DNA from: Candidatus Poribacteria bacterium
GTDB lineage: Bacteria; Poribacteria; WGA-4E; PCPOR2b
Direction of reading: 5' to 3'
Assembly: GCA_022826645.1 (NCBI GenBank)
Contig: JAJDUM010000045.1
Span: 1-64,000 of the forward strand
Length of the DNA stretch: 64,000 nucleotides
Shown here one piece after another: positions 1 through 64,000 of this stretch. Under the pieces are notes generated by a model. The model saw only the letters and a program-made list of their open reading frames with translations. It was not told the DNA's origin and did no database searches. How positions within the stretch are numbered: the stretch's first letter is position 1; the number at the start of each line of letters is the position of its first letter. Position numbers and translations under genes: made by a program.

Positions 1-138
1 AATAACGGACGAAACTCGGTTAAAATAGACGCGAGGCAGAATATGAGGAACATAAGTTCTCCTTTCGAAACTGTTGTGGGTTCCTGAAAGGATACCTCTT
101 TTCTGCCTCTTTTCACATAAAAATTGTCCAAACTTTAG

Positions 139-258
139 TAGGATTTACGCATTTCAACACAGTTGGCGTGAGGCAAGTTGCTCTGAATCCCGTCTGTCCC
201 GATGTATCGGGGGGATTTATCGGGGATGCCCCGCCTACAGTTGGCTGCGTCAGTTCTA
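139..258. mobile_element. MITE-like element, family A copy 1 (degraded)
   Basis: The left end TAGGATTTACGCA and the right end TGCGTCAGTTCTA form an imperfect inverted repeat matching three other copies in this window (3255, 11973, 19140). Inside are palindromes CCCGATGTATCGGG and GGGGATGCCCC. No target-site duplication is visible, so this is probably an old copy. The rest of 1-280 shows no gene. Confidence 0.6.
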
Positions 259-280
259 TCTATGAAAAGGAAATCTAATT

Positions 281-1054
281 ATGAGCATTAGAACAAACAA
301 ATTGAAGCAGAAGTTAGCAGCCGGTGGATTGGTATTAAGCGGCGGTGTGCGCCTCCCTGAACCGGGACTTGTTGAGGTGATGGGATATGCCGGTGTCGAT
401 TATGTTCTAATCGACGCAGAACACGGCTCCATGGGCTGGACGGAGATAGAGCGGATGGTGCTTGCTGCCTACGCTGCGGATACTACACCGATCGTTCGTG
501 TTCACGAGAACGATGAATCGAGGATTATGCGTGCGCTCGATCTCGGTGCAATGGGGGTACTTGTCCCGCACATCCGTAACGCAGAGGAGGCGCAGCATGT
601 AGTAGACGGTGCATACTATCCGCCACAGGGCAAGCGCGGTGTGGGTCCAAGTCGAGGGATTAAGTTTGGAGCGGTGTCGTCGGCAGACTATTATGCGAAC
701 ATCAACAATGAGGTTTCGGTTTCATTGATGATCGAAGATGCCGAGGCAATTGACAATATTAATGAAATTGTGGAAGTTGAGGGCATTGATGTCCTGAATG
801 TGGGAACAAGTGATTTGGCAGCTTCATTGGGTGTACCGGGCCAGCCGTTGCATGAAAAGGTCGCTGAAGCGTCTGAGAAGGTACTCGCGGCTGCGGCACG
901 GAAGGGTATCGCCGTCGGCTATCCGACTCGCAGCTTAGAAGATGGGGTTGAAGCGGTAAAGCGTGGGTTCCGTGTGCTATCCTGTGGTAATGCAGCGCCG
1001 CTGCTGTTTGAAGCTGTCCAGCAAAAGTTAGAGGTATTGCGAGGCGCAGCGTAA
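281..1054 (+). CDS. HpcH/HpaI-family aldolase (2-keto-3-deoxy sugar acid or 4-hydroxy-2-oxo acid aldolase)
   Basis: This is a class II, metal-dependent pyruvate aldolase that should split 2-keto-3-deoxy acids into pyruvate and an aldehyde in the cytosol. Residues align with E. coli HpaI: the general-base His48 in DAEH, Arg73 in RVHEND, the metal ligands Glu152 in MIED and Asp178 in GTSDLA, and the YPPQGKRG loop near residue 113. The length of 257 residues is normal. A run AAAAGGAAA lies before the ATG. It starts a same-strand run with an aldo/keto reductase 26 bp downstream and aroB, which suggests sugar-acid breakdown. The exact substrate (2-dehydro-3-deoxyglucarate, KDR or HKHD) cannot be read from sequence. 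Confidence 0.9.
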   Translation: MSIRTNKLKQKLAAGGLVLSGGVRLPEPGLVEVMGYAGVDYVLIDAEHGSMGWTEIERMVLAAYAADTTPIVRVHENDESRIMRALDLGAMGVLVPHIRNAEEAQHVVDGAYYPPQGKRGVGPSRGIKFGAVSSADYYANINNEVSVSLMIEDAEAIDNINEIVEVEGIDVLNVGTSDLAASLGVPGQPLHEKVAEASEKVLAAAARKGIAVGYPTRSLEDGVEAVKRGFRVLSCGNAAPLLFEAVQQKLEVLRGAA

Positions 1055-1080
1055 TATCGGATAGAAAGGCGAAAAGAGTT

Positions 1081-2055
1081 ATGGAATATGTGAATTTCGG
1101 AAAAGCTGGTGTTCAGGTAAGTCGATTGGCACTCGGGTTAGGATTCAGGGGACAGGGTGATGAAGCGGAAGCACAGCGGGTTATCGAACACACAATTGAT
1201 CAGGGAATTAACCTGATTGACTGCGCCAACGTATATGGAACAATGGATGACCGTGCGAACATCGGACGCTCAGAAGTTATTCTGGGGAAAGCGTTGAAGG
1301 GTAAGCGCGACGATGTTGTAATTACCTCGAAGGTTGCTAGCCCGATGGGCGATGGACCCAATGACGAGGGATTGTCTAGATATCACATTATGCGTGAAGT
1401 CGAGAATTCGCTGACCCGGCTGGACACAGATCACATCGATGTCTACCTTGTTCATGCGTTCGATGAATCGACACCACTTGAGGAAACGATTCGTGCATTG
1501 GATGACTTGGTTCGTTCGGGTAAAGTCCGATATGTCGGCTGTTGCAATTACGCGGCATGGCAGGTCTGCAAGGGATTGTGGGTTGCGGATCGGTACAACG
1601 CAGCACCGTTTATGTGCGTCCAGAATCAATACAATCTGTTGACTCGGCATCTTGAGGGCGAAATGTTCGGACTTGTGCGCGATCAGGGGCTGGGGGTCAT
1701 GGTATACAGTCCGTTGGCGGTGGGACTTTTAAGCGGTATCTATTCACCAGACAATCCTGCGCCGGAAGGAACGCTCTGGGCAACGCGGTTGCGGGATCAA
1801 TTTCCAGCAGCAGTACAGGGAGCTGCGAGTGAGGTAATATCGACCGTGATTAAATTCGCGGGAGAATTAGGGGTGACCCCCGCACAATTAGCGCTTGCTT
1901 GGGTACTATCCCACCCGGAAATTACAGTCGCAATCACCGGTGGGGACACAATCGGGCATCTAAACGATAACATAGGGGCGGTCGGCTGGGCACTCGACGA
2001 CTCGGTGCGAGAGACACTCGACGCTGTTTCAGAGCCGTTCAGGTCCACGGCATAG
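1081..2055 (+). CDS. Aldo/keto reductase
   Basis: This is a NADP(H)-dependent oxidoreductase with an (alpha/beta)8 barrel. The N-terminal GKAGVQVSRLALG is typical of the family. The catalytic tetrad is visible: Asp and Tyr in LIDCANVYG, Lys in ITSKVA, His in YLVHAFD. The KVRYVGCCNY stretch before strand 6 is also typical, and the length of 324 residues is normal. It follows the aldolase gene by 26 bp and its stop codon touches the ribosome-binding site of aroB, so the three are probably cotranscribed. An aldehyde released by the aldolase is a plausible substrate, but that is inference. Confidence 0.9.
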   Translation: MEYVNFGKAGVQVSRLALGLGFRGQGDEAEAQRVIEHTIDQGINLIDCANVYGTMDDRANIGRSEVILGKALKGKRDDVVITSKVASPMGDGPNDEGLSRYHIMREVENSLTRLDTDHIDVYLVHAFDESTPLEETIRALDDLVRSGKVRYVGCCNYAAWQVCKGLWVADRYNAAPFMCVQNQYNLLTRHLEGEMFGLVRDQGLGVMVYSPLAVGLLSGIYSPDNPAPEGTLWATRLRDQFPAAVQGAASEVISTVIKFAGELGVTPAQLALAWVLSHPEITVAITGGDTIGHLNDNIGAVGWALDDSVRETLDAVSEPFRSTA

Positions 2056-2060
2056 GAATT

Positions 2061-3218
2061 ATGAACTCAATGAAAAATAGAACTGAACCTATCTGGACGA
2101 CAATAGATGAGAAAATTAGATATCCCATCTATATCGGCACTGATATCATTCCTGACTTTGGGTCTCTCTTCAAGGAACACCTGCCGCGTTGTTCTCAAGC
2201 GTTATTAGTGACCAATCAAACTATCGAAGAGGTTCATGCCGCCAAAATCGCCCAGATTTCTGAGAGCCTCGAAGATATAGGAGTGGACTTAATCGTCGAA
2301 GCAATCCCAGAGGGAGAAAGAACAAAATCCTACTGGGGTCTTGGGATGTTGTACGATTTCTGCGCGGAGCATCAGTTGGATAGGCAATCTGTGATTATCG
2401 CTATGGGCGGTGGCGTTATCGGCGATCTGGCAGGATTTGCTGCGAGCACGTTTTTACGTGGGATTCCGTTGGTCCATATTCCCACCACGCTCATCGCTCA
2501 AGCTGATAGTAGCCTCGGCGGAAAGGTTGCCATCAATTTGGCTCGGCTAAAGAACATCATCGGTGGGTTTTACCATCCCAAAATGATCTTCATGGATGTC
2601 AGCTTTCTGCAAACGCTCGGCGTACGAGAGTTGAGGGCGGGGCTTGCCGAGGTAGTTAAGTACGGTGTGATTATGGACGGTGAGTTATTTAATTACATAG
2701 AAGCTAACGTAGAGAACATAATTGCGAAAGATCCCCATGTCTTGGAATGGCTTGTTAGAAGATGTTGCGAACATAAGATTGCAGTTGTGGAGGAAGATCC
2801 GGAGGAACGGACGGATCGCCGGGCAATCCTGAATTATGGGCACACGATTGGACATGCCTTGGAATCGCTTTATCACAGATATTTACATGGCGAAGCGGTT
2901 TCTGTGGGTATGGTTGCTGCTTCATACTTGGCGGTCAAAACAGAGATTTTCCCTTCCGCAGACGCTGAGAGACAATTGAAGCTGCTATCCAGAATTGGCT
3001 TACCGACCAATGCGTTGGGTATTTCGATAGATCCGTTGCTTCAACCGATGTTGCATGACAAAAAACGACGGGGCAACACTTTACGATTTGTGCTGCCAAC
3101 GAAAATTGGGGATATAACCATAAAGGAAGTACCCAAGAACGATCTCCCGGATTTACTTCAATACTTGGTAGAAAAGAGGGTCTTTAGTCCGTCAGAAGAT
3201 GCTACCGATGAGGAGTAA
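2061..3218 (+). CDS. aroB: 3-dehydroquinate synthase (sugar-phosphate cyclase family)
   Basis: AroB converts DAHP to 3-dehydroquinate, step two of the shikimate pathway, using NAD+ and a divalent metal. Diagnostic blocks are the nucleotide loop MGGGVIGDLAG, the PTTLIAQADSSLGGK block, ELRAGLAEVVKYG with the metal Glu, LNYGHTIGHALE and HGEAVSVGM with metal-binding His, and a late HDKKRRG. The segment after GGK reads VAINLARLKN, slightly unlike the usual TGVNxxxGKN, so a related sugar-phosphate cyclase is the main alternative. The Shine-Dalgarno AGGAA overlaps the upstream stop codon. A second in-frame ATG at 2070 is also possible. Its partners here are catabolic rather than aro genes. Confidence 0.87.
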   Translation: MNSMKNRTEPIWTTIDEKIRYPIYIGTDIIPDFGSLFKEHLPRCSQALLVTNQTIEEVHAAKIAQISESLEDIGVDLIVEAIPEGERTKSYWGLGMLYDFCAEHQLDRQSVIIAMGGGVIGDLAGFAASTFLRGIPLVHIPTTLIAQADSSLGGKVAINLARLKNIIGGFYHPKMIFMDVSFLQTLGVRELRAGLAEVVKYGVIMDGELFNYIEANVENIIAKDPHVLEWLVRRCCEHKIAVVEEDPEERTDRRAILNYGHTIGHALESLYHRYLHGEAVSVGMVAASYLAVKTEIFPSADAERQLKLLSRIGLPTNALGISIDPLLQPMLHDKKRRGNTLRFVLPTKIGDITIKEVPKNDLPDLLQYLVEKRVFSPSEDATDEE

Positions 3219-3254
3219 TCGTAGATTCATTTTTGAATTGTATTAATCATTAGT

Positions 3255-3441
3255 TAGGAGTTACGCACTTCAGTTTGTAGTAGCGCAATTCATTGCGCGT
3301 CCGGACGCCCCGATTTATCGGGGCTACTACAAACCTAAGACCTTACCGTAGTAGCGCAATTCATCGGTCATCACGAGTCGTGTTATTCGGTAATAAATCA
3401 CCAAATTATGAGGCTTTGAGCATTCAACTGCGTAAGTCCTA
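3255..3441. mobile_element. MITE-like element, family A copy 2, with 7-bp target duplication
   Basis: The ends are TAGGAGTTACGCA and TGCGTAAGTCCTA, inverted repeats differing at one or two bases. The 187-bp element is flanked by CATTAGT on both sides (3248-3254 and 3442-3448), a perfect 7-bp direct repeat. The interior carries GCGCAATTCATTGCGC and CCCCGATTTATCGGGG palindromes. It has no coding capacity. Confidence 0.75.
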
Positions 3442-3490
3442 CATTAGTATAAAATCCTACAAATTTGATGTTTAGAAATGGAGGAATATT

Positions 3491-4690
3491 ATGTCGGAGA
3501 CGACGCAAAATAGTTTTGATCTGTTACTCAAGGGTGGACACGTCATTGACCCCAAAAACAACATTGACCAAGCGATGGATGTTGGAATTGCGGATGGAAA
3601 GATTGCACGGGTGGCGGAGAGCATTCCGGACGCGGAAGCAGAAAAAGTTGTCGATGTCAATGGACTTTATGTCACGCCCGGCTTACTGGATATACATGTC
3701 CACGCTTACGCCGGTACCGGTCAGCGGAATGCCTACTGTGGTGATAATTCCCTATATCCCGATGGATACAATTTTCGCACAGGTGTGACCACGGTTCTTG
3801 ATGTTGGCAGTTCAGGCTGGCGAAATTTTCCCGATTTCAAAGACCGCGTCATCGATCGGGCAAAGACCCGTATCTTCGCGCTCCTCAACATCGTGGGACA
3901 CGGCATGGGTGGCGGCGCCATCGAGCAGAATATACCGGATATGGAACCCGAAGCGACAGCGAAAGTCGCCGAACGCTATCCCGATATTGTTGTGGGAATC
4001 AAGACCGCGCACTACGGTGGTCCTGAATGGCTTGGGGTTGACCGTGCGGTAGAAGCTGGGAGATTGGTGGGCTTGCTGGCTATGATCGATTTCGGCTCAT
4101 TCCGTCCGGAACGTCCCTACCCGGAAATGATACTTGAGCATATACGCCCCGGCGACATTAGCACTCACATGTATCAAGCTGCGATACCGATGTTCGATGA
4201 GAAGGGGAAGTTGCAGCCATATTTCGCTGAAGCGCGTGATCGCGGTGTCAAATTTGACGTGGGCCACGGCGCTGGAAGTTTTGTGTGGAACCATGCAATA
4301 CCCGCTATCGAGCAGGGGTGGATACCGGATTCGATTTCGACAGATCTCCACACCGGTAGCATGAACGCTGGGATGAAAGATATGGCGACAACGATGTCGA
4401 AGATTCTGAACCAAGGCGTTTCCCTGTTCGACGTTATCAAGATGTCGACGATTACTCCAGCAGAGATGATTAATCGTCCAGAATACGGTCACCTGAGCGT
4501 CGGTGCGGTAGCGGATGTTGCCGTACTTAAGCTGAATGAAGGAAGATTCGGTTTTCTCGATGTCAGACGGGCACTCTTTGTGGGAAATCAGAAGTTAGAG
4601 TGTGAGCTGACTTTGATTGATGGACAGGTCGAGTGGGATCTGAATGGACGCGCTGGCGTGGATTGGGAGGAGTATTACGCAACGGCGTAA
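3491..4690 (+). CDS. Amidohydrolase, deacetylase Atu3266/EF_0837-like
   Basis: This is a metal-dependent hydrolase of the amidohydrolase superfamily (dihydroorotase-like branch). The N-terminal beta-sandwich piece reads LLLKGGHVIDPKNN and is followed by the metal-binding GLLDIHVHAYAG (HxH near residue 58). A metal-bridging Lys is likely in GIKTAHYGG, a further His is in VGHGAGSFVW, and the late Asp is in STDLHTG. The C-terminal sandwich strand is ADVAVLKL. The length of 399 residues fits. The start is supported by GGAGG 7 bases before ATG. Relatives deacetylate acyl-amino acids or acetyl esters; the true substrate is not decidable here. It stands alone between a family A element and a convergent propeller gene. 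Confidence 0.87.
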   Translation: MSETTQNSFDLLLKGGHVIDPKNNIDQAMDVGIADGKIARVAESIPDAEAEKVVDVNGLYVTPGLLDIHVHAYAGTGQRNAYCGDNSLYPDGYNFRTGVTTVLDVGSSGWRNFPDFKDRVIDRAKTRIFALLNIVGHGMGGGAIEQNIPDMEPEATAKVAERYPDIVVGIKTAHYGGPEWLGVDRAVEAGRLVGLLAMIDFGSFRPERPYPEMILEHIRPGDISTHMYQAAIPMFDEKGKLQPYFAEARDRGVKFDVGHGAGSFVWNHAIPAIEQGWIPDSISTDLHTGSMNAGMKDMATTMSKILNQGVSLFDVIKMSTITPAEMINRPEYGHLSVGAVADVAVLKLNEGRFGFLDVRRALFVGNQKLECELTLIDGQVEWDLNGRAGVDWEEYYATA

Positions 4691-4737
4691 GTGTATCAAG
4701 TGATTCTCTTGATCGAAAGCTGATTGTGGGGGAGGCT

Positions 4738-4770
4738 GCCCACCAAAAGCTCTGTTCCTATCTGGTGGGC
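4738..4770 (+). terminator. Hairpin between convergent genes
   Basis: GCCCACCA and TGGTGGGC form a perfect 8-bp stem with a 17-base loop between two convergent genes. There is no U-run after it, so an intrinsic terminator is only possible. Confidence 0.3.
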
Positions 4771-4832
4771 ACCTACCCTTCATTTAAGAATTTAAGATTA
4801 ATGAATACCGGTAGAAAATACCCCACAATCTA

Positions 4833-5834
4833 TTACTTCCCCTCTGCCTTAATCTGTCCCCAATATGTTGCGATACTCCCCTCCGGCGAAACCGGCAAGG
4901 CATGAGCCGACCAATCTGGTGAGTTATTACGCCCTATTGGAAAATCGGTCAATTGAACGATATCTTCAGTCCGAAAGGTATAACGATAAATATTAAGATG
5001 GACACGTGGAAGTTCTTTATCACCCCCACCGAAAAGGAGATGCTCCCCATCGGGAGACCAACAGACCGTATCTAAGGCAAACCACTCCGGCAGTGGTACC
5101 TGCTCACTTTCCCAACGGTTTTCTCTCGTTCTCGTGGCAAGCATCAGCATACCCAATCTGACTTGATTATCCTTCCAAGCAAAATACAGTATCTGTTGCC
5201 CATCAGGAGACCATGCAGCATGACCCTTCCTAGACCCCTGCTCCGGTGGACTGACGGGTTGAATATCTCTCCCATTGGTGTTCATCACATAAATACCGCT
5301 TCCTCCAGCCTGTACCCATTCAAAGGCAATCTGACTGCCATCCGGAGACCACACCGGCATGTTGGCAAACTCTCCATCGGGCGGGTAATTGGTCAATTGT
5401 CGAACATTCTGACCATCGGCATCCATGACGTAAGTATTGATACCGCCATCACGATTACTAAGAAAGAGAATTTGCTGCCCATCCGGAGACCAGTCCGGAT
5501 CGCTATCTAAAGCGAGATGTTGAGTGAGGTTGCGAACGTTGCCGCCTGAAGCATCCATGACATAAATATCAGCATCGCCAACAAGAATCTCCTCATTTTT
5601 AGAACGGTAGCTTACAAAGGCAATCTGCTTGGCATCCGGAGACCAATCTGGGCTCCCTTCACGAGCGGGATGACGGGTCAGGTTACGAAGATGATTTCCA
5701 TTGGCGTCCATGGCATAAATTTCGCCATTTCCATCGCGGACAGTCTTAAAGACAATTTTACCATTTAGGGCGGTTACTTGCCCTACTACGGCGGAAAGCA
5801 GAAAGAGTAGTAAGAGAAAAACGACGCGTTGCAT
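4833..5834 (-). CDS. Secreted TolB-like beta-propeller protein (PD40 repeats)
   Basis: The best start is the ATG at 5834, which follows AAGGAGG at ideal spacing and opens a clear signal peptide (MQRVVFLLLLFLLSAVVG). The mature part is a run of about six WD40-like/PD40 blades, each carrying a version of SPDGQQILF or SPDAKQIAF together with IYVMDAxG. This is the pattern of TolB C-terminal propellers. It should be periplasmic or surface-exposed. It lacks the TolB N-terminal domain and no tol/pal genes are nearby, so it is probably a stand-alone ligand- or protein-binding propeller rather than TolB itself. Confidence 0.85.
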   Translation of the reverse strand: MQRVVFLLLLFLLSAVVGQVTALNGKIVFKTVRDGNGEIYAMDANGNHLRNLTRHPAREGSPDWSPDAKQIAFVSYRSKNEEILVGDADIYVMDASGGNVRNLTQHLALDSDPDWSPDGQQILFLSNRDGGINTYVMDADGQNVRQLTNYPPDGEFANMPVWSPDGSQIAFEWVQAGGSGIYVMNTNGRDIQPVSPPEQGSRKGHAAWSPDGQQILYFAWKDNQVRLGMLMLATRTRENRWESEQVPLPEWFALDTVCWSPDGEHLLFGGGDKELPRVHLNIYRYTFRTEDIVQLTDFPIGRNNSPDWSAHALPVSPEGSIATYWGQIKAEGK

Positions 5835-6028
5835 GACATACCTCCTTGTGGATTGAGCAGGGGATGTCAGGTAATGGGCAAATCCTGTGCCAATCACCCA
5901 ATAACGCATCTATTGGCTTTCACAGCAATATTGTCCACCCCAGTATTCAGTAAATGAGCGGGAGTGTTCATAAAATAGCCACGACGAAGCAAACTTTGTA
6001 TGTGGTCTTAAATCCCACACACATGGAC

Positions 6029-7705
6029 CTAACTTCCGGTGAAGGCACTTTTCCGCTCAATGATGTATTCTGTCAATGGACTGGGGTTTGCCTGAATCCG
6101 CACGTTGACGAGCGCGGGTTTGTCCGAGGTGAGCGCGCGTTCCAGTGCACCGGGTAGCTGATGTGCTTCCTCGACATATTCGCCGTGGGCACCAAGTGCC
6201 TCCGCCATCTTATCGTAACGCGAGGGCAGCAGCTCGGTTGCAACACTTTTGCCGAAGATTTGCACCTGCTGGTGGTAGTCGATTCCCCAAACGCTATCAT
6301 TCCCAATCACGATGACTACGGGCAAGTTGTGCCGCACGGCGGTGTCCAACTCCATACCGCAGAACCCGAAGGCACCATCTCCAGTGAGCACCACCACTTT
6401 GGATTGCGGAAGCGCGACTTGCGCACCGATACCATAGGATACACCCCATCCTATCATTCCGAGTGTGCTATTGGTAAACCAGCGCCTCGGACGGAGACTG
6501 GGATAGTATGGGGTCCCGTAGAAGGAGAAGTCGCTGCCCTCGAAGATTAAACAGTCATTCTCACCCAGCAGGGAGCGCAGATGTTTGTGGACGGACATTG
6601 CGTGTAATGGGGTGGCTGGTGCTGCGCAGCTGTCCAAATCTTGTTCTTGGTCATCGCGGGTAGCCCTTAGCTCTTCAACAATTGGTTGTTCGTCCCACCG
6701 ATAGCCCTCGGCTTCCTGTGCCAACTGCTTCACGACCGCACCGACATCTCCTAAAATACCGACATCCACACCGCGTGAGAGACCGATCTGGTCTGCTGCT
6801 GGATCCACTTGGATGATACGCACATCAGCAGCGAGGGTTGGTGAACCGCCGAAGGAGATCGTGAAGTCCAATTTCTTACCGAGCAACAGTACAACATCTG
6901 CCTCATCTAAGCGGCGTGAAACAAGGTTAACCCTTCCATCTGCGAATCCGAAACAGTAAGGGTGGGTATCGGGGACGAGACCACGGGCAATCTCCTCGGT
7001 GAATAACGGAAGACGCGTTATTTCCAGGAACTGCTGCAAATCCTCTTGATCTATGGAATCAGTTGCATTTCCCGCTAGCACCATCGGCCTTTGTGCGCCT
7101 TGAAGCAGCTCTATTGCTTCTTTTATAAGACTCGGGTCGCCCATGACTTGACCGGAGCGACGGTATACTTCGGGTGGATCGAAATGTACTCGGCTCTCGT
7201 CCACTTCAGCACTTTGGACATCTACGGGGATAGTCAGGTGGATGGGACCGCGCCTACCCGCTAAGGCGGTGCGGAATGCGCGTGCGAAAAACTCCGGAAT
7301 CCGGTACGGATCGGAGATGAGCCATGAGCCTTTCGTGATGGGTTTCGCCATCCCAACCTGATCTATCTCTTGCTGTGCAATTCCCTGTCCCAGTTGGTGC
7401 TGTGCTGCGCAGCCTGTGATATTGATGACCGGCGATTCCATGTGATACGCCAACGCCAGTCCGGGGATAGCGTTCACATGCCCCGGCGAAGTAAACATTG
7501 ATATTCCGGGGGAACCGGTGATCCGTCCCCATGCGTTCGCCATGTCCACTGCAGCCTGTTCGTGGCGGGTGTCAACAAACTTGAAACCTTCCTCTGCCAT
7601 AACATCCATCAGATGGAGGGTGTGATCCCCTGCTAGGGTAAAGATTTGGTCTATCCCTTCCGCTCGCAGTGCCTGGACGATAAGATGTGAACCTGTCACC
7701 TTCAT
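6029..7705 (-). CDS. Thiamine-diphosphate-dependent enzyme (acetolactate synthase large-subunit-like)
   Basis: This is a ThDP enzyme of the acetolactate synthase/oxalyl-CoA decarboxylase type. The N-terminal Pyr domain has the cofactor-activating Glu in DTRHEQAAVDMA, the central domain has the GxGPxHL-like GRRGPIHLTIPVDVQ, and the C-terminal PP domain shows GDGAFGFCGMEL followed by VIGND, the GDG-N ThDP/Mg2+ motif. At 558 residues it is full length. AAGGAG sits 6 bases before ATG. No ilvN-like small subunit is adjacent, so a catabolic 2-keto-acid decarboxylase or ligase role is as likely as branched-chain synthesis. A Gfo/Idh gene lies about 115 bp upstream. Confidence 0.85.
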   Translation of the reverse strand: MKVTGSHLIVQALRAEGIDQIFTLAGDHTLHLMDVMAEEGFKFVDTRHEQAAVDMANAWGRITGSPGISMFTSPGHVNAIPGLALAYHMESPVINITGCAAQHQLGQGIAQQEIDQVGMAKPITKGSWLISDPYRIPEFFARAFRTALAGRRGPIHLTIPVDVQSAEVDESRVHFDPPEVYRRSGQVMGDPSLIKEAIELLQGAQRPMVLAGNATDSIDQEDLQQFLEITRLPLFTEEIARGLVPDTHPYCFGFADGRVNLVSRRLDEADVVLLLGKKLDFTISFGGSPTLAADVRIIQVDPAADQIGLSRGVDVGILGDVGAVVKQLAQEAEGYRWDEQPIVEELRATRDDQEQDLDSCAAPATPLHAMSVHKHLRSLLGENDCLIFEGSDFSFYGTPYYPSLRPRRWFTNSTLGMIGWGVSYGIGAQVALPQSKVVVLTGDGAFGFCGMELDTAVRHNLPVVIVIGNDSVWGIDYHQQVQIFGKSVATELLPSRYDKMAEALGAHGEYVEEAHQLPGALERALTSDKPALVNVRIQANPSPLTEYIIERKSAFTGS

Positions 7706-7822
7706 AAATTTCTCCTTGTACGACCTGACTTTGCGGTAAACAGATGTGCCAAGTAAGGAACAACGATCGTTGTTCCCTACGAAATCCCAATCTACATCAG
7801 GGCTAACCCCTACCCAAAAATG

Positions 7823-8854
7823 CTAAACCTCCACACTCACGGCTCGACCGGACTTCCCTGACTCAATCACAGCGTTTAGGGTGGCAAGGACTGGCAGGTT
7901 ATTGCGACCACTGGTTTCCGGCTCAGACCCACCGTTCACCCAATCAGCAAACGTGGCAGCAACGTGTTGGTCGAGTTGACGTGAGCCGGTGAAGTCCGGA
8001 TCAATTTCTACCTCACTCAGTCCTTTCCCACGGTCTGTCCCGATAAGCAGAGTTTCGGGTCCACCAAAGCCTTGTGGACTGTGTAAGACAACTGCGCCGT
8101 GCTCACACTCGGCGCGGAATTCACCGGTGTTCACACGGGCATCAGAGGTAGATACGATCACGAAACGGGCACCGTTATCGAAAGTAATTTCGGCGGTGGC
8201 GGTAGATTCGCGATTCCACGTCGTTTCTGGCGGTCGGTAAGAATGGCCAAACACCTCTACCACACGCCGGTTCACCATCGCGATCAGCGAGTCAATTTCG
8301 TGGACAGTCATCTGCCAGAGTTGCGAGTGCTCGGAGTCGGGGTATTCGCCCCCGCGGGCTTTGTAGGTGAACATGTGTCCCGTCTGCGGTTCTCCATAAG
8401 CCCCCTCGGTCATCAAGCGGCGCACCGTTCGCTGTCCGGGCAGGTATCGCCACTGTTGCGTTACAACGATTTTTAGCCCACGCACCTCCGCCATTTCAGT
8501 CAACCGTTTGGCGGGTGCCAGTTCCAACGTGAACGGCTTTTCCACCATGATGTGCTTGTCAGCTTCGATTGCAGCCTCAACCAACTCATCGTGGGTGCGT
8601 GCCCAAGTGGCGATGACAACACCGTCACAATCCGATTGTTTGAGCGCCTCTGCGTATCAAGTATAGGCGAGATGATCCGGTAGTTCCAGGTCGTGAATGG
8701 CAGCTTTGAGGCGGGGTTCATCAATATCGACTAAACCGACCAGTTCAAACTGGTCGGGTCGTGCCAGAAAGCTGCGTGCGTGTGACTTCCCTCGACCACT
8801 GCCCACAACAATCATGCGCAGTGGATTCCCTGTTTCGACGCGGTTTTCTCCCAC
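7823..8854 (-). pseudogene. Gfo/Idh/MocA oxidoreductase interrupted by in-frame TGA
   Basis: Two segments in the same frame make one NAD(P)-dependent sugar/inositol dehydrogenase-like protein. The N-terminus (GTG at 8854 behind AGGAGG) has the Rossmann motif IVVGSGRGKSHA. A TGA at 8657-8659, after residue 65, interrupts it. Translation past it gives YAEALKQSDCDGVVIAT and then HIMVEKPFTLE, the family's EKP motif. The C-terminal Gfo/Idh domain runs to 7823. Neighbouring genes use TGA as a normal stop, so recoding is unlikely. The family usually has YTDYxEAL here, and moving a single T between two adjacent sites would restore it, so a sequencing or assembly error is a serious alternative to real decay. 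Confidence 0.75.
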
Positions 8855-8898
8855 TTCGGTTACCTCCTGCTTAGGACATCCCGTAGTTTATGTCTCAA

Positions 8899-10164
8899 CT
8901 ATTCCTCTGCCAAGACCTGGATACTGGCACATGGAAAGGCAGCGACTTTCGCGTTCTGAGGCAGCTTCTCCGCAAGCAGATTGACAAGCGTATCCCACTC
9001 ACGGAAGAGGATGTCACCGGGATGATCCTTATAAAACTCATCTGCCGGGAAATTCTCCGACCAAACCAGTGCTTGGCTCGAAGATTCGATTTTCGGTGTG
9101 GGTAACGGCATCGGGGTTTCCTGAGCCCTCGCCCTCCGCCTAAGGTAACGTGGATAATCTAACAGATCATAGAGTCCGTGATAGCAGAACCCATCACTCG
9201 CAGGATTAACAGCGACCGTGTAGACATCACCAAAATACCGTTGTGCCCAGAATGTTTTGGTGGTTTGAATTGCATCCGAGTCAATCGGATAGCAGTTTAG
9301 CACGACCACATCCGTTTCTTGACGCACTGCCTCTGGAATCTCTGTCCCATAGGTTTCCAAGGCAAAACGTGCACCGACTCGGTGTGCCTCCACTAAATCA
9401 CCGACAAACAAACCGGCTATTTCGCGCCTGCTATTGAGGACCATGTTTACGATGGCATCCACTCCAACGGCTCTGGCAGCCTCTTCTGAAACGTCCCGTG
9501 CATCAGTTTTCTCGTGCTGCTTCTCAACGGCTGCGTGGCCTCGCCCCGGATAGTAATTGTGGAAGTGGAACATCGTGGAAAAACCCGATACGCCAGGAAC
9601 AATCAGCTTTGCCCCACCACCAAATCCGACCGCTTTGTGCGGATAAATACCGCCCAAGCAGATTTTGAAATCAGCGTCTGCCACGACTGGATTGATATAG
9701 ATTGGCATACCGTCATCTAAGTTACCCAATGCCCGGAGATTCCCGCTCATAAAATCGTGGTTTATTACTTCATAAGATGCCGCGATATCAGTCCCCACTT
9801 TCTTCGCTATCTCCTCATCTGTGAGAGGGCGATGTGAACCGGGGCCAACAACAAAGCGAATTTCGTTTTTGGGGATGCCCGCTTGATGCAGCTCACGGAG
9901 TAGGAAGGGGATGACCTCCGCCGCCGGTGTGGGCCTACTTAGATCATCGACAACGATAACGGCATCGCTTTTGCCGCGCGCCATATCTTCAATACGTGGC
10001 GTACCGATGGGTTGACCAAATGCGGCTTCAATCCCTGCTTCTGAGAGCTTGGGTGCGTCGTTCGGTGCGACTATTGTAACTTCCCAATTATCGGGAAACG
10101 TTAACGTGATCTCTTCGTCACCATACCAAGCACGAGAGTACATCTTAGCATAGTTTTCAGACAT
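8899..10164 (-). CDS. Nickel-dependent lactate racemase-family protein (LarA-like, DUF2088)
   Basis: LarA racemases invert alpha-hydroxy acids using a nickel-pincer nucleotide. The DUF2088 domain shows VVDDLSRPTP, the GPGSHRPLTDEE block with a catalytic His, and PHKAVGFGGGAKLIVPG. The Lys in GGGAKLIVPG corresponds to the residue that holds the pincer cofactor in LarA. The start at ATG 10164 follows GGAGG at good spacing; an earlier in-frame start at 10212 lacks one. No larB, larC or larE cofactor genes lie in the window, so the cofactor must be made elsewhere. It sits among sugar-acid genes, so a sugar-acid epimerase or malate-type racemase role is possible. Confidence 0.85.
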   Translation of the reverse strand: MSENYAKMYSRAWYGDEEITLTFPDNWEVTIVAPNDAPKLSEAGIEAAFGQPIGTPRIEDMARGKSDAVIVVDDLSRPTPAAEVIPFLLRELHQAGIPKNEIRFVVGPGSHRPLTDEEIAKKVGTDIAASYEVINHDFMSGNLRALGNLDDGMPIYINPVVADADFKICLGGIYPHKAVGFGGGAKLIVPGVSGFSTMFHFHNYYPGRGHAAVEKQHEKTDARDVSEEAARAVGVDAIVNMVLNSRREIAGLFVGDLVEAHRVGARFALETYGTEIPEAVRQETDVVVLNCYPIDSDAIQTTKTFWAQRYFGDVYTVAVNPASDGFCYHGLYDLLDYPRYLRRRARAQETPMPLPTPKIESSSQALVWSENFPADEFYKDHPGDILFREWDTLVNLLAEKLPQNAKVAAFPCASIQVLAEE

Positions 10165-10282
10165 AACGGACCTCCATCTAATACGTGATGCGTAATGCGT
10201 AAAAGAAACCACAGATACACAGAAAAAGGCAATTTTTTAAATCCCTCTGAACCTTGATGGTCGGTTTTTGATCCCTTACTCG

Positions 10283-12136
<1,854 letters not shown>

Positions 12137-12151
12137 TTACAGCTTCTACAT

Positions 12152-12635
12152 CTACCCTGTGTCTCTAGTATTCGCTTGTTCCCTCTTAACTCGCCAACCC
12201 ACCGGTATCTGTTCAATCACGCCCGATGTCTTCCATTCCTTGAATTGTTCTCGCATTTTCGCCCATCGTCCTCGGTCAAACAGGACAATCCCGTGGTTCA
12301 GAGATTCCAACAAGGTCAGATGAAAGTTCCCGATCATCAAATCGAGTTCGGATCGGCTGTAGGCAAAAATGTCGATTGGTCCAGAGGTAAGCAGAGAATA
12401 GTCATAGAGGCGATCCAAAAAGCGTTTCCCATCATCAATACACAGTCCAAATCAGCATATCATAATCGCTACCGACTGACCAGTTGCCTTTCGCCATAGA
12501 ACCATACAGAACGCTGAATTCAATCTCATCACCTTTCTGCTTGAGGACTCGATCTACGAATTCCCATAACTTTTCAACATGTGGCCGGTTAGATAGTAGT
12601 TCTTGATGTGGCCGGTTGGATAATAGTTCTGGCAA
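12152..12635 (-). pseudogene. MNT-type nucleotidyltransferase, frameshifted (antitoxin half of HEPN/MNT pair)
   Basis: This is a minimal nucleotidyltransferase. The core GSMAKGNWSVGSDYDMLI matches GSxxxGxxxxxSDxD, the nucleotide- and metal-binding motif. The likely start is a TTG at 12635 behind AGGAGG, overlapping the end of the HEPN gene. The frame stops at 12435 just after DMLIWTVY. In another frame the protein continues as DDGKRF and a plausible C-terminus to 12152. One extra T near 12436 explains the break. MNT proteins pair with HEPN toxins, in known cases by AMPylating them. The break may be real decay or a single-base assembly error. Confidence 0.7.
12574..12627. repeat. 27-bp tandem duplication across the HEPN stop and MNT start
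   Basis: Two adjacent 27-bp units share AACCGGCCACAT and differ at about six positions. On the minus strand they place ELLSNRPH twice in the MNT reading frame and move the HEPN stop codon into the second unit. Confidence 0.7.
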
Positions 12636-13050
12636 AACGGAGCACCTCCTCAGCATCTTGAACCGCTTGATTTGCATCTTGATCAAAGTATTGTTCAGCG
12701 GGAACACCGCTTGCGAAGGCATCTGGATAACGTGAAAGTCGTTTGTCGTGCATCTGATAAATGCTGCGGAGTCAACAAACGACTTTCGGGATATAGAAAC
12801 GATTTAACCGTATACATGCATCAATAACAACTTGATCCACTTGTAGATGTGTTTCGACTTCTTGAATTAGCGTGTTCAAGTTGTGACCTAGTGCTTCACT
12901 TTGGAGGTGGTTAAGAATGGCTTTGATCGATTTTTCGACTGATTGTTGTGCGGTGAAGCAGCACCACGCGAAGTTGTTGGTGTTTAGAAGGTCTGTTGCC
13001 GCCTTAAATTCAGCTTCGGACTGTTTAAGCCAATCTATAGATCGCACCAT
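12589..13050 (-). pseudogene. HEPN-domain protein interrupted by a hairpin insertion
   Basis: This is a small helical HEPN protein (COG2250-like). WLKQSEAEFKAATDLL, FAWCCFTAQQSVEKSIKA and GHNLNTLI are the usual blocks, followed by RLNRFYIP. The open frame stops at 12772, but after a 54-bp in-frame inverted-repeat insert the same frame resumes with SRYPDAFASG and VQDAEEVLRFA, the normal HEPN tail, ending at 12589. The start is ATG 13050 with GAGG 7 bases upstream. It overlaps the MNT gene. Such pairs act as RNase-type toxin and antitoxin; this copy looks inactive unless the TGA is an error. Confidence 0.75.
12734..12787. mobile_element. 54-bp inverted-repeat insertion inside the HEPN gene
   Basis: The arms GAAAGTCGTTTGT and ACAAACGACTTTC are a perfect 13-bp inverted repeat around a 28-base loop. 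Its length is a multiple of three, and removing it rejoins RFYIP to RYPDAF as in other HEPN proteins. It brings one TGA stop on the minus strand. Confidence 0.7.
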
Positions 13051-13096
13051 CAGTTTGCCTCATGAACCACTCGTGAAACGTAACAGATAGGAACCT

Positions 13097-13843
13097 TCAC
13101 GTTTCATTTTTGCGTGATTTCAAGATTTCAAGCACCCGCTCCAAATCAGCCGGCACATCAACCCCAATCAACGGATATTCTGTTTCAACAACACGGATGC
13201 GAATGCCGTGTTCGAGGAAACGTAACTGCTCAAGCCCTTCAGCACTCTCGTACGGCGTGCTCTCCCACTGGGTGAATTCAAGAAGGCGTTCTCGGCGATA
13301 AGCGTACAGTCCCACATGCCGATAGTTTGGATGAGTTTGTAACCAATGATTTGAGAGGTTGCCGGGGATTGAAGCTCTGGAAAAATATAAGGCGAAGCCT
13401 TGGAGGTCAGTCAAAACCTTAACGACGTTGGGATCTCGATAATCCTTTTCATTTTCGACTCGCTGTTTCAGCGTACTGACTTCCACACTGGGATCATCGA
13501 GGAATGGCTGAATCATCTGATCAATAACCACCGGCTCCAGTAGCGGCTCATCGCCTTGGATGTTCGCCACGACATCGCAATCGAGTGTTTCCGCCACAAT
13601 CGCAACCCTTTCGGTGCCTGTGGGGCAATCCGGCGGCGTCATGACCACCTGTCCACCAAAGCCGACAACTGCATCGTAGATTCGCTGGTCATCGGTTGCG
13701 ACGACGACGGCATCCAGCGTTTTGGCACGTGCTGCTCGCTCATAAACTTGCTGCACCATCGGTTTGCCGAGGATGTCTACTAACGCCTTCCCTTGGAATC
13801 GGCTCGACGCATAGCGAGCGGGGATAATCCCTACGATCTTCAC
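13097..13843 (-). CDS. kdsB: 3-deoxy-manno-octulosonate cytidylyltransferase (CMP-Kdo synthetase)
   Basis: KdsB activates Kdo with CTP for lipopolysaccharide core synthesis, which points to a Gram-negative envelope. The protein opens VKIVGIIPARYASSRFQGK, followed by VVVATDDQRI, TPPDCPTGTERVA and NIQGDEPLL, all diagnostic. The GTG at 13843 behind AAGGAG gives 248 residues, the normal size; the longer open frame to 13924 adds an unrelated leader. It is divergent from the hemE operon and downstream on its strand lies the decayed HEPN/MNT pair. PyrG, which supplies CTP, is encoded 1.2 kb away on the same strand. Confidence 0.95.
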   Translation of the reverse strand: MKIVGIIPARYASSRFQGKALVDILGKPMVQQVYERAARAKTLDAVVVATDDQRIYDAVVGFGGQVVMTPPDCPTGTERVAIVAETLDCDVVANIQGDEPLLEPVVIDQMIQPFLDDPSVEVSTLKQRVENEKDYRDPNVVKVLTDLQGFALYFSRASIPGNLSNHWLQTHPNYRHVGLYAYRRERLLEFTQWESTPYESAEGLEQLRFLEHGIRIRVVETEYPLIGVDVPADLERVLEILKSRKNET

Positions 13844-13912
13844 GGCTCTGAGCTCTCCTTGGCGTTTGCTTGCTTCCGGCTCCATCATTAAAGATTGGTT
13901 TTCAACTTGATA

Positions 13913-13988
13913 AGACTTTATCACAGGTTGACTATATTGTACAAGAAAAACATCAGAAATTTGAGTACATAGAAGACTTTACCACAGG
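13913..13988. promoter_or_regulatory. 15-nt direct repeat in the kdsB/hemE divergent region
   Basis: AGACTTTATCACAGG at 13913-13927 and AGACTTTACCACAGG at 13974-13988 differ by one base and lie 61 bp apart. The second overlaps the -35 box of the rightward promoter. They could be operators for an unknown regulator. Confidence 0.35.
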
Positions 13989-14006
13989 CAACCAATATGC
14001 TATAAT
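13978..14006 (+). promoter_or_regulatory. Sigma-70-type promoter for the small membrane protein-hemE-hemH operon
   Basis: TTTACC, a 17-base spacer and TATAAT, with an extended -10 TGC just before it. Transcription would begin near 14013, about 40 bases before the first ATG of the operon. Confidence 0.6.
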
Positions 14007-14052
14007 ACGAAATTGACTATTAATCCCAAAGTCCCTCCCAGAAAGGTTGCCT

Positions 14053-14361
14053 ATGGGCATACAATTTTTCGTTGTTTTCGTACTGTCAATTGCTTTTTTA
14101 TCAATGGGCGTTACCGGTTGGCAAGGCTTTATTTCGGTTTCATGGGAGGGCGGGATGCCTAAATTAGGTTTTACAGCGAACTATTTTGCTATCTTCCAAT
14201 GTTTCATTAGCTTTTTGCTGTTTCTGCTTAGCTTATATCTTATGGGATTTTTTCTCTACCTTGAAGAACGGGAAAGCGGTCGGATTATGAAAAGTATTAA
14301 AAGTTACGTAAAACTCAGGGAATACCTTGAATGGAGGGAACGCGAGGATCGGTCTGATTAG
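14053..14361 (+). CDS. Small two-helix membrane protein upstream of hemE
   Basis: I do not recognise this family. The 102-residue protein (ATG at 14053; a TTG at 14047 in frame is also possible) has two hydrophobic helices, roughly residues 4-28 (FFVVFVLSIAFLSMG) and 40-72 (CFISFLLFLLSLYLMG), followed by a charged tail rich in Glu, Arg and Lys that should be cytoplasmic. AGAAAGG precedes the start. It is the first gene after a good promoter and ends 21 bp before hemE, so it is probably cotranscribed with haem genes. A membrane anchor or small assembly factor is possible, but no function can be assigned. Confidence 0.7.
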   Translation: MGIQFFVVFVLSIAFLSMGVTGWQGFISVSWEGGMPKLGFTANYFAIFQCFISFLLFLLSLYLMGFFLYLEERESGRIMKSIKSYVKLREYLEWREREDRSD

Positions 14362-14382
14362 CTCCGAACGGGAAAGGACACT

Positions 14383-15459
14383 ATGCCTGAAAATGATCTC
14401 CTCTTGCGTGCCGCGCGACGCCTTCCAGTAGAGCGGGTTCCGGTGTGGATGATGCGCCAAGCAGGTCGTTCAGATCCAGAATATCGCGCACTTAGAGAAA
14501 AAATCGATCTCCCATTAGAACGGTTATTTCGGACGATACCGTGCTCATACAGCGATCAAGAGGTTGAATGGGCGATTGAGATATCTCTGTTACCCAGACG
14601 CATCGGGGTTGACGCAATTATTGTGTACAAGGACATTCTCACACCACTCTGCCCAATGGGGGTGCATTTCCGATTTGCTCCCGGTCCCGTCTTAGATTCA
14701 CCTATCCGGACTCGAGCCCAGATCGAGGCTTTACAGCCTCTCAACGATCCGGCTTCCCAGATGGCGTTCACTGGAAAAATTATCAGCGGACTCCGTGAGA
14801 CGCTGGATGGAGAACTGCCGTTAATCGGTTTTGCGGGATCGCCGCTGACCTTAGCCTTTTTTATGGTCGCAGGAACCAGTCCGATGGCAGCCAGTGGAGG
14901 GGTTTCAGACGCAGCGCGCTGCGTCTTTCAGATGATGGACGAAGAACCGGAATTATTTCATGAACTGCTGCAACGTTTAACGCAGATGACGATCAATTAT
15001 CTCAGCTACCAAATTTCGGAGGGCGCACAGGTTGTGCAGTTGTTTGAATCCATCGCCGATCAGATCGACCTACCGAGATACCAAACCTTTGTCCAACCGT
15101 ATCATAAACAGATCTTTGCGGCGTTAGATTCGAGCGCACCTTCCATTCTATTTGCCAAAGAGTGCTCCTACCTCTCGCTGATGTTAGAGAGCGGTGCCGA
15201 CGTTTTGAGCGTTGGAAAGTGTGTGGATTTGACAATAGCACAGAAAGAAGCGAAGGGCAAAGTCGCCTTTCAGGGAAATGTGGACAATGCGCTCTTGCGA
15301 GATGGAACCTACGATGAGATTACCGATGCCGTCAATCGATGCTTACAGCGTGGCGGAAAGATTGGGCATATCCTTAATCTAAGTCACGGGCTCTATCGAG
15401 ATACACCATTTGAAAACGTGAAACACTTTGTGAGAGCTGCGAAAGCGGCACAGAATTAG
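14383..15459 (+). CDS. hemE: Uroporphyrinogen decarboxylase
   Basis: HemE removes four carboxyl groups from uroporphyrinogen III to give coproporphyrinogen III. The signature is present as VPVWMMRQAGRSDPEYR (usually MRQAGRYLPEYR). Also seen are GVDAIIVYKDILTPL with the substrate-binding Asp, the GFAGSPLTLAFFMVAG block, and the late HILNLSHGLYRDTP (usually NLGHGI). The length of 358 residues is normal. AAAGGA lies before ATG. It is followed 13 bp later by hemH, forming a late-haem operon. hemN/hemG-type steps are not in the window. The SD replacing YL in the signature is a small departure that does not touch the conserved Arg residues. Confidence 0.95.
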   Translation: MPENDLLLRAARRLPVERVPVWMMRQAGRSDPEYRALREKIDLPLERLFRTIPCSYSDQEVEWAIEISLLPRRIGVDAIIVYKDILTPLCPMGVHFRFAPGPVLDSPIRTRAQIEALQPLNDPASQMAFTGKIISGLRETLDGELPLIGFAGSPLTLAFFMVAGTSPMAASGGVSDAARCVFQMMDEEPELFHELLQRLTQMTINYLSYQISEGAQVVQLFESIADQIDLPRYQTFVQPYHKQIFAALDSSAPSILFAKECSYLSLMLESGADVLSVGKCVDLTIAQKEAKGKVAFQGNVDNALLRDGTYDEITDAVNRCLQRGGKIGHILNLSHGLYRDTPFENVKHFVRAAKAAQN

Positions 15460-15472
15460 GGAGTAGAAACCG

Positions 15473-16465
15473 TTGAAGCGGGACACGAATTCTCAATGCA
15501 ACTCAGAAGGCACGTACGACAGCCTCCTACTCGTTGGGTTTGGGGGACCGACCCCCGGCTGCTGTCTGCGGTATGACTCTTGTCCTGGGGAGGCACACTG
15601 CTTTGTCGAGAGGATTGTCGGGAATGCGCCATCGAATGTTGAGCGTGTGAAGGAGGTTGCAGGTCACTATGTCAAGCTGGGTGGATTTTCGCCCTTTAAC
15701 GAATTGACATTTAAGCAGGCAGACATACTTGAGGCAGCACTCAAAAAACGGGGCATTGATTTACCTATCTATGTTGGAATGCGGAATTGGACACCCTATC
15801 TCCATGAAACAATCGAGAAGATAGTTAAGCAAGGACATCACAACGTGCTTGCCATTATCATGTCTGCTTATCGTTCTAAAGCCAGTTGGGAGCGTTATCA
15901 GAACGATGTCCTCGACGCGGTCAAAACGGTGGGCGATGCACAGCCAAATATACACTATTTAGAAGATTTGTGGCATCTCCATCCCGGTTTCATCAACGCT
16001 ATCGCTGAACGCATCCGTGCGGCTTGCAACGGTATTTCTGAATCGCGCTTCGCTAAAGCGAGTTTAGTTTTTACAGCTCATGCAATTCCCCAAATCGCGG
16101 CAAAGACCTCTCCATATCCCGAACAGTTTCATCAAACCGCTTCAGCTGTGGCGGAGGTGCTCGAAACTGATTTCGATATTGCCTATCAGAGCGCACCCGA
16201 TAATCCAACCGTGCCGTGGACGGAGCCTGACATCAACGATCTGATTCGAGAGAAGGGAGAAGCAGGTATTCAAGAGGTTATTGTATCGCCGATCGGCTTC
16301 CTCTGCGACCATGTCGAAGTACTTTACGACCTCGATTTGGAAGCCAATGCAACCGCCGAGGCTTGTAATATGAATTTTATTCGTGCTGGCACCGTTGGCG
16401 ACCACCCTGAATTTATTAACATGTTGGCGAATCTTGTGCGTGAGGAGATTCAAAGGGAGAGATAA
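15473..16465 (+). CDS. hemH: Ferrochelatase with Cys-rich N-terminal insertion
   Basis: HemH inserts Fe2+ into protoporphyrin IX or coproporphyrin III. The TTG start at 15473 follows GGGAG. The protein has LLLVGFGGP, FTAHAIP with the catalytic His, and IGFLCDHVEVLYDLD with the catalytic Glu. Where most homologues have DVMPFLxN, this one reads GCCLRYDSCPGEAHC, giving Cys at residues 30, 31, 37 and 43. Some ferrochelatases carry a [2Fe-2S] cluster, but not usually here, so a metal site at this loop is a testable guess. It lies 13 bp behind hemE. Confidence 0.93.
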   Translation: MKRDTNSQCNSEGTYDSLLLVGFGGPTPGCCLRYDSCPGEAHCFVERIVGNAPSNVERVKEVAGHYVKLGGFSPFNELTFKQADILEAALKKRGIDLPIYVGMRNWTPYLHETIEKIVKQGHHNVLAIIMSAYRSKASWERYQNDVLDAVKTVGDAQPNIHYLEDLWHLHPGFINAIAERIRAACNGISESRFAKASLVFTAHAIPQIAAKTSPYPEQFHQTASAVAEVLETDFDIAYQSAPDNPTVPWTEPDINDLIREKGEAGIQEVIVSPIGFLCDHVEVLYDLDLEANATAEACNMNFIRAGTVGDHPEFINMLANLVREEIQRER

Positions 16466-16513
16466 ACATCGAACCGATATGGCCAGTAGGAAAAAGTAGA
16501 AGAGGAGGATAGC

Positions 16514-17212
16514 ATGTCATCGTTTACGGAAACCGTCAAAGTCAATAGTCGAGATATGGGGCTTTATGTCTCTATACCTGATGGTGCGGGACCTTTTCCC
16601 GCTGTGGTAGTTGCCCAGCACGCCGGTGGCGTTGATACATTCATCTGCACGATGACCGACAGATTGGCAGAAGCCGGCTACGTCGCCGTTGCTCCAGATC
16701 TGTACCACCGATTGGGACCCGATGACTCACGGACACCACGGGATCTCAAAGACGCGGAGATGATCGCAGATGTTCAAGCCACCGTAGCATTTTTGCAGAG
16801 CCACAGTGCTGTCGATAGCGAGGCATTGGGTATCACTGGCTTCTGTATGGGAGGCAGAGTCGCATACCTAATGGCAGCCTCCATCCCGGCGTTTAAGGCT
16901 GCTGAGGCTTACTACGGCGGTAACACCATGGTGGCATTGGGAGAAGGAGGCGCGTCACCGTTTGAGCGTACCGGAGAGATTGGCTGTCCGCTGCTGTTCC
17001 ATTTTGGTGAGAAAGATGCCAACCCATCCCCCGCAGATATGGAGAAGATAGGTGCTGAATTAACGCGCCATAATAAGCCACACGAGTTCCATACATACCC
17101 TAACGCTGGCCACGCCTTTATGGACTTTACCGGCGAGCGTCACCATGAAGCAGCAGCGACGGCAGCTTGGCCACGGACGCTGGATTTCTTTGCCCGGCAT
17201 TTAGGGGATTAA
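16514..17212 (+). CDS. Dienelactone hydrolase family protein
   Basis: This is an alpha/beta hydrolase of the DLH type, cytosolic, 232 residues. The catalytic triad is readable: Cys111 in TGFCMGGRV, Asp168 in FGEKDANPS and His200 in PNAGHAFMDF. The oxyanion region follows VVAQHAGG. AGAGGAGG precedes ATG by about 8 bases. Family members open lactones such as dienelactone or hydrolyse small esters. In this neighbourhood of PhyH dioxygenases and esterases a sugar lactone or ester substrate is reasonable, but unproven. Confidence 0.9.
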   Translation: MSSFTETVKVNSRDMGLYVSIPDGAGPFPAVVVAQHAGGVDTFICTMTDRLAEAGYVAVAPDLYHRLGPDDSRTPRDLKDAEMIADVQATVAFLQSHSAVDSEALGITGFCMGGRVAYLMAASIPAFKAAEAYYGGNTMVALGEGGASPFERTGEIGCPLLFHFGEKDANPSPADMEKIGAELTRHNKPHEFHTYPNAGHAFMDFTGERHHEAAATAAWPRTLDFFARHLGD

Positions 17213-17260
17213 AATAACCCAATTCCTGTTGACATTTGGGTGCCGAGATATGAATATAGT

Positions 17261-17365
17261 GCGGTGTTGGGTTTCACTGTATCTATCTATAAGTAGATGG
17301 TCTTGAAGTCCATAGGCACTATCGTCACGAATAGCGATTCGTTTTGCCGTTCAACCCAACCTACA
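17261..17365. mobile_element. MITE-like element, family B copy 1
   Basis: The left end GGTGTTGGGTTTCACTGTAT and the right end GTTCAACCCAACCTAC form an imperfect inverted repeat. Very similar ends occur at 42379-42635 and 44529-44630, while the middle differs. No clear target duplication was seen. Confidence 0.6.
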
Positions 17366-17408
17366 GACTTGCTCAGTACATCTCCTGCAATGCAGAAGGA
17401 AGATTGAC

Positions 17409-18218
17409 ATGGATTTTGTGAAACTCACAGGGGCGCAACGCGAGTTTTTTGATAAACACGGTTATCTGGTCGTTCCGGATGTGCTGTCGCCGGAGATGAT
17501 CGAGAAACTCACTCAGGTCAGCGACCGGATGATCGAATCGTTTGATCGAGATGGAGCTTATGTTCAAAGGCGTCCCGGTATCGTCCAAGAGCCGGATTTT
17601 CATCCCCTGCTGACCCAATCACCGACGGTCCCCTTAGTTGCCCAACTGCTGTCTCCTAATATTCAGCTGCATACAACAGCGATTATTTATAAGTTTCCAG
17701 AGTCTGCGGATGAAGAAGTCGTTAACCAACGGGGATGGCATCGGGACAGTGGCCTCGCCGAAGATCTGAAGCACAGAAACGTGCCACGCGTTAGTATTAA
17801 AGTTGGATATTGTTTGACCGATTTTAAGCAGCCACGTTCCGGCTTTACGCTCTTGGCACCGGGCACGCATCTGATAGATACTCCGCTGCCTATCCCGAAG
17901 GGGGAAGTTGACCCGGTGGGAACGGTTGAACTCCGTCTCAATGCTGGAGACGCATTCCTATTTGAGAATCGTATCTTCCATACTTCTGCCCCGAACCTGA
18001 CCGATCGCGTTTCAAAGGCAATAATTTTCGGCTACGCTTATCGCTGGATGGGTGGGTCGCACAGAGCGATGAGTCTTGTCCAGCCGGATGATACTGTCTT
18101 GGCGCAGGTTGATGACGTTGCCAAACAGTTGCTGGGAGGAGCAAATGATGGTTTAATTGATTGGGCAAAACAGCACGATGTTTTCCCAGAACCCATCCCG
18201 TGGGTGATGGAGGTATGA
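17409..18218 (+). CDS. Phytanoyl-CoA dioxygenase (PhyH) family protein 1
   Basis: This is a Fe(II)/2-oxoglutarate-dependent oxygenase with a double-stranded beta-helix. The N-terminal FDKHGYLVVPDVLSPEMI is typical of PhyH. The iron facial triad is H-x-D in GWHRDSG and a distal His in RIFHTSAPNLTDRVSKA, whose Arg would bind 2-oxoglutarate. It has 269 residues and ends in a TGA. The next gene, a second PhyH, begins 24 bp later, so they are probably cotranscribed. The substrate is unknown; bacterial PhyH enzymes hydroxylate very diverse compounds. Confidence 0.9.
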   Translation: MDFVKLTGAQREFFDKHGYLVVPDVLSPEMIEKLTQVSDRMIESFDRDGAYVQRRPGIVQEPDFHPLLTQSPTVPLVAQLLSPNIQLHTTAIIYKFPESADEEVVNQRGWHRDSGLAEDLKHRNVPRVSIKVGYCLTDFKQPRSGFTLLAPGTHLIDTPLPIPKGEVDPVGTVELRLNAGDAFLFENRIFHTSAPNLTDRVSKAIIFGYAYRWMGGSHRAMSLVQPDDTVLAQVDDVAKQLLGGANDGLIDWAKQHDVFPEPIPWVMEV

Positions 18219-18242
18219 CATCGAGGTACTAACAGTTGAGAG

Positions 18243-19076
18243 GTGAAAAATATGTCCGCAGAACTGACCGATGCACATCTTGAAGAATTGGACGCCACGG
18301 GTTACGTAATTGTTCCCGGTTTTTATACAGGCGAAAAGTTGCGCGAAATGCAAGCGGCACAGCGCAGGTCACTCCCCACATGGGACGAGGTGAAAGATGA
18401 TCCACCGCCGGGCCGCGCGATTCTTACTGATTTCCCGCCACCAGAGACAGCCCTGCTGCGAGGTATCGTTGATTATCGGGCGTGGGGATTTGCCCAAAAA
18501 TGGCTCAAGACAGAACATATCCATTTCCGCGCCGGTTGTATGATCGCCCGGTATCCCGGTTTCAAAGGGGGTGGTGTAGGCAGTGACGCTGCCGGCTTAC
18601 ATATCGACAACGGAAATAATTCCTTGCTACCGCCCTCCGATGCACTGCGTGAATTTGGTCAACTTGGTTTCTGGGTACATCTTGAAGATGTCGATGAAGA
18701 CCAAGCCCCGCTGCGGCTGCTTGCCAAGGAGCACGGGCGCGACACGACTAAGTACGAACCGCTGATCTGCAAGGGTGGAACGCTGTGTATGTTCACCAAC
18801 TACACACTGCACTCTGCGAGCGATTATCTCCGTGAGGACGGTCAACGTTTCACATGGGGATTTGGGATTGGCAGAGCTGATAATTTTTGGGAAGGGTTTA
18901 GACACTATACGGACAAGGGAAAGAACCCGGTGTTTAGTGAGTTTATTGGAACGTTGACAGCGAAAGAGCGTGAGGTCTTCCGTTTTCCACCGGCAGGGCA
19001 TCCATACTACACACCCCAAACCTTGGCGGCTTTGGAGGAGCAGTATCCCGGTTGGAATGCGAATGGTGAATATTAG
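18243..19076 (+). CDS. Phytanoyl-CoA dioxygenase (PhyH) family protein 2
   Basis: This is a second Fe(II)/2-oxoglutarate oxygenase, 277 residues, only distantly like its upstream neighbour. It opens with LEELDATGYVIVPGFYTGE. The iron triad is HID in AGLHIDNGNN plus the distal His in NYTLHSASDYL, and the 2-oxoglutarate Arg is likely in GQRFTWGF. GAGAGGTG lies before ATG. The adjacent pair may act on successive positions of one substrate, which is inference from position only. A family A element follows the gene. Confidence 0.88.
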   Translation: MKNMSAELTDAHLEELDATGYVIVPGFYTGEKLREMQAAQRRSLPTWDEVKDDPPPGRAILTDFPPPETALLRGIVDYRAWGFAQKWLKTEHIHFRAGCMIARYPGFKGGGVGSDAAGLHIDNGNNSLLPPSDALREFGQLGFWVHLEDVDEDQAPLRLLAKEHGRDTTKYEPLICKGGTLCMFTNYTLHSASDYLREDGQRFTWGFGIGRADNFWEGFRHYTDKGKNPVFSEFIGTLTAKEREVFRFPPAGHPYYTPQTLAALEEQYPGWNANGEY

Positions 19077-19139
19077 TCATATTGCCCACTTGTTGATGCA
19101 GCAAAGCCACGTTGGATACACAGGTTTAGATATGTTTGA

Positions 19140-19252
19140 TAGGACTTACGCATTTCAGGACGGAGCAAGATGCCCCGCCTACAGACTAACCCATTTCAGC
19201 ATAGGGGGTGCGGGGCAAGATGCTCCGCCTACGGTTGGCTGCGTAAGTCCTG
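19140..19252. mobile_element. MITE-like element, family A copy 4, intact ends and target duplication
   Basis: AGGACTTACGCA at the left and TGCGTAAGTCCT at the right are a perfect 12-bp inverted repeat (19141-19251). GTTTGAT occurs on both sides, at 19134-19140 and 19252-19258. The interior holds two GGGGCAAGATGCCCCGCC-like palindromes. This is the freshest copy of family A. Confidence 0.8.
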
Positions 19253-19340
19253 TTTGATATAATATGCAACCTCGTCGGTCGAGATTCACCTTACCTTTTT
19301 TCGCAGAACGACTGATGATATCTTACACAAGGAGAATAGA

Positions 19341-20279
19341 ATGAGTCAAAACGAGAGAGTACCAGCCGACCAATATCACACGATCGTCACGAGACCCGCA
19401 GACTTCGATGCGTTCTGGGACGGGCTACTGGCACAGACAGCGGATATTCCACTAAACGCAACGGTGGAGCCGGTGCCGTTACGCAGTACACCAGAGATTG
19501 AAGTGTATGATGTGCACTACGATAGTCTCGACGGTGTACGTATCGCCGGTTGGTATGCCGTGCCGCGTGAACGGTCTGGGAAGCTGCCTGCCATCGTACA
19601 GGTGCCGGGTTACCTTCAAGATCCGCCCATCCCGCGGTCATGGGCAGAGGACGGCTACGCTGCGTTCTCCGTCGCCCCGCGTGGCAAGATCCGCAGTAAC
19701 CAACAGTTTAATCCCGGTTACCCGGGCCTGTTGACGCATAACATAGTTGATCGAAATACCTATACCTATCGTGGCTTTTATATTGATGCGGCTCGGACGA
19801 TTGATTTCTTGCTTTCTCGTGACGAGGTTGACGGTGAGCGAATCGGTGTCACTGGCAGCAGTCAGGGAGGTGGATTAGCAATTTCCACAGCAGCGTTGCG
19901 TCCTGAAGTCCGCGCCGCAGCGGCTGGTTGCCCATATCTCTGTGGATATATGGATTCGATTGAGTTGACGCATACCTACCCATACCAAGAAATCAGCGAC
20001 TATCTGCGGCTGTACCCTGAGCGGAGAGAGGCTGTCCGTGACACGCTGGCATACTTCGACGGTATCAACTTCGGGGCTCGAATTACCTGTCCAATTATGG
20101 TCTACATCGGTTTGCAGGACAACGTTTGTCCACCGGAAACTGGCTATGCTGTCTTTAACACTATCGCCTCCGAGGATAAGCAGTTTTACCCCTACGACGG
20201 ACATGGTCACGATGCTGGCAGCATTTATCACGGACCAAAGCTAAAGGATTTCTTCAAAAACCATCTGCAAAATTATTGA
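19341..20279 (+). CDS. Acetyl xylan esterase/cephalosporin-C deacetylase family (AXE1) esterase
   Basis: This is an alpha/beta hydrolase of carbohydrate esterase family 7 type, 312 residues. It has the family start (DFDAFWDGLLAQT), the block GYAAFSVAPRGKIRSN (like DxRGQ), the nucleophile Ser174 in VTGSSQGGG, an acidic residue in YIGLQDNVCPPETGY and the catalytic His in YDGHGHDAG. AAGGAGAATAG precedes ATG. No signal peptide is seen, so it should act on imported acetylated sugars. It is followed 37 bp later by a paralogue with the triad lost, then by a GH127-like enzyme. Confidence 0.9.
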   Translation: MSQNERVPADQYHTIVTRPADFDAFWDGLLAQTADIPLNATVEPVPLRSTPEIEVYDVHYDSLDGVRIAGWYAVPRERSGKLPAIVQVPGYLQDPPIPRSWAEDGYAAFSVAPRGKIRSNQQFNPGYPGLLTHNIVDRNTYTYRGFYIDAARTIDFLLSRDEVDGERIGVTGSSQGGGLAISTAALRPEVRAAAAGCPYLCGYMDSIELTHTYPYQEISDYLRLYPERREAVRDTLAYFDGINFGARITCPIMVYIGLQDNVCPPETGYAVFNTIASEDKQFYPYDGHGHDAGSIYHGPKLKDFFKNHLQNY

Positions 20280-20316
20280 TTCATCCCCCATCAATCTCGT
20301 TCCAAAGGAGTTAATT

Positions 20317-21186
20317 ATGTCTAATACATCTCGACCAGAAGATTTTGATGCGTACTGGCAGCAGGTCTGCGGTGAGTTAGAAGCTACACCCATCGCTGCC
20401 GAAGAGGAACATCTGCCGATCCGATCCACAGAGTACTGCGAATGCTACACAGTGCGTTTCACCGGCATCGGACCCTATCGCTTGTTCGGTTATTTAAGCA
20501 TTCCACACGGGGACGGACCGTTTCCGACCCTGCTGCTTGGTCCTGCCTATCGCAGCGTCGTAGATCCGCTGCCACAGGGAGATGCCAACGAAAAACGGGG
20601 ACGCTTCCTCGTCTTTTCAACCGGGGGGCGCGGACAACGCAATGCTGACAAACCGTATGCGGGCGTGTTTCCCGGTATGATGACCGAGGGCATTGATGCG
20701 CCTGAGACCTCTATCTTTCGCGGATTTGTTGCGGATTGGTTACGGGCTGTTGACTATCTGTTGGCGCGTCCAGAAGTAGATCGCTCCCGCATTGCCGCGG
20801 TCAAGAAGGAAGGGATGCCGATATTGACAGCAGCGCTTCGACCCGAAGTGACCCATGTTGCCGCATCGCCTGGGGATTTTTACAATACAAGCGACCATGT
20901 ACCGGGAGAGGTTGAAGACTATCTTCGTTTATATCCAGAGAAGGAAGAACAGGTCAAACGGACCCTCTCCTATTTCGACCCATTCTTCTTCGCCCCCAAT
21001 GTGCGTGCACGGACATTGCTCTGGGGAAATCCAGAGGCGGTTTCACCGTTGGCAGAGGCGATAGCCGGTGAGACTGATGTCCAAGCGACCGAGCATTCCT
21101 CGTATAAGGACGGACTTTTTCAGGAGCAGTGGATCTCTGATCAATTTGGCTTTGAGGACGCCATCATTCCCGCACACTGGCAGTAG
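20317..21186 (+). CDS. AXE1-like paralogue with catalytic triad lost (probable pseudo-enzyme)
   Basis: It aligns along its length with the preceding esterase: DFDAYWQQVCGELEATP at the start, YLSIPHGDGPFPTLLLG, FVADWLRAVDYLLARPEVDRSRI, ALRPEVTHVAASPG and DYLRLYPEKEEQVKRTLSYFD. All three catalytic positions differ. VTGSSQGGG becomes AAVKKEGMP, the GLQDN loop becomes WGNPEAV, and GHGHDAG becomes SSYKDG. The frame is intact over 289 residues with AAGGAG before ATG. It may be a binding or regulatory partner of the active esterase rather than an enzyme. The pair seems to come from an old duplication. Confidence 0.83.
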   Translation: MSNTSRPEDFDAYWQQVCGELEATPIAAEEEHLPIRSTEYCECYTVRFTGIGPYRLFGYLSIPHGDGPFPTLLLGPAYRSVVDPLPQGDANEKRGRFLVFSTGGRGQRNADKPYAGVFPGMMTEGIDAPETSIFRGFVADWLRAVDYLLARPEVDRSRIAAVKKEGMPILTAALRPEVTHVAASPGDFYNTSDHVPGEVEDYLRLYPEKEEQVKRTLSYFDPFFFAPNVRARTLLWGNPEAVSPLAEAIAGETDVQATEHSSYKDGLFQEQWISDQFGFEDAIIPAHWQ

Positions 21187-21216
21187 TATAGGTACACGAC
21201 TCCAAGGAGACGCGCA

Positions 21217-23064
21217 ATGAAACGTCCAAAATGCAGTCGAATTCCTCAAACCGGATATACATTCAAGGGACATCTCGCCGACTATCTCACAGGCGTTACG
21301 GAACAGTGGTTGAAGGCAGCGCCTTCGGCAAATCCGGCGATGCTGGAGATCTTCCGAGATCGAGATCGGCAGCCTCTCCGCGACATGGTGCCTTGGGCTG
21401 GAGAGTTCGCTGGAAAATACTTGACCAGTGCTGTGCAGATCCTACGGCTCACCCAAGATGCGACCTTAAAAACCTTTATCCGAAACTTTGTGAATCAGCT
21501 TATCCAACTGCAAGATACTGACGGCTATTTGGGACCTTGGCCCCAAGAGAGCCGTTTGACAGGTGAAGCACCCAACGTCGGGGGCAAAGGGGGAAACACT
21601 TGGGATGCTTGGGGGCATTACCATGCAATGTTGGGGTTAATGCTCTGGCACGAGGAAAGCGGGGACAGAAAGGCACTCGGCAGCGCGGTTAAAATCGCAG
21701 ATCTTATCTGCCAGAAGTTTTTGGGGAATACGCACAACCGTTTGGTTGACACCGGCAGCACAGAGATGAACTTGGCAGTCATCCACACCCTCTGCCTCCT
21801 CTACCGGAAGACGAAAACCGAGCGGTATCTGGATATGGCACTTGAGATTGTTGATCAATTTGCCGCTGAGGGTCCCGATGGTCCTCTCGCTGGGGATTAT
21901 CTTCGGAGTGGTCTTACTGGAAAGGAATTTTACGAGACACCGAAGCCCCGATGGGAGAGTCTGCATCCGATCATGGGCATGGCGGAACTCTACTGGATTA
22001 CTGGGGAGGATCGGTATAGAACCGCTTTCGAGCAGATCTGGTGGAGTATCGTCAAGTTAGATCGACACAATAATGGCGGTTTTTCCTCCGGAGAGAAGGC
22101 ACAGGGGAATCCATATCATCAAGGGGCGATTGAAACCTGTTGTACTATCGCTTGGATTGCCGCCAGCGTAGAGATGCTCCGCCTGACGGAAAACTCTGTC
22201 GTCGCAGATGAGATCGAGTTATCCACCCTCAACTCGGTTACCGGACTACATTCGCACACCGGACGTTGGGTGACTTACAATACGCCGATGGACGGGGTGC
22301 GCCGCGCAAGTGCGCATGATATCGTGTTCCAAGCACGGGAGGGCAGCCCTGAGTTGAACTGCTGCAGTGTCAACGGCCCGCGCGGATTGGGCATGGTCAG
22401 CGACTGGGGGTTGATGCGCTGTAGGGGCGGGCTGGTACTTAACTGGTACGGACCTTCTACCATGAAGGCTCGGCTGTCGTCGGGCATAACCGTTGAGTTG
22501 ACGCAGAAGACAGAATATCCACGGAGAGGGAAGATTACGCTCAACGTCTCACCCTCACGATCCGCACAGTTTGTTTTAAAATTACGCATCCCTTACTGGT
22601 CTGCCAAAACGAGCGTCAAACTGAACGGCGAGCGTGTCAAATCGGTGTCGCCAGCGACCTATCTCGTGCTAGATAGGGAATGGAAGGTTGGGGATAAGGT
22701 CGAGCTTGAACTGGACATGTCACTCCACTATTGGGTCGGGGAGAAGGAGTGTGAGGGGAAGGCTTCCATCTACCGCGGTCCTATTCTGATGACCTACGAT
22801 CGACGGCTCAACACGATGGATCCCGATGAGATCCCTGTCCTCAACGCCACGGCGATGAAAGGGCGATTGATAAGCAATAAGGATAGCTTGCCAACTGTTG
22901 TGCGTATGGAGTATACAGCTCCAGACGGGCGCAAGTTACAACTCTGTGATTTTGGCAGTGCAGGCGAAGGCGGGTCTCCATATCACTCTTGGCTACGGGT
23001 AGAGCAGATTGAGAAAACCCATTTTGCGTTGGATAACCCGCTGCGCAGTAGGCGCCCCGGATAG
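21217..23064 (+). CDS. Glycoside hydrolase family 127-like protein (beta-L-arabinofuranosidase type, DUF1680)
   Basis: This is an (alpha/alpha)6-barrel glycosidase, 615 residues, with C-terminal beta domains. The helical barrel shows LQDTDGYLGPWP, NTWDAWGHYHAMLGLM and YLDMALEIVDQF. The zinc/cysteine site of GH127 is readable: E306-T-C308-C309 and NC382-C383, which include the expected zinc ligands and the catalytic Cys nucleophile. AAGGAG precedes ATG. No signal peptide is present. With the esterases just upstream it fits removal of acetyl and then arabinose-type side groups from imported oligosaccharides. The glycosidic specificity is inference. Confidence 0.87.
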   Translation: MKRPKCSRIPQTGYTFKGHLADYLTGVTEQWLKAAPSANPAMLEIFRDRDRQPLRDMVPWAGEFAGKYLTSAVQILRLTQDATLKTFIRNFVNQLIQLQDTDGYLGPWPQESRLTGEAPNVGGKGGNTWDAWGHYHAMLGLMLWHEESGDRKALGSAVKIADLICQKFLGNTHNRLVDTGSTEMNLAVIHTLCLLYRKTKTERYLDMALEIVDQFAAEGPDGPLAGDYLRSGLTGKEFYETPKPRWESLHPIMGMAELYWITGEDRYRTAFEQIWWSIVKLDRHNNGGFSSGEKAQGNPYHQGAIETCCTIAWIAASVEMLRLTENSVVADEIELSTLNSVTGLHSHTGRWVTYNTPMDGVRRASAHDIVFQAREGSPELNCCSVNGPRGLGMVSDWGLMRCRGGLVLNWYGPSTMKARLSSGITVELTQKTEYPRRGKITLNVSPSRSAQFVLKLRIPYWSAKTSVKLNGERVKSVSPATYLVLDREWKVGDKVELELDMSLHYWVGEKECEGKASIYRGPILMTYDRRLNTMDPDEIPVLNATAMKGRLISNKDSLPTVVRMEYTAPDGRKLQLCDFGSAGEGGSPYHSWLRVEQIEKTHFALDNPLRSRRPG

Positions 23065-23369
23065 CAACTAGACACTGTCACAAAGCCGAAGGAAATCCTC
23101 ACTATTTTTGGACGTACACCTTAAGTGAAAAGGATGCAATCATTTCATCTCCCAATTCTGAAAACGTTCCGAACTCAAACCCAATAAAATCGAAGAAATA
23201 TTTAGGGTGGTGCAGCCTACTTCACATCATCAACGACGGTTACATTTCGAGCCTATCTATCCTGCTTCCGTTCATCGCAGCGGACCTGAATCTCACCTAT
23301 AGCCAGTCCGGTCTTCTTAAAACCGCTAGCCACGGGGCGATAAGCGCGACTCAAATACCGGCTGGGATT

Positions 23370-24389
23370 ATGGCTGAACGACTCGGAGACATATTGATCC
23401 TGGGCATAGGAGCGACGTGGTTCAGCCTAAGTTATATCGCGTTAATTCTGGCTGTCAGTTACCCCTTAACATTGCTATTGATCCTCTCTGCTGGGGTCGG
23501 TGGGGGAGTCTACCATCCGGTGGGGACGGCTCTCGTTTCAAATGTTTATTCGAGCGAAAAAGCGGGACCCGCAATCAGCACATTGAACTTTTTTGGCGAT
23601 GTTGGCAAGGTGCTTTTCCCAGCTTTAGCGGGCATCTTGGTCATTAGGATTGGTTGGGGTAGCAGTTGCGCGGTGTTGGGAACTCTTGGGCTGGGAGCGT
23701 CGATTCTATATCTCTTCTTCTTTCGCGGGGACATCGGTACAAGAAGGAGACAGAGTGTATCAGAAACAGAAGGACAAAACCCTAGCCGCGTAAAGTGGAC
23801 GACGTTTCAGGGTTGGGGCATAGCAAAACCGGTTCAGTTTACGGTCTACTCTATCCTCGGACTATTAGATAACGGTGTTCGAGCCGCCATTACGACGTTT
23901 CTGGCATTTTTAATCAAAAGTCGTGTTACAGCAGGTGCTGTGGGCGGGTTGATGTCCTTGACGTTCTTTGGCGGTGCTTTGGGAAAACTACTGTGTGGGC
24001 TGCCAATACAGAGATTTGGCATCAGAAAAATCATTCTACTGACAGAGTTACTGATGGTGCTTGGTTGTTTTGCACTACCCTCAATCCCGTCGGGATGGGT
24101 TCTGGTGTTGTTCCTACCACTATTTGGATTTATGTTAAATGGGACCTCTTCTGTAATCTATGTTGGAACAGCGCCGACGCTCACGCCGGAATTTCGTAGT
24201 CGAGGTTATGCGTTGCACTATACTTTGAGTTTCATTGCCTCTGCCGTTGCGCCATACTTTGCAGGTTTTGTTGGAGACACCTATGGTCTGAAAACTATCT
24301 TCTACGTCAACGGTGCGGTGATGCTATTTGCGCTACCATTGGTTATGTTTTTGAAAGGCGGGTCACATTCTGGCAACGAGTCCCGCTAA
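23370..24389 (+). CDS. MFS transporter (fosmidomycin-resistance-like branch), start unresolved
   Basis: This is a major facilitator permease. TM helices include ILGIGATWFSLSYIALILAV and ILSAGVGGGVYHPVGTALVS, whose GGxYHP is typical of the Fsr-like branch. The ATG at 23370 is the first standard start, but the same frame is open back past 23100 and encodes the missing first helix and loop: INDGYISSLSILLPFIAADL and SGLLKTASHGAISATQIPAG. Upstream of 23370 I find no ATG, GTG or TTG in this frame, so either a rare ATT start is used or there is a sequence error. It ends 4 bp into a convergent gene. Confidence 0.8.
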   Translation: MAERLGDILILGIGATWFSLSYIALILAVSYPLTLLLILSAGVGGGVYHPVGTALVSNVYSSEKAGPAISTLNFFGDVGKVLFPALAGILVIRIGWGSSCAVLGTLGLGASILYLFFFRGDIGTRRRQSVSETEGQNPSRVKWTTFQGWGIAKPVQFTVYSILGLLDNGVRAAITTFLAFLIKSRVTAGAVGGLMSLTFFGGALGKLLCGLPIQRFGIRKIILLTELLMVLGCFALPSIPSGWVLVLFLPLFGFMLNGTSSVIYVGTAPTLTPEFRSRGYALHYTLSFIASAVAPYFAGFVGDTYGLKTIFYVNGAVMLFALPLVMFLKGGSHSGNESR

Positions 24390-25783
24390 CGGAAGCGCAT
24401 TGAAAACAGATCTGCGTCCTTCATCACAAAACGCAGACGAACCGAAGTTCCAGTCAGTTTGCTGACATCGCCGTTCTCCTCCCAACGAACAATTCGCTCC
24501 AATTCATCCCCGATAATCTCTGGGCATTCGTCAAGCGTGTAGCCCGCGATAGGCACTCCATTCGGTTCCTGGATCTCGATTCGGATGCTTCCGGCAGCAC
24601 TGGTAGAATAGTTAAGCTCTAACTCCTTCCCAGAAAACCTAAACGGTTTGGTTACCATCTCGCCGCCTGTATAGGGCGCATTCACCGAAGCAAAACCGTC
24701 AATTCGGAGCGTCATACGATCGAGGTGTGCCGTCTGCTGATCGTAATCCCGCTGGACATACAGGGACATCTCGCTCGCCCCGGTTTGCACAACGCCAAGC
24801 GCGGGATAGTTCGTCCGCGATGTCCAATTGCTGTAACCGATTCCCGGGCGGACGAAACTCTCTTTGAAGGTGAAGTCGTAGTGCGTTGTGCCCGCCCGCG
24901 TGGTCAACAGCACCCCATCCGAGATGTCTGCGCCGCCATTACTGGTTGGATCCGGACAGACCGCCGCAGCCTGTGCTTCTGTCAATGCAGGTCTGTTGAA
25001 GTGGATGCGACCGGGCAGTGAAATATAGATGTGCGGTGCACGAAAATAGGGGTGTGTCTGATTGGTATATAGATGCTGCGACGGGGTTGTACTACCGGTA
25101 TCGCTAAAGGCCATCGGGGTTTGTTCTGTCCAGTTGAGGAAATCTGTTGATGTGCCCCGCGCTGTTGATCGAATGCGGGCATCGCCGACCATGTGGCGGG
25201 CATAAAGGACATAGCACCCCTCAACTTCTGACCAGAACATTACGTTCTGAGAATCGAAGTTATTTTCTAACGCTACCGGGACAATGGGTTCGTCGCGTAC
25301 CTTCGTCCAGTGGATGCCGTCGGCGGATGTATAACCTATTAGACTGCTGGGTTGCTGCTGATCGCGTGCATTGGCTTTGTATCGCTCAGCTTCGGGGACA
25401 CCCGGTCGTGCGTCGACAAACGCGCAAAACTGACCGTTGTGCGGCAGGATCACGTTGTTTTTTGTAGATCCATTGATCGTAACGAGACCGAGGTTCGGTT
25501 TTGTCCAGTGGATGCCATCTCTACTTTCTGCGTAGCAGGTCGGGTGTGGTCCTTGGCCCATCAGACTCCCGCGGTAGTACATGCGATATGTGTCGCCGTC
25601 CTTGAGGACAGTGGTATAAAAAGCCAGACGGTCTTCCCACGGTTGATCATACTGGATAGCAACGCCCCCCGGTTGGGGATGATGCAGCTTGAGACTTGTC
25701 CCATCAAGCTTGTCAATGAGATAGTAATCAACAAACAATTCGCGTTGTGAACCGATGTCACGGATTTCTGTGGTTCGAGTCAT
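24386..25783 (-). CDS. Propeller-type protein resembling GH32/GH43-like sugar enzymes, copy 1
   Basis: This 465-residue cytosolic protein has repeated blades with SRDGIHWTKPNLG, TSADGIHWTKV and YVLYARHMVGDARIR, the style of five-bladed furanosidase-like propellers in planctomycetes and related phyla. The N-terminal RELFVDYYLIDKL and the late jelly-roll-like part (SIRIEIQEPNGVPIAGY, ending DLFSMRF) also occur in the gene at 40805-42259, so the two are paralogues. I cannot identify catalytic acids with confidence. AAGGAG lies upstream of the start. It is convergent with the MFS gene, overlapping by 4 bp. Confidence 0.75.
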   Translation of the reverse strand: MTRTTEIRDIGSQRELFVDYYLIDKLDGTSLKLHHPQPGGVAIQYDQPWEDRLAFYTTVLKDGDTYRMYYRGSLMGQGPHPTCYAESRDGIHWTKPNLGLVTINGSTKNNVILPHNGQFCAFVDARPGVPEAERYKANARDQQQPSSLIGYTSADGIHWTKVRDEPIVPVALENNFDSQNVMFWSEVEGCYVLYARHMVGDARIRSTARGTSTDFLNWTEQTPMAFSDTGSTTPSQHLYTNQTHPYFRAPHIYISLPGRIHFNRPALTEAQAAAVCPDPTSNGGADISDGVLLTTRAGTTHYDFTFKESFVRPGIGYSNWTSRTNYPALGVVQTGASEMSLYVQRDYDQQTAHLDRMTLRIDGFASVNAPYTGGEMVTKPFRFSGKELELNYSTSAAGSIRIEIQEPNGVPIAGYTLDECPEIIGDELERIVRWEENGDVSKLTGTSVRLRFVMKDADLFSMRFR

Positions 25784-25880
25784 TGGATCTGGCTCCTTTC
25801 ATCTCAACTGGGGTATTCTTATCAATTAGAGAGAGGTTACTACAACCGACTCAAAAATACAAACAAAAATAGTAGGGAAT

Positions 25881-26001
25881 AGGGCTATTCAGTTTTAGGC
25901 TTTTTACCCGTTTGGTTTGAAAAGTCGGAGTCGGGAAGTCGCTCATAGAGCGAAGTGTCGGGATTGGGAAATCCCTCCTACAGAAAAACTAAATGACCCT
26001 A
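25881..26001. mobile_element. MITE-like element, family G copy 1, with 9-bp target duplication
   Basis: The ends TAGGGCTATTCAGTTTT and AAAACTAAATGACCCTA are inverted repeats. AGTAGGGAA flanks both sides (25872-25880 and 26002-26010). Near-identical elements lie at 45876 and 58696. The 25784-26312 gap contains this element and a weak promoter, and no other gene. Confidence 0.8.
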
Positions 26002-26241
26002 AGTAGGGAAAAGATCTGTTTGACGTCCAACCGAATATCTGCTAAACTTTTTGCCATCGGACACTTTTCTGGAGACACTTCCTGCCCTTGGAAGTATCTG
26101 TTGCAACCCGGTGCACTGAAACCTCATCAACTAAAATAAGCGTTCCCCACACAAAAACTTCATGAGTTAAGACAATCTCGATAAGATCGGTTGCGTTCAA
26201 AATACCGATTTGTCGGGAGATTCAAGGCATCATTGAAATCG

Positions 26242-26271
26242 TTCCGATTCATCGGAATCCAATGCTATAGT
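26242..26271 (+). promoter_or_regulatory. Possible promoter of the Omp85 fusion gene
   Basis: TTCCGA, an 18-base spacer and TATAGT with an extended -10 TGC. The -35 match is poor. It lies about 40 bases before the ATG at 26313. Confidence 0.35.
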
Positions 26272-26312
26272 GCGCTGGAAATACCAATTTTCAATTTGAG
26301 GCACCCTTGGAA

Positions 26313-29300
26313 ATGCGTATTATTACAAAATTGGCTCTTATCTTTTATATCTGCCTGCTTCACAGCACTATTCATGTCCCGACTTGTCGAGGATTCTCGC
26401 AAAGCGGAACAAGGACGGGGAACGCGCACCGTCTGGCTCGACCCGCTGACGTAAACCTTGCGGACTCTCAAAACGGGACTGTGCGCACTAATACTCCAAA
26501 AGTTGAAAACTCCCTATCAAAGCATGGAAGTAATACAGTCGGAGCCGAAAAAGCAGTTACGCCAAGTGCCGCTGAGGAGAGTCCGCCGCAGTATCGTTCG
26601 ACCTCCGAACAACAGATCAGCTATGACGATGTTTATAGACTTGAACTGACGTTGCCGTTTGCAGGAAGTGTGGAAGTGAATGCGACAGCAGACGAAGAAA
26701 TCATTATTAAGCTTGAAAAGTACGGGACAGGTCCTGATGAAGAAATCGTCCAAACATACCTTGATGCGGTGCGAATAGACATTTCCACGAAGGACGATAT
26801 TTTGATATTGGATCCCCGTCTTCCAAAATCTGCGGATTCAGACGCCAAATTGACTCGTCTAAATTGTTTCATCGAAACACCTCCCGATCTAACCCTCAAG
26901 ATCAAGGCAGAATCTGGAGATATTCGCGCACACGGCCTCCGCGGCGATATGGTTTTGACAACGACTGTTGGCAATATTCATCTCGACGAAGTGATGGGAG
27001 CGTATCAGGTCAGCACTCAAGAAGGGCTAATCTACGGTAAGATTCTCTTGACAGGTAGTGCCAACACATTTGAAACGCAGTCTGGTTCCATAGATCTTGT
27101 GGTTATGGACGAGATTGCAGCGAAAATGGTTCTCAATGCGCGCGGCGGAGCAATTTCGCTGCGCTTGCCAGAAAGCTACCCGGCAGACATTGAGATGCAG
27201 GTCGAAGAGGATAACCAACGCGCTATTAGTATTGATCTGCCGGTGGAGCTTGAAACCGCCTATGTGGGAGATATCGTCCAAGGCTGGATCAACGGTGGTG
27301 GTCCCCTAATTCAAATGACCGCGGGTCAGGGAATTACGATTCGTCCCTCCCAATCCGTTTCCACTGAATCCAAAACCGACGACGATGAAACAGCGGTCGA
27401 TGATCCTTACGCCGAAGATGATCTACCTCCTCCACCGACGGTTGACGTTCCTCGCGCGTCCGTGCAACCGGTAATAGATGGCGACTTATTCGAGAAAGCT
27501 TGGGCAAAGTCAGTGCCGCTTTCCCCATTCTACCAAGCAGACGCGATTACACAGCCAAACAAACCGACACAGGGATTTCTCCTATGGGATGACCAGTATC
27601 TCTATATCGGTGTCAGGGTATACGACTCGCAGATGAAGCGGGTTCAAATCACACAGACCAATCCAGATTCGGACGTTTGGCTTGATGACACGTTAGAGAT
27701 CCTTGTGGATCCCGATCCGACAACCCCGACCTATCACCACCTCGTTATCAATCCGATTGGTACTGTTTTCGATCAGCACATCGAAGCAGATTATCCGTTA
27801 GATTCCAATCTTGGACCTGCTTACAAGAAAATAGCAAAGCCTGATTGGGACTCGCGGGCACAAGTTAAGACACAGATTACGTCGACTTTTTGGAGTATAG
27901 AGGTTGCGCTGCCCCGTGACACACTTGAGTCTGCCACAGCCGAAAGTCCCGATACATCGGAGATTGACGTCCCGATACATCGGGATTCCGCCTCGCGGAA
28001 CGAGCGGGACTGGCGATTTAACCTACATCGTAAAACGCAGGACAATCCCACCGAACCCGCGTCGAAACCGGGTGTCGAGTACAGTTACTGGTCACCTACT
28101 TATGACGAAATGCAACCTTGGTGGCCTCATTGGTCCGACCGGATGGGTGTCATACGTTTGGCAGAGACAGAAAATTCCAAGTCCGCACAGAACCTTGAAT
28201 TTGTGGAACAGCTCTCGCTCGTCGCTGTCGAGGTTGAGGGAAACAGCAACATCCCGACATTAGAACTGCTTGAGAAAATCCCCTACCAGTCGGGGGATAG
28301 CATTTCCATTGAGGAGTTAGCGTGGCTGAACCGTGAATTAGACGCACTCGATTGGTTTAGCGATGTTCGCATAGAGACAAGCGATGCTGTTAGCGAGGAG
28401 GTAGTCGGAGAAGGCGATGAGTCACCACCGACGCCTATCTTTAAAGTGAACCTACGAATCCATGTAACCGAAGCGGCAACGTCTCGATTCATCGGGATTA
28501 ATATACACGGAAATAGATACTTTATATCTCCATTCCTGCACGCAGCATTCGGATTGAAGCGAGGACGCGCCTCAATCGAAAGCCTAAACACGAAATGTTA
28601 TTTGATTGAGAACCTCTACAGACACCACGGTTACGACCTTGCGCAGGTTACCCACCAATTCACCGATATCCTGTCAATTGACATTGACGAGGGGCATTTG
28701 GACGAGATCCGTTTTTCTGGAAATCGTCGCATTATGAGCGCGGAGTTGGCTGATGCACTCGATTTCAAGCAGGGTGACGCCTATAGCGAGGAGATTGGCA
28801 CAGTACGCCTCAATCAGATGCGCGCAAAACTGGATAAGACTAACCTCTACTTCAAAGGTATCAAAAGTTGGGGGGTGAAGCAGGAAGGCGACCGGAACGT
28901 ACTTGTGATTGCGATTGAGGAGCGATCACGGCTCAAGGTGAATTGGAGACCAGTATTCGATTTTAACCGCGTACACGGCTTAATTTTAGGTGGAGGTGGG
29001 GCACTTTCGACCCGAGAGGCAAACGCACAACTCTATGGGAAGCTTAGCAACGGACTGTCAAGCAAACTTTGGAATTATAAATTAGGGGCTGAAAACAGTT
29101 GGTTTGACCGCCACGCTCTAACTATTGGCGGAAGCGTTTACCAGCGGACAGATGCCAATCGCTATGCTGGCTGGTCCGAGGGGGGCGAATTTCTTGGTGC
29201 TTTCTTCCTTGGGTCCGCCTCCTTGGATTACTACCAGCGCAAGGGGTATCAGGCACGGGTACAGGGGAAGTTAACCCAATTGATGAACATTACGCTGGAA

Positions 29301-30056
29301 TTTACCGATGAAGAGCATGAAATCTTATTTAAGTCAACCGACTGGAGTATGTTTAACGGAAACGTCCCAAAGCGGAGTAACTCACGAATTGACGAAGGTA
29401 ATTTGCGTAGCGTAACTGTGGGTTATAATTTCGATAGCTTGAAGGTTCCAGTCCCGGTTCAATCGGGCTCCTCGCTTCACGGGGCGCGTCAGACGCAGAA
29501 CGTTTGGACTGTCTCGACACCAGATTATCGTACCAAAAGCAGTTGGCGGGGGCATTTCTCTCTCGAATATACGGACGAAAAACTCAACAGCGACTTCAAC
29601 TTTAGCCTCTATCATTTAACGATTGTGCGCTATAACCAACTGCTGAGCAACCACAATCTCGATTTTCGTCTGGAAGGTGCATTTTCCGATAGACCACTTC
29701 CCAGACAACGCCTACTCTATTTAGGCGGTATCGGTACCCTGCACGGTTACGATTTCAAAGAGTTTGTTGGGGATAATACGCTCCTTTTCAATGTGGAATA
29801 CCGGATCCATTTTGGGAAAATCAGATACATGGATGAAAGTGAAGGACCTCTGGGCGTGGTGACAGCTTTCTTGGATTCAGGATACGCTTGGTTCAACGAT
29901 GAAGGCCTCAGGTTCGATCGTTTCAATACCTCGGTTGGGGTTGGATTGTCTCTCTTCATTGGTGATCCATCCCTTGTTCTTGGGCTTGAGATTGCGCGTC
30001 CGCTGCGGAAGGAACGCGATTTTGTCCCCATCCTACTTCTGTCACGAAGATTTTGA
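26313..30056 (+). CDS. Omp85/BamA-family outer membrane protein fused to DUF4097-like and CBM9 domains
   Basis: This is a 1247-residue envelope protein. Residues 1-30 form a signal peptide (MRIITKLALIFYICLLHS). Residues about 105-330 resemble a DUF4097-type beta-solenoid (IKAESGDIRAHGLRGDMVL, TTVGNIHL). Residues about 370-622 form a family 9 carbohydrate-binding/DOMON-like domain (VIDGDLFEKAWAKS, FLLWDDQYLYIGVRVYDS, DDTLEILVDPD). Residues 634-877 form POTRA-like repeats (VEVEGNSNI, EIRFSGNRRI). Residues 878-1247 form an Omp85 barrel with LGGIGTLHGYDF and an NVEYRIHFG block, ending in Phe. The barrel would insert or export proteins or glycan-linked substrates while the CBM9 part binds sugar in the periplasm. 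A REP-like palindrome runs in frame through the CBM9 part. ATG 26313 is preferred to TTG 26307. Confidence 0.85.
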   Translation: MRIITKLALIFYICLLHSTIHVPTCRGFSQSGTRTGNAHRLARPADVNLADSQNGTVRTNTPKVENSLSKHGSNTVGAEKAVTPSAAEESPPQYRSTSEQQISYDDVYRLELTLPFAGSVEVNATADEEIIIKLEKYGTGPDEEIVQTYLDAVRIDISTKDDILILDPRLPKSADSDAKLTRLNCFIETPPDLTLKIKAESGDIRAHGLRGDMVLTTTVGNIHLDEVMGAYQVSTQEGLIYGKILLTGSANTFETQSGSIDLVVMDEIAAKMVLNARGGAISLRLPESYPADIEMQVEEDNQRAISIDLPVELETAYVGDIVQGWINGGGPLIQMTAGQGITIRPSQSVSTESKTDDDETAVDDPYAEDDLPPPPTVDVPRASVQPVIDGDLFEKAWAKSVPLSPFYQADAITQPNKPTQGFLLWDDQYLYIGVRVYDSQMKRVQITQTNPDSDVWLDDTLEILVDPDPTTPTYHHLVINPIGTVFDQHIEADYPLDSNLGPAYKKIAKPDWDSRAQVKTQITSTFWSIEVALPRDTLESATAESPDTSEIDVPIHRDSASRNERDWRFNLHRKTQDNPTEPASKPGVEYSYWSPTYDEMQPWWPHWSDRMGVIRLAETENSKSAQNLEFVEQLSLVAVEVEGNSNIPTLELLEKIPYQSGDSISIEELAWLNRELDALDWFSDVRIETSDAVSEEVVGEGDESPPTPIFKVNLRIHVTEAATSRFIGINIHGNRYFISPFLHAAFGLKRGRASIESLNTKCYLIENLYRHHGYDLAQVTHQFTDILSIDIDEGHLDEIRFSGNRRIMSAELADALDFKQGDAYSEEIGTVRLNQMRAKLDKTNLYFKGIKSWGVKQEGDRNVLVIAIEERSRLKVNWRPVFDFNRVHGLILGGGGALSTREANAQLYGKLSNGLSSKLWNYKLGAENSWFDRHALTIGGSVYQRTDANRYAGWSEGGEFLGAFFLGSASLDYYQRKGYQARVQGKLTQLMNITLEFTDEEHEILFKSTDWSMFNGNVPKRSNSRIDEGNLRSVTVGYNFDSLKVPVPVQSGSSLHGARQTQNVWTVSTPDYRTKSSWRGHFSLEYTDEKLNSDFNFSLYHLTIVRYNQLLSNHNLDFRLEGAFSDRPLPRQRLLYLGGIGTLHGYDFKEFVGDNTLLFNVEYRIHFGKIRYMDESEGPLGVVTAFLDSGYAWFNDEGLRFDRFNTSVGVGLSLFIGDPSLVLGLEIARPLRKERDFVPILLLSRRF
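27948..28000. repeat. REP-like palindromic repeat inside the CBM9 coding region
   Basis: CCCGATACATCGG occurs at 27948 and again at 27971 as CCCGATACATCGGG, followed by the palindrome TTCCGCCTCGCGGAA. The same composite lies outside genes at 33134-33162 and, inverted, at 63507-63538. Here it keeps the frame and encodes VPIHRDSASRNER. Confidence 0.7.
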
Positions 30057-30107
30057 ATGATCCTCAACGTTAGAGCGACTGGTAGACCCAAACTATAAGC
30101 GTGCGGC

Positions 30108-32246
30108 TTACGACTTTGAGAGTTTCATCGCTTTGATGCGACTGTTGTAGTAATCACAAATCAACAGTATATCTTCCCCGTAGAAACAGAGTCCGTGCGG
30201 CTCGTTCAGACTGGCTTCGGTGGCGCTGCCACCATTTCCTGCGTCGCCCGGCGTATCGCTGCCTGCGACAGTTTGAACCGTTCCATCGGGGGCAACCCGG
30301 CGCACACGATTGTTGCGTGAATCGGAGAAGTACACATTCCCGCTTCCGGTGACCGCTAAGCCCATCGGTTTGTGAAGTCGTGCTTCAAGGGCAGGCGTAC
30401 CGTCGGGGGAAAATCCCGCCTCACCGCAACCCGCAACGGTTGTGATAACACCTTTAGTGTCTACCCGGCGTATAACGTGTTGGGTGAGGTCGGAGAAATA
30501 GAGATTTCCCTTTGCGTCAAACCGAAGTGCCGATGGGCTGCCGATTTGCGCTTCTGTTGCGGGACCGTCGTCCCCGGTGTAGCCTTGCACACCAATACCC
30601 GCCACTGTGCTGATGCGACCAGTATGAGCGTCAACCTTGCGAATCCGACCGGCAGCATCTCCCAGATAGATATTTCCATCGGGACCATGTGTAACCGACC
30701 ACACGACTGTGAGTCCAGCTCCGGCAGCGGGTCCACCGTCTCCTCGATCTGCGCTTTCGCCCGTCCCTGCTACGGTATGGATCACTCCATTCTTTTCCAC
30801 CCGCCGTACCCGTCCATTCAGTGTGTCGGCTATTACAACGCGACCACTCTTGTCTACCGACACATCATAGGGATTCAAGAAGTACGCCTCCGTTGCGGGA
30901 CCGTTGTCTCCGCCATAAGCTCTGCCGCCGCTGCCGGCAACAGTTCGAATAATCCCAGTGGTCGGATCAATCGCTCGTATCCGATCACTCTGCATATCAG
31001 CAAAGTAGATATGTCCGTCCGGTCCCACGCAAATTCCCCTTGGGCAAGAGAGGAACGCCTCGGTAGATGGGTTTCCATCGCGGATACTGTCACCACCTAA
31101 AACAGTTGTTACGACGCCGGTCTGTGAGTCGATTCGGCGCAAACGGCCAGAAGAATCGCTGTAGAAAACAGCCCCATCGGGATCAGCCCAGATGCCGGAC
31201 TCGATGGGGTTACATTTCGTTTCGGGTCCGGGTAAGCCCTCCTCTCCCCAGCCGGGGATGCCGGTACCTACGAGTGTTGTCACAATACCAGTCTGGGCAT
31301 CCACTTTGCGTACCCTGAAGCCACCCACCTCACCAACATACAGGTTATCATGGACATCAATGAAGATGGCATCCGGCGTATGTGTGCTTGCTTCGACCGC
31401 CGGACCTCCATCGCCGTTGGATGCGGCTTGACCTGTGCCGAGAACGGTTGTAATTATCCCCGTCCGCATATCAATCTTGCGAATCCGGTTGTTTCCGTTG
31501 TCGCAGATATAGAGATCGCCTTTAGAGTCGAATGCGAGGTGTTCAGGAAATCCGAACGCTGCCGCCGACGCTGGTCCACCGTCCCCATGAAATCCAGCAA
31601 GGGTATAATTAGCACCGCTGTAGGGCCGGCTCATCCCCTGCTCCAATGAATAGTGACGGGTATTCTGGCCTGCGAATGTTTGGATGATGCCGGTCTTTGC
31701 ATCGACTCGCCGCACATTGCTGTCCCATTTACCACACACAAAGATATTCCCTTCGGCGTCAATGGTCACACCGGTTGTCGTGTCAAACTCTGCACCCAAA
31801 GCGGGACCCCCATCTCCGCCTCGCCCCATCTTCCCTGAGCCAACCACGCGGGTGATGATGCCGGTCTTGTAGTCGATACGACGAATCGTATTCGCACCTT
31901 CGTCGGGACCTCTCGCGCCCAGCTCAGAAAAGAAAAGGTTGCCCTCTTTGTCGAGGCAGAAGTCGTGTGGCGTATAAACACGGGCATTGATGGCAAGACC
32001 GCCGTCGCCAGAAATCCCCGGCACACCGTCCCCAGCGAAGGTGTGTAAGATGCCATCTTGGTCAATGCGCCAGATACGGTGGGCACGAATATCGGCGACA
32101 ATTAGATCGCCATCGGGCAGTCGCACGACACCCATGGGCCAACCGACATCCGCGTCCTTAGCAGGTATGCTGTCGCGATAGCCGCCCCCTGCAATAGTGA
32201 CGATGGTATTGGGTTTTAGTTCGTCGAAAAGTTTGGTTTGATTCAA
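30108..32246 (-). CDS. NHL-repeat beta-propeller protein
   Basis: The protein is almost wholly NHL repeats, about twelve copies of a block with IADxxxHRIRR-like and TIAGxGxxGxxGDGGPA-like parts. It forms one or two beta-propellers of the type that bind proteins or RNA. No signal peptide is seen, so it is either cytosolic or exported by a route not visible here. The start is uncertain: TTG codons at 32246 and 32255 and a GTG at 32252 lie behind AAGGAG, with 32246 best spaced. The long conserved AGDGxPGxxGDGG linkers are common in multi-NHL proteins of environmental bacteria. There are no clear partners; thiD lies upstream. Confidence 0.83.
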   Translation of the reverse strand: MNQTKLFDELKPNTIVTIAGGGYRDSIPAKDADVGWPMGVVRLPDGDLIVADIRAHRIWRIDQDGILHTFAGDGVPGISGDGGLAINARVYTPHDFCLDKEGNLFFSELGARGPDEGANTIRRIDYKTGIITRVVGSGKMGRGGDGGPALGAEFDTTTGVTIDAEGNIFVCGKWDSNVRRVDAKTGIIQTFAGQNTRHYSLEQGMSRPYSGANYTLAGFHGDGGPASAAAFGFPEHLAFDSKGDLYICDNGNNRIRKIDMRTGIITTVLGTGQAASNGDGGPAVEASTHTPDAIFIDVHDNLYVGEVGGFRVRKVDAQTGIVTTLVGTGIPGWGEEGLPGPETKCNPIESGIWADPDGAVFYSDSSGRLRRIDSQTGVVTTVLGGDSIRDGNPSTEAFLSCPRGICVGPDGHIYFADMQSDRIRAIDPTTGIIRTVAGSGGRAYGGDNGPATEAYFLNPYDVSVDKSGRVVIADTLNGRVRRVEKNGVIHTVAGTGESADRGDGGPAAGAGLTVVWSVTHGPDGNIYLGDAAGRIRKVDAHTGRISTVAGIGVQGYTGDDGPATEAQIGSPSALRFDAKGNLYFSDLTQHVIRRVDTKGVITTVAGCGEAGFSPDGTPALEARLHKPMGLAVTGSGNVYFSDSRNNRVRRVAPDGTVQTVAGSDTPGDAGNGGSATEASLNEPHGLCFYGEDILLICDYYNSRIKAMKLSKS

Positions 32247-32318
32247 TAGCACCAACTCCTTGTTTGGGGTAAGTGTGTAGACCGGTGGTTATACACGTCG
32301 GAGTTTTCTTGGAGCGGA

Positions 32319-33107
32319 TTACCTATTTAAGAAGTAGAAGTGATTGGTGGGACCGTGCCCATTTCCGATGTCGAGAGAATAGCGGATAGCATTTGTGATG
32401 TAGTCCTTGGCGGACTGAATAGCAGTTCCGAGGTCTTCGCCAAGTCCGAGTTGTGTGGCGATTGCTGCGGAGTACGTGCAGCCGGTGCCATGTGTGTTTT
32501 TCGTTTCAATCCGCTCTGCTTCGAAGAGGGTAAAAGCCCCATCCGCGTACAGAACATCAGTTGATTTTTCACCCAAGAGATGCCCTCCCTTGACCAGCAC
32601 ACTCTGGCATCCATATTCCTGGATTACTTTCGCTGCTCCCTTCGTATCATCGAGTGTCTGGATCTCACAATCGGCGAGAAGTTCGGCTTCAGGAACGTTG
32701 GGCATGACGACCGTTGCGAACGGCAGTAATTCCGCTTGCAAACACTCAATAGCGTCTGGTTTGAGCAAGGGGTACTTACTTTTGGAAAACATTACGGGAT
32801 CGATTACGATGTTTTTCGGCGAATACTCGCGCAGTTTCTTTGCAACAGCCTCCACAATTTCAGCTGACGATAGCATTCCCGTCTTGAGGGCTGCAACCTC
32901 AAAATCTGAAAAGATAGCGTCGATCTGTGCATCAATGAGATCAGTCGGCAGATCGAAGGCACGGGTTACCTCGCGCGTATTTTGCGCAGTGACTGACGTG
33001 ATGACAGAAAGCCCGAAACCGCCGTTGGCGTGGATGGATTTGAGATCGGCTTGAATCCCTGCGCCGCCTCCTGAATCTGAGCCAGCAATCGTCAAGATCT
33101 GTTTCAT
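32319..33107 (-). CDS. thiD: Hydroxymethylpyrimidine/phosphomethylpyrimidine kinase
   Basis: ThiD phosphorylates HMP and HMP-P for thiamine synthesis and salvage. The ribokinase-fold motifs are clear: TIAGSDSGGGAGIQADLK at the N-terminus, VITSVTAQNT, VIDPVMFSKSK, VLVKGGHL, and NTHGTGCTYSAAIA with the anion hole and catalytic Asp region (HGTGC; the usual Asp is replaced by the Tyr-Ser of CTYSAA, as in other ThiD). The ATG at 33107 follows AGGAG. It lies just downstream of thiE on the same strand. The product would serve the TPP enzyme encoded at 6.0-7.7 kb. Confidence 0.94.
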   Translation of the reverse strand: MKQILTIAGSDSGGGAGIQADLKSIHANGGFGLSVITSVTAQNTREVTRAFDLPTDLIDAQIDAIFSDFEVAALKTGMLSSAEIVEAVAKKLREYSPKNIVIDPVMFSKSKYPLLKPDAIECLQAELLPFATVVMPNVPEAELLADCEIQTLDDTKGAAKVIQEYGCQSVLVKGGHLLGEKSTDVLYADGAFTLFEAERIETKNTHGTGCTYSAAIATQLGLGEDLGTAIQSAKDYITNAIRYSLDIGNGHGPTNHFYFLNR

Positions 33108-33133
33108 GTTCAAGACTCCTGTTGTTATTCTAG

Positions 33134-33162
33134 TCCCGATTTATCGGGATTCCGCTTCGCGG
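33134..33162. repeat. REP-like repeat that supplies the thiE stop codon
   Basis: CCCGATTTATCGGG followed by TTCCGCTTCGCGG, the same composite as at 27971-28000. The minus-strand thiE frame enters it, giving the tail CREAESR, and stops at the TAA inside its first palindrome. Confidence 0.65.
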
Positions 33163-33821
33163 CACTGTCGCAGATATACCTTCGCCTGCTGTGCACCGTT
33201 CCCCGGTGACATCACACCGGACATCACCGCAACCCCATAGGCCCCGGCGTCAAGGCATTCCAAAACCCGTTCAGGTGTTATCCCGCCTAACGCAAAGACT
33301 GGCATGTTAACCACTTCTGTGACCTTCTGGAGTGCCTCCAAGCCGACAGTGGGACCGTAGCCTGGCTTACTGAGCGTTGAATAGATTGGGCTATAGGTAA
33401 TGAAATGCGCGCCTTCGGTTTCTCGCTGTTTCGCTTCAGTTAGTGTGTGGACGGAGCTGCCGATGATGAAGCGGTGGTTTGTTTCTTCAACCACTTTTTG
33501 CACGGAGGCAAAATTTCCAGGCAGATGGAGACCATCTGCACCGATCTCCGTGGCTATCTTGATGCGGGAGTTAATGAACAGTTGAGCGGAATAGCTGTGG
33601 CAGAGCTTGCAGAGGGGTTCAGCTAATTTGATATACTCGGCATCAATTAGATCTTTTTCCCTGAGCTGGACCGCGGATACCCCTGCATCTAAGAGGTCAT
33701 GGATAGTATCGTACAACGTTCGCGGTGCGCAAAGCTGTCGGTCGGTGATAACATAGAGCTTGAAACAAAGTGCATGGGTAGGGAAAGGGGTTGTAGCAGT
33801 CATCGCTTTCCGATGAAGCAC
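33141..33821 (-). CDS. thiE: Thiamine phosphate synthase
   Basis: ThiE joins HMP-PP and THZ-P to form thiamine phosphate. The TIM-barrel motifs are present: LYVITDRQ, GVSAVQLREKDL, LFINSRIKIATEIGADGLHLPG, FITYSPIYSTLSKPG, and VFALGGITPERVLECLDAGAYGVAVMSG. The protein has 226 residues from the GTG at 33821, or 220 from the ATG at 33803; neither has a strong ribosome-binding site, and 33803 suits the family better. The last residues, CREAESR, come from a REP-like repeat that overlaps the stop codon. It precedes thiD by 34 bp. Confidence 0.93.
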   Translation of the reverse strand: MLHRKAMTATTPFPTHALCFKLYVITDRQLCAPRTLYDTIHDLLDAGVSAVQLREKDLIDAEYIKLAEPLCKLCHSYSAQLFINSRIKIATEIGADGLHLPGNFASVQKVVEETNHRFIIGSSVHTLTEAKQRETEGAHFITYSPIYSTLSKPGYGPTVGLEALQKVTEVVNMPVFALGGITPERVLECLDAGAYGVAVMSGVMSPGNGAQQAKVYLRQCREAESR

Positions 33822-33855
33822 TGTCTCCGTTGACAGTTTTTATGTTTTCTTCCGG

Positions 33856-34914
33856 TTATGGGTGAGGTTCATTGTGTTTCACGACCACCGCAGGCTCAAC
33901 GGCTCGAAGCGTTACCGGAGCACCCACTTGAAGTGGACAGCAGTAGTCGGTCTGCACGACATAATCCTCCGTCCCAATCTTCACCCGATAGGTCAGATCA
34001 TGTCCCTTGAACTCACGCATGGTAATTTCACCGACACCATTAGTGTGAGCGTCCGTTTCCGGTGGAGCCATGATCAAGTGTTCGGGCCGAATCGAGAGGA
34101 GCACCTTGCCACGCGCAAAGGGCGCGATACGGAATTTGCCCAAAGGTGTTTGGGCACAATTTCCCTCGGCTTCGCCGGTGATTAGGTTGGTCATACCCAG
34201 AAAATCCGCTACAAATGGTGTTTGCGGACGGTGGTAGACCGTTTCAGGTGTGCCGATCTGTTCGATACATCCGTCCCGCATAACCGCTAACCGGTCTGCG
34301 AAACAGAGGGCTTCCTCCTGATCATGGGTGACGAACACCGCGCTCATTCCCGCATTTTTCAGGAGGGATCGAATCTCCTCACGCGTAGAGTGTCGCATGC
34401 CAGCATCGAGGTTAGAAAAAGGCTCGTCCAGCAGGATCAGTTTGGGGCTTGGGGCAATCGAGCGAGCCAGTGCAACCCGCTGCTGCTGTCCGCCAGAAAG
34501 TTGGTGTGGTCTCCGATTTTTGAAGGGGGTCATTCCCACCATATCCAACACCGTCATGACGCGTTCATCACGTAATTTTGTGGGCAGTTTTTTAAGCCCA
34601 AAAGCAACATTTTTGAACACGTTGAGGTGAGGAAAGAGTGCATACTCTTGGAACACGACCCCAATATCTCGTGCTTCGGGTGGTAAATGGGTTTTGGCTC
34701 CTTCAAAGCATTGTCCATCGACGCAAATCTCCCCCGCATCAGCACGCTCGAACCCGGCGATCAAGCGCAGCGTTGTTGTTTTTCCGCAGCCGCTTGGGCC
34801 CAAAAGCGCAAAGATTTCGCCGGGGTAAACCTCGAAACGGAGGTCCTCCACCACTGGAGGTAAGTTATGAGCAAATCGCTTGGTGATGTTACGGATGTTA
34901 AGCAGGGGCTGCAT
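33856..34914 (-). CDS. fbpC: Ferric-iron ABC transporter, ATP-binding protein
   Basis: This is the ATPase of a Fe3+ importer at the inner face of the membrane. Walker A is LGPSGCGKTTT, the Q-loop FQEYALFPHLNV, the signature LSGGQQQRVALARS, Walker B LILLDEPFSNLD and the H-loop VFVTHDQEE. A C-terminal TOBE-type regulatory domain covers roughly residues 240-345. AAGGAG lies 6 bases before ATG. It is third in the operon after the binding protein and permease. A 135-bp gap before it carries short ACGTAAAACGTG-like repeats. Substrate assignment comes from the binding protein. Confidence 0.9.
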   Translation of the reverse strand: MQPLLNIRNITKRFAHNLPPVVEDLRFEVYPGEIFALLGPSGCGKTTTLRLIAGFERADAGEICVDGQCFEGAKTHLPPEARDIGVVFQEYALFPHLNVFKNVAFGLKKLPTKLRDERVMTVLDMVGMTPFKNRRPHQLSGGQQQRVALARSIAPSPKLILLDEPFSNLDAGMRHSTREEIRSLLKNAGMSAVFVTHDQEEALCFADRLAVMRDGCIEQIGTPETVYHRPQTPFVADFLGMTNLITGEAEGNCAQTPLGKFRIAPFARGKVLLSIRPEHLIMAPPETDAHTNGVGEITMREFKGHDLTYRVKIGTEDYVVQTDYCCPLQVGAPVTLRAVEPAVVVKHNEPHP

Positions 34915-35049
34915 TGTTGCTCCTTGAATACTGCGTTACGTAGAAAAGCGTCCCTCCACCCGATACAGGACGCGCAACGCAATGTGCAGTACGCGAAACG
35001 TAAAACGTGAATAATTCATTGAGGTCCTGAATTCCCGCCTACTTGCCAA

Positions 35050-36642
35050 TTATGTTGGTGCTTCCGCGTAACTATACGTTTTTTTTACTCCTCTCATCAG
35101 CAGCAGGCCAACAAATAGCGCTGAGCAAAGCACAATCGCAAGCGCATATCGTGCTCCTTCAGCGAACATGGCTTCGGTTGTATAGCTCCAGACGTTCACC
35201 GCTAAGGTTTCATACCCTGCAGGCGAAAGCAGGAAGGTCAACGGTAGTTCCTTCATCGTTGCGAGAAAGACGAAAGCGATACTGACAGTAACCCCGCTAC
35301 GCAATAGTGGAAATGTGGCTTTTAAAAACGCCTTGAAGGGACGATAGCCGAGTGATCTGGCGGCTTCTTCCAAACGGGGTGACGCTTGATAGAGCGCGCT
35401 TCGGACGGGACCGATCGCTTCTGCAAGAAAATGGATAGTATACGCGTAGATCAAGATCCAAATAGTTTGATAAACTCCGGGTATCCCTCGAAAAAAGAAG
35501 ATAAGGGCAAGTGCAAACGCCAGCGGCGGTGTCGCATAACCGATATACGCTCCACGTTCCAGTGTGCGGCAGATCGAAGATGAATATCGCACCCCCAAGT
35601 AGGCTAAGGGAACTGCGAAGGCAGCAGTGATGAAAGCGGCTGGTGTCGATACCAGCAGAGAACCGGAGAGCGCTTGAAGGAAATCCTGCATATATGACCC
35701 ATCAACTCCCTTGAGGGTCCAGAAACTGATCGTTACAATGGGCGCAACCACGCAGGCAAGCGTCAAAACACAGAGATAAACGTAGGCAGGTATTCGCCAA
35801 ATTCCCAGAGAAATTGGACTGGCTTGATGTGAGACGCCGGTGCCTGTGCGGTGAAACTTAGTTCCGCGTAACAATCGACCCTCCAGATAGAGTAGGCTAC
35901 CTGTGAGCGTGAGAAGCATCAACGCAAGCCATGCAGCGTAGATGCGGTCGTAGGCGGCGGTGTATTGCGTGTAGAGAGCAAAGCTAAAGGTTTCGTATCG
36001 CATTAGAGATACCACGCCGAAGTCGCCAAGCACGTGCAATCCGACAAGGAGCCCACCAGCATAGAGGGCGGGTCGAAGTTGTGGGAGGATCGCGCGAAAG
36101 AAGACTTCGCGAGCCCCACTGCCGAGACTATAGGCAGATTCCTCAATCGCAGGGTCCAATCCCAACAGTGTTGTCCGAAGATTTAGAAAAAAGTAAGGAA
36201 AAGTATAAAAGCTAAGCGCGATGAGGGCACCCCAATACCCCTGGAGATTAGGGAAACTTGGTCCAAAGAGGCTTGCAAAGGTTCCGTAGGGTCCGCTTAA
36301 CCCTAACAAAGCGTAAGCCATTACATAGCCGGGGATTGCCAGCGGCAATACTCCGAGCAACGTAAAAATCCGTTTGCCTTTGAGATCCGTGCGCGCTGTT
36401 ATCCACGCGAGCGGTGCCGCCAAAAGTATGCCGGTCCCTACAACCCCAACCACGAGGAGAAGGGTATTCCCCAAAAGGTGTACCGTCCGGGCGCGGAAGA
36501 CGATTTGGATTAGTTCTGCTACTTCCGCTCCGAACGCTCTGACGATGAGGTAGACTAACGGCAGCAGCACTCCAGCCCCAACGGCAATTCCGGGGACGAG
36601 AAAATACCATGGTGGAAAAGGTCGTGTCTGAGAATAGATCAC
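35050..36642 (-). CDS. fbpB: Ferric-iron ABC transporter, fused permease
   Basis: This is an inner-membrane permease with about twelve helices and two binding-protein-dependent transport domains, as in FbpB/AfuB. The two EAA loops are EESAYSLGSGAREVFFRAILPQ and EEAARSLGYRPFKAFLKATFP, which dock the ATPase. The length of 530 residues is normal for the fused form. Its GTG start overlaps the stop of the binding-protein gene as GTGA, so the two are translationally coupled. The ATPase follows. Confidence 0.92.
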   Translation of the reverse strand: MIYSQTRPFPPWYFLVPGIAVGAGVLLPLVYLIVRAFGAEVAELIQIVFRARTVHLLGNTLLLVVGVVGTGILLAAPLAWITARTDLKGKRIFTLLGVLPLAIPGYVMAYALLGLSGPYGTFASLFGPSFPNLQGYWGALIALSFYTFPYFFLNLRTTLLGLDPAIEESAYSLGSGAREVFFRAILPQLRPALYAGGLLVGLHVLGDFGVVSLMRYETFSFALYTQYTAAYDRIYAAWLALMLLTLTGSLLYLEGRLLRGTKFHRTGTGVSHQASPISLGIWRIPAYVYLCVLTLACVVAPIVTISFWTLKGVDGSYMQDFLQALSGSLLVSTPAAFITAAFAVPLAYLGVRYSSSICRTLERGAYIGYATPPLAFALALIFFFRGIPGVYQTIWILIYAYTIHFLAEAIGPVRSALYQASPRLEEAARSLGYRPFKAFLKATFPLLRSGVTVSIAFVFLATMKELPLTFLLSPAGYETLAVNVWSYTTEAMFAEGARYALAIVLCSALFVGLLLMRGVKKTYSYAEAPT

Positions 36643-37637
36643 AGAATATCCGCCTCGCGTAGAAGCTTCAATGTCCCTTCTAGGTCGTCCAACTTTTCTA
36701 GGTTGATATCGGGTCTTAGTTTCAAGAGTTCGTCGGGTGGCAGCAATTTTTCGCTAGGAATGACCGCATCTATAACAGGATACTCAAAGACTTCACTGAT
36801 GAAGAACTGCTGAACTTTCGGGGATAGCAGGTATTCGACGAAGCTGCTGACTTCATCGGCGTGGCTGCTACTCCTCAGGATACCGATTCCAGCTACGTTG
36901 ACGAGGTTTCCTGCATCTCCGGTTCCAAAGAAAGTTTGCTCGACAGGAAATCCAGAATCACTCTTTTTGAAGCGCATCAAGTAATAGTGGTTGGGCAAGC
37001 CAAGGTCAATTTCTCCGGAGGCAAGTCCCCGAATGATCGGTGTATTCTTCGGGTACCTTTTTGCACCGTTTGCCTTCATGTCGCGCAGCCATTTTCCCGT
37101 TTTCTCCTCACCCTCAAGCACACGCATCGCCGTTACGAAGGCTTGAAATGACGCGTTCTGCGGTGCCCAACCGACACGTCCCTTCCACTTTGCGTCGGTC
37201 AAATCGAAGACGCTGTTGGGCAATTCTTCCGCTGCAACACGTTCAGGCGCATAAGCGAGTACCCGGGCACGCCCGCTGGTTGCGATCCATGTACCTTCGC
37301 CATTGCGAAATCCTTCGGGCACATTCGACAAGACAGATTCGGGCAACGCCTGAAACAATCCCTGCTTGCTAACTGCGCCGAGTGCACCAGCATCTTGCGC
37401 CCAGAAAAGATCGGCGGGGCTTTTTTCCCCTTCTTCCAACAAAGCGACTGCAAGTTGAGCGGTATTACCGTAACGCACCTTGACCGTGATACCGGTCTCC
37501 TTCTCGAACTGCTTGATGATAGGGTGGACCAATCCCTTGCTGCGCCCTGAATAGACGACCAATTCTTTGTGATCGGTTGCACCAACCGTTCCTACGGTTA
37601 GGCATAGACATAGAATTCCAGCCAGATATCTTAGCAT
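36639..37637 (-). CDS. fbpA: Ferric-iron ABC transporter, periplasmic binding protein
   Basis: This is a periplasmic Fe3+-binding protein of the FbpA/FutA type. The signal peptide MLRYLAGILCLCLTVGTVGA is followed by ELVVYSGRSKGLVHPIIKQF. The double tyrosine in LGLPNHYYLMRF matches the iron-binding Tyr pair of this family. GGAGGG lies before ATG. It is the first gene of fbpABC and sits behind a consensus promoter with a Fur-like box. The iron would feed HemH, also in this window, and the Fe(II) dioxygenases. Confidence 0.93.
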   Translation of the reverse strand: MLRYLAGILCLCLTVGTVGATDHKELVVYSGRSKGLVHPIIKQFEKETGITVKVRYGNTAQLAVALLEEGEKSPADLFWAQDAGALGAVSKQGLFQALPESVLSNVPEGFRNGEGTWIATSGRARVLAYAPERVAAEELPNSVFDLTDAKWKGRVGWAPQNASFQAFVTAMRVLEGEEKTGKWLRDMKANGAKRYPKNTPIIRGLASGEIDLGLPNHYYLMRFKKSDSGFPVEQTFFGTGDAGNLVNVAGIGILRSSSHADEVSSFVEYLLSPKVQQFFISEVFEYPVIDAVIPSEKLLPPDELLKLRPDINLEKLDDLEGTLKLLREADIL

Positions 37638-37686
37638 TGTACCCTCCGAAAATTGTACAGTTATTTAATGCTCATGTTATTGATAT

Positions 37687-37701
37687 TGAGATTCAGTTTC
37701 A
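37687..37701 (-). promoter_or_regulatory. Fur-like box upstream of fbpA
   Basis: TGAGATTCAGTTTCA matches the 15-base Fur core TGATAATCATTATCA at 11 positions and lies within the palindrome TATTGA...TCAATA. It falls just after the predicted start of transcription, so a bound repressor would block fbpABC when iron is plentiful. Confidence 0.5.
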
Positions 37702-37715
37702 ATAACACAATTATA

Positions 37716-37744
37716 ATTATAACCTGTATTAATCGGTTTGTCAA
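37716..37744 (-). promoter_or_regulatory. Consensus sigma-70 promoter of fbpABC
   Basis: On the minus strand TTGACA, 17 bases, then TATAAT: a perfect match to both boxes with ideal spacing. Transcription would start near 37708, about 70 bases before the ATG. Confidence 0.75.
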
Positions 37745-37820
37745 AGAATATGTGATCCGCAGCAGAATTTTCTTGCGTCGCTATTGCCGGGACATACTTT
37801 GCGACAGTGAATCACCCAAT

Positions 37821-38804
37821 TCATTCCTTATACACCGATTCACGCAGCCCTTTGATATAGCCGATGGCAAACAACCGTCCCAGCGATGAATATCCAGCAT
37901 GTTCGTTGCTGTCGCCTTCCATTGTCGGCACATGGTCGGGACGCAGTACACCATCAAATCCGATATCTCGATATGCCTCCAAGCACGCCAACATATCGGT
38001 CTTGCCATCGTCGTGGAAGGTCTCCTGAAATCGTTCCGGCGTTCCCTTTACATCACGCAGATGCACGAAGAAGACTTTGTCCTGCTCGCCGAAATGACGG
38101 ATAACCGACGGCAGATCATCTGTCATCAGCGTAAAGTTTCCCTGACAGAGTGTGATTCCGTTCACCGGACTTGGTACCAGATCTATCAAACGCTGATAGT
38201 TTTCGACGCTCCGCATAATCCGACCAATCCCCCGGATGGGAGAGAGCGGTGGATCATCGGGATGCATCGCCAATTTGACGTTCGCCTCTTCAGCCACCGG
38301 CACGATACGCTCAAGGAAATATTTCAGGTTGTCCCACAACTGTTCCTCAGTTACAATCCCGTATTCGGTGTTTGGCACGTCACGCATCTGTTCGTTGTCG
38401 TAGCCTGTCACGAGTGCGTCGCCACGAGAGGAGATCTCTGTAGAGGTACGCATCCAATTGAACACCGCCATCCACTCATAACACCAGACAGGAATGCCCA
38501 ACCTTCCCATATTACGGAGGAGTTCGCAGGCGGTCTCAATTTCCTCGTCCCGTCCGGGCAACCCGAGCTTGGCGTTGTTCAGCGGTGGGCGACTCTCAAG
38601 GACAGCGAGTTCAAATCCCCCGTCCTCGTAAGCCTTTTTCACCCGTGCAAGTGAATTATATCCCCAGGGTCGTTCCGCTAACGGCAGGTCTTCTGAGTCG
38701 TTTTGGGTGTCCATCGCGCCGACCGCATAATCGACGCCGCACTGCTTGACCATTTTCCACAGCGATGAGGGGTGTGGACCGAGCATTTCTGCAATCTGAA
38801 TCAT
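37821..38804 (-). CDS. uxuA: Mannonate dehydratase
   Basis: UxuA dehydrates D-mannonate to 2-keto-3-deoxygluconate in uronate breakdown. Matching blocks are [50 protein letters not shown] with metal-binding His and Asp, GITLCQGNF with Cys, FVHLRDVKG, and a late VLRPDHVP. It has 327 residues, slightly short for the family but with both ends intact. AAAGG precedes ATG. It is downstream of the sulfatase on the same strand. The HpaI-family aldolase at the left end of the window could use its product. Confidence 0.93.
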
Positions 38805-38885
38805 GTACCTTTTCCTTTCTCAAATCAGTAGGAAGTCGGGATTCGGAGATCCCTCTCCGTTCCGGGAGTCTTCGACCTACAGGGG

Positions 38886-39120
38886 AATTATGGTAGATTT
38901 TAGAATTAATAAGACACTCCAAACCGGTGCGGTTAGGAAACCGCACCTACCGGGCGGCGAAAGTGTCTATTTATTTTGGCTCATGTAAAAACAGAGTACA
39001 ATTACGGTGAAATCGTCAGGCGCGGGGCAAGATGCCCCGCCTACGGTTTTTGAAGCAAAGGGGCGTTGTCGCACTAATCTTAACATGAGCGTTTATTTTT
39101 AGAATCCACTATAAATGTCC
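38886..39120. repeat. Composite AT-rich repeat region, family I, with hairpins
   Basis: The left part has GGTAGATTTTAGAATTA and AGACACT, mirrored by AGTGTCT at 38961. Between them GGTGCGGTT and AACCGCACC form a hairpin. GGGGCAAGATGCCCC lies at 39023-39039. The right end TTTTTAGAATCCACTATAAA is an inverted, diverged copy of the left. The gap 38805-39120 holds no gene. Confidence 0.5.
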
Positions 39121-40659
39121 CTAGATGTCTGTGAATGGGGAACGCTCGAAACGGCAATCCGGCTCGACAATCCGCGGATCTTCCTGTTCTGTCAGAACGC
39201 TCATGAGTTGATCGGAGAGTTGCTGTCGGACTTCTTTATATTGAGCCTCCTCCGCCACATTGTTCAGGTAGTGCGGATCTACCCGCAGGTCGTAGAGTTC
39301 TTCCGCAGGAAACTTTCCAAATCCCATATCAAAGAGCCTTTGCACCTGTGTCTCTGCGCGGTGGTGGATCATCCATGCCTTCGTTGGGCTGGCATCCATG
39401 TCCGGATAGACGAGTCTTGTGTCATCACACAGATCATCGAACGATGGTGGTTCTGTAGTGGGATCGTCCAAACCTCTTGGATCCCCCATGGGCCAACGAT
39501 CAGGCGTGAAATTGCGGATGTATAGGAAATCTTTTGTACGGATGGCGCGTTGTGGGTAAGGCAGATTGTCCTCGCGTGCATCACCAACATGTCGCTCTCG
39601 ACCCGTAACAACAAACGTCCGTTCTGGATCCACCTGCTCATCTTGTGATGAGGTTAGCACATTTAGCAGACTCCGAGCCGTCATATCGCTGTGGGGTTCA
39701 AGACCAGCAGCCTCCATGAAGGTCGGCGCTAAATCCATGAGGTTCACAAAGTCGTTTACCGTTCGGCCTGCGGGGATATGCTTGGGCCAACGCGCTGCCA
39801 GTGCGACCTCACAACCAAGGTTATATAGGTTACATTTACCACGTGGGAATCCTGGAATGCCGTGATCGCCACTTGCGACAATGAGTGTGTTGTCTAACTC
39901 CCCTAACTCCTCTAGGCGTTCCAGAAGCCCTCCGAGTCCAGCATCTACGGCGAGACATTCGCCCAAGTAGTCGCAGACATCTTCCCGTACGTCGTGCACG
40001 TCCGGCAGAAAGGCGGGCAGCCGTCCTTTCAGGTCGTCCGGGTCTAATCCCCAGAGCGCCTTACCGGAGCCGCGTTGCCATTTACGATGCGTGTTTGTGG
40101 GTCCCCACCAGTAGCAGAACGACGTATCCGGTGGACGTGCGTCCAGAAATGCGTCGAAGTTTTGGCGAGATTCGTCGTAGAGGATCTGTTTCGCACCTTC
40201 GACACCGTGTTGGGGGACATTTTCCGTGGCAACGAACGAAAACTCACCGAACTTTGTTCCTGCCGGTGCGTAGCGTGTTCGATCTCCGCCATAGGGTGCA
40301 TCGCGCGGCACCCCCGGCGACCACGCCTTATAGGTGTAGCCGATATGGTATCCCGCTTCTTCCAACAGTAAGGGATATGAGGGGATGGACGGATCCCAGA
40401 CTGCTCCTTGGAGAATTGCGCCGCGTCCTGTCTGCCAGAAGTAGCGACCCGTGAGTATAGAACTCCGGCACGGTGTGCAGGAAGGTGCGGGCACGAAAGC
40501 GTTGGTAAACAGTGCACCCTCGCGTGCTATACGGTCAAAGTTCGGTGTGTCCAGTAGGGCGTTGGGCGTGTTATCCCCTTCGATTTGTCGATACGCGCTG
40601 GCGTACCTCCCCCAGTCATCGGCGAAAGCGAATAGGATATTTGGACGTTTGTCGGACAT
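39121..40659 (-). CDS. Sulfatase
   Basis: This is an alkaline-phosphatase-fold sulfatase, 512 residues. It opens RPNILFAFADDWG with metal-binding Asp residues. The formylglycine motif is C61-T-P-C-R65, followed by SSILTGRY, and further metal ligands lie in IVASGDHGIPG. It resembles heparan N-sulfatase/arylsulfatase-like enzymes. No signal peptide is visible, so it may act on imported sulfated sugars, unless a start upstream is missed. Cys61 must be oxidised by an FGE or an anaerobic maturase; the only SUMF1-like gene here lacks the FGE cysteines. The gene is upstream of uxuA, in keeping with breakdown of sulfated uronates. Confidence 0.92.
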   Translation of the reverse strand: MSDKRPNILFAFADDWGRYASAYRQIEGDNTPNALLDTPNFDRIAREGALFTNAFVPAPSCTPCRSSILTGRYFWQTGRGAILQGAVWDPSIPSYPLLLEEAGYHIGYTYKAWSPGVPRDAPYGGDRTRYAPAGTKFGEFSFVATENVPQHGVEGAKQILYDESRQNFDAFLDARPPDTSFCYWWGPTNTHRKWQRGSGKALWGLDPDDLKGRLPAFLPDVHDVREDVCDYLGECLAVDAGLGGLLERLEELGELDNTLIVASGDHGIPGFPRGKCNLYNLGCEVALAARWPKHIPAGRTVNDFVNLMDLAPTFMEAAGLEPHSDMTARSLLNVLTSSQDEQVDPERTFVVTGRERHVGDAREDNLPYPQRAIRTKDFLYIRNFTPDRWPMGDPRGLDDPTTEPPSFDDLCDDTRLVYPDMDASPTKAWMIHHRAETQVQRLFDMGFGKFPAEELYDLRVDPHYLNNVAEEAQYKEVRQQLSDQLMSVLTEQEDPRIVEPDCRFERSPFTDI

Positions 40660-40804
40660 TCTTGTTTTCCTTTCTGAGTGTTTTTCATCTGTTATCTTAC
40701 TAAAAAATTTGAAAGTCTGCGCGGCATGACCCCGAGTTTCTTGCGGTCGTGAATGCTCCGGTTGTTAGCCAGTAGCTTCCGCTGTTTGAAATTTGCACAG
40801 GGAA

Positions 40805-42259
40805 TTATTCAAAGGCAACGGAGAACAGTTCCGCAGCGCGTAGCTTCAGGTGCAGGATGATCGGTTTGCCCTCCGGTGCATTGATGTCGGATTCGCCGTT
40901 CCATGTTACGATCTTGTCTGAACAGTCACCGGTCAGTGGGTCGCAGTCGGACGCAGAACGTCCCACGACTCCCTCGATTCCGACCTCAATATTACCCGCC
41001 ATCGGCGCACGGAAATTGAGTCGGACCTGCCGACCTGACGGGAGAATTGGTATAGTCCAGAATTCACCTTCGTTGTCCGTGGTTACTGCACAAAGTCGAT
41101 CTTTTTGCCACCACGCCCACCCCATGCTCGCTGCATCAAAAATCGAGGACCAACGAGGAAACTTGTGCGGGTAAATTGTGCCGGAATAGGGGATGGCAAT
41201 TTTGTCCGCACCGAAGGGTTGGAGATCCTTCCCTGTACCGATAAACTCGCAATCCCATTCTCCTAATTCGCCGGGTGCTAGAACGGGACCGCCGGGAATT
41301 TGATTCCACGCGATACCATCCTCACTTGAATAGAGCCGAACCTCGCTACGCTCGGTGTAGCGGTGATACAGCATAGGAATCATCAGTTGATACTCCGGGA
41401 GGTCGGGATAGGGGCTATAACCGTTGAGGTAAAAATCATAGTCCGGTGGGTCTTCGAGGCGGGGCCAGATAATAGGAACCACAGGTGTCCAGTGCATGAA
41501 GTCCTCTGCTTCCGCCCGTCCGATCCAGCGCCGTCCGTTACGCATCATACGGGTGTACATCACGTACCGTTCCAACGTTTCATTCCACAGTACGGTGGTA
41601 TCGGTATCGCTTGGATGCAACATAAACGGTTCGGGTAACGCCGTCCAATTGACCCCATCGGGCGACACGGCGGCAAACATCCCAAATCGCCGTTCCCCTG
41701 ATATCCGGTCATCTTGATGGCGTGGCTGGCGGTTGAAATACTCGGTAAGCTGCGGTTGAAACATGCCCTCCTCAAATTGGGCGCAATAGATGAACTTGTA
41801 ACGCTGGGATTCGGGGGCGTGGGGATCAATGAAAAAGGTCATCCCGTCGAAGCCGTGCTGTCCCGGCACACTGATTTCGCTGCGCGTCGGTTCGCTCCAG
41901 TGAAAGCCATCTTGTGACCTAATCCCACAGATAGCAACAGAGCTGATGGTGTCGGTATGCGCCACCGATCCTGAGCCCAGCATTGAGACCCCATTGACTT
42001 CGATATACCAGGTGCGATACTGCTCGCCATCGAAGATTACACGTCCCCATCCCCCGTAACCTTCCATTTTTCCCGCTTTCCGCGCCGGTTGTGCTTCCAA
42101 GCGAATGCCACGCGGCACCAAACGGGGTTCAGCTCGCATGGGGACCTGCGGTTCGGGTGGGGTGCTGACCCGGTAATGCTCGCCGTCCGCTGTCAACCAA
42201 GCAACCGCCCCACACTGTATATCCCGCCAATCTGTGAACAGAATTTTCTTTCTTGCCAC
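40805..42259 (-). CDS. Propeller-type protein resembling GH32/GH43-like sugar enzymes, copy 2
   Basis: This 484-residue protein is a paralogue of the gene at 24386-25783. Shared marks are SQDGFHWSEP, VSPDGVNWTAL and SSEDGIAWNQI blades, the RYVMYTRMM strand, a C-terminal beta domain with PMAGNIEVGIEG, and the ending ELFSVAFE. The FYLNGYSPYP and CEFIGTGKDL parts look like active-site loops of five-bladed propellers, but I cannot name catalytic residues. No signal peptide. It is probably cytosolic and involved in sugar metabolism, judged by its neighbours (a sulfatase downstream and an MR/MLE dehydratase upstream). Confidence 0.75.
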   Translation of the reverse strand: MARKKILFTDWRDIQCGAVAWLTADGEHYRVSTPPEPQVPMRAEPRLVPRGIRLEAQPARKAGKMEGYGGWGRVIFDGEQYRTWYIEVNGVSMLGSGSVAHTDTISSVAICGIRSQDGFHWSEPTRSEISVPGQHGFDGMTFFIDPHAPESQRYKFIYCAQFEEGMFQPQLTEYFNRQPRHQDDRISGERRFGMFAAVSPDGVNWTALPEPFMLHPSDTDTTVLWNETLERYVMYTRMMRNGRRWIGRAEAEDFMHWTPVVPIIWPRLEDPPDYDFYLNGYSPYPDLPEYQLMIPMLYHRYTERSEVRLYSSEDGIAWNQIPGGPVLAPGELGEWDCEFIGTGKDLQPFGADKIAIPYSGTIYPHKFPRWSSIFDAASMGWAWWQKDRLCAVTTDNEGEFWTIPILPSGRQVRLNFRAPMAGNIEVGIEGVVGRSASDCDPLTGDCSDKIVTWNGESDINAPEGKPIILHLKLRAAELFSVAFE

Positions 42260-42378
42260 GCTTGCCTCCTCAATATATTAAGACTAATTGTGCGAGTTTG
42301 CAGTTGTCGATACATTCCTCCATGACAGACAGCGCGTGAAACGTGAAAACCATTGGCTCACAGGGGATTTTGGTTTTA

Positions 42379-42635
42379 GTGTTGGGTTTCACTAGAGTAG
42401 AGTAGTACTCTGTCAAATAACTTATGATAAACACCTTCATTGCGATGTCCGGTGCGGTTACAAACCGCACCTACCGGGCCTGGGGAACATAGAGAATTAC
42501 CGAGTTATGTTCTGAAACCTTATACAGTTTGCGCTACATTTTTCTGACAATGTAGTAGGTTCAAGCACCACATAACATCAAAATTTCCGTGTACTGCGTG
42601 GTATTTTTTATCGGTGTCGTTCAACCCAACCTACA
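42379..42635. mobile_element. MITE-like element, family B copy 2, carrying a nested family C element
   Basis: It begins GTGTTGGGTTTCACT and ends GTTCAACCCAACCTACAC, as do the other B copies, but is about 150 bp longer because a family C repeat sits inside at 42406-42557. The gap 42260-42845 also holds GCGGGGCAAGATGCCCCGC near 42688 and no gene. Confidence 0.6.
42406..42557. mobile_element. Family C repeat copy 1, nested in family B
   Basis: About 145 bp nearly identical to 49097-49250. The ends TACTCTGTCAAATAA and TTTTTCTGACAATGTAGTA are imperfect inverted repeats. Inside, GTGCGGTTACAAACCGCAC forms a hairpin followed by CTACCGGGCCTGGGG. Confidence 0.65.
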
Positions 42636-42845
42636 CTTAACTTACACAGTTGAACGAAGAGATGTTATAGTTCGATGCTGCCAATGCGGGGCAAGATGCC
42701 CCGCCTACGATGGGTATGGAGTCTGAACACATCCCTCAATGTCCGATGAATCGGGCAACTACACTCTGAAGTGTGTAATTTCTATTTGCATTACTTTCTT
42801 TAGACGATTACATGGTTCATTGAAAAATTAAAAAGGGTTAGTGAA

Positions 42846-44006
42846 TCATGCGGTAACTCTTATTGGAGAACTTAGTCCCCAGCCCAAGAACCGGCGTGCT
42901 TCTTCTTCAATTACCTCGACCCCTATCCCTGGGGTTGTTGGAACTGGGATATGGCTATCTACCTGATCAAAAATAGGATCGGTGAGGTTCTCTCGAATCG
43001 GGTGAGGCGTCCGATCAAACTCCATAACGGACTGATTGATATATGGTTCGGGGCAGTCGGAGGGTGGGTTCGACGGAAGACAGGCTACCACATGCAGCGT
43101 CGCCGATAGACTAATACCGGTTCCCCAGAAGTGCGGATTGAAGTGGACGCCAAAGGCGTTTGCCATGTGACCGAGTTTGAACATCTCCGATACCCCACCG
43201 GCACCGACAATATCCGGCTGAATAATATCAAACATGTGGCTGGCGAGGCGTTCAGCGAATTCATAGCGTGACTTCAGGCTTTCGCCGCCAGCGATTGGCA
43301 TCAAACCCAACTGTTGAACAAGCAGATTGCCGCTATCATTGTACGATCCACACGGTTCTTCAAACCAGGTCAGGTCAGCATCGGCAAGTTTTTGCGCCAC
43401 CATGACAGCCGTCGTCGGGCTGTAAGCCTCATTTGCATCCACCATGAGATGGGTTTGCGGACCAAGCGCTTCACGGAGATGATATACCCGCTCGATATCC
43501 TCGTCAACTGGCTTTCCGCCGATTTTCATTTTCATCCCGGTGAAACCTGCCTCAGCATACCCTAAGGCTTCCTCGGTTAAGGCATCTGGAAAGTCGTCCT
43601 CTGTGTAGTAGAGCCCAGTGGCGTAGACGGGGATGCGGTCACGCACACTCCCGCCCAGCAACTCGCAGACCGGTCGTCCTGCCGCTTTCCCGGCAATGTC
43701 CCACAGTGCCGTGTCGAACGCACTGATGGCGACCATCTGCCCTCCTGCGAAACCGTGTCCCTGATATCCAAGTGTATATAGCATCTGCCAAATTGCTTCA
43801 GTGCGGCGAGGGTCTTTGCCTATAAGCAGTGGGGCAAGAAATTCCATTGTCCGTGCGTCGCCGCTTTCACCCCAACCGTAAGTCCCGTCGTCAGCGGTAA
43901 TTTTCACTGCGGTCGTCATCCGTGTGTCTGTCCACCGCTGAGACCAACCGAACGGTTTTGATAGTTTTGCTTCAAGCGGATATATCTCGATTTGTTCTAT
44001 TTTCAT
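42846..44006 (-). CDS. Mandelate racemase/muconate lactonizing enzyme family dehydratase 1
   Basis: This is an enolase-superfamily enzyme, 386 residues from the ATG at 44006, which has AAGGG upstream. Catalytic positions are K159-M-K161 (KxK), metal ligands Asp190 in VDAN, Glu216 in WFEEP and Glu242 in GGESL, and His292 in NPHFWG. The His in PHFWG and the KxK motif suggest an acid-sugar dehydratase of the mandelate-racemase subgroup. It lies among sugar genes, so a sugar-acid dehydratase feeding 2-keto-3-deoxy acids to an aldolase is likely. Precise substrate is unknown. Confidence 0.9.
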   Translation of the reverse strand: MKIEQIEIYPLEAKLSKPFGWSQRWTDTRMTTAVKITADDGTYGWGESGDARTMEFLAPLLIGKDPRRTEAIWQMLYTLGYQGHGFAGGQMVAISAFDTALWDIAGKAAGRPVCELLGGSVRDRIPVYATGLYYTEDDFPDALTEEALGYAEAGFTGMKMKIGGKPVDEDIERVYHLREALGPQTHLMVDANEAYSPTTAVMVAQKLADADLTWFEEPCGSYNDSGNLLVQQLGLMPIAGGESLKSRYEFAERLASHMFDIIQPDIVGAGGVSEMFKLGHMANAFGVHFNPHFWGTGISLSATLHVVACLPSNPPSDCPEPYINQSVMEFDRTPHPIRENLTDPIFDQVDSHIPVPTTPGIGVEVIEEEARRFLGWGLSSPIRVTA

Positions 44007-44155
44007 TGATATCCCTTCTATTACCTTTAGTGCCAGTGAGTAAGAAAGCCGTTTCCACATTGTTCAAGTCGCTTTGGATCCCGATTAATCGGGAGTTCAT
44101 TGGTTCATTAGTCGGTTGGTTCATTCATTCTTCTTACGTTCCACCCTTCGGATAC

Positions 44156-44227
44156 ACATGTCGCCCCGCTGGGGCTTTAGGATATTTATTTATCCGTGTA
44201 CTATAAACATGTCGCCCCGCTGGGGCT
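44156..44227. repeat. Paired identical 21-bp hairpins, family H
   Basis: ACATGTCGCCCCGCTGGGGCT occurs at 44156-44176 and 44207-44227, 51 bp apart in the same direction. Each contains the palindrome GCCCCGCTGGGGC. A similar pair with GCTCCTCTGGAGC lies at 57721-57790. The gap 44061-44656 also holds CCCGAT-type palindromes and a family B element, and no gene. Confidence 0.6.
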
Positions 44228-44528
44228 AAATGAACCGATAAACCAATGGCATCACGTTATTAACAGCTGCAAAATTAGTACTTCATCAAATAAATTGACA
44301 AGTCACTCACCGCTCAACTTGAATAGACATATCCAAGTTGCTTTGAATCCCGATTTATCGAGGTTTCGGACTCTCCCCGATAAGATCTCCGATGAATCGG
44401 GACAGGCGGGACAGGCGGAACGGCGCCATAAATACCTGGACTATGGCGCAATGTGCTAGGTATATGTGTAGTGGATTTGTCAATCCACTACGAGCAGGAC
44501 CATTAGCATTCATCTGACAGTGTACTAG

Positions 44529-44630
44529 TGTGGTGTTGGGGTTCACTGTATCCATCTATATAGGCGAGTATTTTTCAAAACATTCTATTGCTGCCGATAG
44601 GATTCCTTTTACCATTCAACCCAACCTACG
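44529..44630. mobile_element. MITE-like element, family B copy 3
   Basis: It begins GGTGTTGGGGTTCACTGTAT and ends ATTCAACCCAACCTAC. The ends match copy 1 closely and the middle is diverged. Confidence 0.6.
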
Positions 44631-44656
44631 CACCTGAAAAAATGGATAAAAACTAT

Positions 44657-45823
44657 CTATCCTCGTCCGAGCCGCTGATCTTCAGCTGCCAGCCATTCGT
44701 TATAGTCTCGGGGCATCGGTTCAGGTGGGGCTAAACCCTGCTCTCGTCGCCAGCGGAGCAGTGGATGTTCTAAGCATTTTTGGGGCAGATTGATCCGTTT
44801 CCCGTGCGCTGCCGACTCAAAGATCCCCATCATGATATCCACAATGTGGTGTCCCTCTGCACCGCTGCACTCGTGGTCTCGGTCTTGGTCCAAGGCAGAA
44901 ACATATTCTTCAACGAACCAGTAATCGTCCAACTTGGCCGGACTTGAGCGATCATAGTATTCTGGATAGACAGGTTCTAGCGGTTCCCATTGATCGGGCT
45001 TCCCCTCTGGAATATAGACAGGTTGCGGCAAATGCCATGCACCATCTTTGATAAGCAGACATGCCGAACCGAATAGTTTTCCTTCAGTGCCAACGATTTC
45101 CATGATCGGATTTGTGCCCGTTGGGAAGCGGTGTTGTAGAAGATTCGCGGTTACGTCGTTGTCAAAGTGCAGCGTTGCCGTGATAGATTCCCCTGCAATC
45201 GTTCCCATACCGAGCGGGGATGGGACGACATCTTCGGGTGTGATGGGATGACCGTCTGTCAGTGCAACGGCAGAAACAGTGCGACAATGTCCCGCAAACT
45301 TGAGCATATTATTCAGCTGATGTGTACCGATGTTCATTAATCCCAGGCCACCGTAGTAGGCTTTGCCGCGACTGTTGATGTAACGGAGTTCGCCAATCGC
45401 CCCTTTCGTGAACGCCTTGTGCATCGCTCGCATCAGTGCACCAACACGCCCTTGGTGATGCACCGCCACCCGCACCCCCTTCTCCTGCGCCTTTGCCATC
45501 ACCGCAGTGGTGCCTTCAAGGTCAACGCACATCGGCTTTTCAACTTCAATATGGACACCGTGTTCCAACACGCGCATGCAGAGTGGGTAGTGGAACTCTG
45601 TCCCTGTTGGGATAGCCACAAGGTCCGGTTGGGCCTGGGCAAGCATATCGTCTAGGTCAGTAAACCGGGCAGCGACACCCAACTCATCGCCGAGGGTATC
45701 CAGTCGTTCCTGAACTAAATCACACAATGCAACCACTTCGGTACGCGGATGGGCGTGATAGGCGCGAGCAGCGGCGGTGCCTCGTCCACGACACCCTAAA
45801 ATTGCGACGCGATAGGTTTTCAT
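44657..45823 (-). CDS. Gfo/Idh/MocA family oxidoreductase
   Basis: This is a NAD(P)-dependent oxidoreductase acting on sugars or cyclitols, 388 residues. The Rossmann part has VAILGCRGRGTAAARAY and LVAIPTGTEFHYPL, followed by VHIEVEKPMCVDL with the family EKP Lys. The C-terminal half has the MNIGTHQLNNMLKF block that holds the catalytic His. GGAGG lies upstream of the start. It is on the same strand as the MR/MLE enzyme but separated by repeats. Unlike the Gfo/Idh gene at 7.8-8.9 kb, it is intact. Confidence 0.92.
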   Translation of the reverse strand: MKTYRVAILGCRGRGTAAARAYHAHPRTEVVALCDLVQERLDTLGDELGVAARFTDLDDMLAQAQPDLVAIPTGTEFHYPLCMRVLEHGVHIEVEKPMCVDLEGTTAVMAKAQEKGVRVAVHHQGRVGALMRAMHKAFTKGAIGELRYINSRGKAYYGGLGLMNIGTHQLNNMLKFAGHCRTVSAVALTDGHPITPEDVVPSPLGMGTIAGESITATLHFDNDVTANLLQHRFPTGTNPIMEIVGTEGKLFGSACLLIKDGAWHLPQPVYIPEGKPDQWEPLEPVYPEYYDRSSPAKLDDYWFVEEYVSALDQDRDHECSGAEGHHIVDIMMGIFESAAHGKRINLPQKCLEHPLLRWRREQGLAPPEPMPRDYNEWLAAEDQRLGRG

Positions 45824-45875
45824 ACGACCTCCTAAATTTGTTGAGGGGTTTTATTGCTGAATCGTTGTCCCTATG

Positions 45876-45997
45876 TAGGGCTATTCAGTTTTCGGCTTTT
45901 TAACCATTTTGTTTGAAAAGGTGCAACCGGGAGATCACGCCTACAGTGAGATGTCGGGATTCGGAGATCCCTCCTACAGTAAAACTAAATGACCCTA
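45876..45997. mobile_element. MITE-like element, family G copy 2, with 10-bp target duplication
   Basis: The ends TAGGGCTATTCAGTTTT and AAAACTAAATGACCCTA are inverted repeats. TGTCCCTATG lies at 45866-45875 and again at 45998-46007. It is nearly identical to copy 3 at 58696. Confidence 0.82.
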
Positions 45998-46016
45998 TGT
46001 CCCTATGCTTTCATGC

Positions 46017-46045
46017 TTGACGCTGCTTACATGCAATGCTATAGT
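46017..46045 (+). promoter_or_regulatory. Sigma-70-type promoter for the gene at 46128
   Basis: TTGACG, 17 bases, TATAGT, with an extended -10 TGC. It begins about 10 bp after the family G target duplication and lies about 80 bases before the start codon. Confidence 0.6.
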
Positions 46046-46127
46046 AGACCGTGTGTTTATTGTATAGAGTTTGGAACATTAATTCAACCGGATTATCAGC
46101 CAATTTTCTTCACGCATCTAACTTCCT

Positions 46128-47759
46128 GTGCTACCACTAAGATTTCGCCTCTCTAAAACGCAGCTTATTATCTTCGGTACAATTGTCATTCTCCTGCTCC
46201 TGATTGTGCTGATTTATCGCCAGACTTCTCTATGGGAACCGGATCAGAGTCTCCATGCCCTCCTGCCCGATGCACCGATCTGCTATATAAGTGTGAAAGA
46301 CTTAGGGAGTTTCATCGAAACCTTTCAACGGACAGAATTTGGGACGCAAGCCACACAAATGCCAATCCTTGCGGAAACCCAACGAGAACTCTGGTGGCGA
46401 CGGCTTATGTATCAGAAGCAGCGGTGGGAGTTAGAAATGGGGGGCAAATTGGATCTCAAGCGAATTCAAGGCTACTTGGGCGAAGAGGCGATTGTGGGGG
46501 TTTATGAGCGGGATGGTAAGATATCCTTTCTGCTCATGAGTGCCCTCGGAGCGCAGCAGAAACTGGAAATTGCGACGCTCACCGCAACAGCCCCGATCAA
46601 TCCCAAATACAAACGGTTAAAAGAGAGTTACAGAAAACTGGATATCAACACTATCACAGGGTATCCGCAAGATTTCAGTTACACCTTTATTGGCAAAATC
46701 GGCTTGTTAGCGACGGATAAATCTTTGATTCAGGATACGGTTGATGTCTACGCCGAACAGAAGCAGGGCTTTGCTGCGTTAGCGGCGACAGGAGACTATC
46801 TGGGCAAGCAGTATGACATCGCTGGCAACACCGTTTATATCAACCCCGCCAAACTTACTGAAGTTGTTCAGTTTGATCAACCCCTCAAGTCATTATTACA
46901 GGGGATCGAGGTGTGGACATTCAGTAATCGTTACGAAGATGGTGTCATCTACTCGCAGCACCGAATGATTAGGGGTGCTAATTCGCAAACTCGACACTCC
47001 CCACGACCGGCAGACGAAAAACTATTTTCGATGCTTCCTACAACAACAGCGTTTCTGGGCGCAAGCAATGATGCAAATCTTGCAGGGGTGTGGCAGCAGA
47101 TGAAAGCCAACCTGTCATTGAGATATCAGCGAAATGGAATTGATTTATCGCACCACCTTGAAGACAGAATTGCGTTGGTACTGCTACCTCCCCCAACAGG
47201 TGTTCCCGCGTTGGTGCCTTCGATACTTCTGATCTGTCCAATTCAGGATAAGCCGAGTTTGGAAGCGGCTTTGACAAAACTCAAGCGAACCAAGATTGCT
47301 GTCAACGGCAAACGGCTCCGATTTCCGGCTCCGATAAAGTATCAAGGTCTTGAGTTACAGCCGATACAACTTCGAGTTGGACTCATCTTCGCCTTAAAGG
47401 GAGGGTACGCACTTATCGACAATTACTGCGTCATCGGCACAACGCTCGGTGGAGTAGAGTCTGCTATCAATTCGTTCACCGGGCAGGAGGGCGCACTGAT
47501 TAGCACAAAAATGCCTGACCTCCTAAACCACCCCAGCCACAACCATATTCGGATTCAGCCGAATCTTCTGATTCCGGAATTGAAACGTCTGCTTCCGATA
47601 GCCGGTTTGATCCTTTCACAAAATGTTGATGCAAAACTGATTCGACGCATAACGGATAACATCTCCCCATTGCAAGCGCTTGGACTGATCACCGCCAGCG
47701 TTAATTTCAACGATGATTCTGTCGATGCTGAGGTTCAGATTACGTTGGAAAAAGAGTAA
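46128..47759 (+). CDS. DUF3352-like membrane-anchored protein
   Basis: This 543-residue protein starts at GTG 46128. A single N-terminal helix (LIIFGTIVILLLLIVLIYR, about residues 13-31) anchors a large extracytoplasmic part. Just after the helix comes LHALLPDAPICYISVKDLG, the form seen at the start of DUF3352-type proteins, and repeated domains have LGASNDANLAGVW and GYALIDNYCVIGTTLGGVESAI. The function of such proteins is not known. The ribosome-binding site is weak, so the start is less sure. The next gene, an MR/MLE enzyme, follows by 21 bp and is probably cotranscribed. Confidence 0.75.
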   Translation: MLPLRFRLSKTQLIIFGTIVILLLLIVLIYRQTSLWEPDQSLHALLPDAPICYISVKDLGSFIETFQRTEFGTQATQMPILAETQRELWWRRLMYQKQRWELEMGGKLDLKRIQGYLGEEAIVGVYERDGKISFLLMSALGAQQKLEIATLTATAPINPKYKRLKESYRKLDINTITGYPQDFSYTFIGKIGLLATDKSLIQDTVDVYAEQKQGFAALAATGDYLGKQYDIAGNTVYINPAKLTEVVQFDQPLKSLLQGIEVWTFSNRYEDGVIYSQHRMIRGANSQTRHSPRPADEKLFSMLPTTTAFLGASNDANLAGVWQQMKANLSLRYQRNGIDLSHHLEDRIALVLLPPPTGVPALVPSILLICPIQDKPSLEAALTKLKRTKIAVNGKRLRFPAPIKYQGLELQPIQLRVGLIFALKGGYALIDNYCVIGTTLGGVESAINSFTGQEGALISTKMPDLLNHPSHNHIRIQPNLLIPELKRLLPIAGLILSQNVDAKLIRRITDNISPLQALGLITASVNFNDDSVDAEVQITLEKE

Positions 47760-47780
47760 AGGAACCGTTCAGGAGTTAGC

Positions 47781-48926
47781 ATGCAAAATCAGGAAGTCAA
47801 AATCACACATATCGAAAGCGAACTCTATCAATGGGATAAGCCGCCAATCTGGAACGGTCTGCATGTCTATGACAAAGGGCGGCTCCATCTGGTGCGGGTG
47901 CGAGCAAGGAGCGGAAGCGAAGAGGTTATTGGCTATGGCTTCAATGGAGGCACAGCAGCGACGCGACCGCTTCAGATATTTCCAATGTATGTTGACGAGT
48001 TCAGACCGCAGTTGATAGGAAGGTCTCCTATAGATACCGCGTATGTATCTCAATTGGCGGATAATATTAAGATATATGGTCCGGGCGGCTATCATACGCA
48101 GGTACTGGCTGCGATCAACCAAGCGTGTTGGGATATCAAGGGGAAGGTCGCAGGAAAGTCGGTTCACCAGCTGCTCGATGGTCAACAGCAACGGATTCGC
48201 ACTTATATTGCTGGTGGTTACTACGGTAGAGAGAAAGGACTTGATGAGCTGAGAGAAGAGATGGACCGCAACGTCAACGAGTTTTTTGCGACCGCAGTCA
48301 AGATGAAGATCGGTGACAGAGATGCGGGACTGGACAATGACATTAAACGGATAGAGGCGGCACGGCAGCAGATTGGACCGGATATCACCTTGATGGTAGA
48401 TGCCAATTGTGCGTTGAACGTTGAGCAGTCGGTGGCATATCTCCCTGTGCTAAAAGCAAACGATATTTTTTGGTTTGAAGAGCCGATCCCCAGTCACGAT
48501 TACCGGGGACACAAGGAATTGGCTGCAATTGCTAAAGATCACGATGTGTTAATCGCAACGGGTGAAAACGGCTACGGGGCCCATCACTTCCAAACCTTAA
48601 TGGATTATCAGGGGGCGGATGTTTTCAACATTGATGTCGCGATCTTAGCCGGTTACGAACCTGCCTTAGCGGTGGTGGAAGAAGCTTCAGCCCATCAGAA
48701 GCTGATTGCTCCCCACGGGGCACAGGAACTTCAGGTACATATTGCGGCGGCACGTGAAAACGGTTTGATGCTTGAATACTATCCGCCTGCCGTAGATCCA
48801 TTAAGGGGCGAGATCTTTCTCCCGCAAATGTTATTGGAGAAGGATGGATACGTGACAGTGCCCGATAGACCGGGCATCGGTTTTGAGCCGAACATGGCAC
48901 TTCTTGAGCGGCATCGCGTTGGGTGA
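47781..48926 (+). CDS. Mandelate racemase/muconate lactonizing enzyme family protein 2
   Basis: This is a second enolase-superfamily enzyme, 381 residues. It shows the KxK motif K174-M-K176, metal ligands Asp207 in MVDAN, Glu233 or Glu234 in WFEEP and Glu262 in TGENGYG, and a His at 312 in APHGAQEL. The APHG form and the GENGYG loop differ from the first MR/MLE protein at 42.8 kb, so the two probably use different acid sugars. It follows the DUF3352-like gene by 21 bp. Both are behind the promoter at 46.0 kb. Confidence 0.9.
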   Translation: MQNQEVKITHIESELYQWDKPPIWNGLHVYDKGRLHLVRVRARSGSEEVIGYGFNGGTAATRPLQIFPMYVDEFRPQLIGRSPIDTAYVSQLADNIKIYGPGGYHTQVLAAINQACWDIKGKVAGKSVHQLLDGQQQRIRTYIAGGYYGREKGLDELREEMDRNVNEFFATAVKMKIGDRDAGLDNDIKRIEAARQQIGPDITLMVDANCALNVEQSVAYLPVLKANDIFWFEEPIPSHDYRGHKELAAIAKDHDVLIATGENGYGAHHFQTLMDYQGADVFNIDVAILAGYEPALAVVEEASAHQKLIAPHGAQELQVHIAAARENGLMLEYYPPAVDPLRGEIFLPQMLLEKDGYVTVPDRPGIGFEPNMALLERHRVG

Positions 48927-49041
48927 GATAGACAGATAGCGTGAACTTCGACTTATCTTTGCATCGGGAGGTCTCCTTTTCAAAAGATTATATCGTAAGA
49001 ATAGTCCTCTGTAACACGATCTGTTAGATTGTGATCCTAGC

Positions 49042-49089
49042 ACGCAAACCAATCCCGACAGGTCGGGACGCTACATTTGGCAGATTGCC
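49042..49089. repeat. 48-bp palindrome-containing repeat, family J copy 1
   Basis: ACGCAAACCAATCCCGAC, then AGGTCGGGACGCTACATTTG and GCAGATTGCC. A copy in the opposite direction lies at 63907-63954. Confidence 0.55.
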
Positions 49090-49096
49090 TAATGAC

Positions 49097-49250
49097 TACT
49101 GCTCTGTCAAATAAATTATGACAATCACCTTCATTGTGATGTCCGGTGCGGTTACAAACTGCACCTACCGGGCCTGGGGAACATAGAATTACCGATTTAT
49201 GTTCTGAAACCTTATACAGTTTGTGCTACATTTTTCTGACAATGTACTAC
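49097..49250. mobile_element. Family C repeat copy 2
   Basis: It matches 42406-42557 over about 145 bp with roughly ten differences, and has the same CTCTGTCAAATAA left end and TTTTTCTGACAATGTA right end. The gap 48927-49394 contains this, the family J repeat and no gene. Confidence 0.65.
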
Positions 49251-49394
49251 AGCGTTTACTCAATAGGGAACAGCAAAATGTCAACACGCCCCGGTAACCT
49301 ATATTACAATGAGCGTCTGGTGTCGATAAATAAAGCGTCGGGGCAACTTGTTGGCAAGTAGAAACAGAAAACCCAACGATACAAGGAGGTTCAA

Positions 49395-50159
49395 ATGAGC
49401 TTAACAGATAAGCAAAAAGCGGATTATGAACGCGATGGATTTGTGATTTATGGGCATCTCCTGTCGGAGGAGACATTAGAGGTGTTGCGTGAACGGATGG
49501 ACGCATTGGCAGACGGTTCGCATCCGAATGCGGAGAAGGCGGGAGTGCGGTTGGAGGCAGCTGCCCAGAGAGGCGAACTTGAGAACGTGCCGCGTCGCGA
49601 TAAAGTGTGGCAACTCTTGGATCCCCATCGTTACGATGAAGTGGTTTTTGAACATGCCAGCAACCCGAAAATCTTAGATATTGTTGAGGAGCTACTTGGC
49701 ACGGAGGATATCAAACTATTCCATACCCAGACCTTGATGAAACCTGCTTTCCACGGCTCGATTGTGTCTTGGCACCAGGATTCGGCTTACTGGACTTCGG
49801 TGGATCCGCCCACGCTTGTGAGCTGTTGGACGGCGTTGGACGATGTGACGGAAGAGAACGGTTGTTTGCGATTGCTCCCCGGCAGTTACAAGAAGGGGAT
49901 TTGGCCCCATGAACGGCGAGATTTCCTGCACGCCCAAGGTATAGACGAATCAACCGCGGTTCCAGTGGTGTTGAAGGCTGGCGGGTGTAGTTTTCACCAC
50001 AGTTTGACTGTCCATGGTAGTGGCGAGAATCGGACGCCACATCGTCGTCGGGGGCTTGCGACCAGCTACATGCGAGCGGACTCGAAATGGGTTGGCGACC
50101 CAAATCAAAAACGAGACTTTCCACTCCTGCGGGGTAAGGAATACACCGGGTGTGTTTGA
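49395..50159 (+). CDS. Phytanoyl-CoA dioxygenase (PhyH) family protein 3
   Basis: This is a third Fe(II)/2-oxoglutarate oxygenase, 254 residues. It opens with ADYERDGFVIYGHLLSEETL. The iron triad is H-x-D in SWHQDSAYW and the distal His in LTVHGSGENRTPHRRRG, where an Arg should bind 2-oxoglutarate. AAGGAGG precedes ATG at ideal spacing. It is closer to the classical PhyH form (WHQD, ENGCLRLLPGS) than the pair at 17.4-19.1 kb. It stands alone between repeats and a convergent acetyltransferase gene. Confidence 0.92.
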   Translation: MSLTDKQKADYERDGFVIYGHLLSEETLEVLRERMDALADGSHPNAEKAGVRLEAAAQRGELENVPRRDKVWQLLDPHRYDEVVFEHASNPKILDIVEELLGTEDIKLFHTQTLMKPAFHGSIVSWHQDSAYWTSVDPPTLVSCWTALDDVTEENGCLRLLPGSYKKGIWPHERRDFLHAQGIDESTAVPVVLKAGGCSFHHSLTVHGSGENRTPHRRRGLATSYMRADSKWVGDPNQKRDFPLLRGKEYTGCV

Positions 50160-50244
50160 ACGGCTGGTTTGTAGTAGGGCAGTTTATTGCCCGTTCCCGC
50201 AGTTCCATGTCGGGGCAGGGATGCCCCTCCTACAGGGAGTAGAT

Positions 50245-51156
50245 CTAAACGGGCGAAATGGTGAACGAGGCGGTGTGGATGTGAAAACCGAGACTTTCGT
50301 ATAGATTCACCGCTGCGGTTCGATAAAATTGGGTGCCGACTTCTGTCACAGCGATGCCTCGGTCGTGTAGGTAGTTTAGGGAACTAACCATCAACGCTCT
50401 GCCGAGTCCGACACCCCTGTAGTCTTCATGGACACCTGTCCAACCGATGCCGCCGGGGAAGGTTCCGCCGATCCTTTTTCTATCGTGCAGAACGATTCCT
50501 GCGCTTATGCCAATAGGTTCGCCGTCCTTTTCGGCGAAGAAGAATCCGTGTGGAGCAAAGTCTAACCCCTTGTTGACACCCAAGAAGCTTTGGTTCCAGA
50601 ACTCGCCCGAGTTTGAGGAGCTGCCAAACACTGCATTCTTGACATCTGCCCAAGTTTGCTCGTCGCCCTCTCGAAATGTCCGTACGTTATACCCTGCTTC
50701 GATTGGAGGCGGTTGCGGCGTATAGTCTTGCATATCGAGCCGCAGGATAAGCTGGTCATGTATAACTTCAACGCTCTCTCCTTCAAAATGGCTCAACATC
50801 TGGCGATAGGGGGCATCCAGCCAAGTCACTACGCCAACCCGCTTTGCGCCCTTGTCTTTGAGGTAGTTGATACATGCCTGCAGCGGGGGGAAACTGTGGC
50901 ATTCGCCCCGGCAGTCGTCGGGCACACCCGCCCACCGAATTTCTCCTAACCCCTCCTCTACCATCGAACTGTATGCGAAACTGACAAGCTCGCCATCCAT
51001 AGAGCCAAGCGCGAAGAAACCTGATTGCTCCAGTGCGCCTAAATCAGCCGTGGTGAGCGATTGGAATCCGTGCACATTATCGTAAGCATCATTTACCAAG
51101 GTCAGGACCGCGTTTCGATTGTTTGCGTTTAGCTTTTCTACGGTTAGGTTGCTCAT
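50245..51156 (-). CDS. GNAT-family N-acetyltransferase with two tandem domains
   Basis: This 303-residue protein has two GNAT folds. The first (residues 1-140) is degenerate, with the loop GVPDDCRGEC. The second (150-300) has the acetyl-CoA motif YRGVGLGRALMVSSLNYL and the late FYRTAAVNLYESLGFHIH strand. Such double-GNAT proteins acetylate small amines or antibiotics; the substrate is unknown. The convergent intergenic stretch 50160-50244 carries GTTTGTAGTAG and GGGCAGTTTATTGCCC repeats. HyuA lies upstream on the same strand. Confidence 0.88.
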   Translation of the reverse strand: MSNLTVEKLNANNRNAVLTLVNDAYDNVHGFQSLTTADLGALEQSGFFALGSMDGELVSFAYSSMVEEGLGEIRWAGVPDDCRGECHSFPPLQACINYLKDKGAKRVGVVTWLDAPYRQMLSHFEGESVEVIHDQLILRLDMQDYTPQPPPIEAGYNVRTFREGDEQTWADVKNAVFGSSSNSGEFWNQSFLGVNKGLDFAPHGFFFAEKDGEPIGISAGIVLHDRKRIGGTFPGGIGWTGVHEDYRGVGLGRALMVSSLNYLHDRGIAVTEVGTQFYRTAAVNLYESLGFHIHTASFTISPV

Positions 51157-51222
51157 TCCATATCCTTACCTTTCTTGTAGCCGCGCCTGGAACGTGAAGC
51201 GGCGGAAGCGATGCACCCGTTT

Positions 51223-53316
51223 TCATGTCCCCATCGTAATGACGATATTCCCCCATTCATCCCGGAGTGCCGTACAACGTGGAGGGACCAGAATCGTTGT
51301 GTCATATTCTTCGACGATGAATGGCCCATTTTCAGCCTCACTCCCCAACCCTTCACGAGATAGCACCGGCACCTCAAGCCAACCTGTCTCCTTGCCAAAG
51401 TAGCAACGACGGTTTGGGGGTAAGGTTTGAGAACTTGGGGGTTGGAGATATGAGAACTGGGATTTGGCGGTTAGAATGGTGGCGGTCAAGCGGAGGTTGA
51501 CAACCTCTATCGGGTCATTGGGTGCCCTGTGTCCGTATGTGCGCTCATGGTTGGCAGCAAACCGCTCACCCAATGTGTGGAAAAACTGCGACCCCCCAAT
51601 ATCCGCTTCAACAATGGGTAGCGTCAGTTCGGACGATTGTCCTGCATAACGTAGGTCGACCCCATGCTGCAAGGTCACGTGTGTACCGCTTTCCCCTTCT
51701 GCCATCAGTCCTTCCCGTGCGGCACGTTCCAGCCGCCCCAACGTCTCCTTGAAATCGTCTATGTCAAGTTCAGTGAGCAGACGCTTATAGGTTTGTACGA
51801 GATGATAGGCAATATCTGCGTAGAGTAACCCGAACGCACTGAAAAGTCCGGGCGAAGGGGGAATAAGGATCCGCTTCATGCCGAGCGATTCTGCCAACTC
51901 TGCTGCGTGTAGGGGACCGTTGCCACCGAAAGCACACAGTACGAACTCGCGTGGGTCGCGTCCTCGCTCCAATGATACGGCTCGCGCTGCCCGCGCCATG
52001 TTCGCCGCAGCGATACGATAGACGCCGTGGGCGGCATCAGACGTGCTCAAATTGAGTGGCGCAGCGATTTTGTCGTGCAAGGTCTGATGCGATTTCTCTG
52101 CGTTCAGTGGTAGCGCACCGCCTGCGAGATGTTCTGGATTGAGATAGCCGAGCACCACATTGGCATCGGTAAGTGTCGGTTCTTCTCCACCCAACGCATA
52201 ACAGGCAGGTCCCGGCACCGCGCCTGCGCTTTGTGGGCCGACCCGTAGTGCCCCTCCCGTGTCGAGATATACGATACTCCCACCGCCAGCACCGACTTCA
52301 GCGATGTCAATTGCGGGCACACGCAACGGATAGCCACCCCCTTTACTCAAACGGGTGCCGACCGAGACACCTCCACCGACTTGGTATTCCGGCGAGTGCA
52401 TAATCCCTCCGTCTTCGATCAACGATGCCTTTGCGGTAGTGCCGCCCATGTCGAGCGTCAAAACGTTGGTTAAGCCGATACGGTCTGCAAGCGTGAGCGA
52501 GGCGATGACCCCCGCTGCAGGTCCCGATTCGATGATATGGATGGGCATCTCGGCAGCAGATTCAGCGGACATGATCCCACCATTGGACTGCATGACATAG
52601 AGTGGGAGCGCGTCATCTGTATGAGTCAACTGCTGGTTCAGCCGATCGGATAGCGAGTGCAGGTAGCGACTGACAACGGGTTGTAGATAGGCATTGATAA
52701 CGGTCGTACTTGTCCGTTCATACTCCTTGATTTCGGGCAGGACGTCGCAGGATAGGGAAACGGGTAGGTCTGGTGCCAGCTCGTGGATGAGTTCACCCAA
52801 TTGTCGTTCATGGTCTGGATTGATGTAGGCGTTGATTAGGCAGACTGCAAGGGATTCGATATTCTGTGATAGCATCCATTGAATTACTTCCCGCGCCCCT
52901 TCGACATCCAACGGGCGCACGATTTCACCGTTTGCATCAATGCGTTCCTCAACTTCGCGCCGTAAGCGTCTTGACACCAATGGCAGCGGTTTCTCCCACG
53001 TCAGATCGTACAAGCGCGGGTAGCGTAGTCGTCCAATTTCAAGCACATCCCGGAAGCCCTTGGTTGTGATAAGCCCAGTTAAAGCACCTTTACGTTCTAA
53101 GATCGTGTTGGTTGCCACCGTTGTTCCATGCAGCACTTCGGTGATTTGGCGTGGTAGTAGTGGTACCAAACCCGCGGCTATGCCTTCTGCGTAGTTGTCT
53201 GGCGTAGACGGTACTTTTTGCGTCAACACCGTACCATCCTCTCCCATGAGAACGATGTCGGTGAAGGTGCCGCCGATGTCAATGCCGAGGCGGTGTATCT
53301 TTTGGGATGAATTCAT
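51223..53316 (-). CDS. Hydantoinase/oxoprolinase family protein (HyuA type)
   Basis: HyuA-type proteins are ATP-dependent hydrolases for 5-oxoproline, N-methylhydantoin or, with a B subunit, acetone-type carboxylation. The N-terminal RLGIDIGGTFTDIVLM is the ATP-phosphate loop, and the central part has VLTLDMGGTTAKASLI, GAGGGSIVYLDTGG and GPACYALGG. The 697-residue length from ATG 53316 (AAGGA 9 bases before) is normal. No hyuB gene is adjacent, which is unusual since the two subunits are generally side by side. The HTH gene on the opposite strand begins only about 60 bp away. Confidence 0.9.
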   Translation of the reverse strand: MNSSQKIHRLGIDIGGTFTDIVLMGEDGTVLTQKVPSTPDNYAEGIAAGLVPLLPRQITEVLHGTTVATNTILERKGALTGLITTKGFRDVLEIGRLRYPRLYDLTWEKPLPLVSRRLRREVEERIDANGEIVRPLDVEGAREVIQWMLSQNIESLAVCLINAYINPDHERQLGELIHELAPDLPVSLSCDVLPEIKEYERTSTTVINAYLQPVVSRYLHSLSDRLNQQLTHTDDALPLYVMQSNGGIMSAESAAEMPIHIIESGPAAGVIASLTLADRIGLTNVLTLDMGGTTAKASLIEDGGIMHSPEYQVGGGVSVGTRLSKGGGYPLRVPAIDIAEVGAGGGSIVYLDTGGALRVGPQSAGAVPGPACYALGGEEPTLTDANVVLGYLNPEHLAGGALPLNAEKSHQTLHDKIAAPLNLSTSDAAHGVYRIAAANMARAARAVSLERGRDPREFVLCAFGGNGPLHAAELAESLGMKRILIPPSPGLFSAFGLLYADIAYHLVQTYKRLLTELDIDDFKETLGRLERAAREGLMAEGESGTHVTLQHGVDLRYAGQSSELTLPIVEADIGGSQFFHTLGERFAANHERTYGHRAPNDPIEVVNLRLTATILTAKSQFSYLQPPSSQTLPPNRRCYFGKETGWLEVPVLSREGLGSEAENGPFIVEEYDTTILVPPRCTALRDEWGNIVITMGT

Positions 53317-53378
53317 TTTAGCGGTTCCTTTTGAATCCAAGCTGTAACGACTATGGACTCATCTGCGTTGGTATTTGC

Positions 53379-53774
53379 ATGGATACTAAACTAACGGTCA
53401 ATCAAGCTGCTCAACAACTGAATCTCTCATCTAAAAGTGTCAAGCGTTGGCTTAAGGTAGGCAAACTGAACGGCGAAAAGGCAGACGGGAAGTGGCACGT
53501 TCAAGCTGATAGGATATTTGAACACTACCTAAACCCTAACCCTCAGATGGATGCTCGGTTAGCCTTGGAGCAGGTGCAGGAGGAAGCAAGACACTTGCGA
53601 GAAGTATTAGATAACCGGGACAGCCAAATTGAATCCATGACTCAGCATATAGAGCGTCTTTCTCAACTGTTAGCTGTCTCTCACAGATCACTCCAACAGG
53701 TTACGGATCAGTATAACCTCTTGATAGAAGATAATCGAAAGCCATCTTTCTGGAAACGTCTGTTTGGTGGTTAA
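53379..53774 (+). CDS. Excisionase/MerR-like helix-turn-helix protein with coiled coil
   Basis: This is a 131-residue protein from ATG 53379; the longer frame from 53331 overlaps hyuA upstream sequence and lacks a better start. Residues 3-45 form an excisionase-type winged helix (LTVNQAAQQLNLSSKSVKRW, KADGKWHVQ). Residues 55-110 form a coiled coil with regular heptads. The end is the basic aromatic SFWKRLFGG, a tail seen on plasmid and phage HTH proteins. It lies convergent with the SIR2 gene, 264 bp from its end. A role as local regulator or a mobile-element remnant is inference. Confidence 0.8.
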   Translation: MDTKLTVNQAAQQLNLSSKSVKRWLKVGKLNGEKADGKWHVQADRIFEHYLNPNPQMDARLALEQVQEEARHLREVLDNRDSQIESMTQHIERLSQLLAVSHRSLQQVTDQYNLLIEDNRKPSFWKRLFGG

Positions 53775-53839
53775 TTATCTAAAGAATCGCTCTTCTTTAG
53801 ATTTCCCGTATTAGGTAGCAGATCGCCGCAATTGTCTGA

Positions 53840-53878
53840 ATCACGGATTATCACGGATTAACGGATGACACGGATTTA
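53840..53878. repeat. ATCACGGATTA direct repeats
   Basis: AATCACGGATTATCACGGAT and ACGGATGACACGGATTT make a short array of ACGGATT-type units. No gene is seen in 53775-54038. Confidence 0.45.
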
Positions 53879-54038
53879 AAAAGACCCGTTATCGGTTATA
53901 CTTCAGCCCCACATGTGTCAGAATCTGGATTGTTGCAAACCCTCACAGATCGGTTAGGGCTCTTTTCGCAAAAAACGGATATTGTCCTTCTCTTTTCCAC
54001 CGCTGTTGCATAGTCATAAAAAATATGGTCTTCCACAG

Positions 54039-57000
54039 CTATAATAGTTGAACTTTAATATCCTCTAGTTTTTCCTTAAGTTGTTCTGAAATATCCGACG
54101 ACAGGAGATTATCAATCAGGTCCCGCCCTGAATGCCAAGAATGTCTTGGCAGATCGCATTCCCACAAATAAATCAACAATTTTACTACCGATTCGGGGTG
54201 CTTCTGCCATAAATCGTTTTCATTGTTTATACCGAGTTCTTCTATCACATAGCAATCCTGCAACGAGCTCACCGTCATCTGAACTGCTATATCAACGGCT
54301 TCAGGAAATACCGATGTCAAATGCGGTAGCCAGTTCAGCATTCGTGCAGCCTCGCCAGACTCAGGTTCACCAGCCGGCATACCGAGCAACCGATTCTCCC
54401 AATGACGCTTGAGCCAACGTTGCCACAATCCCTGTTGTTCGGCTCGAGCCATGTTTTGTAAATGGTTGCCTACTTCTTCTGCAAAATAAGCCCTAGTCCC
54501 TTGGCTGTCATCATGTCGAAAAAGTTTAGGAATCCACTTATCAGTCGGGTCTTCAACGAAATACACGAGCATGTAGATGTAATATTCAACAAATCGGTCC
54601 CGTTGATTCAAGAGGTCACTGTTAATTTGCTCAACAGCTTTGAGGAACGGGTCAGCCATAACTTCAGCTACAACAGGATTGAGCCGTCCCCCAGTTAGGA
54701 AGCCACTCCATGCTGCTTGGAAGTCGTCACTGTTAGAGTCAAAAAGTGGAAGTAGATTGTCTTGTGTCCACCTCTCATCAACGGTTAGCAAAAAGGCAAA
54801 TTGGCTCGCGAGAACCGTTCGCCCAAGCTTGCCTGATAGTGACGTATCTTCCACAATATCCGATAGGGCCCTGCAATACTCGTTGCTGAGACCCGTAGGC
54901 TTAGGGTCTTGGTGTTGTCGCCAAAGCGAAAACCCATATACCCAAAAATTGATAATGTCCCACGCAGGGTAGTTGATAGCAAATTCAAACCAGTCGTCTA
55001 TTTCCTCGCTTCGGTCAATCTGGTCAAGATTGTGCCATAAAGCTGCAGCAATTTTATTGGCTTGTGGGAGTAGGGTCAAGACATAGGAGGAATCATCCTC
55101 CCTCAACAATTTGTAAAGCACTTTGGCGATTTCACGATTATGTCTCGGATGCAACTCAGTCTTGCCAAGCCAATAGAGTACTTTGCGATATTTATCTTCG
55201 TTCAACTCCATCGTTGACCAAGCATATATCAAGGCCGACCAGAGATAAACATCCCACTCTTCAGATCTACCTAATACGTTTGCCAAATCAAGGCCCCAGT
55301 CAAAATTGCGCCTTGCTGCCTCTGCAACATTTTCTATGAGTCCTCTGTGATTAGGATCCTCCCATTCTGTAATTTGAAATGACAACAGATTGCCAAGCCA
55401 ATGGGAGGCCGGGTTTGCCAACAGTTGTTCAGGGGTCAAAGGACTTTGCAAACCTCCTGAATCTGAGGTCATCCAATACGTTAGATCTGGATGTTCTGTT
55501 GGTTCAAAATTCGGGTACTCTGCTAACACTTCACCAAGCACTTGCCTAGCTAAAGCACAATTGAGATCTGATTTATGGAGCCAGTCAAACCATTTGAAAT
55601 GTTGCCTTGCAGTCTCCTCCATGTTGTTGGGGGCTGCTTCGTGTGGCCAACGAAATGCCCATACGGCATTAATGAGGGCTCGTCGACGTTCTGGACTGGC
55701 TTGGGGGTAGGCTAACCTTACTGCCCGAAACACCTCATGGCGAATCAACGATTCGTGCAGGTCTATATGTGTTAGCAACCAATCAATTTTGTCGTCTGCC
55801 GTCAGATCTTCGCGTTTGGACAACCCATGCACCGCCAACCGGCGCAGCAGTGGTGCATCCGAGCTTACCAACCGATTGCACCACTGCACTGCTACATCTA
55901 CCTGATTTGAGGTCAACCATTCGAGGCAATCACGAGCTGCATCAATCAACACGTCTATCGATCGAGGATACCTATCTTGCTCGTGAGGCTCAATCGCCGA
56001 GCGCCTGCGGCTATCACTATCCCACTCGGGATGTATCTGCTGCCAAGTGCACAATGTAATGTATCGCTCTTCCAGACGCTTAATAACACGGTTAAGCAAG
56101 GGTTCGGCTACTTGAGATCTCTTTGGCCTCAGTCCCTTCTTCCACAGATCATTTAATGCGTTGTGTTTACCGATCAGCAGCAATTCTGCATCAACTGGCG
56201 GAGTCTCATTGTCTTCATCATCATTGGGCCAGAAGAAACCCTCTTTGAGACGGAGTTGGCTCTCCATCATCGTATCGAAAATCTGTAACAGACTGTCCAG
56301 CATTCCGCGCTGAATACAATGTTCGCCCATCCTTTGCAGAAGGGTGCTGGTATCAATATGCCCCGACATGCTTATATCTGCATCTCTCCGAACAGTAGTA
56401 AGTAGCAGTGAAATCCAGCGGGACAAAATGTCCGTATACCAGGAGGTTTCCCTATCCCTCCCTATTCGATAAGCTAGATCAGACCAGAAATGGGGATGCA
56501 GACGCACATTATGCTTGCCAATTAGTAAGAATAGCTTACTGGCATGTGTGTAGGCAAATTGTTCGACCAACCACCACGAAAAGATTCTATCTCGCTTGTT
56601 GAGCGTACCGTTGCCAAATAGCGGGGTTAAATACTCGCGCTCATCAAGCCAATCAATCCATTTAGGATCTGAAGATGCTTCTGTGAAGAATCGAGTCCTC
56701 GTGTCATCTTCAAGGGCATACTCAACAAGATCTTCGGTTTCCATATCAAGAGAGGGTGGGTTTTCCGCAATCGCGGTAATCTCTCGGTGCCAATCAACGG
56801 CACCACGCCGGATAAGATCTGCTAGACGACGGATCCCCTCGTCAAGTGCGCTATGGTCGTCCTCGCTGGGTTGTGAGTAGTTGATTGGATTAATTCCGAG
56901 TAACTGCCAACGGTCTCTGTCATTGTCACTTTCACTGGTTAGAGCAAAACGCGGCCCTTCCTCACTTCCCAGTAAAGCGCGCGCTAGATAGGTCATAATC

Positions 57001-57599
57001 ATGTCATTGTGGCTATAGCCGACGAAAAGGATTGTAAAATTACTGAACAATTCAACGAGGAAACGGCGTGCCCATCCCTCGGTCAGATAGGCTCGTCCAA
57101 AATCTGCGTCCGTAAGCACCACCTCATTGGATTGACTAATTGCACCATGGACGTGGACGATACCCTTAAATCGATGCCCCAAGGGTAACGCTGGAGCCCG
57201 AAAGACCTCGGGCACACTACCGAATATATCCTTTGCTGCCTGCTCAAACAAAAGATCGAAGTTAGTGGTAACAACACGAATCTTTCCGACATCAGGATAC
57301 AGTCGTAATAAATTCCGATGCAGTTCCGTAGATTCTAGACCATCTCGTGAAAGTACGTCCTTCGCGCGCTCGTGGACATTTACCCCCTCATGTTGCAATC
57401 TTCCGAGAAAAAGGTCTATCTCCTCCCCGCTTTGTAAGGCTTGGCCAGTTCCTGCTGCAATCATATCCGCTAAATTTTTGAAGTTCGGTAGACAGGCCGG
57501 TTCACCCATTGAAACTCCAGCCCCAGCGAAAACTACTAATTTACCATCGCGCAAAGCATTTAGCAGATCTACGGGAAAATCAATTCCTGCAAATTTCAT
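54039..57599 (-). CDS. Large SIR2-domain protein (SIR2-DUF4020-like, candidate antiphage NADase)
   Basis: This is an 1186-residue protein. Residues 1-270 form a SIR2-like NAD+-binding domain: VVFAGAGVSMGEP (26-30 GAGVS), TTNFDLLF with Asn113, VHVHG with His151, and FVGYSHND. The remaining 900 residues are Trp-rich and mostly helical, with a C-terminal part resembling DUF4020 (WLKRHWENRLLGMP). The plan matches defence-associated sirtuins that destroy NAD+ when phage proteins are sensed. It is a single gene with no obvious partner. GAGGGA precedes ATG. Known family function is abortive infection; activity here is inference. Confidence 0.85.
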   Translation of the reverse strand: MKFAGIDFPVDLLNALRDGKLVVFAGAGVSMGEPACLPNFKNLADMIAAGTGQALQSGEEIDLFLGRLQHEGVNVHERAKDVLSRDGLESTELHRNLLRLYPDVGKIRVVTTNFDLLFEQAAKDIFGSVPEVFRAPALPLGHRFKGIVHVHGAISQSNEVVLTDADFGRAYLTEGWARRFLVELFSNFTILFVGYSHNDMIMTYLARALLGSEEGPRFALTSESDNDRDRWQLLGINPINYSQPSEDDHSALDEGIRRLADLIRRGAVDWHREITAIAENPPSLDMETEDLVEYALEDDTRTRFFTEASSDPKWIDWLDEREYLTPLFGNGTLNKRDRIFSWWLVEQFAYTHASKLFLLIGKHNVRLHPHFWSDLAYRIGRDRETSWYTDILSRWISLLLTTVRRDADISMSGHIDTSTLLQRMGEHCIQRGMLDSLLQIFDTMMESQLRLKEGFFWPNDDEDNETPPVDAELLLIGKHNALNDLWKKGLRPKRSQVAEPLLNRVIKRLEERYITLCTWQQIHPEWDSDSRRRSAIEPHEQDRYPRSIDVLIDAARDCLEWLTSNQVDVAVQWCNRLVSSDAPLLRRLAVHGLSKREDLTADDKIDWLLTHIDLHESLIRHEVFRAVRLAYPQASPERRRALINAVWAFRWPHEAAPNNMEETARQHFKWFDWLHKSDLNCALARQVLGEVLAEYPNFEPTEHPDLTYWMTSDSGGLQSPLTPEQLLANPASHWLGNLLSFQITEWEDPNHRGLIENVAEAARRNFDWGLDLANVLGRSEEWDVYLWSALIYAWSTMELNEDKYRKVLYWLGKTELHPRHNREIAKVLYKLLREDDSSYVLTLLPQANKIAAALWHNLDQIDRSEEIDDWFEFAINYPAWDIINFWVYGFSLWRQHQDPKPTGLSNEYCRALSDIVEDTSLSGKLGRTVLASQFAFLLTVDERWTQDNLLPLFDSNSDDFQAAWSGFLTGGRLNPVVAEVMADPFLKAVEQINSDLLNQRDRFVEYYIYMLVYFVEDPTDKWIPKLFRHDDSQGTRAYFAEEVGNHLQNMARAEQQGLWQRWLKRHWENRLLGMPAGEPESGEAARMLNWLPHLTSVFPEAVDIAVQMTVSSLQDCYVIEELGINNENDLWQKHPESVVKLLIYLWECDLPRHSWHSGRDLIDNLLSSDISEQLKEKLEDIKVQLL

Positions 57600-57720
57600 G
57601 TGTTTCCCTCAATAGTTTAGATTTTTTCAAATTCTGTTTCGCTTGGTTGGGGTTCGGATTGATTTTGTGTGTTCATCATTTTTCTTTTATGAATGTTTGC
57701 ATGTCTGGCTGTACCATATA

Positions 57721-57790
57721 CATTGCGCTCCTCTGGAGCGCGGAGATTGGACGTATCGCCTTCTATAGACATATCGCTCCTCTGGAGCGA
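57721..57790. repeat. Paired GCTCCTCTGGAGC hairpins, family H copy 2
   Basis: CATTGCGCTCCTCTGGAGCG at 57721-57740 and CATATCGCTCCTCTGGAGCG at 57770-57789, in the same direction, about 50 bp apart as in the pair at 44156-44227. They lie just upstream of the SIR2 gene. Confidence 0.55.
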
Positions 57791-57838
57791 AAGAGAGGGC
57801 ACTTCAACTTTAGTAGCAAACCGATGAATTTGCAACAC

Positions 57839-58630
57839 TTAGCAACTAAAATTATTATACTCCACTGCGGCGGGGAAGTTGTCTTTCAGATAGGCGAGAA
57901 CCTCGTCGATAGGACATTCGCACCGCAAGTTAGCAAACGGAAATTCTCCTGTCTCCCGAAAGAGCGCCCCGTTCCGGGCATGGAAATTTCCCCGTCGATC
58001 TGTAAACTGACCCCAATGTCCCATAGTATATCGAACTTCGGGTCTCGGATCCGCACTCTGTTTCCAGCGGTCTGGAAACAACCTCTGAAATGGTAGCACA
58101 GAATTGAGCCAACTCCCGCAGCGGACAACGTCGACCTCCGGACGCCTAGCCTGAGAATCTTGCAGCAACCGGATCAGGGAGGCGGCAAACGGGATCCACA
58201 TATCGCTCAAGGGAGATCGAGGTTGATAAACGTTGAAGATGTGGATATTGAGTTGGTTATCTCCGTAGTCGTAGCTCCAGCACTCGTAAGGTCGGGTTTC
58301 AGGCGGTGGTATCGCATCTGGTCGTTTCTTCAGGTATTGCCATAACAGGTCTAACCCCGCTGCCTCAAGCTGTTCGGTGGAGGGCGCAGTCATGTAACGA
58401 TTGAAAACCGTCCTCAATTCCCTTAGAATATCTGACCACTCCGGGGCGGCTTCCCCATTGGCAGGGTGGTGTTTTCCGTCGTAAAGCGAGGTGTTCCGGT
58501 AAATATTCACCCGACCGTTCACCAACCCTTCAAAGTCGGTTTCCCCCTCACAAAGACGTTTATGGACAAACCAGAGGCTGAGTTTAGTAAATTCCCTCAC
58601 ATAGTTGATGTGTATCGACTCATGTCCCAA
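57839..58630 (-). CDS. Uncharacterised protein
   Basis: I do not recognise this 263-residue protein. It is soluble and rich in aromatic residues. Visible parts are INYVREFTKLSLWFVHKRL near the N-terminus, ECWSYDYGDNQLNIHIFNVY in the middle, WIPFAASLIRLLQDSQARRP, and a Cys pair in NLRCECPIDEVL near the end. The TTG at 58630 sits 10 bases behind GGAGG; the GTG at 58648 is an earlier alternative. It lies upstream of the SIR2 gene on the same strand with paired hairpins between, and downstream of a family G element. A link to either neighbour is not established. Confidence 0.65.
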   Translation of the reverse strand: MGHESIHINYVREFTKLSLWFVHKRLCEGETDFEGLVNGRVNIYRNTSLYDGKHHPANGEAAPEWSDILRELRTVFNRYMTAPSTEQLEAAGLDLLWQYLKKRPDAIPPPETRPYECWSYDYGDNQLNIHIFNVYQPRSPLSDMWIPFAASLIRLLQDSQARRPEVDVVRCGSWLNSVLPFQRLFPDRWKQSADPRPEVRYTMGHWGQFTDRRGNFHARNGALFRETGEFPFANLRCECPIDEVLAYLKDNFPAAVEYNNFSC

Positions 58631-58695
58631 TGTGCGCTTTCCTCCCACCGATAATTGTTCTGTTTACTGTGTACCATGAACAGGTTATTCTTCTG

Positions 58696-58817
58696 TAGGG
58701 CTATTCAGTTTTCGGCTTTTTAACCATTTTGTTTGGAAAGGCGCACCCGGGAGATCACGCCTACAGTGAGATGTCGGGATTCGGAGATCCCTCCTACAGT
58801 AAAACTAAATGACCCTA
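58696..58817. mobile_element. MITE-like element, family G copy 3, with target duplication and new stop codon
   Basis: The ends TAGGGCTATTCAGTTTT and AAAACTAAATGACCCTA are inverted repeats. TATTCTTCTG lies at 58686-58695 and again at 58816-58825, overlapping the last two bases of the element. The neighbour gene at 58815 ends in the element's own TAG. Confidence 0.82.
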
Positions 58818-60236
58818 TTCTTCTGTATCCCGCCTTGAAACACGTTGAATTGACCAGAGTGTCCTGAAAAGGATCTTGATGTCAAAAGCAATTGACCAAT
58901 TTTCGATGTAGTACAAATCATAGCGGATCCGTTCCTCCAGCGAGGTGTTGCCACGGAGTCCGTTGACCTGTGCCCAACCGGTGAGTCCGCATTTGACCCG
59001 GTGCCGGTCTAAGTAGTGTGGGATTGCTTTGCTGAAGTCGTCAATCAGTCCCGACATCTCGGGCCGAGGACCGACGAGGCTCATATCTCCCTTGAGGACA
59101 TTGAAGAATTGAGGAAGCTCATCTAAACACCAGCGCCTTAGAAATTTGCCGATCCGTGTCTGCCGTGGATCGTCTTTTGACGCCCAGACGTGTCCAATAC
59201 CCGCCTCCGCATCTTGCCGCATCGATCTGAACTTACAGATATAGAAAGGCTTACCATCTCGCCCCACCCGTTCCTGTCGAAAGATAACATTTCCCGGCGA
59301 CGAGAACTTCACAGCGATGGCAATGACGAGCATAAGCGGACTGCAAACAATCAGCGCGATGCTGCTCAACAGGATATCCATTCCGCGTTTAATTATTCCG
59401 CGCCACCCCTGGAGTGGGAGTTCCTTCAACCTCACCACCGGAATACCATCGAAATCTGTCACTCGTGTCCGACCGATCATCACTTCATAGAGATCTGGGA
59501 GCAGATGGAGTCGTACAGACAGTCCTTCGCAAACAGCTATAATCTGCAAGATCTCCGTGTGGGGAATTGCTGGTGAGGTAATGAAAAGCTCATCAATTTG
59601 ATACTTCTGGACGAGGCTCCGAACATCCGTGAATTCACCAAGAATGTGGTGGGTAATTGGTTGTGAAGGGGGCATATCGCTGAGCAGGACTCCGATAAAT
59701 TGGTAGCCATTTCCTGTTTTCTTTTGGATCGCTTGGATAAGTTGCTCTGTCGTCCTATTAAAACCGACAACTGCGACACGGCTGACACCAACGCCCAGTT
59801 GTTGGATTGCCTCTTTGAAACGCCGGATCGCGAGTCGATTAAGAGACAGGAGGAGGACACTCAGGCCGCCTGACAGGATCATCACCCAGCGCGAGTATTG
59901 GTGGTTGTGATAGATGAAGAAGATTGCACTGAGTGTAGCGATTAATGCGATCAGTCCCGCTTTTGAGAGGGTCGCTACTGTTTCGAGCGTGATATGTGCC
60001 TCAATTCGGTAAAGCCCAGCCCCTCGAAGTACGAGGATCCAGATGAATCCCATCAGCGGGATGAGTTGGAAATAGTAGTCAAGTGGGGGCGGTGCCCCCT
60101 TATGGATTGCAACTCCGTCCAGCCATCCCGATTCGAATCGAAACCAGTATGCCACAAAAACCGACGCGCTGATATAACAGACATCAAGGAGAAGAGTCAG
60201 GATAGTAAGGAGTTGATCAAGGGTTTTGTTTGACAT
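58815..60236 (-). CDS. Undecaprenyl-phosphate glycosylphosphotransferase (WcaJ type)
   Basis: This membrane enzyme transfers a sugar phosphate to undecaprenyl phosphate, the first step of exopolysaccharide or O-antigen-like repeat synthesis. The N-terminal half has four hydrophobic helices (YISASVFVAYWF, LIPLMGFIWILVLRGAG) and a nucleotide-binding-like domain (VAVVGFNRTTEQLI). The C-terminal catalytic domain has GMDILLSSIALIVCSPLML, GNVIFRQERVGRDGKPF, YICKFRSMRQDAE, DELPQFFNVLKGDMSLVGPR and GWAQVNGLRG. It has 473 residues. Its stop codon is created by a family G element, with the original stop predicted at the same place. No other polysaccharide genes are adjacent. Confidence 0.93.
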   Translation of the reverse strand: MSNKTLDQLLTILTLLLDVCYISASVFVAYWFRFESGWLDGVAIHKGAPPPLDYYFQLIPLMGFIWILVLRGAGLYRIEAHITLETVATLSKAGLIALIATLSAIFFIYHNHQYSRWVMILSGGLSVLLLSLNRLAIRRFKEAIQQLGVGVSRVAVVGFNRTTEQLIQAIQKKTGNGYQFIGVLLSDMPPSQPITHHILGEFTDVRSLVQKYQIDELFITSPAIPHTEILQIIAVCEGLSVRLHLLPDLYEVMIGRTRVTDFDGIPVVRLKELPLQGWRGIIKRGMDILLSSIALIVCSPLMLVIAIAVKFSSPGNVIFRQERVGRDGKPFYICKFRSMRQDAEAGIGHVWASKDDPRQTRIGKFLRRWCLDELPQFFNVLKGDMSLVGPRPEMSGLIDDFSKAIPHYLDRHRVKCGLTGWAQVNGLRGNTSLEERIRYDLYYIENWSIAFDIKILFRTLWSIQRVSRRDTEE

Positions 60237-60418
60237 GTCACGTTAGATTCCTGTTCAGCTATTCGGATTGATGAATTGTATCAAAAAAAGCTATGCTTTA
60301 TCAATGTTAATCTGTATGGGGCAGTGAGGTCTAATCCTACGGTAGAAATCATCGTTCAAGAAGGACTGGATCCGCGACAACGGGTGTAATAGCATCGGGA
60401 TTCAATCTGATTTTAGTA

Positions 60419-60448
60419 TTGCGACTGTATTGGTAGTTATGCTATAAT
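60419..60448 (+). promoter_or_regulatory. Promoter for the cohesin/PKD gene
   Basis: TTGCGA, 18 bases, TATAAT with extended -10 TGC. It is about 90 bases before the ATG. The remainder of 60237-60535 shows nothing else. Confidence 0.55.
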
Positions 60449-60535
60449 CGAATTCTTAGATGTCCTAATCTGATCGGGATTGGACATTTCTCTAAGTTCA
60501 GGTTCGGGCTGTGTACTCGAAGCAGGAAGAAACGT

Positions 60536-61399
60536 ATGAAAAACTCCTTACAATCCCGCTGGAATTGGAAGTCAAAGCAACTTGCAACCCCGATTACATT
60601 GAGCTTTAAAGCGATTTGTAAAATTATGATTCTTTTGGCACTGCCGTCGTTGGTTTTTGCACGAGCCACGGTGTCCATTCAGCCGGGAGAGATGGAGTCT
60701 CCAGCCATCGGACAGGAATTTTTCGTGGACGTGAGCATCAGCAATGGGGCAAACGTATCCGCGTATCAAGTTACTGTAGAGTTCGATCCGCAGACGGTTT
60801 CACTTGTGGAAGCAAAGAATGCCGATTATCTGCCAGCGGCCGCTTTTGTGGTGCCGCCAATTATTACCGAGAATGATGTGACACTGGCAGCGACCTCTTT
60901 GGCTGATGCATCCAATGGAGACGGCACTCTCGCCACCATTACTTTTGCGGTGGTCGAAGCGAATCCTTCTACTATCAAATTTACAGCAGTTCTCTTGTCT
61001 GACCCAGAAGCCAATCAGTTAGATGTAATCACGACAAACGGTCAAATTACTGGCCCGCCGGATTTGAATGAAGCTCCCGTCGCTGTTATAGATGCAGTCC
61101 CATCGAAAGTTTTCACAGGTCAAACAGTTTCACTGAACGCCACAGGGTCGAAAGATGATAGCGGAATAAGAACTTACGTTTGGCGTTTCGGCGATGGTTC
61201 TACTGCTGAGCGGAAAGAAACGGTCACGCATGTCTATGAGCAGCCCGGCAATTACACCGTCACGCTCACGGTTACTGACGATGGGGTTCCGCCGCTGCAA
61301 GATCAAGCTATCTTTATAATCACGGTCACTGACAAAGATTTGTCTGTCCGTCAAAAGAGGAAGCAGATAACATCATGGGGGCAGCTTAAGAGGAGATAG
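60536..61399 (+). CDS. Secreted cohesin-like and PKD-domain protein
   Basis: This is a 287-residue exported protein. A signal-peptide-like region ends at about residue 43 (ICKIMILLALPSLVFA). Residues 45-170 form a cohesin-like jelly roll (PAIGQEFFVDVSISNGANV, AYQVTVEFDPQTVSLVEAKN, GTLATITFAVVE). Residues 180-265 form a PKD domain (PVAVIDAVPSK, VWRFGDGSTAERKE, GNYTVTLTVTDDGVPP). The end is RQKRKQITSWGQLKRR. No dockerin protein was found in the window, so any partner is elsewhere. It could be a surface scaffold or adhesion piece. The next gene begins 4 bp later. Confidence 0.85.
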   Translation: MKNSLQSRWNWKSKQLATPITLSFKAICKIMILLALPSLVFARATVSIQPGEMESPAIGQEFFVDVSISNGANVSAYQVTVEFDPQTVSLVEAKNADYLPAAAFVVPPIITENDVTLAATSLADASNGDGTLATITFAVVEANPSTIKFTAVLLSDPEANQLDVITTNGQITGPPDLNEAPVAVIDAVPSKVFTGQTVSLNATGSKDDSGIRTYVWRFGDGSTAERKETVTHVYEQPGNYTVTLTVTDDGVPPLQDQAIFIITVTDKDLSVRQKRKQITSWGQLKRR

Positions 61400-61403
61400 G
61401 AAG

Positions 61404-62438
61404 ATGAGATTGATTCAGTTTCAGTTGCGAGAAAAAGGGAGGCGCATCGGCTATATTGATGGCGGACACGTTATTGACTTGACCAGCGTCAATGCGGAGT
61501 GGACGCAGATCTACAATCTTTTCCTTGAGGCTCGCAGAAGCGGGAAGACTATTGATGCGCACCTTGCCGCGACTCCTACTGAGACCGCAGATCGGGTGTT
61601 GTATGATCAGCTGCTAACCGCACGACCGGGAGATGACAGCGGTTGGATCTTGCCCCCACTTGACCATCCGGACCCAGCTCACTGCACGGTGTCTGGAACA
61701 GGATTAACGCATCTCGGCAGCATGGAAGCGCGTGACCAGATGCACACAATCGATGACACCGATGAGGCAACGAAGACAGACTCGCAAAAGATGTTTGAAA
61801 TGGGATTAAGAGATGGCAAACCCACACCCGGTCAACGTGGGATTCAGCCCGAATGGTTCTATAAAGGAAATGGAACAATCCTGCGGGGGCATAACGACTT
61901 TTTGGATATTCCAGACTTCTCAGAAGATGGCGGTGAGGAGCCGGAAATTGTGGGTTGCTACGTCATTGACGACGATGGGATCCCGTGTCGGCTCGGTTTT
62001 ACAATCGGCAACGAGTGGGCAGACCATCCGATGGAGCGTGTGAATTATTTGTGGCTCGCGCTCTCGAAAATGCGCGTTTGTGCGGTTGGACCTGAGTTAG
62101 TAACTGATGAATCGTTTACGGATGTTCGAGGCAGTTGCCGCATCGTGCGGGAGTCGGAGGAGATTTATCATTCCGGAGACCTGCTCACGGGTGAGGCACA
62201 CATGAGCCACACGCTTGCCAACCTCGAAGACCATCACTTCAAGTATCCCCACTTTCGTATCCCCGGCGACGTGCATCTGCACTACTTCGGGACTATGAAG
62301 CTATCTTTCCCAAACCGACCAACCTATGAAACCGGGGATGAGATCAAAATCCAATTTGATGGGATGGGCGCACCGCTCGTCAACCATGTCCGTCAGATTC
62401 CGGTATCAAAGACACCGGTTGGGGTAGAAAAGGGATAG
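61404..62438 (+). CDS. Fumarylacetoacetate hydrolase family protein, AraD1/GguC-like
   Basis: This is an FAH-fold enzyme, 344 residues. The N-terminal domain has IQFQLREKGRRIGYI. The block TVSGTGLTHLGSMEARDQMH is typical of the AraD1/GguC group. The metal site is supplied by YVIDDDGIPCRLGFTIGNEW. The end has VHLHYFGTMKLSF and DEIKIQFDGMGAPL. Related enzymes dehydrate 2-keto-3-deoxy-pentonates or hydrolyse C-C bonds. The start behind GAGGAGATAGGAAG is convincing. It lies 4 bp behind the cohesin/PKD gene, so they are probably cotranscribed. Confidence 0.88.
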   Translation: MRLIQFQLREKGRRIGYIDGGHVIDLTSVNAEWTQIYNLFLEARRSGKTIDAHLAATPTETADRVLYDQLLTARPGDDSGWILPPLDHPDPAHCTVSGTGLTHLGSMEARDQMHTIDDTDEATKTDSQKMFEMGLRDGKPTPGQRGIQPEWFYKGNGTILRGHNDFLDIPDFSEDGGEEPEIVGCYVIDDDGIPCRLGFTIGNEWADHPMERVNYLWLALSKMRVCAVGPELVTDESFTDVRGSCRIVRESEEIYHSGDLLTGEAHMSHTLANLEDHHFKYPHFRIPGDVHLHYFGTMKLSFPNRPTYETGDEIKIQFDGMGAPLVNHVRQIPVSKTPVGVEKG

Positions 62439-62488
62439 CGCGTCGATTTGTCGATTCCTTGATTCTTCCCATAGACTTGGGCAACCTC

Positions 62489-63403
62489 TTAGCGAACTGT
62501 ACGAAACCCGATCACAAATTCCGTGTACTCCTTACTGAAGAAATCGTAGCTTGTGCAGGTGCTGTATTCGTGGTTATAATACCACGCCCCGCCCTTAACC
62601 ACGCGAAAGTGTGGTTCGTCTTCATCGTACCATGTGCTTGTCCACTCCCACACGTTTCCTAGCATATCGTAGCAACCGAAGGGGCTAATCCCCTCTGGGA
62701 AGGTGCCCACAGGGGTTGTGCCGCCCGCACCAAGTTCTACGGTATTGCAGCGCGGTTTATCGATTTCATCACCCCACGGAAATAGACGCCCATCGTCACC
62801 GCGAACAGCCCGTTCCCATTCCTCAAAGGCGGGCAATCGACAGCCTGTCCACGCTGCATACGCTTCTGCGTCCTCGCAACTCACCTCCACGATTGGGTGG
62901 TCCCCCTTCTTTTCCGGATACGTTTCGTCCTCCCAAGACGGTGGGGATTGATGCCCTGTCACCTGAATGAACCGCTGGTACTGTGCGTTTGTCACTGGGT
63001 AGCGGCCCATCTGGAATTCCTCCACCCAGAGTGGGGTCAGCTCCTCACCGACCAACACTTCTCCGGTGGGGATGTCAACCATGTCATCCAAGACCTGAAA
63101 AGCGGCATCACGAATCCTTTGATCTGCGTGGTCAAGTGCATAACCGAGCGGCGAAATAACTTCTCCAATTGGCGGCGTCGTGAGTGGACGCATCTGCTCC
63201 CAACCCAGATTTGTCCCTAACAGCAGTCGTACGGCACCCGTTAAGGATTCCTCAAAGTGCCACGTCCAGTATTGCTTGAGCAGCTGCTTCAAAGCCTCCG
63301 GATCATCGCTCTGTGCGAGTGCAACCCGCGCTTTCCGCCGATCGGTTCCGTTTTGTTCACCCAGTGTCTTCAGACTTATTAATTCTGCCAATATGCTTCC
63401 CAC
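62489..63403 (-). CDS. SUMF1/FGE-like domain protein without the FGE cysteines
   Basis: The protein has 304 residues from GTG 63403. The first 120 residues look helical and repeat-like (LGYALDHADQRIRDAAFQVL). The rest is a formylglycine-generating-enzyme-type domain: QMGRYPVTNAQYQRFI, HPIVEVSCEDAEAYAAWTGC, RLPAFEEWERAVRG, LFPWGD, GCYDMLGNVWEWTS and RVVKGGAWYYNHEY, then IGFRTVR. Active FGE has Cys in GGSxxCxxxxC, but here the matching residues are Tyr and Ser, so it should not activate sulfatases. EgtB-like, chaperone or sensor roles are alternatives. It is convergent with the FAH gene. Confidence 0.85.
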   Translation of the reverse strand: MGSILAELISLKTLGEQNGTDRRKARVALAQSDDPEALKQLLKQYWTWHFEESLTGAVRLLLGTNLGWEQMRPLTTPPIGEVISPLGYALDHADQRIRDAAFQVLDDMVDIPTGEVLVGEELTPLWVEEFQMGRYPVTNAQYQRFIQVTGHQSPPSWEDETYPEKKGDHPIVEVSCEDAEAYAAWTGCRLPAFEEWERAVRGDDGRLFPWGDEIDKPRCNTVELGAGGTTPVGTFPEGISPFGCYDMLGNVWEWTSTWYDEDEPHFRVVKGGAWYYNHEYSTCTSYDFFSKEYTEFVIGFRTVR

Positions 63404-63418
63404 CTTCTTTAGGGCTGT

Positions 63419-63540
63419 TTATGGTAGATCTTAGAATTATGGTAGATTTTACAATTACTTAGGCATTCCCACTGCACAGCCAACCCCCTAAATCCCCTAG
63501 CCCTCCTTCCGCAAGGCGGAATCCCGATGAATCGGGACTT
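63419..63540. repeat. Family I ends and REP-like palindrome
   Basis: TTATGGTAGATCTTAGAATT and TTATGGTAGATTTTACAATT lie in tandem at 63419-63460. TTCCGCAAGGCGGAA and CCCGATGAATCGGG follow at 63507-63538, inverted relative to the copies at 27971 and 33134. Confidence 0.45.
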
Positions 63541-63599
63541 GTCAGGGGGGAAATTGGTCGGGGGGACTTTGGAAACCTCTCGAAGGTCGGAGTTATGGA

Positions 63600-63875
63600 T
63601 AATGTTTACTTATTTCTATAATTCACCATAATTGGACACTATGAACGAGCCCTAATAGATCGGGGTTCGCGGAGTTACGGCACACGGAGTGTGCGTACTA
63701 CTATTATGTCCATTTATTTTTAGAATTCACCATAATTAGACACTGTAAAGGAGCAAGGTAAGGACGTTTGGGGGCAGAGTTATGGCACATGGAGCCCCGA
63801 TAAAACCGGTACTCAAAGCAATGTATCTACTACTTTTAATGTCTGTTATTCCTAGAATTCACTATGCTTCTCTGA
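63600..63875. repeat. Degenerate tandem repeats of 105-130 bp
   Basis: TAGAATTCACCATAATT or a close form begins near 63616, 63721 and 63853. The spacers share GAGTTA(C/T)GGCACA and TACTACT(A/T)(T/C)TAATGTC. No coding potential is visible. Confidence 0.5.
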
Positions 63876-63906
63876 GCGGGGCAAGATGCCCGCCTACGAT
63901 GTAAGG

Positions 63907-63954
63907 AGCAATTTGCCAAATGCAGCGTCCCGACGCGTCGGGATTAGTTTGCGT
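63907..63954. repeat. 48-bp repeat, family J copy 2 (inverted)
   Basis: The reverse complement of 49042-49089 with a few changes. It contains CCCGACGCGTCGGG. A CCCGATTTTATCGGG palindrome lies at 63968-63982. Confidence 0.5.
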
Positions 63955-64000
63955 CCCCGGATCATCCCGATTTTATCGGGATGCTACAAAAGACTATCTA

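Follow-up and report, generated by a model that had tools for sequence, protein, structure and literature searches.

What would an outer-membrane barrel of the Omp85 superfamily do with a sugar-binding fold and a beta-solenoid ahead of it on the same chain? A reading frame in the window, meaning here the whole 64,000-nucleotide stretch of Candidatus Poribacteria DNA that was analysed, raises this question, and we approach it through the composition of the chain, its spread and history in the phylum, its context and its likeness to known systems.

One chain of Toastrack, CBM9, three POTRAs and a barrel

The first-pass annotation proposed that a single frame joins a signal-peptide-like start, a solenoid, a CBM9 domain, POTRAs and an Omp85 barrel, and domain profiles and predicted models agree. 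The parts are as follows.

26313..30056, + strand: whole gene, Toastrack-CBM9-POTRA3-Omp85 fusion of 1247 aa in a single frame (domain profiles, model, orthologues)
26313..26393, + strand: hydrophobic, signal-peptide-like N-terminus, residues about 1-27 (its own sequence and the N-termini of relatives, hydrophobic by eye)
26394..26594, + strand: weakly conserved linker, residues 28-94, median identity 16% among relatives
26595..27353, + strand: Toastrack / DUF4097 beta-solenoid, residues 95-347
27438..28163, + strand: CBM9 fold, residues about 376-617
27678..27680, + strand: Trp456, aligned with the equivalent of the TmCBM9-2 clamp residue Trp71 (alignments)
28119..28124, + strand: Trp603-Trp604, candidate second clamp residue, equivalent to Trp175 by position only
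28209..28472, + strand: POTRA 1, residues 633-720 (model, and PF07244 at 28227-28472)
28479..28688, + strand: POTRA 2, residues 723-792 (model only)
28704..28922, + strand: POTRA 3, residues 798-870 (model, and PF07244 at residues 797-871, 28701-28925)
28932..30053, + strand: Omp85-type barrel of 16 strands, residues 874-1247
29739..29750, + strand: LHGY at the site of the (V/I)RG(F/Y) motif of Omp85 barrels

In the window protein, the POTRA profile PF07244 reaches 48.8 bits against a Pfam cut-off of 21.3, CBM9_1 exceeds its Pfam cut-off, and DUF4097 lies above its own by just 0.9 bits. Predicted models and structure comparison back the Toastrack, CBM9 and barrel folds. Pfam score and fold together assign the solenoid to Toastrack, and its earlier description as DUF4097-like holds, narrowly by score and with support from the fold; the CBM9 domain, called before any structure prediction, is likewise borne out by both fold and Pfam score. 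The Toastrack alone compared with 4qrk gave a Foldseek TM-score of 0.40, and the whole model ranked BamA first, but the TM-scores were low, at 0.20-0.24 of the query, which is what a flexible multi-domain model would give. The pTM of the whole-protein model is 0.50, and the arrangement of the arm is thus left unpredicted. Median identity to the window protein is 37.7% for the Toastrack, 41.3% for the CBM9, 37.6% for the POTRAs and 41.4% for the barrel, so the CBM9 is conserved equally with the barrel. Profiles, models and conservation together show one chain in which a Toastrack and a CBM9 fold stand ahead of three POTRAs and a 16-strand barrel, phylum-wide in Poribacteria.

In TmCBM9-2 and CBM9.3, the sugar is clamped by two aromatics, Trp71/Trp175 and Tyr89/Trp191, respectively (PMC8280721). 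Trp456 of the fusion aligns with the equivalent of Trp71 (chain position 72 by count, one off the PDB number) and is Trp in 57/59 sequences, with Gly in G006 and Lys in G061. The second clamp residue falls outside the aligned region, leaving Trp603 (kept in 55/59) and Trp604 (57/59) as positional candidates. Further conservation in the CBM9 region is seen at Trp593 (58/59), Asn480 (59/59) and Trp527 (59/59). The genome of the window holds 14 CBM9_1 matches, the fusion included.

A 16-strand barrel of the BamA/TamA fold, preceded by at least one POTRA by PF07244, places the protein in the Omp85 superfamily. The window copy misses the cut-off of the Omp85 profile PF01103, which its relatives at L126 and L121 and the short forms at L107, L108 and L042 reach. 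At the site of (V/I)RG(F/Y), or RG(F/Y), a motif of Omp85 barrels, the window copy reads HGY; of the 58 sequences with a letter at the first of these positions, 55 have R and three have H. We rejected the idea that this is the housekeeping BamA, as the protein scores 57 bits against the cut-off of 297.15 of the BamA equivalog TIGR03303 (NCBIfam), while two other proteins of the same genome (L112 341-3316 and L113 3251-5662) pass it with 434.6 and 389.4 bits. It also scores 33.2 bits against a cut-off of 200 for Omp85_fam (NCBIfam), and its model has three POTRAs instead of the five of the E. coli type. Besides the fusion, the genome holds seven further PF01103 matches. Separately, at L115 4703-7723 an Omp85 barrel shares its chain with WD40-like repeats and a peptidase-MA-like domain.

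Spread and history of the fusion in Poribacteria

We surveyed 84 Poribacteria genomes, scoring eight candidates per genome with a match threshold of 1e-20. The fusion lies in one frame in 68 of them, six of which are single-contig; among the 68, a contig end truncates the barrel of G062, the match in G076 begins inside the Toastrack, and six genomes give two match pieces of one frame. Three genomes on fragmented contigs (G008, G077 and G082) have only pieces of the fusion in shorter frames, G060 has just the barrel, where a contig ends, and in G061, a deep relative, the frame is 1042 aa long, with a CBM9 region that has decayed below Pfam detection and lacks the clamp Trp456. All three genomes of family f4 have a short form, and eight genomes have no match at 1e-20 (G004, of the same genus, G071 and all six of family f7), which completes the tally (68+3+2+3+8 = 84). 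For the relatives from the most distant families, in G058 and G059, the alignment spans almost the full length, and in G059 Pfam confirms the CBM9, POTRA and Omp85 parts and does not confirm DUF4097. Two close relatives, both Candidatus Poribacteria, were found among public contigs with six short peptide patterns, their best segments being 85% and 74% identical. An assembly or frame artefact, which the first-pass annotation had kept in view as a misjoined assembly, is ruled out for practical purposes, because 68/84 genomes, six of them single-contig, carry the fusion in one frame. The join is genuine and ancient.

In a wider sample of 288 genomes (84 Poribacteria plus 204 from outside the phylum, three candidates scored per genome), G135 was the only non-phylum genome with a match at 1e-30, and it matched in the barrel alone. 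In the phylum of G135, 7/9 genomes match at 1e-20, all within the barrel region. A plasmid search gave two weak matches, both starting in the CBM9 region.

The CBM9s of the fusions group in one clade (support 95/95) that excludes the seven other CBM9s in the tree, six from the genome of the window and one from Gemmatirosa, so one joining explains them, with the caveat that the outside CBM9s sampled were few. In the barrel tree, which was rooted at the midpoint and has BamA, TamA and others on long branches, the f4 short forms nest among fusions of the same order (97/97), suggesting that CBM9 and POTRAs were probably lost in f4. The three short forms are scattered and form no single group, so there may have been one loss or two. 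These Toastrack-barrel genes (L107 6781-8865, L108 8960-10957 and L042 5668-7620) have neither a CBM9 nor a POTRA match between the two parts up to E 0.01 in Pfam; DUF4097 and PF01103 are both above cut-off in L107 and L108, and in L042 PF01103 is above cut-off and DUF4097 scores 21.0 bits against 22.9. A split gene was ruled out for f4, as the other frames at the fetched loci have no match to the fusion (blastp 1e-8 and 1e-5).

The same tree holds a clade (100/99) of barrels of the DUF4252 type, placed beside the G058 and G059 fusions with a support of only 91/81. Pfam finds DUF4252 on the sister barrels at L045 (49.6 bits) and L046 (45.1 bits); L047 and L130 fail Pfam DUF4252, and there, as in L135-L137, the label means blast similarity to DUF4252 proteins. 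Apart from these, L120 3749-7760 encodes three consecutive proteins with solenoid-like repeats, two of them with a DUF4097 match; two start with a short stretch of SHOCT-like appearance.

Gene context and possible roles

In the window, the genes upstream of the fusion comprise an acetyl xylan esterase-like gene, a GH127 gene, an MFS gene and one that lies on the opposite strand and has no Pfam match; those downstream, all on the opposite strand, comprise an NHL gene and thiamine genes. In family f3 the fusion is followed by GcvT-like and TAtT genes at 36/36 loci and by DctP at 35/36, in f2 by a GcvT-like gene at 2/2 loci, and all three are absent from all 7 f1 loci. Because neighbours differ among families, the context shows neither a conserved sugar link nor a function; a sugar-utilisation operon was rejected, as the neighbours vary between families and glycan genes are not conserved. 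The earlier suggestion of sugar-guided export, with glycan recognition tied to export, was made from the sequence and is a possible reading, its support consisting of the CBM9 fold and a single clamp Trp that is both aligned and conserved. Evidence to the contrary comes from the neighbours, which are not conserved glycan genes, family f4, which keeps the barrel after losing CBM9 and POTRAs, and the decayed CBM9 of G061.

We tentatively favor a reading in which the fusion is an accessory outer-membrane protein of the Omp85 superfamily, separate from the BamA of the cell, with a periplasmic arm that holds a glycan end and places or gates the barrel. Sec would export the chain, the barrel would sit in the outer membrane, and the POTRAs and all domains before them would stay periplasmic, as measured for PlpD; since the N-terminal domain of PlpD remains periplasmic (PMC11116518), we hold a periplasmic arm to be the most likely arrangement. 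The signal-like N-terminus and the side of the POTRAs argue for a Toastrack in the periplasm, where it may serve as a protein-docking surface, as has been proposed for this fold (PMC11237479). The CBM9 clamp could hold the end of a glycan chain, either peptidoglycan or an outgoing polysaccharide, and the arm would then place or gate the barrel, which might insert or pass a restricted range of proteins or lipids. Several observations count against this explanation: the decayed CBM9 in G061 and the missing Trp456 in G006 and G061, the eight genomes of 84 without a match, all of f7 and the same-genus G004 included, and a window copy that PF01103 misses and whose barrel motif is HGY. A POTRA-dependent insertase is also hard to square with f4, where CBM9 and POTRA matches are lacking.

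A rather unlikely alternative is a modular Omp85 lineage in envelope stress, with a periplasmic module (Toastrack, DUF4252 or another solenoid) that senses how the outer membrane is faring and passes a signal to an anti-sigma factor, and with the CBM9 as an add-on sensor. DUF4252 occurs on barrels of this lineage, as does a bactofilin-like stretch, scoring below cut-off, outside the phylum, and the Toastrack has been proposed as a stress-signaling partner (PMC11237479). An ECF-type sigma factor lies near 3/8 sister-barrel loci (L046, L127 and L136), with an anti-sigma match too in two. At L046 3545-10357, in a same-genus genome, an ECF-type sigma factor, a zf-HC2 protein as anti-sigma candidate and three DUF4252 proteins stand ahead of the DUF4252-Omp85 barrel gene in a single row on one strand, which also includes a DUF4159 protein; the arrangement of sigma, anti-sigma and DUF4252 recurs at L136, and at L127 a barrel without an N-terminal domain is followed by matches to a sigma factor and to DUF4252. 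Outside the phylum, L146 4925-6991 and L155 5965-7935 have the same barrel after a short solenoid-like stretch and charged repeats, the L146 protein with a bactofilin match of 16.0 bits against a cut-off of 27.9 and in the order sigma factor, 301-aa protein without a Pfam match, further gene, barrel. However, 5/8 sister-barrel loci, some on short contigs, have no sigma match, and at L155 a sigma factor was neither matched nor among the listed frames. With two sigma queries, neither the window nor the fetched fusion loci, many with flanks of just 1.5 to 8 kb, gave a sigma match, except for L124, where one lies ~3 kb from the fusion on the other strand. The same source, moreover, predicts the Toastrack to be intracellular (PMC11237479), whereas here it is probably on the periplasmic side.

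Export of the Toastrack-CBM9 part to the surface by the barrel and POTRAs, with the CBM9 capturing host or marine glycans, would make the fusion type Vd-like. The conserved clamp Trp, the 14 CBM9_1 matches of the genome and the PlpD layout of N-terminal domain, POTRA and barrel (PMC4104836) suit this idea, but the domain of PlpD itself is located in the periplasm (PMC11116518) and three POTRAs separate the passenger from the barrel, so we consider it improbable. Similarly doubtful is a CBM9 that acts as a sugar-blind structural spacer in a BamA-like insertase with a longer arm: the domain is missing in f4 and decayed in G061, and weak binders such as CBM9.1 exist in the family (PMC8280721), but the conservation of Trp456, Trp593, Trp603, Trp604, Asn480 and Trp527 exceeds what a spacer would seem to need.

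More speculatively, and with little probability in our view, one Omp85 barrel lineage in Poribacteria (and, as barrel alone, in one further phylum) might serve to carry interchangeable modules in the periplasm: Toastrack, whether or not joined by CBM9 and POTRAs, DUF4252, or a bactofilin-like solenoid. These would be outer-membrane sensors coupled to ECF sigma and anti-sigma factors, with a fused CBM9 that reads the glycan state, and the Omp85 protein would act as a receptor, either in place of an insertase role or alongside it. Omp85 proteins build the outer membrane; the fusion and its relatives with no detected POTRA would let the required Omp85 parts be tested, and the fusion would also allow testing whether the Omp85 fold has turned to sensing or glycan-linked work.

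Comparison with known Omp85 systems

The accessory Omp85 protein that we favor is closest in layout to PlpD and the patatin-Omp85 proteins of type Vd, which share an N-terminal soluble domain, POTRA and a 16-strand Omp85 barrel. PlpD has a patatin domain and a single POTRA (PMC4104836), whereas the fusion has Toastrack, CBM9 and three POTRAs, and no patatin match up to E 1 in Pfam. The WD40-Omp85 and 'Metallo' subfamilies also place non-POTRA N-terminal domains on an Omp85 barrel (PMC4104836), although these domains differ from the Toastrack and CBM9 of the fusion. The first-pass annotation stated that Omp85 proteins normally carry only POTRA domains in the periplasm; patatin, WD40 and 'Metallo' N-terminal domains occur as well (PMC4104836). 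BamA shares the POTRAs and the barrel fold and is set apart by the equivalog score and by the three POTRAs of the model.

The association of CBM9 with DUF5916, which the first-pass annotation mentions, was found in the genome of the window itself, where CBM9 stands ahead of DUF5916 (presumably a barrel) in 3/3 longer proteins tested. Those proteins belong to another Pfam family, a POTRA match is absent in 3/3, and their CBM9s do not join the clade that those of the fusions form. The DUF4252-Omp85 proteins of Poribacteria found here are of the same barrel lineage as the fusion, but DUF4252 replaces Toastrack-CBM9 and an ECF-type sigma factor lies near some of them. The ten subfamilies described in PMC4104836 include neither Toastrack nor CBM9 by name, and its main text does not contain the word 'carbohydrate'; at the level of titles and abstracts we found no report of a Toastrack/CBM9-POTRA-Omp85 fusion or of a Poribacteria Omp85. 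As far as these searches go, the architecture is new within the Omp85 kind.
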